Source: Halomicronema sp. CCY15110 (GTDB lineage Bacteria; Cyanobacteriota; Cyanobacteriia; Phormidesmidales; Phormidesmidaceae). Taken from it: a DNA stretch of 42,536 nucleotides. Position numbers and translations under genes: made by a program. This document shows positions 1 to 42,536 of the stretch, piece by piece. The DNA is taken from assembly GCF_016888165.1 (NCBI RefSeq), contig NZ_JACSWC010000317.1:1-42536 (forward strand). The letters run 5' to 3'. Each line of letters begins with the position of its first letter. Within the stretch, counting starts at the first letter, position 1. The notes under the pieces are model-generated. The model saw only the letters and a list, made by a program, of their open reading frames with translations. It was not told where the DNA came from and made no database searches.

Positions 1-53
1 GATTCTCCATCTCGATGACCCCATGTTTTCTGGCAGCATCCTACTACAACATG

Positions 54-88
54 ACTTGTGTGTACTTAGTAGCCCAGGTTTGGGAGAG
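54..88. repeat. 35-bp dispersed repeat, left copy
   Basis: This stretch matches the reverse complement of 11641-11675 over 35 bp with three mismatches (core AGTAGCCCAG). Similarity stops on both sides. The two inverted copies bracket the whole restriction/toxin-antitoxin island. Such short repeats are often dispersed in cyanobacterial genomes, so chance bracketing by a common repeat is possible. Confidence 0.7.
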
Positions 89-110
89 GGGTTTGGGGTG
101 AGGGCAAACG

Positions 111-137
111 TAGGGTGCATTAGCGAAGCAATGCACC
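111..137. repeat. REP-like hairpin repeat
   Basis: GGTGCATT (114-121) and AATGCACC (130-137) form an 8-bp stem with an 8-nt loop. A near-identical copy, differing only in the loop, lies at 24126-24152 inside a coding sequence. It is a dispersed hairpin element of the REP type, lying just past the 3' end of hepT. Confidence 0.7.
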
Positions 138-170
138 GCTAATTTTTAGGGTCATCCTGATTGTGTAGAG

Positions 171-545
171 CTAGTTAAAAACAGCTTGTCGAAGCTGGGC
201 AAGCGCTTGTTTCAGACTCATCAGGTCACGGCTGCAAATCGCATAAATCTCATCCGCGTCGATGTTGAAATAGTCGTGGGCTAGGATGTTGCGAATGCCT
301 TTGACACTTTCCCAGTCAACACTGGAGTCTGCCGCCAGCAATTCATCACCAGCGGTTTTCTCGATGCGGCGGATGTTTTCGCTGATGGCGATCAGCATCA
401 TGCTAATGCCATCGAGGCGATCGAGCCCCTCGTCGTCGCGGGTAAAGTCGGCGGGTGACTGAATGCTGGTAAAGCGCCGCTCAATGCGCCGGATCGCTTC
501 TTCGATTTCCAAAAATAATTCCAGCAGCAGCGAACGGTTATACAT
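171..545 (-). CDS. hepT: HepT-like ribonuclease toxin (DUF86 family)
   Basis: A 124-residue, mostly helical protein of normal HepT length. It carries the family's R-X4-H-X-Y signature as RNILAHDY near residue 85, the active site of HEPN ribonucleases. In known MntA/HepT pairs the toxin is silenced when MntA transfers AMP groups to the Tyr of this motif. Its ATG lies inside the end of the upstream MntA gene (8-bp overlap), so the two are translationally coupled, antitoxin first, as is usual. All signature residues are present, so the toxin is probably functional. It sits at the downstream edge of the restriction operon and reads the same way, 180 bp after the HNH gene's end, so co-transcription is possible. 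Confidence 0.9.
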   Translation of the reverse strand: MYNRSLLLELFLEIEEAIRRIERRFTSIQSPADFTRDDEGLDRLDGISMMLIAISENIRRIEKTAGDELLAADSSVDWESVKGIRNILAHDYFNIDADEIYAICSRDLMSLKQALAQLRQAVFN

Positions 546-840
546 ACCGGGCCTCTTGGTCGATTCGGGCCTTGAGGTAGGGGTTCATGCTGGGGCGATA
601 GCGAATCACATCGACCGATTTGCCAAACAGGGATTCCAATTCGGTTTTGAGGCGTACCCGCTGGAGCAGGTCGGGCGTCATATGTACCACGATGTCGATA
701 TCGCTGTTGGGGGTCGCTTCACCCCGGGCGACGGAGCCAAAAATGCCGATGCGAGTCACGCCATAGCGCTCTTGCCAATCGGCTCGGCGCTGTTGTAACT
801 GCTGCAAAATATCGGCTTGGGTGGTGGCGTTAACGCTCAT
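538..840 (-). CDS. mntA: MntA-like nucleotidyltransferase antitoxin
   Basis: A 100-residue minimal nucleotidyltransferase. The GSX10DXD motif is complete: GSVARGEATPNSDIDIVV near residues 35-52, with the two Asp expected to bind metal and ATP. Family members transfer AMP from ATP to the HepT active-site Tyr and so neutralise the toxin. The stop codon overlaps the start of hepT by 8 bp. The ATG at 840 gives a normal N-terminus (helix, then motif). The 180 bp upstream, to the HNH gene's stop, contain several HIP1 sites and no recognisable gene. Confidence 0.9.
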   Translation of the reverse strand: MSVNATTQADILQQLQQRRADWQERYGVTRIGIFGSVARGEATPNSDIDIVVHMTPDLLQRVRLKTELESLFGKSVDVIRYRPSMNPYLKARIDQEARYV

Positions 841-1019
841 GGCTGGCTCAGGCGATCGCTGTTTCTATCTTACTCAACGACCTAAATCCTCTACCGCGAT
901 CGCGACTGCCCCTAATCCTCCAGACCGTAACCGCGATCGCTCTCAAAACCCGCACGATCGCCCTCACAATATCGGCCCCACCGTCCTGGCGGCCACCTGA
1001 GGAATGGTCGGGGCCGCAG

Positions 1020-2111
1020 CTATGCAGGCGAGTTGCGACTCCAAAGCCCCAGGCGGTGGCAGCCTTCCAGAAAGGCGACCCTCAAAAAGTTGCTGTTCGC
1101 AGTCAGATCTTTCTCGGACTGCTTGCGCCAGCTAGCCAGAGCATCTATCGGTTCAATGCCGTGTTCATCTCGGAGGATCCTGACCTGCTCTAACCAATCC
1201 TTGGCATCGTTGCTACAGCATTTTGCTTGATAGCGTTCTTCAATGCCGTAAACGTCTTGCCAAGTGTCCAACTCTTCACTGATGGTGCTGGGGCCAAAGG
1301 AGAGCTGCACGTCTGAAGCAGCGAGGTTATCGACATCTGGGTTGCTGAAGTCGATGGAGATTTCAATACTGTCACCATCAGTGGTGTATGGGTAGAAAAA
1401 CTTTCGGCGACGGGTCACTCCGGCTGGATCTTTGGGCGTAAAGGCCGTGTCTTTTGTGCCTTTATAACTGCTGTTGCAGTGATGACAAGCTGGGACAAGA
1501 TTACGGAAATTAATTGAGTTAAATGGGTAAAGACCTTTAGGAAGATAGTGATCGTAGGCTTCCCGTTTGCTGTGGTAAATCCCAAAGACATCGCTAATGC
1601 CACAAAACGGGCATTTTCCTGCTTTGTTGACCGTCATAAAATTATGGTAGTGGTCATCGATTTCACCGATTTTTTCCCGGAGTGCCGCAAGGTTCAAGAG
1701 CTTTTGAGAGTAAAGCCCCTTAAAGAATGAGGCGAGCTTGTCATGCAGAGTGGGATAAGTGGTCTTGATGTCGGCATAGCGTACCAGGGGAAGAGCTGAA
1801 TCTTTGGCACAGACTCTTTCGATGTTGTTATTGGCCTGATACCACTGTTGGAACTTGTCAATTTCTTCAGGGGTCAGCGGAGCAAACAAGTTATAGATGC
1901 GTTCGACATGGCCGTTAAAGAAATCTGCGCCTGCTGCATCGGAGTAGTGAAAGGCTTCTATGACTTCTTTGAGTTCGGCATTGCCGTCGAATAAGTCAAA
2001 GCCAAAAGGGTTGCCCTCAGGAGCTTTGCACCAAACTTCAAAAAAGATGTAGTCGATGAAGGACTGCATCTTTTCCATCGAATGGGGCACGTAGGTATAG
2101 GCAAACAGCAC
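1020..2111 (-). CDS. HNH endonuclease, PtuB-like partner of the AAA ATPase
   Basis: A 363-residue protein with a C-terminal-half HNH nuclease. A CPFC zinc knuckle (167-170) comes first, then YDHYLPK (H188 region), FRNLVPACHHCNSSYKGTKD (from 202) with CHHC at 209-212: the beta-beta-alpha metal fold with two Cys pairs. The first 150 residues are helical and of unknown role. The start is GTG at 2111, sharing one base with the ATPase stop (TAGTG), so translation is coupled. ATPase plus HNH pairs of this kind form Septu (PtuA/PtuB) defense systems, where the ATPase controls the nuclease. Here the pair is the tail of a type I restriction operon. The exact Septu subtype is inference. Confidence 0.85.
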   Translation of the reverse strand: MLFAYTYVPHSMEKMQSFIDYIFFEVWCKAPEGNPFGFDLFDGNAELKEVIEAFHYSDAAGADFFNGHVERIYNLFAPLTPEEIDKFQQWYQANNNIERVCAKDSALPLVRYADIKTTYPTLHDKLASFFKGLYSQKLLNLAALREKIGEIDDHYHNFMTVNKAGKCPFCGISDVFGIYHSKREAYDHYLPKGLYPFNSINFRNLVPACHHCNSSYKGTKDTAFTPKDPAGVTRRRKFFYPYTTDGDSIEISIDFSNPDVDNLAASDVQLSFGPSTISEELDTWQDVYGIEERYQAKCCSNDAKDWLEQVRILRDEHGIEPIDALASWRKQSEKDLTANSNFLRVAFLEGCHRLGLWSRNSPA

Positions 2112-3949
2112 TAGTCCTGAGCCTCCATGCGATCGAGAATGGTTTTGATCAGCAGCATTTTCTCCACAGAGTCGCCGAGTTGCTGGTTGATTTCAGTGAT
2201 CAGTTGTTCTTTGTCCTCGTTGGGTCTCGTCGACCTTTCTCTAAATTGCCCAAGTTCATCCTGAGCACGACGACCGATGGTTTCACGTTTGCTGAATGTA
2301 TTCATCGTGATCTTGTTGATGGAAGCGCCAAAGGTGTTGTAATCAGGGTGGTTAACTGACACGATGCCATTTGTCTTGTCAAACACCAGAACCTTTTCCG
2401 GCTTACTGTCGGAGATCACGAAGGGCGTGTGGGTGGTGATGAGCATTTCTTGCCGATCGGCGTCGCCGAAGCTGTCGTAGAGGCGAGTGACAAAGTTGGC
2501 CCGCCAGTCGGGGTTGAAGTGGGTTTCGGGTTCATCCAGCAGAAACAGGCTGTGGGTGTTTTTGAACAGCAGGCAAAGCCCCAGGGTGTGCAGCAACTGG
2601 TGTTCACCATCGGAGAACGATTTTAGCAACACCGGCTCAGCCACATCGGTTTTGGTCAGCCAGACGTTCTTAAAGCGGATGATGCGCTCATCGGCGGCAA
2701 GGGTGGGAACGCTCTCGCTGACATAGAGGCTATCGGATTGGTACAGGTCTGCCTTTAGCTGGTCGCTGACGGAGTAGAGATTGAGCGTTAGCAATACTTG
2801 AAATGCTTGGAATAAACTTATGGGGGAGCCATTGATTGCAAAGTCAAAGTTTTCTCGGAATGCCTGACGGGTGGCGTCATTAACGTAATAGTCAAGGTAG
2901 AGAGTGTCGGTAGCAGCATCGACAAACCAGCAGGTAGCGCAGCGTTTGAGGCGCGGAATGATTTTGAGTTTGTCAGCTCGCTCTTTAAGAGATTCATTGT
3001 CGTTAGAGTCATCGCCGTCAGAGTCATCGCTGTCAAAGTCATCGCCGTCGAGTAGTTGTACTACGTTGACCCGGTAGCGATAGCCACCAACTCCATCGTC
3101 AACCGAATCAAGAGCTGGATGATTTCGGACAATATCTTCTACTGACTGCTGCTGGCTTGCGCTCTGGCTGCCAAAGGCCCATATCTGATCGATGTCTAAC
3201 TCAAAGCTGAGCTGGATGACGATGCGAAACTCTCGCAAGGCTTCAATGCCGATGTCTTCCTGAAAGGGGCTCAAAGCCGCTGCTTCCTGGAGGAGAAGGT
3301 TGCAGAGTAAAATCGCCTGACTAAAGCCACTGTCAAGATAGACGAGACGCGATTCAGGCCTGTCGGAATAGGACAAATCCTGGGTCAGCGCTCGCCAATA
3401 TTCGTCGAACTGGATGAAGCGCATTTTGAAAAATGGCAGGCTGAGAATTTCGTTCTCTCCGGAGGAGTAGCCAAGAACATACTCTGGCAATAGTGTGTAC
3501 CGCAGCTTTCGACCCGCTTTCAATTCCTCCCAAGCTTCCTGACGTGTATTCCACAAAGTCCAGGCTGGGGCTTGCTCGGGCTGTTTAATGATTCTGATGC
3601 GGACTTGATCGTCTTCGCGATCCAGGTCTGGGGGCGGTGGCATGAGGTATTCAATCTCAAAGCCGTCTGGACTGGCTTGTTCGCTCCGAAAGCCGTTGGG
3701 ATTGGCCTGCGCTTCATAGATGAAACTGTCCGGCTTGTCTTCGAGGTAGATGCACTCTAGATGGTAAAAAATGGCCGCGAGTGCCTCCAGCAGATTGGAT
3801 TTGCCGCTGCCGTTGCGGCCAGCCAGGATAAAGGGTGCGAAGCCTCGCTCGTCTTGCAAGGCCCACTCAGTGCGAAAGTAATGTTCAAACCCGGCTTGCA
3901 GGCTGCGAAAGCCCTGATGAGCAGTAATTTTTAGGCGTAGTAGCTTCAT
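2111..3949 (-). CDS. Restriction-system-associated AAA (SMC/OLD-like) ATPase, PtuA-like
   Basis: About 612 residues. Walker A GRNGSGKSN is near residue 45, an ABC-like signature SDGEHQ near 450, Walker B LFLLDEPETHFNPD near 472, and the H-loop THTPFVISD near 510: the ABC/SMC-type ATPase head seen in OLD, RecF and PtuA proteins. The middle (about 60-430) is the lever region and holds a run of Asp (303-325) encoded by a 15-bp tandem repeat. It matches the group usually annotated as restriction-system-associated AAA ATPase. ATG at 3949 (MKLLRLK) fits the family; an in-frame TTG lies 9 bp upstream and neither has a clear ribosome site. The gene follows hsdS by about 45 bp and touches the HNH gene, so it probably acts with both. 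Confidence 0.88.
   Translation of the reverse strand: MKLLRLKITAHQGFRSLQAGFEHYFRTEWALQDERGFAPFILAGRNGSGKSNLLEALAAIFYHLECIYLEDKPDSFIYEAQANPNGFRSEQASPDGFEIEYLMPPPPDLDREDDQVRIRIIKQPEQAPAWTLWNTRQEAWEELKAGRKLRYTLLPEYVLGYSSGENEILSLPFFKMRFIQFDEYWRALTQDLSYSDRPESRLVYLDSGFSQAILLCNLLLQEAAALSPFQEDIGIEALREFRIVIQLSFELDIDQIWAFGSQSASQQQSVEDIVRNHPALDSVDDGVGGYRYRVNVVQLLDGDDFDSDDSDGDDSNDNESLKERADKLKIIPRLKRCATCWFVDAATDTLYLDYYVNDATRQAFRENFDFAINGSPISLFQAFQVLLTLNLYSVSDQLKADLYQSDSLYVSESVPTLAADERIIRFKNVWLTKTDVAEPVLLKSFSDGEHQLLHTLGLCLLFKNTHSLFLLDEPETHFNPDWRANFVTRLYDSFGDADRQEMLITTHTPFVISDSKPEKVLVFDKTNGIVSVNHPDYNTFGASINKITMNTFSKRETIGRRAQDELGQFRERSTRPNEDKEQLITEINQQLGDSVEKMLLIKTILDRMEAQD
3006..3050. repeat. 15-bp tandem repeat, three copies, in the ATPase gene
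   Basis: Three successive 15-bp units (3006-3020, 3021-3035, 3036-3050; core GTCATCGC) encode the repeated peptide DSDGD in the acidic loop of the AAA ATPase. Copy number can change by slippage without frameshift, so the loop length may vary between strains. Confidence 0.75.
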
Positions 3950-3995
3950 GGATGCCAATCGGGGAAGGCCATACCGGGAGCAACAGCATCGGTCA

Positions 3996-5603
3996 TCACT
4001 TATCTGCTGCCTTGATTAGGACACAGTTGTTGGCATCGTCGTAGCTTTGTGCCAGGCGACCACTTTTCAGGGATTCAAATATCCATGCTTTGAGGTGGTC
4101 ATATTCCGCCGCACCTAATTCCACCGTACGCAATTCCTCTGTGTCCTCCTTTGGCTCCTCTGCGTTGTTCTCTAGCTCCTCTGCCAGTTTCCACAAGCGC
4201 TGCTGGGCAGCTTCCATAAAGTCCTGGGTAGAAAAAGGCGCGTTATTCAGGTGGTCAATCCAAGCCGCTAGCCACTGGTTGATTAGATCCTGGCGGCCCT
4301 TGGCGGAATGGAGGGTGGTCAGCTCTGGGGGAGCGGGCAGAGTGAAGGTCTCGGTTGCGGGCGGTGGTTCGCTGGTGTCGGGAGGTTCTGTTGCGGTGGT
4401 GTCGGTATCTTCAGAAGGTAAGGGAACCCGTGATAGATCCAGATCTCCTTTGAAGGCTTTTTGGCTGAGTGCGCCGTAGAGGTTTTCGAGATCGGTAAGA
4501 CTTTGCTGGTAAGAAGTTTTAATGCTTTCAACTTTTTCGACTATAGTGGCAAATTCGTCTTGTAGCTCAATGGGTGGAATGGGAAAAGGTATCCGATTCA
4601 TCGCACCAACATTGAAGTGCTTTTGAATGCCGCCAACCTCCTTTGATGCGACAAGAGCTATGCCCCTTTCCGAATTTAAGAGACTAGCTAAGTAGTGTGG
4701 ATTGAGAACTCCTATTTTGGGCCTTACAAGGATAAGATCAATACAATTCGCTCCATCCAGTTCACGTGGAACAACAGCCGCAGTTCCTGTTTTACCAGTT
4801 CTGACAATAACTACATCGCCAGCACGCAAAATCGATTTCGCTAGTGGCCCTTCATTTGCCTGTTCAGAGAAGAAAACCAAGTTGTCAAGTTCGATTCGAT
4901 TTGGCTTGATATTGAGCGATCTGAGTGCAATCACACCTTCTTCTACATAGTAAGAGGCTGGCTTGACTACAACGCCCACTGTGAGCCGAGTACTGTACGC
5001 TTTTCCAGTAAGCATTATCCATCCCTTCTCATTGCGAACTGGATCGCCGAACATCTCTAGGAAGACGCTTTTGAGTAGGTCGTCGAGTTGTTGCAGGTGT
5101 TGTTTGCGCTCGGCAATTAGCCCTTCCACCTTGCCAAGCACGTAAGCAATCCGCTTTTGGTCATCCAGCAATGGGAGAGGAATTTCTATTTTCGCTAAGG
5201 ATTTAGAATTTAGCGTTTTCCCCATTACAGCCTGGTTAGAGCCGATAAGCTTGGCAACTTGTAGAGCAAAGAAAAGATAGTCTCTATTAAGTTGGTCTTT
5301 ATCCTTAATTAATAGCGCGGCTATAGCTTCATTCGTATACAGATCGCAGCCTGCGAAGGCCATCTTGCCTATCGTTAACTTGAAGCTAAATAGCAATGTT
5401 CCTTTTGGAATTTTTCTGCACCGCTTTTGCTCAACTGCATAATCAGTGATTTCTTCTTTGGTTTCACAAACCACTTTTGAATTGAGATCGGAAATGGATA
5501 CCCATTTATTTCCTTTTCCCCAATATTTTGCTTCCTTACGCGCCGGAGTACGACCAATAACAATATTACAGAGCTCAGAAAGAGATTTTGCTGGATAACT
5601 CAT
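3996..5603 (-). CDS. hsdS: Type I restriction-modification specificity subunit HsdS
   Basis: A 535-residue protein with two target-recognition domains. The first spans about 1-155 (SLSELCNIVIGRTPARKEAKYWG start, typical of HsdS) and the second about 195-365. Each is followed by a conserved helix (KRIAYVLGKVEGLIAERKQHLQQLDDLLKSV and DEFATIVEKVESIKTSYQQSLTDLENLYGALSQ). HsdS picks the DNA sequence that HsdM methylates and HsdR cuts. An extra C-terminal tail of about 140 residues is present: a Pro/Thr/Glu-rich linker (about 395-430), then a helical domain ending KAWIFESLKSGRL. The start overlaps the hsdM stop in an ATGA, so the genes are coupled. The target sequence cannot be read from the protein. 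Confidence 0.93.
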   Translation of the reverse strand: MSYPAKSLSELCNIVIGRTPARKEAKYWGKGNKWVSISDLNSKVVCETKEEITDYAVEQKRCRKIPKGTLLFSFKLTIGKMAFAGCDLYTNEAIAALLIKDKDQLNRDYLFFALQVAKLIGSNQAVMGKTLNSKSLAKIEIPLPLLDDQKRIAYVLGKVEGLIAERKQHLQQLDDLLKSVFLEMFGDPVRNEKGWIMLTGKAYSTRLTVGVVVKPASYYVEEGVIALRSLNIKPNRIELDNLVFFSEQANEGPLAKSILRAGDVVIVRTGKTGTAAVVPRELDGANCIDLILVRPKIGVLNPHYLASLLNSERGIALVASKEVGGIQKHFNVGAMNRIPFPIPPIELQDEFATIVEKVESIKTSYQQSLTDLENLYGALSQKAFKGDLDLSRVPLPSEDTDTTATEPPDTSEPPPATETFTLPAPPELTTLHSAKGRQDLINQWLAAWIDHLNNAPFSTQDFMEAAQQRLWKLAEELENNAEEPKEDTEELRTVELGAAEYDHLKAWIFESLKSGRLAQSYDDANNCVLIKAADK

Positions 5604-7315
5604 CCAATCATCTCCTTCAACTCAAGCAGTTCCCGCAGCATCCCACTTTGTACCTTGGCTAGATCCTCGTCGCCGATTTCACCCACCTCAGCCTGAATCA
5701 GCCTTTCCAAGATCACCTCTGGGGCTTCATAGATCTCCTCTTTATACACTTCTTCCTTGTAGCGGCTTAAACTCAGGTCATAGCCCTCAGCTTCAATATC
5801 GGCACGGGGCACGAAAAAGCATTTGCTTTCATCTGTAATTGTTCGGTCAGTATCCGTCTCTGGGTTGCGGGCTTGAAACTTGGCGACAATATCTTGCAAA
5901 TCGCCATAGCCCTCTTGCTTGGTGCGTTTGTCATCCAGCGAGTAGCCGTCGCTCGCCATCTCGTAAAACCACACCTGCTCCGTGGCGGGCTCGGTGACCT
6001 TCTCTTTCGGTCCCCACACCTTGGTAAACAGCAAGATGGCGGTGCTGACCCCGGCATAGGGCTTAAACACACCGCTGGGCAGGGTGATCACGGCTTTGAG
6101 CTCGCAGCGCTCCACCAGCAGCTTCCGCAGATCCTTGAACGCCTTGCCCGAGCCAAACAGCACCCCCTGGGGCACAATCACACAGGCCTTGCCGCCTTTT
6201 TTCAGCAGGCGGTAAATATTCTCGACAAACAGCAGCTCTGTCTTGGTGGTCGAGAGGGTCAGGTTTTCGTTGATGTCGCCCTTGTCGATGCTGCCGGTAA
6301 ACGGCGGGTTGGCCATGACGATGTCATATTCCCCCGCTTCGTCATAGCTTTTGCTCAGGGTGTCTTGATAGTCGATGTGGGGCTCGTCGATGCCGTGCAT
6401 CATCAGGTTCATCAGGCCCAGGCGCACCATCGTGCCGTCGATGTCATAGCCATAGAGGCAGTTTTGCAGCATGGTTTGCGCGTCTTCGGTGAGGGCTGCC
6501 GCTACTGAGGTGCGGGTAAAGCCGTCTTCATCGGGGGCCAGATCCGTGGTCCCGGCTCGGATGGCGAGCTGGGTGACAATGTACTGATACGCCCCCAACA
6601 AAAATCCGCCAGAGCCACAGGCCGGGTCGGCAATTTTGTGGCCCAGCTGCGGCTGCACCAGTTCGGCCATCAGCTTGATGATGTGGCGCGGGGTGCGAAA
6701 CTGACCGTTCTTGCCCGCGCTGGCAATCTCCGACAGCAGCATTTCATAGACATCCCCCTGGATATCTTGAAACGCCTGACCGTGTTCCTGGGAGTCTCGC
6801 TCCATGATGGCGAAGATCTGGTCGATGGTCTTCACCGCTTCCACCAGCAGCGTCGGTTTCGGGATGATGAACACCGCATTCTTCATATGATGGGAGAAGT
6901 TAGACTCCTCTCCATTCAGATCCTTCAGAAAGGGAAACACTTTGAGCTGAACATGCTGCAGCATACGATCAGCCGGACTGTAGAACTTAAATCGGTTCCA
7001 GCGAAGTTCGTCTTTTTCGATCGCGTGTTTCTCTGCTTCCTCAAGCTTCCGACGTTTTTCGTCCTCAGAATCGTTTTCATTCAGTTTTGCTCGGTGCTCT
7101 GGCGGAATCCAGGTGCCTGCAAATTTTGAGGTGTAAGATTCGCCAGTCCATTCAGCATCGGCCTGCTTTTTGAGATCGAGCTCATCTACCCGCTTCATGA
7201 ACAGCAGGTAGGTGATCTGCTCGATGGCCGTGAGCGGGTTAGAAATGCCCCCCGACCAGAACTTATCCCAAAGCTGGTCGATTTGGCTTTTGAGTTCAGG
7301 GTTGTTTTGCAGCAT
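5600..7315 (-). CDS. hsdM: Type I N6-adenine DNA methyltransferase HsdM
   Basis: A 571-residue protein. An N-terminal helical HsdM domain (about 8-160) is followed by the methyltransferase fold: SAM-binding motif DPACGSGGF at 230-238 and catalytic NPPF at 336-339. It transfers a methyl group from S-adenosylmethionine to adenine N6 in the site chosen by HsdS, and protects host DNA. The C-terminus is helical and Glu-rich, as expected for contact with HsdS. It lies 32 bp after hsdR and overlaps hsdS by 4 bp, so all three come from one transcript starting upstream of hsdR. No motif is damaged. Confidence 0.95.
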   Translation of the reverse strand: MLQNNPELKSQIDQLWDKFWSGGISNPLTAIEQITYLLFMKRVDELDLKKQADAEWTGESYTSKFAGTWIPPEHRAKLNENDSEDEKRRKLEEAEKHAIEKDELRWNRFKFYSPADRMLQHVQLKVFPFLKDLNGEESNFSHHMKNAVFIIPKPTLLVEAVKTIDQIFAIMERDSQEHGQAFQDIQGDVYEMLLSEIASAGKNGQFRTPRHIIKLMAELVQPQLGHKIADPACGSGGFLLGAYQYIVTQLAIRAGTTDLAPDEDGFTRTSVAAALTEDAQTMLQNCLYGYDIDGTMVRLGLMNLMMHGIDEPHIDYQDTLSKSYDEAGEYDIVMANPPFTGSIDKGDINENLTLSTTKTELLFVENIYRLLKKGGKACVIVPQGVLFGSGKAFKDLRKLLVERCELKAVITLPSGVFKPYAGVSTAILLFTKVWGPKEKVTEPATEQVWFYEMASDGYSLDDKRTKQEGYGDLQDIVAKFQARNPETDTDRTITDESKCFFVPRADIEAEGYDLSLSRYKEEVYKEEIYEAPEVILERLIQAEVGEIGDEDLAKVQSGMLRELLELKEMIG

Positions 7316-7347
7316 GGCTTGAATTCTGAAAGGTTAGGGCCTTTCCG

Positions 7348-10155
7348 TCAAGCGGCCAGCCGCTCGGTGAGCTGTAAGATTTCGGTAATTTCCGCCGGGC
7401 TAAAGACGCCCCGAATGCCCTGGGGATGAATCACCGTAAACGGCGCGCTGATCAGATCCTTCTTCTCTACCGTCTCGCGATCGATGATGAAGGTCTTCAG
7501 CAAGTTCAGAAACTCCAGTTGACGGCTGCTCAGGTTGCTGTGCTGCTGGATGAACTGATCAAACGCCTCGCTAACCGAGTCCGGAAAGCTCTGTAGCGTT
7601 TCCAGGCCGAGGATGTGGCGGATGAACTGGATGAATCGCGCCTTGCGATTTTGATACACCTGGCGCAGCAGGTCTTCAGTGATGTGGGGATGCTCCGCGT
7701 GGAGGAGAGTGGCCAGGGCGTCGGCTTCCTCGGGGGCGATCGCCTCACCGTTTTTGAGCTTCATCAGCACCGGGTTACTTGCCGTCAGCTCAGCAATCAC
7801 GGCTTCCACCATTTCCCGATAGCGGCTAATGCTGACCGATTCGTGCTGGGGGCCAAACTCCACCCGTTCCTTGTTGTGTAGCTCATCCACCAGGTTGAGA
7901 TAGACCGGCCCAGCGCTGGTACTCGACTCGCGGAACTTCATCAGTGGCCCCAAGCGATCGTTGAGCTGATCGAGCGCCCGTTCCCGTTCTTGCTCACTGC
8001 CCTCGGCCCAGTAGCGGTTGGTTTGGGCGGCGCGAATCAGGTCTTCCTCTGCTTTCACAAAATTGACCGACAGCGGCAGCTCCCCAATGCGCTGCACAAT
8101 GCTCTCCCGCAAGTTTTCGGCCTCTGCCGGGTCATCCTGGAGTCTGGCTAACCCGTAAGCCACCAGGTCACGCTCAAAGCGCATTGCCTTAAAGTCCACC
8201 TCAGAGACCGTGCGAAACAGCGGCTTGATGGTAGTCCGCAGGAACTCCAGCTTGGGATGGTTTAGGGTGACCCAAAAATTTTCCTCGTCGAGGCGGGCCA
8301 GAGCCGCAGCGGCATCCCTGATGACGACAGAGTTCGGGGGCAGCGCCGCAATCTGCTGACGGAGCTTGGCCACTTCCTGTTCGGCGATCGCGGCCAGGGT
8401 GCGATCGTTCGCAGCTTCAATCTTGTCGAGTCGCAGCCCCACCAACTGCACCGGCAAAGGCAGCTGGGGCTTCAGCTCCTTGCCTTTCGGCTGTAGCTTG
8501 AAATACTCGAAATTATCCCAGCAATCGAGAATCAAGAACACCTCTTTGGCCGGACACCAGGGCTTCGGTTTGCGGGCCTCCAGCAACCGCGTACCGCGCC
8601 CAATCATCTGCCAAAACTTGGTGAAAGAGTAGACCGGCTTAGCAAACACCAGATTGACGATTTCCCGCACGTCAATGCCGGTATCCAGCATGTCCACACT
8701 GATGGCCACGCGAGGCATGTCGTTGTTGGTGAACTGGTCTAGCAGCCCGCCTTTGCCGTAAACTCTAGGATCTTCCGAGACCAGTACCTTGGCCAACTCG
8801 CCTTTGTACTGCGGATACAGCTCGTCAAAAATTTCCTCCATGCGCCGGGCATGGGCTTTGGAAGAGCAGAAAAATATCGTCTTACCGGGCAGCACCCCGT
8901 TGGGATCTTTGATGCACTCCTCCATGAATTCCTTGACGATCAGGGTGTTGGTGCCCTTGTTGATCACCTGCTTTTCAAGCTGCGAGCCTTCAAAGTTAAT
9001 TTCCTCGACTTCCTGGCCTTCTAGCAGTAGCTTCTTCTGGTCTTCCAGCGAGATCGTGCGCTTGCTGATGCCCTCCATCTGAAACTTGGTCTGAATCTTC
9101 ATGACCTGAAAGTTGCACAGGTAAGGAGGAACGTTATTGACCGCTTCTTCAAAGGTGTAGGCAAAGGTGGGCAGACCATCCTCGCAGTGAAAGAGCTGAA
9201 AGGTGTTGTGGTCAATGATGTCGGTGGGGGTGGCCGTCAGCCCCAGGGTGATGGTTTTGAAATAGTTCAGGACTTCCTGATAGGTGTTGTAAATCGAGCG
9301 ATGGCTTTCATCCACCACAATCAAGTCGAAAAAATGGGGCGATAGCGGCTGTAACCCATCCCGAATGATGTTGAGCATCGTGGGATAGGTCGAGACGTAG
9401 ATGCGGCGGTCTTTGGCAATCAGTTTCTCGCCCACCTTGGGCCAGCGCGGCTCGTGGGGCAAATGTTCCTTAAAGGCAGCCAGCGCCTGTTCCCGCAGCG
9501 CAATGCGATCGACCAAAAACAACACTTTTTCAGCATGGCCAGCACGCATCAGGGCATCGACCAGGGCAATACAGGTGCGCGTTTTGCCAGTGCCGGTCGC
9601 CATCACCAGCAGAAAGTTGCGTTGCTGCCGGTCAATGCCTTCCAAAACGGCACGGATAGCGCGGATTTGATAGTCGCGACCGGCAATGTCGGTATTGATC
9701 AGCTCGTGGGTCAGATGTCTTCGGTTACGGCGGATATATTGGAACCGCTCAAGGTCATCGCGCGTGGGAAAACCGACCACCTTTCGAGGCGGATAGTTGT
9801 CCAAGTCCCAAAAGTAGATATCGTGACCGTTGGTGTAAAAACAGAACGGCAGTTCCCCGCCCTGTTGCTGCTGGATGTTGTAGCAATATTGCTTGGCCTG
9901 CTCACGACCAATCGCGGCGTCTTTGCTCGATTTCTTAGCTTCGATAACGGCCAGGGGTTTGCCATCTTTGCCGAGCAATACATAATCGCTGAATTGATGT
10001 CCCTGGTAGGACGCTCCCGTTTCGGCAGTCTTTCCAGACGGAGATGTCAGGATGTCAAATTCTTGAACAACCTGCATCGGATCTTTGACGTTCCAACCCG
10101 ATTGGGCCAGAAGTTCATCAATCAACTCTATGCGGGTCTGCTTTTCACTGTTCAT
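7348..10155 (-). CDS. hsdR: Type I restriction endonuclease HsdR (EcoEI-like)
   Basis: A 935-residue protein of full family length. The N-terminal nuclease domain shows D57 and E72-A-K74 in a PD-(D/E)XK arrangement. Two RecA-like motor domains follow: Walker A ATGTGKT at 186-192, DESH at 282-285, a helicase motif around SVDMLDTGIDVREIVNLVF, and the arginine motif QMIGRGTRL. The C-terminal region resembles the EcoEI R-subunit domain. HsdR moves DNA with ATP and cuts far from the unmethylated site, in complex with HsdM and HsdS. The ATG at 10155 is the first gene of the operon; the 440 bp upstream should hold its promoter. All catalytic residues seem intact, so this is an active system. Confidence 0.95.
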   Translation of the reverse strand: MNSEKQTRIELIDELLAQSGWNVKDPMQVVQEFDILTSPSGKTAETGASYQGHQFSDYVLLGKDGKPLAVIEAKKSSKDAAIGREQAKQYCYNIQQQQGGELPFCFYTNGHDIYFWDLDNYPPRKVVGFPTRDDLERFQYIRRNRRHLTHELINTDIAGRDYQIRAIRAVLEGIDRQQRNFLLVMATGTGKTRTCIALVDALMRAGHAEKVLFLVDRIALREQALAAFKEHLPHEPRWPKVGEKLIAKDRRIYVSTYPTMLNIIRDGLQPLSPHFFDLIVVDESHRSIYNTYQEVLNYFKTITLGLTATPTDIIDHNTFQLFHCEDGLPTFAYTFEEAVNNVPPYLCNFQVMKIQTKFQMEGISKRTISLEDQKKLLLEGQEVEEINFEGSQLEKQVINKGTNTLIVKEFMEECIKDPNGVLPGKTIFFCSSKAHARRMEEIFDELYPQYKGELAKVLVSEDPRVYGKGGLLDQFTNNDMPRVAISVDMLDTGIDVREIVNLVFAKPVYSFTKFWQMIGRGTRLLEARKPKPWCPAKEVFLILDCWDNFEYFKLQPKGKELKPQLPLPVQLVGLRLDKIEAANDRTLAAIAEQEVAKLRQQIAALPPNSVVIRDAAAALARLDEENFWVTLNHPKLEFLRTTIKPLFRTVSEVDFKAMRFERDLVAYGLARLQDDPAEAENLRESIVQRIGELPLSVNFVKAEEDLIRAAQTNRYWAEGSEQERERALDQLNDRLGPLMKFRESSTSAGPVYLNLVDELHNKERVEFGPQHESVSISRYREMVEAVIAELTASNPVLMKLKNGEAIAPEEADALATLLHAEHPHITEDLLRQVYQNRKARFIQFIRHILGLETLQSFPDSVSEAFDQFIQQHSNLSSRQLEFLNLLKTFIIDRETVEKKDLISAPFTVIHPQGIRGVFSPAEITEILQLTERLAA

Positions 10156-10596
10156 CCGCTCTATCGTTCGCTGAAATCAATCCGAGACGCAAACACCCTT
10201 GAGACAGTCATGGTGATGGCCGAGCAGCCCTTTTGGGTCTGTGGTTATAAGATTCCCAGGATCAACGTCTAACATTGATTCAAAGAAATCGACCATTCCG
10301 ACACCCAATCTTTTTCTGTGTGGCGGTATTTCTCAATAGTTTATGTTCCTGACATCTTTACAGAGCACAGCGGTGGCCTAGCGCGCCAATGCCATCACCC
10401 AATGCGTTTAGAGTGCCCCACCTCTTCAGAATGAAACGCCAACCGTGAGCGACTGCAGCGCGATCGCTCTACAAAGCCAGTATCCATCTGCCCTACGTGG
10501 AGTTAGAGCCAGCCGCCATCAGCACCTCCCACCACGACCGCCTTACACTAGAGAGCAGTGAACCCGGCCTTGGTTCAGCCCATCACGAGGTAACCC
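10156..10596. other. Divergent intergenic region between hsdR and the Uma2 gene
   Basis: No convincing gene in 440 bp. It must contain the start signals of the minus-strand hsd operon and of the plus-strand Uma2 gene. One HIP1-type GCGATCGC near 10461 and an AT-richer patch near 10290-10350 are visible; I cannot place a -35/-10 pair with confidence. Confidence 0.6.
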
Positions 10597-11214
10597 ATGA
10601 TTGCTCAACCTCAACTGACACAGCGCCACACCCCCGCCGCCTACCTCGAATTCGAGACCCAGGCCGCCACCCGCCACGAATACATCAACGGAGACATTGT
10701 CCCAATGACCGGGGGCACGCCCAATCACAATCAAATTTTGCTAAACCTGGCCGGTGCTCTCAACTTTGCGCTGAGACGGCAACCCTATCGAGTATTTGCA
10801 GCTGACCAGCGCCTGTGGATACCGGTGCCCAAAATTTATACCTATCCCGATGTCATGGTGATTGCCGGGGAGTTGGCCTACCAGCCAGGACGACGCGACA
10901 CCGTAATGAACCCCAGTGTCATTATCGAAGTGCTGTCTAAATCGACCAGAGAGTATGACCGAGGGGATAAATTTGCCGCCTATCGGACCCTGCCGAGCTT
11001 TCAAGAATATCTCTTGGTCGATCAGTATGCTTGTCACGTCGAGAGTTATGTCAAAGCTGGGGAAAAACGGTGGATCTTTCAGGAATACGATCGCATGGAA
11101 GCTACGGTGACCTTAGAGAGTTGTGATTTTGCGATCGCCCTACAAGACATCTACGACAAGGTTGAGTTTGACACCCCTGCCCCCGCAGCCGCCGAGGACA
11201 CCTCAGATCGCTAA
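10597..11214 (+). CDS. Uma2-family putative endonuclease (DUF820)
   Basis: A 205-residue protein of the Uma2 family, very abundant in cyanobacteria and usually of unknown role. The PD-(D/E)XK-like core is visible: HEYINGDIVPM near 27, YPDVMVI near 84, IIEVLSKST near 107, then RGDKFAAY and the strand FQEYLLVDQ. The start ATG has GAGGT a few bases upstream (ACGAGGTAACCC). It stands alone on the plus strand, opposite to hsdR. Uma2 genes often spread like selfish or defense-linked genes; substrate unknown. A BrnA-like antitoxin gene lies 175 bp downstream, but a functional link is only a guess. Confidence 0.88.
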   Translation: MIAQPQLTQRHTPAAYLEFETQAATRHEYINGDIVPMTGGTPNHNQILLNLAGALNFALRRQPYRVFAADQRLWIPVPKIYTYPDVMVIAGELAYQPGRRDTVMNPSVIIEVLSKSTREYDRGDKFAAYRTLPSFQEYLLVDQYACHVESYVKAGEKRWIFQEYDRMEATVTLESCDFAIALQDIYDKVEFDTPAPAAAEDTSDR

Positions 11215-11261
11215 CAGTATCGGCAACCGTCATGAGTTACCTGTCTCACTCTTTACTTGCT

Positions 11262-11289
11262 CCCCTTCTCCCAATTTTGGGAGAAGGGG
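11262..11289. repeat. REP-like hairpin
   Basis: CCCCTTCTCCC (11262-11272) and GGGAGAAGGGG (11279-11289) form an 11-bp perfect stem around AATTTT, followed by CTGGGGGATGAGGGC. It is a common cyanobacterial dispersed palindrome in the 3' region of the Uma2 gene. A related copy lies at 11766-11794. The stem could also act as a weak terminator, but no T-run follows. Confidence 0.7.
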
Positions 11290-11389
11290 CTGGGGGATGA
11301 GGGCATGACGAAGTGATGAGGGCACGACGCCTAATTTCTGCCCACCAAGCCACCAAACCCGAACAACAGCAATATCAGAGGCTTGCGCC

Positions 11390-11602
11390 ATGAGAGAGGA
11401 ATACGATTTCACTGCATCCGTGCCCAATCCCTACGCAAAGAAGCTGAAGCAGCAAGTCACCATTCGCTTAGAGGAAGACGTGGTGGATTACTTTAAGGCC
11501 CTGGCCGAAGAAACGGACATTCCCTATCAGACCCTGATCAACCTCTATCTGAAAGACTGCATGAAGGCCCAACGCAAGCCGTCGCTGGAATGGGTGAGTT
11601 AG
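11390..11602 (+). CDS. BrnA/CopG-like antitoxin, orphan
   Basis: A 70-residue protein: variable N-terminus REEYDF, then NPYAKKLKQQVTIRLEEDVVDYFKALAEETDIPYQTLINLYLKDC, a ribbon-helix-helix DNA-binding fold in which the strand KQQVTIRL contacts DNA. This family is typical of cyanobacterial antitoxins paired with BrnT-like or RelE-like toxins. GAGG lies at suitable distance before the ATG. No toxin gene is adjacent on either side; the nearest plus-strand neighbour is the Uma2 gene. It may be a solitary antitoxin left after toxin loss or a free regulator. Confidence 0.8.
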   Translation: MREEYDFTASVPNPYAKKLKQQVTIRLEEDVVDYFKALAEETDIPYQTLINLYLKDCMKAQRKPSLEWVS

Positions 11603-11640
11603 CACTCGACAGCCCAAGTCTCGATACTGATCGGAAGTCC

Positions 11641-11675
11641 CTCTCCCAAATCTGGGCTACTAGGTACACATAAGT
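11641..11675. repeat. 35-bp dispersed repeat, right copy (inverted)
   Basis: Reverse complement of 54-88 with three mismatches. See the left copy. It falls 39 bp after the BrnA-like gene and about 0.4 kb before the integrative element's left-arm genes, so it marks the right edge of the defense island. Confidence 0.7.
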
Positions 11676-12090
11676 CCTGAAGCTTTTGCTGTGCAGGCTT
11701 TCCCTTCATCCCCCAACCCCTTCTCTCAGAACGGGCGGAGAAGAGCTGGAAAATCTTGACTGGCCTCCCCCTCGCCCATTTTTGGGAGAGGGGGACTGAG
11801 GGGGTGAGGGCCGAGGATGTGCAAACTTATACACCGAGCAGTATTAGAAACTGACAAGGACTGAGAACTCTGAGAGGTGCGTTGAGCGTCATGCCGAGAA
11901 AGCGATCGCGGTTGCCGCGGGCATCGTTGCAGTGCTCATGCTCATGGATGCTTGGGGGCATGTTTTCCACTGGTATCGCATCTGGGCTAACGATGGCGTA
12001 TATTGCTCGACCGCTGATGAGGCAGGCGGCAACCATTTTCTGTATGGCGATGACTGCTCAAAGTCAGCCCCCTCACCAGCGATCGCGGCT
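11676..12090. other. Gene-free stretch with REP-like hairpin
   Basis: I see no supported gene here. A hairpin at 11766-11794 (CCCCCTCGCCCA against TGGGAGAGGGGG, one mismatch) resembles the one at 11262-11289. The rest contains short open frames on both strands without coding character. The left boundary of the integrative element probably lies here or further left; no copy of the tRNA-Ser 3' end is visible. Confidence 0.5.
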
Positions 12091-12201
12091 GTCTTTCAGG
12101 GTGTCTTTGGAGCGTCTTTCCGGTGTCTCCGAGACGTTGCCCAAAGACGGCTAAAGACGCCCAAAGACAGAGCATAGACGCCCTAAAGACGGGGCGTAGA
12201 C
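12091..12201. repeat. Helically phased GTCTTT/AAAGAC repeat cluster
   Basis: GTCTTT occurs at 12091, 12103 and 12114 (GTCTCC at 12124). The inverted form AAAGAC occurs at 12143, 12153, 12163 and 12185, with variants ATAGAC at 12173 and GTAGAC at 12196. Steps are 10-12 bp, close to one DNA turn, and the array is arranged as a dyad around 12135. It covers the stop codon of the FtsK-like gene. A binding array for a protein is likely; which protein is unknown. Confidence 0.7.
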
Positions 12202-13520
12202 AGGCGATATCGCGGCGGTGTCTCTGCGGTCATGACGACCACGCCTCGCGTCACCAGTTGCGCCAGCAGAGCTTCCAGATCGGGCAGGCTCATGTGGTTC
12301 TTAAACAGTCGCTTTTGCTGCTTAATGGCCCCAGCGGTCAGGGGGGATTCTGACTTGCTGAGCACTTCCCGAATGAGGGCGATCGCCTCATCGGGATTCT
12401 GCACCGCATCATTCTGCTTGTCATTGGTCGGGCAGGGCAACACATCTTTCAGCACCAGCTGGGAGAGCGGCACTTGGGAGAGGCAAGGCCCGTTATTTTC
12501 CCAAAGTTGCCAGTAGCCCTCTAACGCTAAGATTCCGGCTTCTTGTTCAGTCGTCAGGCGCAAATCAGTGAGCTTACAAAAGGCTTTGATCATCTGCGCT
12601 TTCTTGCGCTTGCCACAGCCCACGACAGAGAAGTTTTTTAGCAAGTCCTCATCAATGCCCAGTGGCCCCGCGTTCCCTGATTGGGTGAGGATGCCAACCA
12701 AACTACCGACGGCAGCGCCAGAGGTGACACATTCCACGACGAAGCCAGCCAGGCGAGCGGCGATCGCTTTGTGTCCCTTCGTCTTAAGGCTTTGCAGAAT
12801 GCCGATCGCCTCATCAATGATGAACCACTCGCGAGCGCTGTCCTTGCCTTCTAAATGACTCAACAGTGAGGACTCCCACTGATCCAGCAGCCAGGTCATC
12901 TGCTCTCCCAATTGCGGCCCTCCCACCCGGTAGCCTTGCCAATGCTGCGGTACCCGGTCGGTGGCTTTGCTGGTCACGTACCAGACCCGTTGCTCACTAC
13001 CAATGAGATGCTTCAGGGTTTCGCTCTTGCCCTCACGAGTGCGACCGACCATGAACAGGTGAGGCGCGGCGTCATCCAGTTGAGCGATCGCACGGGGTAG
13101 TTTCGCACCGTCGCCATTCTCCGGTGCTGGGGTCTTGTTCCCAGATGTCGGTTCCTGAGTCTGCCCCGCTTGGGGGCTCATCTTTTTTTCTGGAGTGGCC
13201 ACCCCCATCGCGATCGCTCTACGTTTGATGTCGAGCAAATCATCTTGAGTCAGATAGTCACCCAGCTTGGTAAATTTGCCCTGACTCACTTCGAGGTCGA
13301 TGGCGTCCGCTTCCCGACTGGCAGACATCACAGAGCCAATCAGAATGACGCCCGCAAAGCCCCCCATTGCGGCAATACCCCAGGTACCCGCCACCACCGT
13401 CCCAATGGGCCACAGCAGGCCCGCCGTAGCGGCGGCAATCTGCCCATAGCTTGTGTGTGAGAGCCAGCAGCGAGTAATGGCGCGGTTTTTCGTTGCGAGT
13501 AGCAACTGTTCTTTGGTCAT
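12183..13520 (-). CDS. FtsK/HerA-like membrane-anchored DNA translocase
   Basis: A 445-residue protein. Two membrane segments (about 28-46 and 48-66) are followed by a polar linker (105-140), a P-loop ATPase with Walker A GRTREGKS at 159-166 and Walker B WFIIDE at 232-237, and a C-terminal winged helix (about 375-442). This plan (two TM helices, RecA-like motor, winged helix) is that of FtsK/SpoIIIE and of Streptomyces TraB, though shorter than FtsK. Expected role: pumping DNA across a membrane or septum. It ends a five-gene minus-strand set with small membrane proteins. A phased repeat cluster covers its stop codon, a possible target of the winged helix. A VirD4-like coupling role or plasmid HerA is an alternative. 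The family assignment rests on motifs I read by eye. Confidence 0.75.
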   Translation of the reverse strand: MTKEQLLLATKNRAITRCWLSHTSYGQIAAATAGLLWPIGTVVAGTWGIAAMGGFAGVILIGSVMSASREADAIDLEVSQGKFTKLGDYLTQDDLLDIKRRAIAMGVATPEKKMSPQAGQTQEPTSGNKTPAPENGDGAKLPRAIAQLDDAAPHLFMVGRTREGKSETLKHLIGSEQRVWYVTSKATDRVPQHWQGYRVGGPQLGEQMTWLLDQWESSLLSHLEGKDSAREWFIIDEAIGILQSLKTKGHKAIAARLAGFVVECVTSGAAVGSLVGILTQSGNAGPLGIDEDLLKNFSVVGCGKRKKAQMIKAFCKLTDLRLTTEQEAGILALEGYWQLWENNGPCLSQVPLSQLVLKDVLPCPTNDKQNDAVQNPDEAIALIREVLSKSESPLTAGAIKQQKRLFKNHMSLPDLEALLAQLVTRGVVVMTAETPPRYRLSTPRL

Positions 13521-13542
13521 GGTTCAAATCCTGAAACGACAA

Positions 13543-13562
13543 AGCCCCTGCGGTGAGGGGCT
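13543..13562 (-). other. Intercistronic hairpin
   Basis: AGCCCCT (13543-13549) and AGGGGCT (13556-13562) form a 7-bp stem with a 6-nt loop between the 175-residue membrane protein gene and the ATPase gene. No T-run follows, so it is more likely an mRNA-stability or processing hairpin than a strong terminator. Confidence 0.5.
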
Positions 13563-13574
13563 GAAGACATGGCG

Positions 13575-14102
13575 CTACATCACTTTGCGGATATAGCGCC
13601 AAAGGAATACATAGGCGGCTAAACCAAACAGGGTGAACCCCGCGATCGCGATATTGCCCCAGGCCACGGCTCCCCAGGTGGGCGCGAACCGAAACACAGC
13701 AAAATCCACATTCAAGGCAGGCCAGAACCGAGCGCAGGCAGTGGCGTCGATGGCATAACCACCACAAGCGACCGTGCAAGCGACCCGCATCTTTTGATTC
13801 CATTCTTCGGTCTGTTCTTCGGCAGGCGTATCCAGCAACAACAGTGGCCAGACTTCGGCAGCCTGCACCGCTGCCAGGGTGAGAATGCCAAAAATCAGCC
13901 CGGTGATTTTGGCGAGAATGCCGACCCATCGAAACAGCCAAAACCCGCTAATGGCATTGGTGATCACGGTTGAGTAAGGGGCGATATTTTGGCACAACGC
14001 CACAAATACCACGCCGCCAAAGCCAATCAGAATCAGCCAGCCAATCAGGGTGTCTACTTTTTTCGGGTCGTTGTGTTGTTCCGATTTATTGGTGGTTACC
14101 AT
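13575..14102 (-). CDS. Multi-spanning membrane protein of the ATPase operon
   Basis: I do not recognise a family. The 175 residues show a charged, cytosol-like N-terminus, hydrophobic segments at about 18-38, 56-80 and 145-168, a weaker one around 105-118, and a Cys-rich stretch (C109, C113, C123) in a loop. The ATG overlaps the stop of the previous gene by 7 bp, and the FtsK-like gene follows 54 bp later. By context it is probably a membrane partner of the ATPase. In Streptomyces transfer regions, small membrane Spd proteins are encoded beside TraB; the parallel is inference. Confidence 0.7.
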   Translation of the reverse strand: MVTTNKSEQHNDPKKVDTLIGWLILIGFGGVVFVALCQNIAPYSTVITNAISGFWLFRWVGILAKITGLIFGILTLAAVQAAEVWPLLLLDTPAEEQTEEWNQKMRVACTVACGGYAIDATACARFWPALNVDFAVFRFAPTWGAVAWGNIAIAGFTLFGLAAYVFLWRYIRKVM

Positions 14103-14470
14103 CCCAAAAAGCTCCTAATCACGGCGGTGTTATTGGTGCGGGCGAAGTCGTCTAATCGGCCATCGGCGGCGACGATCGCAGTTGTGCCCTGAGCATCACA
14201 AACGGCGCTGCCAGCGGTGAGGTTAGAGACCGTCATGCCCGGTTGTAATGGCTTGTCAGAGAGCACACAAGCTCTGCTGTTAAGGCGTGTTTCTGCTAGT
14301 TGGGATTCTGCCAGCAGGCGATCCTGTTGGATCTGGGCATTCACTTGAGCGTTAGCGGTGAACTGCTGGAGCTGCTGTCGATCAGCCCGCTCTGAGTCGA
14401 ATGCCGTGGCGATCGCCCCGATCACCAGCACGGCAGCGGGAAAGGCCAGCAACATCATGGGATTACGCAT
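14096..14470 (-). CDS. Small membrane-anchored protein of the ATPase operon
   Basis: About 124 residues with one N-terminal hydrophobic anchor (about 5-23, MMLLAFPAAVLVIGAIATAF), then a Gln-rich helix (27-62) and a C-terminal part with two Cys. No family recognised. I chose the ATG at 14470 because GGAGG lies 8 nt before it; an ATG 6 bp upstream is too close to that site. The start overlaps the preceding gene's end by 8 bp and its stop overlaps the next gene's start by 7 bp, so it is tightly coupled in the set and may assemble with its neighbours in the membrane. Confidence 0.65.
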   Translation of the reverse strand: MRNPMMLLAFPAAVLVIGAIATAFDSERADRQQLQQFTANAQVNAQIQQDRLLAESQLAETRLNSRACVLSDKPLQPGMTVSNLTAGSAVCDAQGTTAIVAADGRLDDFARTNNTAVIRSFLGW

Positions 14471-15089
14471 GGTCATTCCCTCCAAATAGGTCGGCTAAGG
14501 TGTCAGCAGCACTGCTCTGAGTCGGTTTGGGTGTTGATGATGGTTTCGCCGGACGGCGACCACTCCCCCGATACATCTGAACCAACAGCCCGACAATTAC
14601 CAGCAGCACAGCTGCACCCAGAACCATGGCCAGCCATGGACTCGCGCCGGGCGGTTGGGGTGTCACGGTCTGGATGGTTTGCCCGGCTTGGCTAATGTCG
14701 CCACTATCAGGGGTGACGGTGAACTGGGCGACTTGTCGCTGTGGCACTTGCGACGTGTAAACCAGGGGGACGATCGCGCCCCCCAATTTGCATAGGCCGT
14801 GGGCATCGAGGTACAGGTAGGCATCTTCTGTAGCCATCGGTGGAAATGTTTGTAGCGTCCGTTGTTCACCATCGGATAGGGTGACAGTCCAGAACACCCA
14901 CTCACCCTTCTGGATTGGCACGAGCTGAGAGCAGGCCGGGCGAAAGGCGATATCGTCATGGGTCGCCGGTGACAGCGTTTGCTGACTCGGAATGGTCACG
15001 CCCCCAAATTCGATGTCATTGGCGATCGCGGGTGAACTGGCCAGAGCGATCGCCCCGGCGATGAGTAAAGCCAGGCGGAGTCGTTTCAT
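14463..15089 (-). CDS. Exported protein with C-terminal membrane anchor
   Basis: 208 residues. A clear signal peptide (KRLRLALLIAGAIALASSPAIA, cleavage after about 23) leads to a beta-rich region of about 120 residues with two Cys (53 and 100), a Pro linker, and a membrane helix (152-172) with a basic RGSGRR cytosolic side and a short tail. So most of it faces the periplasm. The ATG at 15089 starts the signal peptide; an open frame upstream adds 39 residues that do not fit. No family recognised. With its overlapping downstream neighbours it may form an envelope complex with the FtsK-like ATPase. Confidence 0.72.
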   Translation of the reverse strand: MKRLRLALLIAGAIALASSPAIANDIEFGGVTIPSQQTLSPATHDDIAFRPACSQLVPIQKGEWVFWTVTLSDGEQRTLQTFPPMATEDAYLYLDAHGLCKLGGAIVPLVYTSQVPQRQVAQFTVTPDSGDISQAGQTIQTVTPQPPGASPWLAMVLGAAVLLVIVGLLVQMYRGSGRRPAKPSSTPKPTQSSAADTLADLFGGNDHA

Positions 15090-15189
15090 AATTGAGTGGT
15101 TCCATGTGTGAATGTGGACGGCCCCCGGTACGGCGTCCAAACTGAACCGGGGGTTCAAAGCAATATCGACAGCAGCGCGATCGCCAACG

Positions 15190-15732
15190 TTAAGCGGCGT
15201 TGCCATCGGTTGGGGGCTTTCCCAGTTGGGCGGCAGCGTCCCCCAAGGCGTTCGCCTTCATGGTGGAAATGGTTTGTTTGATATCCGTGATCGCTGCTGC
15301 CATCTCCGTCACGGCCAGATCACTCAGGAGAGCGTCAGCCCGAGCTGCTGTGGTATTGGTGTGCTGCTCAATCGCGGTCAGATTGTCTTGAGCGGCGGCC
15401 AGGTCGAAGCGCTGTCGCTGTCGGGCGGGCAGGGTGGAATGACGCAGCGCTAGGGAAGTGGACTGGGGGGCGATCACCTCGGTGGTGTCTTCGTCACCGT
15501 CCAGCAGCTCCGCCTCTAGCACCTGGTCTTCCGGCGCAGCCGTGACCGGAATTTTGGGCGCATATTCAGCAATCAGCGACATCTCATCTTCGCTGTAGAG
15601 CGTGCGGCGACCATCAGCCGGGTCAGGACTGCCTAACGGCTCCCCTAACTGTTTCTCAACTTTGCGACGGTACTTGTTCACCGCCTGGATGGTGCAGCCC
15701 AGGCGCTTGGCAATATCGGCACTTGAGTACAT
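15190..15732 (-). CDS. HTH protein with long helical tail, Par-like candidate
   Basis: About 180 residues. The N-terminus (YSSADIAKRLGCTIQAVNKYRRKVEKQLG) is a MerR-like helix-turn-helix with a wing ending GRRTLYSEDEM. After an acidic linker (about 75-95), a helical, Ala/Gln-rich region (about 105-165) could form a coiled coil. The ATG at 15732 has AAGGAA just upstream; an open frame extends 25 residues further into the repeat array and is unlikely. The gene is preceded by 11-bp tandem repeats. HTH plus coiled coil plus upstream tandem repeats is the plan of the one-protein Par system of staphylococcal plasmid pSK1. Alternatively it is the operon's regulator. First gene of the left-arm operon. 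Confidence 0.68.
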   Translation of the reverse strand: MYSSADIAKRLGCTIQAVNKYRRKVEKQLGEPLGSPDPADGRRTLYSEDEMSLIAEYAPKIPVTAAPEDQVLEAELLDGDEDTTEVIAPQSTSLALRHSTLPARQRQRFDLAAAQDNLTAIEQHTNTTAARADALLSDLAVTEMAAAITDIKQTISTMKANALGDAAAQLGKPPTDGNAA

Positions 15733-15740
15733 AGCTTCCT

Positions 15741-15834
15741 TTTCTGAAACGTTTCTGAAACGATTCCGAATCGTTTCTTGAATTCGATAATAGCAACTTT
15801 CTAGCAACTTTCTAGGGCTTTCAAAGCAACTTAA
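15741..15834. repeat. 11-bp tandem repeat array upstream of the HTH gene
   Basis: TTTCTGAAACG occurs twice in tandem (15741-15751, 15752-15762), then diverged units (15763-15773, 15774-15784). After a 6-nt gap, TAGCAACTTTC occurs twice (15791-15801, 15802-15812), followed by two diverged units (to 15834). Eleven-base spacing puts every unit on the same DNA face. It lies between the divergent HTH and RHH genes and suits cooperative binding by either product. Confidence 0.8.
15757..15777. promoter_or_regulatory. 21-bp near-perfect operator palindrome
   Basis: GAAACGATTC and GAATCGTTTC are perfect 10-bp inverted arms around one central C, embedded in the 11-bp repeat array and 25 bp from the HTH gene's ATG. 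A dimeric repressor site is likely; autoregulation by the HTH protein is the simplest guess. Confidence 0.7.
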
Positions 15835-15847
15835 AAGGAGCTAGCGA

Positions 15848-15853
15848 TATAAT
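15848..15853 (+). promoter_or_regulatory. Candidate -10 box for the RHH gene
   Basis: A perfect TATAAT lies 52 bp before the RHH gene's ATG. No good -35 is seen at 16-18 bp; that position falls in the last unit of the repeat array, so regulated activation or repression there is possible. Confidence 0.4.
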
Positions 15854-15904
15854 ACGAAGTTTAGGTAGTTGCGACGATGCAGCTATCAAGTAACATTTGG
15901 GGCA

Positions 15905-16114
15905 ATGGAATCAATGATTGAAGTGGCCAAAAGAGTACATGTGACCTTGCCCGATACCGTTCATGCTGATCTCGAAGCGTGGGCAGAGGCGCGTGATCAG
16001 AAAATTGCAACTGTTGCAGCGATCGCGATTGAGATGTACTTAGAAAGCCTGAAGTCCAGAGGTGAGGTTCCCTTCACGCCAAACTCACCGAAAACAGACG
16101 GCGATCGCAATTAA
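15905..16114 (+). CDS. Ribbon-helix-helix DNA-binding protein
   Basis: About 69 residues: VAKRVHVTLPDTVHADLEAWAEARDQKIATVAAIAIEMYLESL is a ribbon-helix-helix fold (strand KRVHVTLP, then two helices), like CopG/ParG/ParR-type regulators. ATG at 15905 is preferred; an ATG 9 bp later would also keep the fold. It is divergent from the HTH gene across the 11-bp repeat array and is a second candidate to bind it, since RHH proteins often bind short tandem sites. No toxin gene is adjacent. Confidence 0.72.
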   Translation: MESMIEVAKRVHVTLPDTVHADLEAWAEARDQKIATVAAIAIEMYLESLKSRGEVPFTPNSPKTDGDRN

Positions 16115-16750
16115 GACTCTGGGGGTTCCCGCTTCGGCCCAGGCCCAGCGGTCGGGCCACCCCCGCCAGCGGTCAAGCCAATTCGGGCCGTTCAGCACTA
16201 GGGCTAGCGGTCAGCATGGTGTCTTCCCCCCGTCAGCCCCCAGCATTCCTCGCTAGCTCTGGCCTCAGCACCCGATTGTCTTGAGCAAAGTTGGTGTCCC
16301 TAACCCGGCACCGCCCTCTAGCGCCTCCCGTGCCCCGCTGAGCGTGGGCCACAGGCTACATACATCAGGTGTTGCGCCCGTGGCGCTCTGATTGCTTCGG
16401 CTTGCCCTTGACGGCGCGCTTTGGGCGTGGGAATCAGGAAGGTAGGGGGGCGGCGGCTTCGGTGTGCGAGTGGCGCGGGTTCGCGGTTCGCTCCGCCCCC
16501 AGGAAAATTAACGCTATCACGCCCAAGCTTCTACGCCGCAAGGGACAGCGCCTCACGTCCCCCCTGTACTGATTCGAGACGATAGCAGTCAATTCTCATG
16601 GTGTGTCGGCCCGGCAATGCCCGGCCTCCGTAGCCTTTATCTTGGCGGCGCTTCCCTACGGTCAGCCCCGCGATCCGAACCGGGGAGAACAGCGGATGCT
16701 TGGTGGCTCATGGTCGGCGCGGGGTGCCCGGTGGGGCGGCCTGGGCGCTG

Positions 16751-17023
16751 CTACCAGGGCAGCCGGTTTCCTTCGGTACGGCTTCCCTGGCTGGGTGGCT
16801 GTGGCAGTGTCAGCAGTTCTGGGGCGTTTCTCCACAGCAGCCCCAAGCGTCCCTCTGGCAGGCGTTTTACAGCGGTTATCTTGCCCATTGTCAGGCTTTG
16901 CAGCGCCATCACAGCCTGTGGGGTTTCGTCGCTCAGCGTCACCACGCCGCCTTGTGTGGGCCGCGCATAGGCGTTGCTCAGGTGTGGGTTTGTCGTCGTT
17001 AGTGTCAGTTGCTTTCCGGTCAT
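16751..17023 (-). CDS. Possible 90-residue protein of unknown function
   Basis: MTGKQLTLTTTNPHLSNAY start, then PEGRLGLLWRNAPELLTLP near the C-terminus. Balanced amino-acid use and many CTG codons look like real coding sequence, unlike the plus-strand frames here. Directly before the ATG stands CCCCAGAACA, the same motif found upstream of several plus-strand genes of this element (18063, 19077, 20318). That coincidence is the main support. No ribosome-binding site is obvious and no family is recognised. The T-poor minus strand makes open frames cheap, so it may be spurious. Confidence 0.42.
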   Translation of the reverse strand: MTGKQLTLTTTNPHLSNAYARPTQGGVVTLSDETPQAVMALQSLTMGKITAVKRLPEGRLGLLWRNAPELLTLPQPPSQGSRTEGNRLPW

Positions 17024-17373
17024 TGTTCTGGGGCGTTTAGTTTGTGGTTCCCAGTGCCCTTGCAGGGTGCCTTATCAAGTCCGTTGCCCTGCTGAGTTGG
17101 GTGGGTGTTTCCCCCGTCGGGGTTGGGTTGCCATTGCCCTCGCTGGCGTCTGCTGCCGTTGCTCGGTTGCTGCTGTCGATCGCCCAGCTCTCACCTTTAC
17201 TCCGGTCGGTTTCCGCTTGGGGGGCTGGTGGTGGTTTGCGCCGTTCGTGCGGTTGCCCCCGCTGGCAGGTTTCCGGCTTCGGTTCCGGTGCCTCGCGCTT
17301 TGCGCTTCACCCCCCGCTTGCCTTATGTGTCGCCCTTCGCGCCTCTCACCTCCCCCGTTCACCTGTACTTATT

Positions 17374-17489
17374 ATAGCTTTTAAGCTATGCGTTGTCATG
17401 GCCGCAATGTGTTTATTCTTCTTTTATTTTAGGGCTTTTTGGCTTCTGCCTTCATCCAAGCTTCATGTTGTCTATGCCTTAAAAGCTAT
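17374..17489. promoter_or_regulatory. 12-bp inverted repeats upstream of the SWIM gene
   Basis: ATAGCTTTTAAG at 17374-17385 and its exact inverse CTTAAAAGCTAT at 17478-17489 lie 92 bp apart in an AT-rich stretch just before the SWIM gene. TATAGT at 17495-17500 could be its -10. The pair may be an operator that loops, or a relic of an insertion. Confidence 0.5.
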
Positions 17490-17531
17490 GGATTTATAGT
17501 ACAATTGGTCTAGCGAGCGAGAGGCAAGAGC

Positions 17532-18005
17532 ATGGTTACACCGGGCAACATTCTTTATTCAGCCGCCGCAGTCAGACGGATGTTAGGGCTTTCTAAATCG
17601 GCTCAGGTCACAATCCGCGAGTTCTTCAAAGTGGTTTGGGTTTGGGTGAAAGGACAGCGCCCCACCTTCATTAGCAAGCGCTTGTTTAAGCAGCACTTTG
17701 CCGAGTGGCGCAAGGCTCAGAGCAGAGCTTTGCAGGTCACGCAGCGGTTAGACCGTCCCAATACCTACACCGTCCGCAATGAGTCCAATGGCACTACATA
17801 CCCCCTTGAGACTCGCTCAAATGGCGTGTTTTGCACCTGTGACGACTTCAATAATCAGCTTGAGTTTTGGGGCCGAGGCTGTTGTAAGCACGGTTACGCA
17901 GTTTTAGCCCATCTTGGTTTCGGCTCACTCCGCGACTACATGACCGCGAAGAAAGTTATCCCACTACGCCGAGCCAGTGAGCCAGCCGCCATTTATGCGG
18001 CTTAG
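17532..18005 (+). CDS. SWIM zinc-finger protein
   Basis: 157 residues. The SWIM motif CXCXnCXH is visible as CTCDDFNNQLEFWGRGCCKH near residues 98-117, followed by a helix GYAVLAHLGF. The N-terminal part (LYSAAAVRRMLGLSKS) resembles a small helix-turn-helix, and the middle is basic (KGQRPTFISKRLFKQHFAEWRK), so DNA or RNA binding is likely. SWIM domains bind zinc and occur in nucleic-acid and recombination proteins; here it is stand-alone, without helicase or transposase partner. A GAGG-containing leader precedes the ATG. It is the first of a plus-strand series ending with the Sak4-like ATPase. The precise job is unknown. Confidence 0.75.
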   Translation: MVTPGNILYSAAAVRRMLGLSKSAQVTIREFFKVVWVWVKGQRPTFISKRLFKQHFAEWRKAQSRALQVTQRLDRPNTYTVRNESNGTTYPLETRSNGVFCTCDDFNNQLEFWGRGCCKHGYAVLAHLGFGSLRDYMTAKKVIPLRRASEPAAIYAA

Positions 18006-18074
18006 GTTTGCCGCCCTGGGCATGGCGTAAAACTGCCCCCCGTGACCGACCACACGGGACAAACCCCAGAACAT
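18005..18074 (+). promoter_or_regulatory. Element leader motif, copy 1 (before ardC)
   Basis: Right after the SWIM stop: GGTTTGCCGCCCTGGGCAT, then hairpin CCCGTG (18039-18044) / CACGGG (18053-18058) with loop ACCGACCA, then ACCCCAGAACAT (18063-18074), 15 nt before the ardC ATG. The same order recurs at 19000-19088 with a different stem sequence, so the structure is kept while the stem changes. Confidence 0.65.
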
Positions 18075-18088
18075 ACAAGGACACTTTC

Positions 18089-19000
18089 ATGAAAAAGAAA
18101 GCATCGATCGACAAATTCCAATTGCTGACGGATAAGCTCTTAAGCCTGATGGAGCAGGGCGTTAAGCCTTGGGAGAAGCCTTGGCACTCCGCAGGCTACG
18201 GCAACGCGATTACCGGGCATCAGTACCAGGGAACAAACCCGCTGTTAGCGGCGATTGACTGTTTGATTCACGACTACTCCAGCCCGTTGTTTATCGGCTT
18301 TGCCCAGGCCAAAGAGCAGGGATGGCAGATCCGTAAGGGCAGTAAAGCCACCTGGCTGTTATGGGGAGGCACCGCCTGTAAGGAAGTCACCAACGAGGAC
18401 ACCGGAGAAACTGAGAAACGGTATTTCAACTCATTCCGATGGCTGAACGTGTTCAACCTGGATTGTGTTGATGACAGCGAGAGCGATCGCAAGATCGCGG
18501 ATGTCATTCAGGCGCAAGGCTTAGTCAATACCAACGCCGAGCCGAGGCTTGAAGATGCCGAAGCGCTGATCGCCGCTCAGAATGCCGTGGTGAAGTTTGG
18601 CGGCAATATGGCCTGTTATTCATCCAGTGCCGACAAAATCCAGATGCCCCGGTATGAGGACTTCACCGGAGCCGAAGCCTACTACGCCACCTTCATCCAC
18701 GAGCTTTCCCACTGGACAGGACACCCCAGCCGCTTAGACCGCAAGTTGGGCAATCAGTTTGGCTCACAAGCCTATGCCTATGAAGAACTGATCGCCGAGC
18801 TTAGCGCTGCATTCGTCTGTAACGAGATTGGGATGAGTAGCGAACTCGAAAACCATGCCAGTTACTTAGACAACTGGTTGCAGGTTTTGAAGTCTGACAA
18901 GAGAGCCTTCATTAAAGCCGCAGGACAGGCACAGAAAGCCGCAGGTTTACTGCTGACCAATGCCGAGATGAAAGCAGAGCCAGTCCCCGCAGCCGCTTAG
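18089..19000 (+). CDS. ardC: ArdC-like antirestriction protein
   Basis: About 303 residues. The N-terminal half is the ArdC ssDNA-binding domain (LLSLMEQGVKPWEKPWHS ... YQGTNPLLA, near 12-58). The C-terminal half is a zincin-like peptidase-fold domain with HELSH at 204-208 and a downstream Glu in AYEELIAEL as likely third ligand. ArdC proteins of conjugative plasmids bind single-stranded DNA and protect incoming DNA from host restriction. The ATG at 18089 fits the family; the frame extends 27 residues upstream over the leader motif. Finding it in the element next to an intact type I restriction operon fits entry into restricting hosts. Confidence 0.88.
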   Translation: MKKKASIDKFQLLTDKLLSLMEQGVKPWEKPWHSAGYGNAITGHQYQGTNPLLAAIDCLIHDYSSPLFIGFAQAKEQGWQIRKGSKATWLLWGGTACKEVTNEDTGETEKRYFNSFRWLNVFNLDCVDDSESDRKIADVIQAQGLVNTNAEPRLEDAEALIAAQNAVVKFGGNMACYSSSADKIQMPRYEDFTGAEAYYATFIHELSHWTGHPSRLDRKLGNQFGSQAYAYEELIAELSAAFVCNEIGMSSELENHASYLDNWLQVLKSDKRAFIKAAGQAQKAAGLLLTNAEMKAEPVPAAA

Positions 19001-19088
19001 GTTTGCCGCCCTGAGCATGGCGTTAAAAGGCTCAAAAGTTAACCCCCTGTCATGCCGACCAAAGCCCGACAGGGGAACCCCAGAACAT
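19000..19088 (+). promoter_or_regulatory. Element leader motif, copy 2
   Basis: GGTTTGCCGCCCTGAGCATGG directly after the ardC stop, then hairpin CCCCTGTC (19044-19051) / GACAGGGG (19068-19075) with CCGACCA in the loop, then ACCCCAGAACAT (19077-19088), 14 nt before the next ATG. Compared with copy 1 the stem letters differ but still pair, while loop core and 3' motif are unchanged. Confidence 0.65.
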
Positions 19089-19102
19089 GAGGTAATCACA
19101 TT

Positions 19103-19384
19103 ATGAACGCATTTCTAGTTAAGGAACCCACAGAGCTTGCTTACGAGCGAGAGCAAGAGCAACGCGAGGCCCAAGACGAGGCCCAGATTGAGCAGTGGGG
19201 ATGGGACAGCCTAGAGCTTTCCGAGATTCTCAAACGTTGGGGCATCCAAACCGTTCTCGCAGAATTGAAAGCCCAGCACGAGCGAGAAAACCGCTCACAG
19301 CTTGAGTATCGCATTCTTAGCCCTGCCTACCTCTCAGGCGGTTACGACGACCCTAACCCCTGTAGCTGTGAGGACTTGTTTTAG
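19103..19384 (+). CDS. Hypothetical acidic protein
   Basis: 93 residues, unrecognised. The first half is a charged helix rich in Glu and Gln (AYEREQEQREAQDEAQIEQWGWD), the middle LELSEILKRWGIQTVLAELKAQHERENRS is amphipathic, and the end is Cys/Pro-rich (NPCSCEDLF). GAGGT lies 14 nt before the ATG inside the leader. The stop codon touches the next gene's ATG. Small acidic proteins of this kind are common in early regions of phages and integrative elements. Confidence 0.65.
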   Translation: MNAFLVKEPTELAYEREQEQREAQDEAQIEQWGWDSLELSEILKRWGIQTVLAELKAQHERENRSQLEYRILSPAYLSGGYDDPNPCSCEDLF

Positions 19385-19594
19385 ATGAAAACTGACTCAA
19401 ACCGTCATCAATTCACGCTGACCATCACGATCGACATCGAATATCGACACGACTACCTCACCCCAGAAAAGATCATCAGCAAGATAGGCAACGCCATCTA
19501 CCAGGCTGAGGATCATCCAGATTGGGGCATTCCTGACCTCGACTACACCAGCAGCGACCCGGAACCGCTAGAGATTCCATACCCAGAAGACTAA
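19385..19594 (+). CDS. Hypothetical small protein
   Basis: 69 residues starting immediately after the previous stop (TAGATG), so it is co-translated. QFTLTITIDIEYRHDYLTPEKIISKIGNAIYQAEDHPDWG suggests a beta strand pair followed by a helix; the C-terminus is acidic and Pro-rich. No family recognised and no ribosome-binding site separate from the upstream gene. Confidence 0.6.
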   Translation: MKTDSNRHQFTLTITIDIEYRHDYLTPEKIISKIGNAIYQAEDHPDWGIPDLDYTSSDPEPLEIPYPED

Positions 19595-19635
19595 GCCACA
19601 GCGATCGCTCTGACTAGGGCGATCTCCCCCAGCCT

Positions 19636-19646
19636 ACCTCAGAACA
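19636..19646 (+). promoter_or_regulatory. Leader motif variant ACCTCAGAACA
   Basis: One base away from the ACCCCAGAACA motif of copies 1 and 2 and placed 11 nt before the next ATG. A C-rich stretch and GCGATCGC lie upstream, but no clear paired stem like the other copies. Confidence 0.45.
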
Positions 19647-19657
19647 ATCAGACAATC

Positions 19658-19963
19658 ATGCTTCACTTCTGCACCACACCACCCAGGCTCTCAGGTTGGG
19701 ACAAACGCCGATTCAATGACCTGTCACCAGAGGCAAAGAAGATTCTTGCAGGTTGGGCAAAAGCCTACTTTTATCCGACCAGCATTACCAGAGCCAACGG
19801 CAACAAAGGCTGGATATTTGCCCTGGAGCAAACCACCGCACTCCTAGACGACGACGGAGAGCCGATAGAAAGCCACATCAGGACACGCTCAATCCTGATT
19901 GAGCGCAAGACCCACAAAGTCAAGCACTACGGCTCCATCAAACTGCAAATCCTGAAGCACTAA
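19658..19963 (+). CDS. Hypothetical protein
   Basis: 101 residues, no family recognised. LSGWDKRRFNDLSPEAKKILAGWAKAYFYPTSITRANGNKGWIFALEQ looks like a compact alpha/beta protein with a second half of strands (RTRSILIERKTHKVKHYGSIKLQILKH) and many basic residues. It belongs to the same close-packed plus-strand series; the next gene starts 22 bp later, after AAGGAG. Confidence 0.6.
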   Translation: MLHFCTTPPRLSGWDKRRFNDLSPEAKKILAGWAKAYFYPTSITRANGNKGWIFALEQTTALLDDDGEPIESHIRTRSILIERKTHKVKHYGSIKLQILKH

Positions 19964-19985
19964 AACCCATTAAGGAGCCACCACC

Positions 19986-20249
19986 ATGCAACCCAAAACC
20001 GTAACCTACACCGCTTACTGCCAAGAATCCGACTGTGACGGCAGTTACCAGTACACGGAGCAGCGAGTTTGGACACTGGGTTATTGCAGCCCTGAAGTGA
20101 TCTGGATTCTCTCAGCCCGTGAGCATTGCAATTGGGACATGATCCCAATCTCGACCCATTGCGACCTGGCCACCAAAGCTCCCGGCCCTGGCATCCAAAC
20201 CGACCCCGACAGCCTTAAACGCATCGGCAAATTGCTGACCATGCACTAA
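19986..20249 (+). CDS. Hypothetical Cys-containing protein
   Basis: 87 residues, no family recognised. Five Cys are spread along the chain (CQESDC, GYC, HC, HC), so a metal site is possible but no classical spacing is seen. AAGGAG 8-9 nt before the ATG is a strong ribosome-binding site. Part of the plus-strand series between ardC and the Sak4-like ATPase. Confidence 0.6.
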   Translation: MQPKTVTYTAYCQESDCDGSYQYTEQRVWTLGYCSPEVIWILSAREHCNWDMIPISTHCDLATKAPGPGIQTDPDSLKRIGKLLTMH

Positions 20250-20255
20250 ACCCCA

Positions 20256-20328
20256 GGGCGATCGCGCCGCGACTCCGCAGGAGTATCGCCCCGATAAGCC
20301 GTGATCACCCCCAACACACCCCAGAACA
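20256..20328 (+). promoter_or_regulatory. Element leader motif, copy 3, with two-part hairpin
   Basis: GGGCGAT (20256-20262) pairs with ATCGCCC (20285-20291), and ACTCC/GGAGT (20272-20284) forms an inner stem. ACCCCAGAACA follows at 20318-20328, 17 nt before the ATPase ATG, with TTAGGAGTT as ribosome site between. The 3' motif is identical to copies 1 and 2; the hairpin is different. Confidence 0.55.
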
Positions 20329-20345
20329 GTTAGGAGTTACCGACC

Positions 20346-21188
20346 ATGTTTAAGAAGGCGACGAAACACCAAGCCCGCTTGAGACTAGCTCTATGCGGCC
20401 CCAGTGGTAGCGGCAAGACATACAGCGCCCTCAATATTGCTCACCACTTAGGCAGCAGCATTGCTCTGGTTGACACCGAACACGGCAGCGCCAGCAAGTA
20501 CGCTGATCGCTTTGATTTCGACGTGTGCGAGTTGACCGACTTCCACCCAAACCAATACATCGAAGCCATCCGCGAAGCAGGCAAGGCCGAGTATGAAGTG
20601 ATTGTGATCGACAGCCTCAGTCATGCATGGTTTTGGGAACTGAACGAAACCAGCAACGCCAAGAATAGCTTTACCGCATGGGGCAAAGTTCGCCCCCTAG
20701 AACGCGCCTTGATCGACGCCATGTTGAGCAGTCCGGCCCATGTCATAGTCACCATGCGGACAAAGACCGAATGGGTTTTAGTGGATAGCCCCCGCAACGG
20801 CAAGCCGATGCCCGAAAGAGTTGGCACCGCACCCATTCAGGCATCCGGCATTGAGTATGAATTTGACATCGCTGGAGAGCTTGACCTCAACCACATGCTC
20901 ACGATTTCCAAGAGCCGATGTCCCGCTCTGACCCGCACAACCCACGCTAACCCCGGTGAGAATTTAGCGGACACCATGCTGATGTGGTTGAGCGATGGAG
21001 CCCCGATGGAAGAAAGCGTAGAGAGTCGCGCTAATCGAGTCAAAGAAGCCCGTGAAGCGGTTGGTCTTGATCAAGAGTCTGTACGCAATTTAATCAAGGC
21101 TGAATTTCATGGGCGCACCAGTCCTCGACAGCTTTCCTCCCAAGACTGCGATTGCCTCATTGCACTGATTCAGCAAGCCACAGCTTAA
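20346..21188 (+). CDS. Sak4/AAA_24-like RecA-fold ATPase
   Basis: 280 residues. Walker A GPSGSGKT at 18-25, then IALVDTEHGSASKYADRF and Walker B-like EVIVIDSLSHAW near 81-92, with a downstream VIVTMRTKTEW strand: a compact RecA-core ATPase of the type phages and integrative elements use with ssDNA annealing or recombination (Sak4, often annotated AAA_24 or phage nucleotide-binding protein). The C-terminus (220-280) is helical. GPSGSGKTYSALNIA and DTEHGS are typical of this group. No SSB or annealing protein is adjacent. A strong TTAGGAGTT ribosome site precedes the ATG. A role in element recombination or replication repair is inferred. Confidence 0.8.
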   Translation: MFKKATKHQARLRLALCGPSGSGKTYSALNIAHHLGSSIALVDTEHGSASKYADRFDFDVCELTDFHPNQYIEAIREAGKAEYEVIVIDSLSHAWFWELNETSNAKNSFTAWGKVRPLERALIDAMLSSPAHVIVTMRTKTEWVLVDSPRNGKPMPERVGTAPIQASGIEYEFDIAGELDLNHMLTISKSRCPALTRTTHANPGENLADTMLMWLSDGAPMEESVESRANRVKEAREAVGLDQESVRNLIKAEFHGRTSPRQLSSQDCDCLIALIQQATA

Positions 21189-21194
21189 ACCGAC

Positions 21195-21222
21195 CAGGTG
21201 GGGGCATCGATGCCCCCACCTG
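21195..21222. promoter_or_regulatory. Perfect 28-bp palindrome
   Basis: CAGGTGGGGGCATC followed by its exact inverse GATGCCCCCACCTG, with no spacer, just after the ATPase stop. No T-run follows, so it is not a standard terminator; as DNA it could bind a dimer or extrude a cruciform. CCGACCA, the loop core of the leader hairpins, overlaps its left end. Confidence 0.75.
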
Positions 21223-21253
21223 AGTACCAGCAGAGCACTAAAGAGGTAACTAG

Positions 21254-21571
21254 ATGCTATCTTTAGCCTACTGTTTCACTACAGAAGCTATGACCCGGAC
21301 GGCAGAGCAAGCCAAGGCACTGATTGACGCCATCGCCCAAGAAGCTCAAAAACAATGGGGAGAGGATTGGCTAGCCTCCCTGGTTTCTGCCTACTGCGAG
21401 ATTGAAAGTGCCGAAACTGGCAAGCTAATCAAGCCCGTGCAGCGACGATCTCAGTTAGGTCGAACATTTGAGAGCGGCAACCCCACAACTGAAACCCTGA
21501 TGCGATTAGTCCAGGCGGTTGGAGGTCAACTAGAGCTAGTGTTTATTCGCAGAGAAGTCAAACGATTTTAA
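21254..21571 (+). CDS. HTH-like small protein (antitoxin type)
   Basis: 105 residues. The C-terminal half (RSQLGRTFESGNPTTETLMRLVQAVGGQLELVFI) resembles the second half of XRE-type antitoxin domains (EsGn-pTleTLmrl-qAvG), but the usual first HTH helices are not evident; the N-terminus is a helix with DAIAQEAQKQWGEDWLASLVSAYCEI. AGAGG lies 8 nt before the ATG. No toxin is adjacent. It ends 30 bp from the convergent repressor gene. DNA binding is likely but not certain. Confidence 0.55.
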   Translation: MLSLAYCFTTEAMTRTAEQAKALIDAIAQEAQKQWGEDWLASLVSAYCEIESAETGKLIKPVQRRSQLGRTFESGNPTTETLMRLVQAVGGQLELVFIRREVKRF

Positions 21572-21601
21572 AGGGCGGCAGCAGAACCGATTTAATCTAC
21601 C

Positions 21602-21937
21602 TCACTCCTCATCAGTGTCCACCCGACCTCCTGCGACCCGTTGAGCCAGCAGCATCATGAGCCACGCTAATTCTTTATCGTCCATCGCTTCAATCCGCTC
21701 TTGCAAGCTGGCCTCAGTTTTGCGTCCATAAATTTCAGTCATTAATTCTTCTGGCAACTGCCCCCGAATCCTGGCGATCTTCTCCAAGCCGTCCAGGTCG
21801 GGGGCATTTTTGGCATTCTCCCAATTGTGAACTGTGGACTGAGACACCCCTAGCAATTCCGAAAAATCCCGCTGCGATCGCTTGCCTCTAGCCTCTTTGA
21901 CCGCCTCGGCATATCGCTTCAATACAACCTCATCCAT
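21602..21937 (-). CDS. XRE-family repressor
   Basis: 111 residues from ATG 21937, which has AAGGA about 9 nt upstream; an ATG 60 bp further out lacks a ribosome site. The HTH is clear: RSQRDFSELLGVSQSTVHNWENAKNAPDLDGLEKIARIRG (about 18-57). The C-terminus is a helical acidic region that could mediate dimerisation. It faces a divergent RHH gene across repeated ATTGATTG sequences, the layout of a phage-type or ICE-type decision switch. No LexA-like peptidase domain, so induction would not be by RecA cleavage. Confidence 0.85.
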   Translation of the reverse strand: MDEVVLKRYAEAVKEARGKRSQRDFSELLGVSQSTVHNWENAKNAPDLDGLEKIARIRGQLPEELMTEIYGRKTEASLQERIEAMDDKELAWLMMLLAQRVAGGRVDTDEE

Positions 21938-22013
21938 TTCAGAGAATCCTTCTGCAACTACCGAAAACACACCCAGGTCAATCAATTTTCGCAGCATAAA
22001 CTAAAAATTTAAG

Positions 22014-22054
22014 CAATCAATCAATTGCGTAATATACTACTGATTGATTGATTG
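22014..22054. promoter_or_regulatory. Operator of the divergent repressor/RHH switch
   Basis: CAATCAATCAAT (22014-22025) and its exact inverse ATTGATTGATTG (22043-22054) flank a 17-bp AT-rich centre that includes AATATACT. They lie between the divergent repressor and RHH genes, where both promoters must sit. The tetranucleotide repeat could allow slipped sites. Confidence 0.75.
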
Positions 22055-22068
22055 AAAGGAAACTATCA

Positions 22069-22248
22069 ATGGATAAATTAAGCCGCAGTAAAAAGCCCCT
22101 CCGTCAGAACGTGACGATCCGGTTGCAGCCCGGCATCTGGGCTGCAACCAAGGTTTCGGCAGCCCAGGAGGGACGCCCCGCTAGTGACCTGGTCGAAGAA
22201 GCTCTAGCCGCGTATTTACAAAATCTGGCAGTCATTCCAGCAGCCTAA
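22069..22248 (+). CDS. Small RHH regulator
   Basis: 59 residues: KKPLRQNVTIRLQPGIWAATKVSAAQEGRPASDLVEEALAAYLQNL is a ribbon-helix-helix fold (strand RQNVTIRL, two helices). The ATG at 22069 follows AAAGGAAA. It reads away from the XRE repressor across shared operators and directly toward the Rep-like gene, so it may be the antirepressor-like partner controlling replication genes. Confidence 0.7.
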   Translation: MDKLSRSKKPLRQNVTIRLQPGIWAATKVSAAQEGRPASDLVEEALAAYLQNLAVIPAA

Positions 22249-22253
22249 AAAAA

Positions 22254-22281
22254 TCCCGTTCTGGCGGCAACCAGAGCGGGA
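22254..22281. terminator. Hairpin after the RHH gene
   Basis: TCCCGTTCTGG (22254-22264) and CCAGAGCGGGA (22271-22281) form an 11-bp stem with one G-T pair and a 6-nt loop, 5 nt after the RHH stop. The run of seven A before the stem is a T-run on the other strand, so by base content it would terminate minus-strand transcription better; the plus side lacks a clear T-run. Confidence 0.5.
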
Positions 22282-22411
22282 CGTTTCGTGCTTTACACAC
22301 TTTCACCTTCCATCATGAAACACCTCAGAACCGACAGAGGCAGTAGGCGGATAGCAATACTGCTCAGGACGACGGCAATGCGATACCTGGCGCAGCAGCG
22401 AAGGAGGAGCC

Positions 22412-23488
22412 ATGCCGAGAATTAACGCGCCCTTCTATGCGCTGACTTGGAAGCAGGCCCAGCGCGACTACCAGGACGGCATTCTTACCACCAGAGGGCT
22501 GATATTTACCTACTTCCGAACCAAGCTCAAACCCGGCTCAGGCTTGGCCGTAGACGTGGATAACCTGTGTCGGGAGTTGGGCGTACATCAGGCGACCTAC
22601 TATCGCGCTATCGGAGCGCTACAGGCAGCAGGCAGGCTTGATCTCAACAAAGGCAAGATGGTCGTTGCCATCCCTGAAGTCCTTGCTCCACATGACGTTT
22701 CGCAGATGTGCGAATGGGAGTCGCAAGGTTGCGAAAATGACTCGCAGATGTGCGAATGGGAGTCGCAAAGTTGCGAAAATGACTCGCAGATGTGCGAATG
22801 GGAGTCGCAAAGTTGCGAAAATGAGGAGGGCTGTGGAAAATCCTCAGAAGCCTTGCAGGTTAACGCTTTTGACGCCTGGAATTGGGTCAAAGCCGATGTA
22901 CCAAACAGATCAACAGATCTTTTAAAAGAACAAACAGATCTAACAGAGGATTGTTTTGTTCTCGGAATTGACAGGGAAGGTATTGGTACATCCAGGTTTG
23001 GCGTTGAAGCGGGGTCTGTTGTTTCTCCAGATCAAGCGCTGGAGCAGTTTTCAGGGTTTATCCAAGACTCAGGAGTCAGACCGAACAAAACCATTCAAGA
23101 CACGTTAGCGGCGCTGATAGAACACAAAGGAGTTGCGGCGGCGGCGCGGCTGGTGGAAAACGCCCTCAGTGCCCTGGAAGAACAACGCGATCGCGGCAAA
23201 ATTCGTAACCCCGGTGGCTTCCTGAGATCCGCACTACAGCGAGGTTTCACCAGTAATGAGGCGAAGCGCAAGGCCAAGGGCAGGCCCCCGGCGAAGCCCC
23301 CAGAGCCACCCGATTCCCTGAAGTTGGCCCAGGTCATTGACGCCTCTCTGTGGAATGGCGATCGCACCTACGCCCGAGAGCGGCTAAATGCTGAGTGGCA
23401 TGCCGGATGGCATGACCTGATCGAGGAACTGGTCACGACTTTGCGCCCCGATTGGGGCTTTCAAGTCATCGACGGGGAGGTGGTGTAA
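22412..23488 (+). CDS. Replication-initiator-like protein with in-gene iterons
   Basis: 358 residues. N-terminal winged helix (about 15-85: TRGLIFTYFRTKL ... VDNLCRELGVHQATYYRAIGALQAAGRL). Residues about 97-138 are a threefold 14-residue repeat (SQMCEWESQSCEND type) encoded by six DNA dyads. A polar linker follows. The C-terminal domain (about 215-300) includes EHKGVAAAARLVENAL ... GKIRNPGGFLRSALQ, a helical pattern seen in DnaD-like or plasmid Rep proteins. Winged helix, repeats in the linker, AT-rich stretch, then a helical domain: the same order as phage lambda O, whose origin lies inside its gene. The ATG is next to GGAGGAGCC. Family call by eye; function inferred. Confidence 0.65.
   Translation: MPRINAPFYALTWKQAQRDYQDGILTTRGLIFTYFRTKLKPGSGLAVDVDNLCRELGVHQATYYRAIGALQAAGRLDLNKGKMVVAIPEVLAPHDVSQMCEWESQGCENDSQMCEWESQSCENDSQMCEWESQSCENEEGCGKSSEALQVNAFDAWNWVKADVPNRSTDLLKEQTDLTEDCFVLGIDREGIGTSRFGVEAGSVVSPDQALEQFSGFIQDSGVRPNKTIQDTLAALIEHKGVAAAARLVENALSALEEQRDRGKIRNPGGFLRSALQRGFTSNEAKRKAKGRPPAKPPEPPDSLKLAQVIDASLWNGDRTYARERLNAEWHAGWHDLIEELVTTLRPDWGFQVIDGEVV
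22700..22825. repeat. Origin-like iterons: six 14-bp dyads every 21 bp
   Basis: TCGCA-N4-TGCGA starts at 22700, 22721, 22742, 22763, 22784 and 22805, exactly 21 bp apart (two DNA turns). Inner bases alternate GATG and AAGT-type (AGGT in the second copy), with 7-bp spacers alternating ATGGGAG and AAATGAC; the two together give three 42-bp units. All lie inside the Rep-like gene in frame. Six symmetric sites on one DNA face are what an initiator would need. Confidence 0.92.
22903..22949. other. AT-rich stretch with AACAGA repeats, possible unwinding region
   Basis: AACAGATC occurs at 22904, 22912 and 22933, with AACAGAGG at 22942, in an AT-rich patch about 80 bp after the iterons. The 22912 and 22933 copies are 21 bp apart. 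In lambda-type origins an AT-rich unwinding region follows the iterons. It is coding at the same time. Confidence 0.5.
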
Positions 23489-23859
23489 TGCCCATGCAGC
23501 GTCATCTTTACCCCCAGAACTGGAACGCCATCGCCTACCAGGTCAAACAAGAGGCCGAGTGGAAGTGTGAGAAGTGTGGCCGTGAGTGCCGCCGTTCTGG
23601 GGAGCCTGCTAGTGAGTTCACCGAGCGGATTGCCACCGGTCGGTTAAGTGAATGCCCGGTCGTCGCCGAGTTTCTGGAGAAACCCACCCGGTTTGTCCTC
23701 ACCGTCGCCCACCTCGACCACCGACCCGAGAACTGCGAACGGTCGAACCTAAAAGCTTTGTGTGCCCCGTGCCACTGTCGCTATGACCTGAGCCAGATGG
23801 CTCGCAAGAAAGCCCTGAAGCTGGAGCGCGAAGGGCAGTTGAACCTATTTGGAGCCTGA
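23488..23859 (+). CDS. HNH endonuclease
   Basis: 123 residues. First Cys pair CEKC near 31-34 (KCEKCGREC), then LTVAHLDHRPENCERSNLKALCAPCHCRYD: the HNH core with H-D-H, central N, C-P-C pair and final H, in the zinc-stabilised arrangement. The ATG shares one base with the Rep-like gene's stop (TAATG), with GGGGAGG upstream, so it is coupled to it. Phage and element HNH proteins of this size serve as nicking or homing nucleases; here it could serve replication or transfer. No intein or intron is seen. Confidence 0.85.
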   Translation: MPMQRHLYPQNWNAIAYQVKQEAEWKCEKCGRECRRSGEPASEFTERIATGRLSECPVVAEFLEKPTRFVLTVAHLDHRPENCERSNLKALCAPCHCRYDLSQMARKKALKLEREGQLNLFGA

Positions 23860-23862
23860 GCA

Positions 23863-24105
23863 ATGGCCATTTTTCTGAGTGAAGACGAAGCACAGCGCTT
23901 GAGAGAGCTGAACCCCCAGACCGCCGCTGACGTGATCGCCTGGGCCGAGCGGCTGCGCCTGGAGCTCGGACTGCTGGAAAACATCTTGGCCGGACACGCC
24001 ACGGTCAAACGATTTGAGCAAGGAGAGCCAGTTTTGTCGCTCACCGAGGAAGGGATTACCCGCGTCGAACATGACCTATTACACAGAGTTCTCAGGGAGC
24101 CGTAA
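23863..24105 (+). CDS. Hypothetical helical protein
   Basis: 80 residues starting 3 bp after the HNH stop. Helical throughout (SEDEAQRLRELNPQTAADVIAWAERLRLELGLLENILAGHATVKRFEQGEPVLSLTEEGITRVEHDLLHRVL); the end resembles a small wing. No family recognised. Probably translated with its neighbours; the next gene's ATG is 3 bp further. Confidence 0.6.
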   Translation: MAIFLSEDEAQRLRELNPQTAADVIAWAERLRLELGLLENILAGHATVKRFEQGEPVLSLTEEGITRVEHDLLHRVLREP

Positions 24106-24108
24106 ACC

Positions 24109-25389
24109 ATGCAACCAGCAACTCGTAGGGTGCATTCGCGCAGCAATGCACCAACGCCAGATTCATCTTCAGAACCACGGCCCATGTCAATATCCCCCGC
24201 CGCACTGAAAACCGGCGACCGGGTGAAAGTCACACGCCCCCGTCAGCCGAATGATGATTTATTCGAGCAGACCTTAGAAGTCGCCAGAATCAATACTCAG
24301 GATGCTTTCAGTGCTTATTTAAACGACCCCGCCGCCGACTGGGAAGCCATCAAGGCCGGTGAAAAAGTCTGTCGGCCTACTCGCAGCCTGTATACCAACG
24401 AAGTGGAGTGGGTTGCTCATCCGTCGGCGTTCCGGCCCCGTGCTCCAGAGCTGAAGTTTCGACCGGGCGATCGCGTGATGGAAGATTCCAATAGTGACCA
24501 CTGGCTTCCAGAACACCGCCTAGATTGCCTGGTCCGCCACGGCACCTTCATCGACTACCGACCGATGGCGGGATGTGGCGACCATCTGTACTGTCTGGTC
24601 ACTTGGGACGATGAAGGCGAAGGGTACGCCCTAGAGTCAGCATTAACGCACTCTGCGATCGCTGACTCGCGCCCACCAGGCCCACCCATCTACAGGCAAC
24701 CCGCCCTGCTGCCAGAAGTAGAGTCCTACGAGATTCACGCCTATGAGGTGGATGGTGCAGCGCCAGCGCCGCTACCCCCAAAACCGCCTTTCAAAGCGGG
24801 AGATCGTGTACAGACCGACTACACCAAGCACAACCGGAAAGCTAACCCACTGGGCCTATCTGGAGTCATTGAGGGGACAGTCGGCGTTATCCAGAAGGTG
24901 GAGCTGCACCATGACCAATACTTTGAATGCTGGGTCAAGTTTGAGGGCCAAGCATCAGAGATCGCGGTGTCCCCGCAGTTCCTGATCTTTGTTTGCCCCC
25001 TGCTGTCAGGGTTTAAAGCGGGCGACCGGGTTCAGTTTTCCGGCATCGCTGGCACCATCGAGGTCGATCAGTCCGGCGTCTGGATTCGTGAAGATGGCGC
25101 AGGTCGCATGTTACTGAATCGAGGCGCACTGAAGATCTTGAAAAAGTTACCCCCAGAGCATAAGGCCAGGAAACAGGCCCAGGCCAAAGGCAAACGCCGC
25201 CCCGCGTCTGGTTGGATTGAAACCCGTGAGGGCAATCAACAGCGCAAAACTCCCAGCATCAGCCACTACTACTGCTTTGAACAGCAAGGTAAGCGCACCC
25301 GCAAATACATCCCCGCCGCCAAGGTTGCCACCGTGCAGCAGCTCGTCAGCGATCGCCGCCCTATTGCCGAAATTTTGGAGGTACTATGA
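24109..25389 (+). CDS. Hypothetical protein with four GDRV (KOW/SH3-like) repeats
   Basis: 426 residues. GDRV motifs preceded by hydrophobic and Pro/Lys residues occur about four times (LKTGDRVKV near 33, FRPGDRVMED near 120, FKAGDRVQTDY near 226, FKAGDRVQFSG near 302), each starting a small beta domain. The C-terminus SGWIETREGNQQRKTPSISHYYCFEQQGKRTRKYIP is basic, then a helical end QQLVSDRRPIAEILEVL, and looks like a DNA-binding tail. Not recognised as a named family. AGGGAG 9 nt before ATG 24109 supports that start, which places a REP hairpin inside the N-terminal tail. It ends in an ATGA overlap with the excisionase-like gene. Confidence 0.6.
   Translation: MQPATRRVHSRSNAPTPDSSSEPRPMSISPAALKTGDRVKVTRPRQPNDDLFEQTLEVARINTQDAFSAYLNDPAADWEAIKAGEKVCRPTRSLYTNEVEWVAHPSAFRPRAPELKFRPGDRVMEDSNSDHWLPEHRLDCLVRHGTFIDYRPMAGCGDHLYCLVTWDDEGEGYALESALTHSAIADSRPPGPPIYRQPALLPEVESYEIHAYEVDGAAPAPLPPKPPFKAGDRVQTDYTKHNRKANPLGLSGVIEGTVGVIQKVELHHDQYFECWVKFEGQASEIAVSPQFLIFVCPLLSGFKAGDRVQFSGIAGTIEVDQSGVWIREDGAGRMLLNRGALKILKKLPPEHKARKQAQAKGKRRPASGWIETREGNQQRKTPSISHYYCFEQQGKRTRKYIPAAKVATVQQLVSDRRPIAEILEVL
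24126..24152. repeat. REP-like hairpin inside a coding region
   Basis: Same repeat as 111-137: GGTGCATT (24129-24136) and AATGCACC (24145-24152) with a changed loop. It encodes part of the N-terminal tail of the GDRV-repeat protein without breaking the frame. Its presence on both sides shows that the host's repeat family has reached the element. Confidence 0.7.
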
Positions 25390-25703
25390 CCGCACCGCAA
25401 CCCCTGCTACAGCGTATTGCCACCCTGGAAGCGCAACTGGCGGCAATCCTCAAAATTACGGGCCTCTCGGTCGAAGATTGGGTCAGTCCCCACAAGGCCG
25501 AATCGTTGATCAGCCTGAGCCGACACCAGATCAAGCAACTGGTAGACCGGGCCGAAACTGCCAGGGCTACTGAGCAGCGCTGCACCCTGCAATTGGGGAC
25601 GCACTATCGATTTGTGCCCCCCACCGGAAACCTACAAATCAACTGGCAGCGCTGGGAAGCCGTTCTAGCCATGCCACCTGAGCAATGGGAGGGTTTGGAG
25701 TAG
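25386..25703 (+). CDS. Excisionase-like small DNA-binding protein
   Basis: 105 residues. A short coiled-coil-like N-terminus (LLQRIATLEAQLAAILKITG) is followed by WVSPHKAESLISLSRHQIKQLVDRAETA and the strand LQLGTHYRFVPPTGNLQINWQRWEAV, the pattern of a winged helix of the Xis/MerR kind (helix, turn with L-S, wing ending in LGtHYrf). It overlaps the upstream gene by ATGA and is the last plus-strand gene before the integrase end. A role in excision fits both fold and position; not proven. Confidence 0.65.
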   Translation: MTAPQPLLQRIATLEAQLAAILKITGLSVEDWVSPHKAESLISLSRHQIKQLVDRAETARATEQRCTLQLGTHYRFVPPTGNLQINWQRWEAVLAMPPEQWEGLE

Positions 25704-25916
25704 GCTTAGTTTTGCAGCAGACGCGATCGCCTCCGAATTATGGCTTGAAACACCTGATGTGCCGTTCACCCAATTCTTATAAACCCTTGCTTTGTCTGGA
25801 GTGTGTTGGTCGCTCAAGCGGAACCATCCAATTGACTTGAATACCCCTGAAAACCAGGGCAAACAAGTTAATTCTGTATTGCAAAACCATTCAGTTTTGA
25901 GACTTCGGTTCTTGAG

Positions 25917-26741
25917 TCAATTCTTGTTGTAGCCAAACTCTCTAGTATGCAAAACACATTTCCACCAATTTTCCCTTGCGATGATGACTTGGTCGTTAAT
26001 AGTTGATTTGAATATATCCAATATCGAATATCTAAAGTTGTTTTTGATATGTTCAAAACTCAATCCCTTTAGCTCAATATTTCCTCCATGACCCGTATTT
26101 ATGTACGTTCCCCAACGCCCAAGCAGCATTTGATCGCCATAGGCAGAGCCAACATACATTTTCCCATTAGAAGAGTCGGTTATCAGGTAAACACCTTTTT
26201 GATTTTTTAAGGCTGTCTTCCAACCTTCCTTGGTGAGCACTCTGCTCATCTCTTCCCAGGAAATATTGACGTGGTCGTATCCGGGAAAGATATCGTTATC
26301 GAAGATATCTGGCAAGATTTGTACTACTTCACACTCATCGATTACGGACTTAGCTAGTCTGATCATCGTTTGCGATTTATTCTTAAACTTTACGATCAAT
26401 CGACCAAAGTATTTTTCAAACTCTGAGAGCGCTTCATACTCGTAACCAACTGCATTGAGCTTATTGAGGTCTTTCGTGATTCGTCCAACATGGAAGAGTA
26501 GCCACAAATTATCTTTGCCGAGCCTTATAAAGCCCACTGTCACCTGTCCTTCTTTAAAGGATTTTTTTCTTTGATAATTCCAATATTGCCCTGACAATAA
26601 AATGTCAGTATTTCCATCCTTAAATATTTCGATAGGGTTCCAATTACCCTCAAACATCAGATTAAAACGGATCTTCACATTGTCAAGGTTGCCTAAGTTC
26701 AAAATGTCATTAAGGAATATTTTACTTTGTTCTTTTTTCAT
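25917..26741 (-). CDS. GIY-YIG nuclease-family protein, AT-rich
   Basis: 274 residues. The C-terminal part has the GIY-YIG core in variant form: KGVYLITDSSNGKMYVGSAYG near 183-203, R near 208 (LGRWGTY), and the metal-site region ARENWWKCVLHTREFGYNKN at the end. The first 170 residues are an uncharacterised alpha/beta domain. The gene is clearly AT-rich against its neighbours (20 of 60 G+C at 26041-26100) and lacks HIP1 sites, so it was acquired recently. It lies 60 bp from the end of the integrase gene, same strand. A defense or nicking role is possible; a homing function is not indicated. Confidence 0.8.
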   Translation of the reverse strand: MKKEQSKIFLNDILNLGNLDNVKIRFNLMFEGNWNPIEIFKDGNTDILLSGQYWNYQRKKSFKEGQVTVGFIRLGKDNLWLLFHVGRITKDLNKLNAVGYEYEALSEFEKYFGRLIVKFKNKSQTMIRLAKSVIDECEVVQILPDIFDNDIFPGYDHVNISWEEMSRVLTKEGWKTALKNQKGVYLITDSSNGKMYVGSAYGDQMLLGRWGTYINTGHGGNIELKGLSFEHIKNNFRYSILDIFKSTINDQVIIARENWWKCVLHTREFGYNKN

Positions 26742-26801
26742 GTGTCTCTATGAGATAGATTCGGTTTGACAAGCAATTCGACAAAACCGAGCCAAGTAAG
26801 G

Positions 26802-27866
26802 TTACTGGCCGCCCTTCACAACTCGCTCCCAGACCTCCTGATATTCTCGCTCCGACATGGCCCCGTGGTAGGTCTGAGTGTGGACGCTGACCGAATGCCC
26901 CATCCACTTGGCCGCGATCGCCACTGGCACCCCCACCCGTGCCAACCGAATCGCATAGGCATGGCGCAACGCATAGGGAATATGGGGCACATCCCAGCGC
27001 TTAAACGCCTTGCTGGTGCGCTCTCCCAAGCGTTTGTTGGGCGTCCCCTCCCTGGCCGTGGGCGCATGCACATCCCAGAGCCGAAACGCCTCGACCCATT
27101 CCGCCTTGCAGGGATACACGACCCTGCGGCCCGTCTTGCCCCGCAGCACCACCAGCACATCGTCACCGCCCAATCGTGAGCAATCCAGGTGATACACCTC
27201 ATGGGGCCGGATGCCGTAGGTTGCGCTAACCCCATACACCCACTGCACCATCGGGCTGGCAATTTGCTCCCAGGTTTGCTCGATTAGCTCGTCAGTGGGC
27301 AACTCATTCGGGTCAAACGCCTCGGGCCTGTAGTTGCCCGCCAACCCCGTCCAATCAATTTCCAAACCAGCGTAGCGCCCCAACTCCTTCAGACACCTCA
27401 CACAGGCTTTCCGTGCCCTAGAATTCGGTGTCGTGCCCTGTCTACAGGCTTCCGTTAGCAATGCGGCTGTAATGGGCTGCTGACAGTCAATCAACCGCGT
27501 GTAGGGTTCGTAGTCGTTGCGGATAGTCGTATCCTTCACCGTTTCCCCCTTCCACGCCAGAAACGCCTCGACCCACTCATGAGCCGTTTTAGGTTTTCTG
27601 GACTCACCACCACTGGACTTCCCCCAATCCGCCCAGTCAAATCGCTCAAACAGCAAATCGCTTTCAAGCTTAGCTGCCTTGGCCTGAGCAATTTTCAGCC
27701 CCGCCGCTGTCACTTTGCAGCCCGTAGCAATCCACTGCTGCCGCACTTTGCCAGTAGTTTTATCAGGTAGCCGAGCCCGTAGACTATAACTACCACCCCG
27801 CCGCCAGATCGAAACCTTCGTGTAAGCGGCTGACTCTCGTTCTAGTAGCTGGTCACCTGGACTCAA
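26802..27866 (-). CDS. int: Tyrosine recombinase (integrase) of the element
   Basis: 354 residues. An N-terminal arm-binding part (about 14-75) and a core-binding domain (about 95-165) precede the catalytic domain: R220 (YGIRPHE), K244 (LRGKTGRR), YALRHAYA with R301, the GH pair at 323-324 (KWMGHSVSVHT) and nucleophile Y333 (QTYHGAM). The usual His of the HxxR box is Tyr here (Y298). The start is TTG at 27866, the only in-frame choice before the catalytic set-up. Located 72 bp from the 3' end of tRNA-Ser, it probably integrates the element into that tRNA gene. Confidence 0.9.
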   Translation of the reverse strand: MSPGDQLLERESAAYTKVSIWRRGGSYSLRARLPDKTTGKVRQQWIATGCKVTAAGLKIAQAKAAKLESDLLFERFDWADWGKSSGGESRKPKTAHEWVEAFLAWKGETVKDTTIRNDYEPYTRLIDCQQPITAALLTEACRQGTTPNSRARKACVRCLKELGRYAGLEIDWTGLAGNYRPEAFDPNELPTDELIEQTWEQIASPMVQWVYGVSATYGIRPHEVYHLDCSRLGGDDVLVVLRGKTGRRVVYPCKAEWVEAFRLWDVHAPTAREGTPNKRLGERTSKAFKRWDVPHIPYALRHAYAIRLARVGVPVAIAAKWMGHSVSVHTQTYHGAMSEREYQEVWERVVKGGQ

Positions 27867-27877
27867 TTTGGACTCAA
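27858..27877. promoter_or_regulatory. Tandem TGGACTCAA sites at the integrase start
   Basis: TGGACTCAA occurs at 27858-27866 and 27869-27877, 11 bp apart, between integrase start and tRNA. The first overlaps the TTG start codon. Such paired short repeats near att sites suit integrase arm-type binding and autoregulation. Confidence 0.45.
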
Positions 27878-27937
27878 AAATCTAACGACTATCACAATAT
27901 TCGCAGCAAATAGTGTAAATAGCGAACGCTAGAACAA

Positions 27938-28021
27938 CGGAGAGGGTGGGATTCGAACCCACGGTCCTTTTGGGACATCCGATTTCAAGTCGGACGCATT
28001 CGACCACTCTGCCACCTCTCC
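27938..28021 (-). tRNA. tRNA-Ser (anticodon UGA)
   Basis: Read on the minus strand: acceptor GGAGAGG (28015-28021) pairs with CCTCTCC (27939-27945). The T-arm GGTTCGAATCC is present, a variable arm is present (GATGTCCCAAAAGGACCG region), and the anticodon loop CTTGAAA gives anticodon UGA. The long variable arm and discriminator G are serine features. The 3' end faces the integrase and is the probable attachment site. No second copy of its 3' end was seen in the window. Confidence 0.95.
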
Positions 28022-28116
28022 AGGCTTTGCTATTGTAAAACATCCTTTTCCACAATGAGATGCTTGCTGCGATCAATTTACGTCGCCACTGCTCCCCAGA
28101 AGTACTGACACAGCGA

Positions 28117-28455
28117 TTAAGTTTGGCGTTTGTTCAGCGCTTTCATCAGGTCCTGACGTTCGGTGGCGGTGAGGCCAAACAATAAAAATCGAGCTTGTTT
28201 CACCAATAGGGCCACGGTTAAGCCCAAGCAGAGTCCTAGCCCGATCGCGGCGAGACGGTTAAACGCGAGGCCATATCGCAACGCTGCCCAGGTAAAGTAG
28301 TCAGCGAGTTGCTGCCAGGTGCCACGCAGACTCCAGACACTCATCGCCCCCACTGAGGCCCATAAGGCTAGAGTGATTAGCCACCAACGCTTGAGCCAGC
28401 GGCGGCGCAGCGCCAGCATTTGATCAAGGTTCTGTGATGCGGGGTCAATCGACAC
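28117..28455 (-). CDS. Small membrane protein downstream of secF
   Basis: 112 residues with two membrane helices (about 24-42 WWLITLALWASVGAMSVW and 68-86 LAAIGLGLCLGLTVALLV) and basic ends. It starts 9 bp after secF and is probably in the same transcript. No named family recognised; it looks like a cyanobacterial hypothetical protein. A part in Sec function is only suggested by position. Confidence 0.7.
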   Translation of the reverse strand: MSIDPASQNLDQMLALRRRWLKRWWLITLALWASVGAMSVWSLRGTWQQLADYFTWAALRYGLAFNRLAAIGLGLCLGLTVALLVKQARFLLFGLTATERQDLMKALNKRQT

Positions 28456-28464
28456 GATTCAGCT

Positions 28465-29430
28465 TCAGAGGTTTTCTTCGGCGGGTTGTGGCGGTTCCGT
28501 AAGCCCCACGATCGCTTTCCCCGATTTCACTCGCCACCAAGCGAGGAGGGTACTGGCGACAAAAATACTGGAGTAAGCACCGGCCAAGAAGCCTGCAATC
28601 AAGGCCAGAGCAAAGAATTTGAGCGTTTCACCGCCAAACAGGACGATCGCGATCAACGGCAAAATGGTCGTCAAAGTGGTGTTGATCGAGCGAGTCAAGG
28701 TTTGATTGACGCCATCATCGACGAGGTCGTTGATATGACGTTCGGGGTGCAACTTGATATTTTCGCGAATGCGATCGTAAATGACGACGGTATCGTTCAC
28801 CGAGAAACCGACAATCGTGAGCAAAGCGACGATAAATAGACTGTTGACCTCAACTTTAAGCAACAGCCCGAGCCAAGCAAATAGCCCCATGGCGATGATC
28901 ACGTCGTGCAACAACGCCACAATTGCCAGCAGCGCATAGTCTAATTGGAAACGCAAACTCAGATAAATGACAATGCCCGCAAACGAGACGATGAGCGCCA
29001 ATAAGCCAGACGCAAATAGCTGCTGACCCACCAGCGGCCCCACCGAATCGATCTGCACCGAGCGGTTGTCGAGGGGGCCAATCTCGTCGTCTAAAGCCGT
29101 GCGGAGGGTGGCTTCTTCATCCACATTGAGGTTGCGGGTCCGAATCGAAACACTTTGCCCTTCGGTGCCCGTAACCTGAATCACCCCGGTTTCTAAGCCC
29201 TGGTCAGCCAGGAGCGATCGCACATCTGCCGAATCAATGGGGGCGCTACAATCAGCCGCACCACAATCACGGCTGACTTGGATCCGGGTACCCCCGACAA
29301 AATCCAGGCCAGGCCGCAGCGGCGCGCCAAACTGTTGCCAGCTAATAATCATGCCGATCAGGCTAGCCGCCAGAAAAATGCCAGAAATCAACCACCAAAA
29401 TGATCGCTGTCGAATAACGTCTAACTTCAT
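28465..29430 (-). CDS. secF: Protein translocase subunit SecF
   Basis: About 321 residues. First membrane helix (10-32), then the periplasmic P1 part starting GLDFVGGT, and a C-terminal bundle of five helices (about 130-300) with [10 protein letters not shown] and [15 protein letters not shown], conserved in SecF/SecD. With SecD it forms the proton-driven motor that pulls proteins through SecYEG. ATG 29430 overlaps the secD stop by 4 bp (ATGA); a longer frame upstream would run into secD and is not the start. A Cys-containing P1 insert ([10 protein letters not shown]) is visible. Confidence 0.95.
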
Positions 29431-30896
29431 GGCTTCGCAGGTGCAGTGGACAGGCCGGGACAAAAGAGGGCAGGTTTGCGGAATTGGGGCAGGCTCAAGG
29501 AAAAGAGCAGCAGTGTGCGGCTGCACGTCACCGCGGTAAACAGACTAATCACCACGCCAATCGCCAACGTGAGGGCAAAGCCTTTCACTAAACCAGCGCC
29601 AAACCAAAATAGGGCAGCGCAGGCAATCAGTGTGGTGACGCTACTATCGAGAATGCTGGAAAACGCGCGGTAAAAGCCTGATTCCACTGAACGATAGAGG
29701 GTTTTGCCGCTGCGCAACTCTTCGCGGGTGCGCTCAAAAATCAGGACATTCGCATCGACGGCCATGCCAATACTGAGGATGAAACCCGCAATCCCCGGCA
29801 AAGTCAACGTCACGCCAAAGACGTTGAAAGCGGCCAAGGTCAGCAGGGCATAAACGACCAGCGCCATGTCTGCCAGCACACCGGGCAGGCGATAGTAAAC
29901 CGCCATAAAGATCAACACCAGCACGAGGCCGACAATGGCAGCGTACAGACTGCGGCGAATACTATCTTGACCTAAGGTGGGGCCGACGGTGCGAGTTTCC
30001 ACCACGGCGACGGGTAGCGGCAGCGCCCCACCGCGCAGTTGAATGGCTAAATCGCTGGCGGAATCCGCATTAAAGTTGCCCGAAACCACGGCACTGCCGC
30101 CGGTAATGCCCGTCTCGGCATATTGCACATCAACACTGGGGGCACTGATCAGGCGATCGTCAAGAAAAATGCCAATACTGCGTCCCGTACCGGCGATATC
30201 GCGACTGATTTCGGCAAACCGATTCGCGCCAGCAGAATCGAACTGAATGACGACTTCCCACTGATTGCCACTCTGACGCGGTCTAGCAAAGGCATCCGTC
30301 AAGGCTTGGCCGGTCAAATCGGCAGGCGCAAAGAGGTCGCGAATGGCGCGATTGCTGTCTTGAATGGCTTGCTGAACGGACTGAATCTGCTGCTGAATCT
30401 CGTCTTCAGTGGCGGCAGTGCCCGGTTCACCCGTGGCTGACTCTAGCAGGGTTTGTGAACCCGTATTAGCCGCTTCTTGCAGCGCCAGCAGTTCCAGCTG
30501 ATGTTGCTGCAAAATCTGGTTTTCAATCTGGAACTGCTGTTCCGTGCCTGAGCTCTGGGGGCGAAACTCGAGCTGGGCAGTCTCGCCTAACACCCGCTGG
30601 GCCTGTTCGGGATCGCTGACCCCTGGCAACTGCACTAGCAGCTGATTCTGCCCTAATTGCTGGACTGAGGTTTCGGATACGCCCAACTCGTTCACCCGGT
30701 CAGAAATGACTCGCTGTACCGCTTCCATATCCTGCTCGGTGATGGTCGGCACTTTATCGGTGGTTTCGACCTGGAGGGTTAACTGAGTGCCGCCCCGCAG
30801 GTCTAACCCGAGTCGAGTGGGAATGGTGCTAATCACGAAGATTGCGCCAATGACCAAACCTAAAATCATTGCCAGCAGCAACCGTTGTCTGCCCAT
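29427..30896 (-). CDS. secD: Protein translocase subunit SecD
   Basis: 489 residues. Helix 1 (4-25), then [15 protein letters not shown] and a periplasmic P1 domain (about 40-315). Five C-terminal helices follow, with LILPG-type motif [25 protein letters not shown] typical of SecD, where the Asp is part of the proton path. A Gln-rich stretch (about 120-195: [21 protein letters not shown] ... [15 protein letters not shown]) interrupts P1, as in other cyanobacterial SecD. It starts 7 bp after pdhB and ends coupled to secF. Confidence 0.95.
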
Positions 30897-30903
30897 GGTG
30901 TCC

Positions 30904-31887
30904 TTAAATTTGCAGTGCCATCATTTTCTCAACCGCTTCCTCAATTTGGCGAGGTTGCACGATTGTCAGACTCTCTAGTTTACCGTTGTACGGGGTCGGA
31001 ATGTCTTGGGAAGACAGCCGCAGCACCGGGGCGTCCAGTTCGTCAAAGAAGCGATCGCTAATCGACGCCACAATTTCCGCGCCAATCCCCCCCGTCTTCA
31101 TACATTCTTCGACCACGATGACCCGGTGGGTTTTCTTAATCGACGCCCCAATGGTGTCGAAGTCTATCGGCTTCAGCGAAATCAGGTCGATGATTTCTGG
31201 ATCAAAGCCTTTTTGTTCCAGCTTTTTCGCCGCTTGAGTGACGTGGTGCCGCATCCGAGAATAGGTCAGAATTGTCACATCCTTGCCGGGACGGACAATT
31301 TCGGCCTGATCCAGCGGGACCAGGTATTCGTGATCGGGCAGGTTTTCTTTCAAGTTGTAGAGCAGCACATGCTCAAAAAAGAGGACAGGGTTATTATCCC
31401 GAATCGCTGATTTGAGCAAGCCTTTGGCATTGTAGGGGGTGGAACAGGCCACGATTTTGAGTCCAGGAACGGCTTGGAAATAGGCTTCCAAGCGCTGAGA
31501 GTGTTCAGCGCCGAGCTGCCGACCGACGCCACCGGGGCCGCGAATGACCATGGGGATTTTGTAATTGCCGCCGGAGGTATAGCGCAGCATTCCCGCGTTG
31601 TTGGCAATTTGGTTAAACGCTAGCAGCAAGAATCCCATGTTCATGCCTTCGATGATGGGCCGCAAGCCCGTCATCGCTGCGCCAACCGCCATGCCCGTAA
31701 AGCTGTTTTCAGCGATGGGGGTGTCGAGAACGCGGAACTCGCCATATTTTTCGTACAGCCCTTTGGTGACTTTGTAAGAGCCGCCGTAAACGCCAACATC
31801 TTCACCGAGAACGAACACCGTATCGTCGCGGTCCATTTCTTCGTCAACGGCTTCGCGCAGGGCATTGAATAGGAGTGTTTCTGCCAT
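30904..31887 (-). CDS. pdhB: Pyruvate dehydrogenase E1 component, beta subunit
   Basis: About 327 residues; [36 protein letters not shown] is the classical E1-beta start, so ATG 31887 is right (an open frame adds 21 residues). Conserved stretches [48 protein letters not shown] and the C-terminal transketolase domain are complete. With PdhA it decarboxylates pyruvate using thiamine diphosphate and feeds acetyl-CoA synthesis. 7 bp from secD and 89 bp after pdhA: the cluster pdhA-pdhB-secD-secF reads in one direction. Confidence 0.96.
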
Positions 31888-31976
31888 AGGATTGTGATTT
31901 GGAAAATTAGAGGTCGAGGGGATGAAAACTGCTGGGTGGGGCGATCGCACTTGGCCGGGAGCGGTGGCGTTATCGC

Positions 31977-33005
31977 CTAATTCTCCGCAAAGATGTAGCG
32001 TCGGAGTTCGCTGGGATCCGGTTCCGGACTTTGCTCGGCAAAGGTCACGGCGTCATCCACGACCTGTTGAATGCGATCGCGGATGGCCTTCAGCTCTTCG
32101 GCCTTCACCAAATCTTGTCCCAACAGGTATGTTTCAAACCGCTTGAGCGGATCCCGAGACAGCCATTCCTCCTTCTCTTCTTTGGAACGCAGTTCGTCGG
32201 GGTCAGCCAGAGAATGACCCCGGAAGCGATACGTCAAGCACTCAATCAAGGTCGGTCCTTCGCCCGCGCGGGCGCGGCTGATCGCCGTTTTTGCCGCATC
32301 TCGCACCGCCAACACATCCATGCCATCGACTTCCACACCCGGCATCCCAAAGACACTGGCTTTCTTATAAATTTCCGTTTGAGAACTCGCCCGCTCATGG
32401 GCCATGCCGATCGCCCACTTATTGTTCTCCACCACAAAGATGATGGGCAAGTTCCACAACGCCGCCATGTTGAGGCATTCAAAGAACTGGCCGTTGTTGC
32501 TAGTGCCATCCCCAAAGAAACAAGCCGACACCTGGTCAGCGTTAGGGTCACCTAAGGCCACCCGGCGATAGTGCGCTTGATAGGCCGCCCCCAAAGCCAC
32601 CGGAATCCCTTCGCCAATAAAGGCAAAGCCACCCAGCAGGTTGTGTTCCTCAGAAAACAGGTGCATAGAGCCGCCGCGCCCCTTGCTACACCCAGTCTCT
32701 TTGCCAAATAACTCAGCCATGACATTATTCGCCGGCACACCAGCACTCAGGGCATGAACGTGATCGCGGTAGGTGCTACAAACATAGTCATCCGATCGCA
32801 AGGACGTAATCACCCCAGACGAAACCGCTTCTTGCCCGTTGTAGAGATGGACAAAGCCGAACATGCGACCCCGATAGTACATTTCGGCGCATTTATCTTC
32901 AAAATAACGACCGAGCACCATGTCCTCGTAGACTGTGAGCCCTTCTTCGCGGGTCACAAGGGCATCGGCAGCATCAAATACAGGTAGGGTCCGTTCCTGG
33001 GCCAT
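31977..33005 (-). CDS. pdhA: Pyruvate dehydrogenase E1 component, alpha subunit
   Basis: 342 residues. The thiamine-diphosphate motif is present as [31 protein letters not shown] (GDG ... NN, near 165-195), with [12 protein letters not shown] near 270-281 where the phosphorylation-loop Ser lies in mitochondrial homologues. It starts [11 protein letters not shown] at 33005. It joins PdhB as the E1 heterotetramer. First gene of the cluster; the promoter should be in the 400 bp before ftn2. Confidence 0.96.
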
Positions 33006-33409
33006 GAGCTTGACGTATCCTTACGGCAGTTCCAACTTTACACAATAAACAAAATCGGTCAGTAGTTGGTCATCGTCTATGGACTGACGCTACTGGCAGG
33101 CAAGATTTCACCAGGGAAAGGAGGGCGATCGCCCATCCTTGATAAGCTCAACAATTCTATACCGATCGACACCGACATCCTTCCCTAGATTGGTGATGAG
33201 TGCTTGAGAATAGAAAAATTAGCGGCCTTAAATTATAGATTGGACTGTTAAGAACTCAATAACCGACCTATCATGAGGGACGTTTATTTCGAGCCGGTGG
33301 CCAGCCGATAACTTTATACTCAGGGCATTCACTGCGGGCACAGCGGGCAGTCGCCGATAGCACGTCGGAAAAGACGCGATGAATTGACGGTAAGCGGGCA
33401 TATAACAAG
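33006..33409. other. Divergent promoter region of pdhA and ftn2
   Basis: No supported gene in about 400 bp. A short minus-strand frame near 33228-33428 overlaps the ftn2 start and lacks coding character. The region is AT-rich near 33200-33260 and should carry both promoters; I cannot assign boxes safely. Confidence 0.6.
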
Positions 33410-35749
33410 ATGACAGTGCGAATTCCACTGGATTACTACCGAATACTGGGCTTACCGATACAGGCCACCCCAGAACAACTGAAACAGGCCCATCGCGATC
33501 GCACGCTGCAATTGCCCCGGCGGGAATATTCGGAAATTGCGATCGAGTCGCGCAAGTCCCTAATTGACGAAGCCTATCGCTCGCTGGCGGATGAAGAGCA
33601 GCGCCAGAGCTACGACGCCCAATTTTTGGCTCGGACCTACACCCCAGGGGCGTTAGACGCCTTTAAATCGGCTCAGGGTGAGGGCGAGGCCGCTGAGTTT
33701 AATCCTCAAGTCGGCGAGGAAACGCTGCGATCGCTGGCGGCGGATAATACCCCCACCCCGACCCCTGAGCCCTACACACCCACCGTTGAAATTAGCAACG
33801 ACCAATTCGTGGGGGCGCTGCTGATCCTGCTCGAGTTGGGCGAATACGAACAGGCCATTCGACTGGGGCGGCCCTTTATGAGCAATGGCAGTGACACCTT
33901 GGTCGATGGGCGCTACGGCGATCCGGCCCGGGTCAAAGGCGATGTGGTGCTGTCCCTCGCCCTGGCCTGCTTAGAGCTGGGACGTGAGCAGTGGCAGCAA
34001 AATCAGTATGAAAACGCTGCCGAATCGCTGGATACGGGGCTGACACTACTGGTGCAAGAAGATAACTTTCCCGCCATTCAGGCTGAATTGCGCTCCGATT
34101 TGGATAAGTTGCGGCCTTATCGGGTTTTGGAATTGGTGGCAAGACCGTTAGAGCAGACTGCTGAACGTCGCCAAGGCTTTCAACTGTTGAAGGCGATGCT
34201 GCAAGACCGGGGCGGCATTGATGGAGCGGGGGACGATCGCTCCGGCCTCTCCACCGATGATTTTCTCCGCTTTATTCAGCAACTGCGCGGCTACCTGACT
34301 GCCGCTGAGCAGCAAGAAATTTTTGAAAAAGAAGCCCGCCGACCTTCAGCAGTGGCGACCTATTTAGCGGTATATGCCCTACTGGCGCGCGGCTTCTCCT
34401 TTCATCAGCCTGCGCTAGTGCGTCGCGCCAAACAGCTTTTGCAACAGGTCGGCACCCGGCAAGACGTGCATTTAGAACAGGCCGTGTGCGCTTTGCTGCT
34501 GGGCCAAGCCGAGGAGGCCGGTCATGCCCTCGAACGCAGTCAAGAATATGAACCCCTGGCCTTTATCCGTGAGCATTCTCAAGGCGCACCTGATTTACTG
34601 CCGGGACTTTGCCTCTATGCAGAACGTTGGCTGCGAGAAGAGGTGTTCACCCACTTTCGAGATTTGACCGACCAGCAAACCGCCCTGAAAGATTACTTTG
34701 CCGATGCGCAAGTGCAGTCGTTTTTAGAGACGATGCCCGTCGCGCCAGCGTCACCGCCGTCTACCCCCGCCCCCTTTTACACCAGTGAGCGTCCCGATCT
34801 GTCGCTGGCTGCCAATGCGGCCTTACCCCAGTCGGCCTTTGCGGCGACCGCCATGTCGGGGGCAGGGGCAGCCCCCGAGGCGACGACCGATGCCACCTTG
34901 GCCCAAGGGCTCACCTTTGTGGATGAAAAACTAGCCACAGCGGGCGCAGCGGCAACGCTGGGGACGAGCGGGGAGACTGATTTAAGTGTCGCTGAGCGGG
35001 TTTCTCAACTGTCTCCAGACGGGCAATTGCAAAGTCCCCAGTCACCCCCCCGCTCGACCGGGGCATCCAGCAATGGCTATCGGCCATCGGCTCAGGTGGT
35101 GTCTCCCACTCCGGCCCCATCGCCCCGATCAGCGCCGCCCAATCCATCCCCACCGTCGCGATCGCCTCGTTGGGGTCGCCTGGCGGTGGTGGTCATTGTC
35201 GGACTCCTGGCGATGGGCACTCTGGGCATGGTGACGGTACGAGCGCTTGCCTGGATTGGCGGCTTATTCTCCGGCCCCAGAATCCAGCAACCCGCCCTCA
35301 ACATCAGTTTGTCGACCCCCCCGATTAGCTTGCCAGAGGCGGCCCCGCCGGAAGCCACCATTGGCGTCACCGATATTGCGGAACGCACCATCACCAGTTG
35401 GTTAGAGGCCAAGCGCCTCGCCATGGGGCCAGAGCACAACACCGCCGTGCTAGAAACGGTATTGGTCGATCCCGTCCTCTCCCAGTGGCAAAATCGGGCG
35501 GCGGGCGGCGAACGCGACAACTGGTATTACACTTTTGAGCACTCGGTCAACGTCATCAGCGTCGAGCCCGATGATCCGACCGCTGAAGCCATTACTGTCG
35601 AGGCCGAAGTCAATGAAGTCGCGGAGTTCTTTGAATTGGGAGCCCGTAATGACGCCCTGTCCTACGATACGAATCTCACCATGCGGTACGAACTCGTGCG
35701 CGAGGGCGACGACTGGTACGTGCAGGATATGGTGCAGGTGGGCGAATAG
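33410..35749 (+). CDS. ftn2: ARC6/Ftn2 (ZipN)-type cell division protein
   Basis: 779 residues. A DnaJ-like N-terminal domain (1-70: DYYRILGLPIQATPEQLKQAHRDR; the HPD tripeptide is absent), then a helical repeat domain to about 440, a long Pro/Ser/Ala linker (about 445-585), one membrane helix (about 588-612) and a C-terminal domain (about 640-779: AERTITSWLEAKRLAMGPEHNT ... YVQDMVQVGE), as in ARC6. It anchors and positions FtsZ at the division site in cyanobacteria. ATG 33410 keeps the J-like domain intact. The next genes are unrelated. Confidence 0.92.
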   Translation: MTVRIPLDYYRILGLPIQATPEQLKQAHRDRTLQLPRREYSEIAIESRKSLIDEAYRSLADEEQRQSYDAQFLARTYTPGALDAFKSAQGEGEAAEFNPQVGEETLRSLAADNTPTPTPEPYTPTVEISNDQFVGALLILLELGEYEQAIRLGRPFMSNGSDTLVDGRYGDPARVKGDVVLSLALACLELGREQWQQNQYENAAESLDTGLTLLVQEDNFPAIQAELRSDLDKLRPYRVLELVARPLEQTAERRQGFQLLKAMLQDRGGIDGAGDDRSGLSTDDFLRFIQQLRGYLTAAEQQEIFEKEARRPSAVATYLAVYALLARGFSFHQPALVRRAKQLLQQVGTRQDVHLEQAVCALLLGQAEEAGHALERSQEYEPLAFIREHSQGAPDLLPGLCLYAERWLREEVFTHFRDLTDQQTALKDYFADAQVQSFLETMPVAPASPPSTPAPFYTSERPDLSLAANAALPQSAFAATAMSGAGAAPEATTDATLAQGLTFVDEKLATAGAAATLGTSGETDLSVAERVSQLSPDGQLQSPQSPPRSTGASSNGYRPSAQVVSPTPAPSPRSAPPNPSPPSRSPRWGRLAVVVIVGLLAMGTLGMVTVRALAWIGGLFSGPRIQQPALNISLSTPPISLPEAAPPEATIGVTDIAERTITSWLEAKRLAMGPEHNTAVLETVLVDPVLSQWQNRAAGGERDNWYYTFEHSVNVISVEPDDPTAEAITVEAEVNEVAEFFELGARNDALSYDTNLTMRYELVREGDDWYVQDMVQVGE

Positions 35750-35973
35750 TCACGGCGGCACTTATTCGCGATCGCTGCGTCTATGGTCAGGGCTCAACTA
35801 CGGGATGAAGTTTCGCGATCGCTCCCCAACAAGAGTGGTACATTCGACCATTTTGCGGTATGTTGAGCGCTTGTGTGTCAAAGCTAAGACGGTGATCCCG
35901 CTAATCAGCGGGCGTCATTTATTCGCTTGATCACGGGTATTGTAATGTTGCCGACCTACTGAACTTTGAGGAT

Positions 35974-36579
35974 ATGCAAGTCGACAGCCCGCTGGCGTCA
36001 TCGTCGCCCTCGATTCTAGAAACCCTAGCCACGCCCAGCCTCCCGTCGCAGGACTGTCCCCGCCGGGTTCGGACTGATTTAGATTTGCTGATTTTGGCGA
36101 TCGAAGCCCTCGATGTCGCCGGGTCAGAAGCCCTCCTCAAAGTTTCTGAGCAGCTCGGCTTACAGCCCGTCATTCCAGGGCGGGTGAAACTCTGGCTCAT
36201 CCGGGGTACGAATCCGATGCGACGCCAAAGCCAGCGTGACCCGCTATCTATCGACCAAGCCAAAGCCCTGACCCTGGTGATTTGTTACCTGGCAAAGCGA
36301 TTGACCGTACTCATTCGCCAACTTTTACTGGGCTACCAGCAGTTGCAAGATCAAAATCTCGCCCTCGAACATCACTTCCGTCTAGCGGAATATTTACAGC
36401 GATTTCGGAGTCTGTTTCGGGCGCGGATGAACCCGAAACGGGCCGGCGTAATTGCCTACGACACCGATGAAAAGCTGGATGAATTAGCCATTGTGCTACT
36501 CACCCGACTACTGTTTTGTACTGGCACTCAAGGGCCGCAGCGCCTGTGGAATAGTCTGTTTGATGGAGAAGTCGTATGA
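35974..36579 (+). CDS. DUF3038-family protein
   Basis: 201 residues, all-helical, of the cyanobacterial DUF3038 family (RTDLDLLILAIEALDVAGSEALLKVSEQLGLQ ... VKLWLIRGTNPMRRQSQRDPLSIDQAKALTLVICYLAKRLT). Function unknown. GAGG 3 nt before the ATG. It overlaps the next gene by ATGA, a lasting pairing with a DUF4335 protein in cyanobacteria, so the two likely act together. Confidence 0.85.
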   Translation: MQVDSPLASSSPSILETLATPSLPSQDCPRRVRTDLDLLILAIEALDVAGSEALLKVSEQLGLQPVIPGRVKLWLIRGTNPMRRQSQRDPLSIDQAKALTLVICYLAKRLTVLIRQLLLGYQQLQDQNLALEHHFRLAEYLQRFRSLFRARMNPKRAGVIAYDTDEKLDELAIVLLTRLLFCTGTQGPQRLWNSLFDGEVV

Positions 36580-37748
36580 CGGCACAGCGTCAATACATTT
36601 TGCCGAACTGCAATTTGATTGTGGAAGGTCTGGTGACTGGGGAAGAGTCCGACCCCACATCCCCCCTCACTGTGGTGCTGAACTCGGAATGTTCCTTTCC
36701 GGGGACATCTGATCGCCTCAGCGGGGGACGAGAATTTTTGAATGCGCTGGTCAAAACCGTCAGTGACTATGCCCAATCTTTGCTCAGTGGCGTGCCCTAC
36801 CCGCTCGCTACGGCCCCCACTGCCGACCAGCCCGTCGTCCTCCAACCAACGGACGATCATCGCCATCAGTTAGTCGCGACGTTGACTGACAACACCGGGG
36901 CTGAAACTCAGCAAACAATCGCCCTTAATGCAGTCCAGCTTTTTGACCTGGTGGAAGCCGTTGATCAGCTCTTGACCGACACTTTCACCTTGCCTGACAT
37001 GGCCTTGCAAGTCGCGCCCCTCCATCGCCGCCATGCCCGCCCAGCCGAACCGGCGGCGCAGCGGTTGATTCCCGCTGCGGTGGGGGTCTCGACGTTGGCA
37101 GTGGCGTCGATGTTGCTCTTTATGCTGCCCGTGCCCGAGTTTGAGCCCCAGCGTAGCGATCGCGAAGAGCAATCCGAACTGGTCGACCCAGACTCAGCCA
37201 GTGTGCCCGAAAGGGGTGCCGCCGCGCCCGGCTCTGATGATGCCGACGGCGCGACTGCCGATCCGGCTGGTGAGACGACGACGACCGATGCCGAAACCGC
37301 GACTGATGCGGACACCGAAGCAACCGCCCAGCCTGACGAACTCGCCGGTAGTGAAGAGATAGCCAATCCCGTGGCGGCGGGGATTGCCTTGGGACGACTC
37401 GCGACAGCACCCGCGATCGCTGACGACGATCTGCTCACCGACCTCGAAGCGGAAGTCACAAACACCCTCGAAGCGGCCTTGGAAGAGCTAGCGGACGACG
37501 GCGGCTTAGCCTTTGATGAGGCGCTAATCTATCGCATCGCCGTGTCTACGGACGGCGACATTCTGGGTTACAAATACGAAAATGACGCCGCTCTAGAAAA
37601 TATTGACCGTACGCCGCTACCCCAGCTGACCTTCATCCCTATTGATGTTGAGCAGGCGATCGATGAGCCCGTCGCCCAATTTCGCCTGACTTTACAACCC
37701 GACGGCATGGTGGAACTGGAACCCGTCGAGGCGACCGATCCGGAGTAA
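36576..37748 (+). CDS. DUF4335-family membrane protein
   Basis: 390 residues. N-terminal domain (1-155) with RQYILPNCNLIVEGL start, typical of DUF4335. One membrane helix (about 163-183: LIPAAVGVSTLAVASMLLFML) follows, then an acidic Thr/Asp/Ala linker (about 190-265) and a C-terminal domain (270-390) with TEVSTDGDILGYKYEN-like strands. Coupled to the DUF3038 gene by a 4-bp overlap. Function unknown; probably a membrane-bound partner of its neighbour. Confidence 0.85.
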   Translation: MTAQRQYILPNCNLIVEGLVTGEESDPTSPLTVVLNSECSFPGTSDRLSGGREFLNALVKTVSDYAQSLLSGVPYPLATAPTADQPVVLQPTDDHRHQLVATLTDNTGAETQQTIALNAVQLFDLVEAVDQLLTDTFTLPDMALQVAPLHRRHARPAEPAAQRLIPAAVGVSTLAVASMLLFMLPVPEFEPQRSDREEQSELVDPDSASVPERGAAAPGSDDADGATADPAGETTTTDAETATDADTEATAQPDELAGSEEIANPVAAGIALGRLATAPAIADDDLLTDLEAEVTNTLEAALEELADDGGLAFDEALIYRIAVSTDGDILGYKYENDAALENIDRTPLPQLTFIPIDVEQAIDEPVAQFRLTLQPDGMVELEPVEATDPE

Positions 37749-37765
37749 ATCGGCGGGGCTTAGGC

Positions 37766-37906
37766 ATGAAGATTCCATCAGTTGGAACCGCCGTCTTGGC
37801 TATCCACTGGCAGGTACAGCGTTGCTTTGGCCAAAATTGGTATGTCGCCCTGATCCCTGAGTTCACCGTAGGGTCGCTTAATTGGTCGCTCAGCGAGCTG
37901 ATTTAG
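37766..37906 (+). CDS. Possible 46-residue protein
   Basis: A short frame starting MKIPSVGTAVLAIHWQVQRC and ending LNWSLSELI, 17 bp after the DUF4335 gene, whose 3' end overlaps the rhomboid gene on the other strand by 17 bp. Amino-acid use is plausible and it could be translated with the upstream pair, but there is no ribosome site and no known relative. Confidence 0.22.
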   Translation: MKIPSVGTAVLAIHWQVQRCFGQNWYVALIPEFTVGSLNWSLSELI

Positions 37907-38471
37907 ACAGCAGCCAAGCAGAGACCCCGCCGCCAATGAATCCAAATAAATGTCCTTCCCAAGAGACGCCAGGTTGAGTGGGCAAGACTCCCCAGAGAAA
38001 GCTGCCGTAAAAAATAATCACCAGTAGGGAGGCGGTGACGGAAAAGGCACTGCGATCGAAATAACCGCGCAGCAGCAAGTAGCCAAAATAGCCAAACACC
38101 ACGCCGCTAGCCCCGATGTGGATAGAGTTAGGCGCACCCACTAACCAGGTGCCCAGGCCACTCGCCAGAGCTGATAAGCCCGTCACGACCCAAAAATCTT
38201 CGGCTTGGCCCAGCATCACCAACCCTCCCAGGATAATGATGGGAAAGGTATTTGCTAAGAGATGGCCAAAATCACCATGCAAAAAGGGAGCCCACAAAAT
38301 GCCCTGTAGCTCATCTAATTGGCGCGGGTAAATTCCATTCAGAATCAGCCGACCGTCAAATAGCCCCACATTTACCAGTTGAATGCCCCACAGCAAGACA
38401 ACAATCGTGACTAAGTTCCATACAGGGTTGTAAGGCGATCGCGGAAGCAATTGCGGTGGCGGTGATGGCAT
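37890..38471 (-). CDS. Rhomboid-family intramembrane protease
   Basis: 193 residues with about six membrane helices. The catalytic Ser is in GASGVVFGYFGYLLLRGYF (HIGASG near 113-118) and the catalytic His in WEGHLFGFIGG near 170-180, the expected Ser-His dyad; HGDFGHLLANTFP near 64-76 gives the conserved His-Asn region. It cuts membrane-protein helices; substrate unknown. ATG 38471 is right; no operon partner. Confidence 0.92.
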   Translation of the reverse strand: MPSPPPQLLPRSPYNPVWNLVTIVVLLWGIQLVNVGLFDGRLILNGIYPRQLDELQGILWAPFLHGDFGHLLANTFPIIILGGLVMLGQAEDFWVVTGLSALASGLGTWLVGAPNSIHIGASGVVFGYFGYLLLRGYFDRSAFSVTASLLVIIFYGSFLWGVLPTQPGVSWEGHLFGFIGGGVSAWLLSKSAR

Positions 38472-38669
38472 AACCTTGAGAATCAGGGGTGAACAGGCGA
38501 TTGGGTGTCGTTAGCAGAGCCGTCGGGGGAGCCGATGACTGGGGTCAATATCAGGTTGACTTATGTCAATAGTTTTTGACGGACAACCCAGAGCGCCTTA
38601 GAAGTTTAAAGTAACCATGTTTGATGCTGGAAGGCACCCACCTCTCAGCATACTAAGTTCAGCCTGTCC

Positions 38670-39266
38670 GTGATTATTACTGAATTGCTAGCGGTATTGT
38701 CGGTTTCAGCCGCAGCGGGTTTGCGCATTGCCTTACCGCTGTTACTGATTGGCCTGCTGTCCGACGAGCTGTGGTCGCACATGCCGGGGTTATCGCAACT
38801 TCCCCCGACGGTTGTGGTCGGGGCGCTGGTGAGTTGGGCCCTGGCAGAACTGATCTTTTCGACCCAGCCGTTGATGCAGCGGTTGGTTCGTAGTGTGGGG
38901 TTGTTACTCAGTCCTATCGTGGGCGCGATCGCGGGTATTGCCGTGGCACGGACTTTCCAGATTGCCGATGCCCTGGTGATCGTTTTAGGCCTGCTTGGTG
39001 GGCTATTAGCCCTGGTCATTCACCTGGTGCAAGTAGGCTGGATCTATCGCCTCAAGCGTCCCAAAGTGTGGGTCATTTTTGCCGAAGATTTTCTCTGCGT
39101 CTGCTTAGTCTTGTTTGCGTTTGATGCGCCCGAACAAGGGGGCCTCATCGCTCTATTGCTGCTTTGGCTCGCCCTGAGAACCTCACAAACCTGGCGACAG
39201 TGGTACCTGAAGCAACCCAACCCAGGCGATCGCCCGCCCAAACGACTGAGACGCGAACCTGATTAA
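38670..39266 (+). CDS. DUF4126-family membrane protein
   Basis: 198 residues, five or so membrane helices; the N-terminus ITELLAVLSVSAAAGLRIALPLLLIGLLSDELW is typical of DUF4126. Start is GTG at 38670. Basic C-terminal tail. Function unknown. Stands alone between the rhomboid gene and a small membrane gene. Confidence 0.75.
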   Translation: MIITELLAVLSVSAAAGLRIALPLLLIGLLSDELWSHMPGLSQLPPTVVVGALVSWALAELIFSTQPLMQRLVRSVGLLLSPIVGAIAGIAVARTFQIADALVIVLGLLGGLLALVIHLVQVGWIYRLKRPKVWVIFAEDFLCVCLVLFAFDAPEQGGLIALLLLWLALRTSQTWRQWYLKQPNPGDRPPKRLRREPD

Positions 39267-39485
39267 CCTGACAAGGGAATTTCTGATGACTGGGCTGGCA
39301 ATGAGCAGAGCCGCAATTCTCAGAGTCGCAGGGCGGCGACCCCATCGCTCACAGTGGGCTGTCGTCAAAATTTTTCTGAATATTTTTTAATGCAAACGCT
39401 GCAGTCGACTCGCTAGCATGCTAATTAACAGTCTGATAGTCAAGATCACCGATGTCCTGACCACGCCCCCAAGGACGTTCTCATC

Positions 39486-39671
39486 ATGTTTAAACCCTCG
39501 TTTCTCTGTCCACTGGCCATTTGCAGCCGTTTCATGATTGTGCTGGCCCTTTGGGCGCTGTTTTTAGTCGGGGCCAACGATATCCGGCGGGCCGCCGATG
39601 GCCAACAAGCGCTATACGAAGACATTAAACGCTTAGCCGTTTACAGTTTGGTGTTCAACCGCGAACCCTAG
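39486..39671 (+). CDS. Small membrane protein
   Basis: 61 residues with one membrane helix (about 14-32: RFMIVLALWALFLVGAN) and an amphipathic tail IRRAADGQQALYEDIKRLAVYSLVFN. No family recognised. The ATG is in a region without a clear ribosome site, and the region after it (to 39865) holds no gene. Confidence 0.5.
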   Translation: MFKPSFLCPLAICSRFMIVLALWALFLVGANDIRRAADGQQALYEDIKRLAVYSLVFNREP

Positions 39672-39865
39672 GCTGCGGCCACCATGTCCCGCTTAGGGAT
39701 CGGCGAGAACATAACATCCCGGTTGAGGTCAGTGCATGGGTAGCTGGGTAGCTGGGTGAATGAGGGTTGGGACTGCCCCTTCTTCGGCATGGGTACGGTG
39801 TAGGCTGAGCGTATCTCTGACTAGTTGTCCAGCAGACGAGGAGCATTCCCCGCAATGCCAGCGGC

Positions 39866-41620
39866 TTAGGCCTCATCCTCGCCACGGTGCTCAGCGGTGG
39901 GGGCATGGTCGTTAGGGGAGCCGTCAATAACTAATGTACGCAGGCGGTTGAGCGCGGCGGCGAGTTCTAGCGCCCGGAAACCGACAAATTCGCCACTTAG
40001 GCGATCGCTTAAGCAATCCAAGCCATGGGTCGCAATGTCGCCGAGCACCCGATCTAGTGCGGCCGTCAGCGATCGCTGACCATCAAAATAGTATTGCTGG
40101 GCGTACACCATGGCAGCGGCGATCGCCTTCAGTTGCCCAGGTTCGACCAGCTGTTCAACGGCTGAGAGATCAATTTCATGGAGGCCGAGCCTAATTTCAT
40201 CCGTAGTGCGAGTTTTCAGATTCACCGCGCGTTTGCCTTTGCGCGCATCGATGCTGTCAGGCGCCACGACTCGCAGCGAAATGTCGCCAAAGGTCGCTCC
40301 CCCCTCAGCTTGGCGATTATTTTGATCCGCCCTGGCGATCGCCCGCGCCTGCGCCGTCACCTCCTCAGGACGGTAATTATCCAGAGCGATCACGGTATCC
40401 GCCACATCAAAATAATCACCACTGCCCCCCATCACCAAAATGGTGGAAACCCCATGATCGGTGTACAACTGGCGCACTTTATCCACAAAGGGGGTGATGG
40501 GTTCTTGGGCCTTCGTGATCAATTCCTGCATCCGGCGATCGCGAATCATAAAATTGGTCGCCGAGGTATCTTCATCAATCAACAGCACGGCGGCTCCGGC
40601 CTCAACTGCCTCGATGATGCTAGCCGCCTGCGACGTGCTGCCACTGGCGTCTTGAGTCGAAAATTGTACGGTCGATCGCCCCTGCGGCAAGTGATTGATA
40701 AAGGGTGAAATATTCACCCCGACGACGCTGCGGCCATCCTCAGCGCGCACCTTCATCGCCGCCGCATCCGTCACGACCCGCTCCCGACCATCACCGGGAA
40801 TGTGATTATAAACGCCCGCCTCGATCGCCCGCAGCAGGGTCGATTTGCCATGATAACCACCCCCCACAATCAACGTCACCCCTTGGGGAATGCCCAGGCC
40901 AGTCACCATTGCACCATCCGGCAAGCGCAAACTTGTCTGCAACGAAGGGGGTGACTGAAAGGGAACGGCATCTTGGCGTAACGGTCGATCATCCACTCCG
41001 CTCTGGCGAGGCAGCACCGCCCCATCGGCAATAAACGCCACCAGACAGCGATCGCGTAACTGATGGCGCAAATAGTCGGCGGCCTCGGCACAGTCGCAGT
41101 GGGCTTGCAGTGCGGCGGCATCCAGTTGGGCATAAAACAGCGTTTGGTCAATCAACTCTGGCAACTGCTCACACAACAGGATGGCCGCCTGTCGCCCCGC
41201 AATCCGCCGCCCAAACGCAGGCAACCCCACCGCCAAGCGCAGTTCCACCATCTGCTCAGAAATGTGCGCCGCACTGCGCGGCAAAATCGCCTGAGAGGGC
41301 CGCACAATCTCAATCAACCCACTTTTGCCAGAGCCCGTAGCCCGCCCCACTGTCTGAATCTGCCGATCAAATTGGCGGATGAGGTAATCTTCCAGCGCGA
41401 TGCGACGCGGCGAGGAATCATATAGCGAACTGGGAAACTGCGCGATCGCCTGCGGCACCTCAACTCGTACCCGACTTGGTGCCGCAAACGGATCGCCCTG
41501 CACATAGTCAATATGCAGCGTGAAATCAGCTAGCGAATGGCTGCCCCGTAAGGACTTGTAGGCTTTATAGCTTTGCCCATCCAGGGCGTGCAAGAGATCG
41601 CGTAAATGGTTGACTGACAT
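39866..41620 (-). CDS. ABC-class P-loop ATPase (COG3044, MRB1590-like)
   Basis: 584 residues. An N-terminal domain (1-240) precedes Walker A GGGYHGKST near 268, VGVNISPFINHLPQG, DASGSTSQAASIIEAVEAG (ABC-like signature) and Walker B AAVLLIDEDTSATNFMIRD near 355; the C-terminal domain has DYFDVADTVIALDNYRPEEVT. This is the soluble ABC_ATPase family (COG3044), whose best-studied member is trypanosome MRB1590, an RNA-binding ATPase. Bacterial function unknown. ATG 41620 (MSVNHLRDLLHALDGQSYKAY) is the family start; a longer frame adds 23 residues over the promoter of the divergent gene. Confidence 0.88.
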   Translation of the reverse strand: MSVNHLRDLLHALDGQSYKAYKSLRGSHSLADFTLHIDYVQGDPFAAPSRVRVEVPQAIAQFPSSLYDSSPRRIALEDYLIRQFDRQIQTVGRATGSGKSGLIEIVRPSQAILPRSAAHISEQMVELRLAVGLPAFGRRIAGRQAAILLCEQLPELIDQTLFYAQLDAAALQAHCDCAEAADYLRHQLRDRCLVAFIADGAVLPRQSGVDDRPLRQDAVPFQSPPSLQTSLRLPDGAMVTGLGIPQGVTLIVGGGYHGKSTLLRAIEAGVYNHIPGDGRERVVTDAAAMKVRAEDGRSVVGVNISPFINHLPQGRSTVQFSTQDASGSTSQAASIIEAVEAGAAVLLIDEDTSATNFMIRDRRMQELITKAQEPITPFVDKVRQLYTDHGVSTILVMGGSGDYFDVADTVIALDNYRPEEVTAQARAIARADQNNRQAEGGATFGDISLRVVAPDSIDARKGKRAVNLKTRTTDEIRLGLHEIDLSAVEQLVEPGQLKAIAAAMVYAQQYYFDGQRSLTAALDRVLGDIATHGLDCLSDRLSGEFVGFRALELAAALNRLRTLVIDGSPNDHAPTAEHRGEDEA

Positions 41621-41793
41621 GAAATTTGCAAGCACAAGCAACTTAAAAGTGGCACCCCTGATCAAAATCACACCTTCGTGGGATGTCAATCACCCAGTTG
41701 TCGGACGAAGATCAATCAAAGAATTTAGTCGTATCACTGGAATTTGCCAACTTTCCGTTGATATTAATACTGCACCCACAAACTATCGCGCCA

Positions 41794-42303
41794 ATGTTCT
41801 CTGTATCGCCTTTATCTGCCCAAGTCCAAACAGTCTCCAAACAGCTCCGAATCGCGCCATTTCGGCGTCCTCTGGCGGCGGCACTGGGTTGTAGCTTAAT
41901 TGTCGGTTCGCTCATGGCGACCATGGGGACAGCGATCGCTAATCCCGCCCCAGCTCCTTTAGCAGACGGTGTCTATGTGTTTGGCGAAAGCCCCACAGCA
42001 CATCAACCCGGCACAACTTATATGGTGATGCAGGTTTCTGGACATGACATCAACGGCGGATTTTATCAGCCCGCCTCTTCATTTGACTGCTTTTATGGTG
42101 AAACAAACAGTACAAACATGACCCTCACGGTCATCGACAGCTACGCGCAGACGAAACATCCTTTAGCGATGACCCTCGAAACTGCAACTACAGTTGCCTC
42201 AGAAAATGCCACCGCTAGCCAATGGGTGCCAACGGGCTTTCATCGTCTTGCCGATGTAACCGCGACGGATCGACAAGTCCTTCAAACTTGCACCAACCTT
42301 TAG
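41794..42303 (+). CDS. Secreted protein of unknown function
   Basis: About 169 residues with a signal peptide: basic start (RIAPFRRP), hydrophobic core (LAAALGCSLIVGSLMATMGTAIA) and AxA-type cleavage near ANPAPA. The mature part (about 118 residues) is rich in strands and Thr with two Cys (FDCFYGE, LQTCTNL). The ATG 41794 is the best fit, as a frame beginning 111 bp upstream would bury the signal peptide. A strong terminator follows. No family recognised; cyanobacteria encode many such short secreted proteins. Confidence 0.75.
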   Translation: MFSVSPLSAQVQTVSKQLRIAPFRRPLAAALGCSLIVGSLMATMGTAIANPAPAPLADGVYVFGESPTAHQPGTTYMVMQVSGHDINGGFYQPASSFDCFYGETNSTNMTLTVIDSYAQTKHPLAMTLETATTVASENATASQWVPTGFHRLADVTATDRQVLQTCTNL

Positions 42304-42351
42304 CAGTCTACGGAGAGACGCCACACATCTCTGTATTTTATGAATTAATGA

Positions 42352-42388
42352 ACGGAGCACTACGGCTTTGGTGGTAGTGCTCCGTTTT
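42352..42388 (+). terminator. Rho-independent terminator
   Basis: ACGGAGCACTAC (42352-42363) and GTAGTGCTCCGT (42374-42385) form a perfect 12-bp stem with a 10-nt loop, followed by TTTTG. It lies 48 bp after the secreted protein's stop codon and ends that transcript. Confidence 0.9.
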
Positions 42389-42434
42389 GTATTACGACAC
42401 TGGCAAGAAGATTGGAACATCTGCCTCCCAGAGG

Positions 42435-42536
42435 TCAAGTTTGGCTCTTGCCCGTAAATGACTTGTGTAAGCGATTGCGCTCGATGTACCAAGCGGTGGT
42501 TTCGCACGCTAAGGTGCCACGGTCAGGAATGCGTCG
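42435..42536 (-). CDS. C-terminal end of a gene running off the right edge
   Basis: A frame open from the right edge to a TGA at 42435-42437 encodes 33 residues (RRIPDRGTLACETTAWYIER ... SFTGKSQT). Composition is protein-like and the stop stands before the terminator. Nothing more can be said from 33 residues; it may be spurious. Confidence 0.3.
   Translation of the reverse strand, partial: RRIPDRGTLACETTAWYIERNRLHKSFTGKSQT

Follow-up and report, generated by a model that had tools for sequence, protein, structure and literature searches.

A probable replication origin inside the coding sequence of its own initiator in cyanobacterial plasmids and integrated elements

Results

The locus and its predicted initiator

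The window, by which we mean the whole stretch of DNA analysed (42,536 bases), is a complete contig and one part of a 6.15-Mb genome. The predicted initiator gene (Table 1) belongs to a cluster that also encodes ArdC, a Sak4-like ATPase and an HNH endonuclease, the last of which, and not dnaB, is the next gene. The cluster is located between a type I restriction operon and an integrase gene with a tRNA-Ser gene, and housekeeping genes adjoin. The 3' end of the tRNA-Ser is not repeated anywhere in the window or the genome, and the far end of the element was not found. To judge from the integrase, the tRNA-Ser and the housekeeping neighbours, this copy is apparently chromosomal and part of an integrated element, and replication from it there is unproven.

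Table 1. Positions of the features discussed in the text (coordinates of the window).
Feature	Position	Strand	Basis
Type I restriction-modification genes (HsdR-, HsdM-, HsdS-like) and AAA_21 ATPase gene	1020-10155	-	
AAA_24 / Sak4-like gene, same cluster as initiator	20346..21188	+	Pfam, PHROG
Predicted initiator gene, 358 aa, with winged helix (N-terminal), helical domain (C-terminal) and, between them, a linker of low confidence that the putative origin encodes	22412..23488	+	
Winged-helix coding stretch	22412..22699	+	Weak HTH matches, AF2, winged-helix regulator matches
Dyad 1, TCGCAGATGTGCGA	22700..22713		Exact pattern match
Dyad 2, TCGCAAGGTTGCGA	22721..22734		Exact pattern match
Dyad 3, TCGCAGATGTGCGA	22742..22755		Exact pattern match
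Dyad 4, TCGCAAAGTTGCGA	22763..22776		Exact pattern match
Dyad 5, TCGCAGATGTGCGA	22784..22797		Exact pattern match
Dyad 6, TCGCAAAGTTGCGA	22805..22818		Exact pattern match
DnaA box TTTTCCACA (cyanobacterial consensus), 13 bases past array	22832..22840	-	Exact match
Proposed unwinding element: AT-rich tract with 64% AT, against 46% for the gene	22897..22990		Base composition
Inverted pair bounding AT-rich tract, TGTACCAA and TTGGTACA	22897-22904 and 22983-22990		
C-terminal helical domain, residues 203-358	23018..23485	+	AF2 pLDDT mostly 76-90, dip at 281-300
HNH endonuclease gene, adjoining initiator	23491..23859	+	PHROG 1571, E 1.3e-25
Tyrosine integrase, probably of element	26802..27866	-	Pfam Phage_integrase 5.9e-7; phrog_1
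tRNA-Ser(tga), possible attachment site beside integrase	27937..28022	-	

The Pfam scan of the protein (P0001) gave sub-threshold helix-turn-helix matches only, with no match to a helicase domain, and no PHROG family matched it. Its AF2 model has a mean pLDDT of 58.5, with moderate confidence for the winged helix (residues 21-80, pLDDT 55-72) and very low confidence for residues 80-194, which are encoded by the array and the AT-rich tract. We infer a recognition helix of about HQATYYRAI. Foldseek searches with this model returned nothing at E <= 0.001, and VIA-align gave winged-helix regulators as middling matches, with Z reaching 6.9, and AAA proteins for the C-terminal part, all below Z 8. 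The structure matches listed included no known plasmid or phage initiator, which excludes nothing. We propose that the C-terminal domain recruits the host replication machinery. As a separate observation, the C-terminal part of one of six members (L048:3308-4444) matches the NCBIfam slr1353 family below cut-off (E 2.1e-8), and a second place in the genome of the window (G000:C45:2513-2704) resembles this domain (E 3e-6); on sequence evidence, a chromosomal protein of cyanobacteria, itself without known function, may have the domain too.

A preliminary description of this DNA had pointed to six exact dyads, TCGCA-N4-TGCGA, and an exact pattern search recovered all six. Each is 14 bp long, and with 7-bp spacers and a period of 21 they span 22700-22818. 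No further exact copy is present in the 42,536-base window, and dyad pairs with a 7-bp spacer are absent elsewhere in the 6.15-Mb genome, in which a reversed control pattern had 0 matches. The array is in frame at about residues 97-136, past the predicted winged helix, as had been claimed. TRF reported 3.0 copies of a 42-bp unit with 98% match, so the array consists of three copies of a two-dyad unit.

These dyads exceed what the peptide demands, as synonymous shuffles of the gene (n = 2000) contained a mean of 1.1 dyads and a maximum of 4. The arms are made of the codons TCG (Ser) and TGC (Cys), which are unused in the rest of the gene; the same linker peptide re-drawn from rest-of-gene codons therefore cannot yield a dyad, and the 0 of 5000 that we obtained in this way holds by construction. 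A 96-aa ORF also runs antisense through the array (22600-22890, minus strand), and the antisense match to the query (L014) is probably due to the symmetry of the dyads.

Three parts of the locus go beyond the array described earlier, namely the DnaA box, the AT-rich tract and the inverted pair that bounds it (Table 1). The available portion of one source (PMC4674748) gives TTTTCCACA as the DnaA box of most cyanobacteria; the window holds two exact copies, the other one at 28046. The criterion for a DnaA-dependent iteron origin is met, in that the DnaA box adjoins the iterons. The most AT-rich 60-nt stretches of the gene start at 22898-22913.

A cyanobacterial gene family with regular dyad arrays

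Protein searches, which are blind to the DNA, led to a diverse cyanobacterial family. Used alone, the window protein found 0 loci in viral_contigs, 0 in phages and three weak matches among plasmids; searches with the family profile or with other members recovered more, and alignment A3 found no relative in viral_contigs. Compared with 95 relatives, the window protein matched in eight genomes, its same-genus homologue being 49% identical, and the profile of an alignment of six members (A1) matched in 54 of the 388 genomes of the class (E <= 1e-6). Named members come from Nodosilinea, Oscillatoria CS-180, Scytolyngbya and two MAGs, and others lie on IMG/VR contigs; PHROG scans of ten neighbouring proteins on two of these contigs (eight on L049, two on L097) detected no structural phage genes, so 'phage' is not established for them. 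Plasmid members were recognized by protein similarity in Nostoc, Planktothrix, Trichormus, Fischerella, Picosynechococcus (including pAQ5), Microcystis and others. The genes sit on both cyanobacterial plasmids and chromosomes; some of the plasmids are complete, and six of the plasmid records matched were read whole. In one genome (G056) the contig assembly breaks within the repeat array. Current annotations of family genes are 'helix-turn-helix', 'MarR family' or 'hypothetical'.

Before counting, we dropped the window copies (L001-L004, L014) and a chance low-complexity match (L012). The sample comprised 96 genes, 90 ORFs hit by the profile and six plasmid genes added by hand on protein similarity, and was reduced by shared 5-mers to 76 non-redundant ORFs (of the hand-added genes, L092, L094 and L095 remain), 63 of which have at least 200 aa. 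The controls were 178 ORFs from the same loci, of which seven were removed, namely L047, which duplicates L017, and six that were whole or partial family genes, leaving 171; one array-negative family gene, L096, is still among them.

Clusters of like dyads were sought anywhere in the ORF and compared with synonymous-codon shuffles of the same gene, a regular array being defined by two or more spacings of 18-22. On lambda O, the positive control, the scanner retrieved exactly the four annotated iterons (39034, 39054, 39078 and 39101), with no equally good result in 100 shuffles and a score of 13, against 6 in gene P. Among the 76 non-redundant ORFs, 45 beat all 100 synonymous shuffles. Regular 18-22-bp dyad arrays were present in 42 of the 63 members, versus 3 of the 171 controls, one of which is a repeat-protein gene (L017), and a mean of 5.0 of 63 after shuffling. 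A strict set of 39 genes combines a regular array with a score above all 100 shuffles; L007, L053 and L073 have regular arrays but do not beat all shuffles, and L081 and L095 beat all shuffles but fail the regular-spacing rule.

Strict arrays begin at ORF residue 88-165 in 38 of 39 cases (at residue 51 in the remaining one), typically just past the winged helix. Spacings in the 45 genes (n = 204) are 20 (86 times), 21 (56), 19 (21), 18 (11) and others (30), so that 174 of 204 fall at 18-21, and the inner gap, of 2 to 8 bases, is even in all 45. The comparison of homologues proposed in the preliminary description thus finds arrays that are kept as the protein, the arm sequence and the reading phase diverge. 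Homologues without dyads had been named there as a refutation; this outcome is met in part, since 21 of the 63 members have no regular dyad array.

The strict set leaves out 24 genes, ten of which were inspected by eye, without statistics; nine of these ten have sites iterated at roughly 20 bp, which in several are direct or mixed, not inverted. L028, likewise outside the set, is without the N-terminal part, and scans of L011, L055, L058, L078 and L087 show nothing above the null. The pAQ5-type genes L076, L091, L093 and L096 are negative by the dyad scan; the three pAQ5-type genes among the six complete plasmids have weak dyads (scores 6-8), and a gene of this type carries CGACAA-like repeats at 393, 413, 433, 453 and 470, about 20 bp apart.

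Two side observations concern unusual members. A subfamily with helices like RTVQRAARRL (L023, L024, L043, L062 and L066) has linkers with roughly 20-bp direct repeats around GATCC..AATG.CGACAAA and no clean dyads by eye; this could be the same origin in asymmetric form. Scytonema NIES-4073 plasmid4 (L094; AP018267.1, 28 kb) has two family genes with different arrays (7440-8722 and 22214-23101), the first of them divided between two ORFs, one for the winged helix (7440-7736) and the next (7733-8722) with TTCTG dyads every 19-20 bp.

Conservation of the array and AT-rich tract as DNA

A repeat in the protein was also part of the preliminary description. The 14-residue peptide repeat exists in the window gene as claimed, where it is a by-product of the 21-bp period, but it is not general: 20 of the 39 strict arrays have no spacing divisible by three, 11 have only some, and in-phase arrays are limited to eight genes, that of the window included. 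With no multiple of three in 20 of 39 arrays, the peptide is not what is kept.

Synonymous sites point in the same direction. We compared seven pairs without shared genes, leaving out three others (two with the same pAQ5 relatives and one nearly identical). Synonymous changes affect 24 of 438 sites (5.5%) in the array and AT tract versus 319 of 1399 (22.8%) elsewhere (p 6e-19); by region, they amount to 7/162 in the array, 17/276 in the tract 15-165 nt past it, 132/636 in the winged helix and 187/763 in the rest. Amino-acid change is not lower in the array and AT tract (120/567, vs 333/1778 elsewhere), with 58/228 in the array, 62/339 in the tract, 112/771 in the winged helix and 221/1007 in the rest. 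Between the window gene and its same-genus homologue (L006), synonymous changes are 5/22 in the array and 36/53 in the winged helix. The pattern is not uniform across pairs: between L071 and L072 the winged helix is nearly unchanged (1/118) and the AT tract shows no reduction (4/45), and array (2/12) and winged helix (23/126) give similar values in the pAQ5 pair.

These data bear on the possibility that the dyads are mere by-products, either of a repeat selected in the protein, an SQxCE heptad linker, or of a neutral minisatellite. The window gene alone would allow it, with its period of 21, its repeated peptide, a linker predicted at the very low confidence typical of disordered stretches, and 42-bp units so alike (98%) that the tandem duplication looks recent. 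Across the family, most arrays are lost on synonymous shuffling, the arms go with the winged helix (see below), and residues change in a stretch whose synonymous codons are conserved. Because the reading phase varies and synonymous codons are conserved, we reject this explanation as quite improbable.

Co-variation of the site with the winged helix

Arm sequences differ between family members. In a Mantel comparison of 38 of the 39 strict array genes, based on a symmetrised site matrix, similarity of the winged helix was correlated with similarity of the site (r 0.56, 0 of 2000 permutations as good), and remained so after removal of the C-terminal domain (partial r 0.55, 0/2000). Common descent of helix and site within one gene contributes to this value. 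The C-terminal domain, in the same gene, provides a contrast, as its correlation with the site is weak (r 0.12, 32/2000) and vanishes given the winged helix (partial r 0.02, 647/2000), which speaks for recognition of the site by the winged helix.

Recognition helices pair with arms as HQ[AS]TYYRAI with TCGCA, SKATFYRAI with TCTCA, SKSSYYNAI with TCCAC and SKSTYYDAL with TCCGA, and both KTAFYSAI and KTAYFKAK occur with TCCGC. All three genes with TVSKAL (L027, L034, L095) are rich in GTTTC, and 13 of 17 with the R-form (SRAL/GRAL-type) are rich in GTTGY, the exceptions being L071 (GGTGT), L042 (GATC) and the short ORFs L055 and L077; the motif sets for this K/R comparison were picked after seeing the arrays.

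Dyads within a transcribed gene could also act as RNA hairpins in the mRNA, controlling translation or the transcript. In the window, every dyad could fold into a stem of 5 bp and a loop of 4 bases, and G-U pairs are in slight excess among non-Watson-Crick arm pairs (27/116, or 0.23 vs a rough 0.17). A role as DNA agrees better with the inner gaps of 2-8 bases, with a period of two turns and with the link between site and winged helix; the repeats of some relatives are direct, not inverted, and the conserved stretch includes the AT-rich tract. On the strength of the direct repeats, the period and the winged-helix tie we reject hairpins, to which we give scarcely any credence.

DnaA boxes, AT-rich tracts and genomic context

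Across the family, TTTTCCACA is found at 26 sites in 19 of 63 genes, compared with a mean of 2.1 and a maximum of 6 in shuffles and 3 in 187 kb of controls. Sixteen of the 26 fall within a conserved C-terminal VEN peptide, as (T)GTGGAAAA(C) on the VEN codons; the family has 26 VEN peptides, on whose codons shuffles yield 1.15 DnaA boxes. It is possible that these boxes form a second DnaA site inside the C-terminal domain. The other ten boxes, in 7 of 63 genes, are also above shuffles (mean 1.04, max 5). The most AT-rich 60-nt stretch starts 15-105 nt past the array in 27 of the 39 strict genes, against a shuffled mean of 9.8 (max 17) and a uniform expectation of 3.7. An inverted pair GTACCR...YGGTAC, represented in the window by TGTACCAA and TTGGTACA, is present in 19 of 63 genes versus 1.05 when shuffled, and in 13 of these 19 it spans the most AT-rich stretch (within 20 nt).

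A DnaB-like ORF follows the family gene in 9 of 99 loci, overlapping or abutting it in seven and 359-411 nt off in two; many of the 99 loci have only 1.5 kb of flank, and L071 hardly differs from L072. In plasmid B of T. variabilis and in Microcystis p1FD4, the family gene and dnaB overlap or adjoin directly. Both plasmids, like pAQ5, have their own parA away from the family gene. A role of the array as a partition site, with the protein as an adaptor for plasmid segregation, was conceivable, since many carriers are plasmids and centromeres also have arrays of about 20 bp; the separate parA genes and the dnaB neighbours, which point to replication, led us to reject it, and the chance that we leave to it is very slim.

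An array serving as operator or incompatibility site would involve the same protein-DNA contact: the protein would control its own expression or copy number by roadblock or handcuffing, and replication would start elsewhere. Binding by the protein's own winged helix, for which there is co-variation and no binding data, is the best-supported part of the whole proposal, and iteron arrays often double as origin and operator/incompatibility site. GC skew likewise leaves room for an operator, as the cumulative minimum is located beside the gene in one of six complete plasmids (L095) and not in the other five, so that skew, as an independent origin test, is not supportive. Against it stand the position of the most AT-rich stretch close after the array, with synonymous codons conserved there, the DnaA boxes and dnaB neighbours, and the lack of any exact dyad upstream of the window gene. 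We therefore consider a purely regulatory array unlikely.

Discussion

Taken together, our results favour the array being the iteron part of a replication origin located inside the coding sequence of its own initiator, to which we assign a probability of roughly 85% in the absence of any bench test. That an origin is built into the initiator gene had been suggested from the window alone; the arrays of the homologues and the lambda O control now support it, with binding and origin activity unproven. We know of no experiment on genes of this family.

Binding, dimerisation, unwinding, helicase recruitment and replication itself are inferences. A dimer would occupy each palindromic site through the N-terminal winged helix, and with sites mostly 18-21 bp apart, or about two helical turns, the bound dimers would stack on one face of the DNA. 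Host DnaA, bound at TTTTCCACA, would probably take part when this complex melts the AT-rich tract, whose start is about 80 bp further downstream. Bringing in the replicative helicase might then fall to the C-terminal domain; in several relatives, the helicase from the adjacent dnaB gene may do this instead.

The family would represent a large, apparently unnamed cyanobacterial group of self-contained replicons. We lean, by little more than even odds, towards a stronger formulation, a 'replicon in one gene' in which an ORF of ~1 kb unites a winged helix, its cognate iterons, a DnaA box, an unwinding element and a helicase-recruiting domain, with mutually blind specificities. Linkage of sensor and target would have let the family radiate into many of these, among them TCGCA, TCTCA, GTTGY, GTTTC, TCCGC, TCCAC, TCCGA and GATC. 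If this is true, specificity is set by few residues of the recognition helix, giving new plasmid compatibility groups and a readable code of protein-DNA recognition. Knowledge of cyanobacterial plasmid replication proteins is limited, according to the accessible part of PMC10899382. Initiator and origin would be assigned together for many elements, plasmid B of Trichormus variabilis ATCC 29413 among them; pAQ5 of PCC 7002, whose array is weaker, is another example. Compact replicons for vectors would become available whose compatibility is predictable from sequence. More generally, the family is a clear case where selection on DNA overrides the protein within a coding region, and where a receptor and its binding site evolve in one gene.

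How does this family relate to known initiators? CyRepA1/2 and CyRepX1/2 are likewise cyanobacterial plasmid initiators, presented as helicase-related (DEXDc/HELICc) in what is available of PMC10899382. They are of helicase type, whereas the window protein instead has an in-gene array. No description of in-gene iterons in cyanobacterial initiators was found in the literature searched, most subscription journals being outside its scope.

A closer arrangement is that of RepA_N initiators. For pSK41, the section of PMC5703833 at hand describes an N-terminal winged helix that binds Rep boxes central in the rep gene, an ori that encodes the central part of the protein, and a C-terminal domain that interacts with DnaG. 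The origin boxes are placed, as here, between the N- and C-terminal domains (residue 88-165 in 38 of 39 strict arrays). In contrast, RepA_N is described for Firmicutes, and the cyanobacterial family has many site sequences and more than one C-terminal type. RepA_N (PF06970) gave no match at E <= 0.1 in P0001-P0006 (for P0005, among the best 25 of 30 families) and none at E <= 0.05 in 14 members of A2 and A3 (for A3, among the best 25 of 30 families); a genome scan for PF06970 also had no match, and its controls were silent too.

The third comparison is with phage lambda, whose O gene had been proposed as a parallel. Phage_rep_O had no Pfam match in the family members scanned. PHROG matches in subfamily A3 involve replication initiation, O-like and DnaD-like families, all weakly: the O-like ones concern three of six members (best E 0.00093), and phrog_270 four of six (best E 1.8e-5). 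Unlike lambda O, part of the cyanobacterial family has a DnaA box and a GTACC inverted pair, and its carriers are plasmids and integrated elements. The lambda sites are spaced by 20, 24 and 23, whereas those of the family are even-centred and mostly 18-21 bp apart, and replication gene P comes next in lambda, where several relatives here have a dnaB neighbour. At the level of layout the parallel holds, with a winged helix, dyads in the gene, an AT-rich tract after them and a C-terminal domain. In lambda, as far as the available text of PMC7466680 goes, iterated dyads lie in the middle of O (39034-39118) with an AT-rich stretch directly after; in both systems, the initiator's own gene holds the iterated dyad sites, and an AT-rich tract follows.
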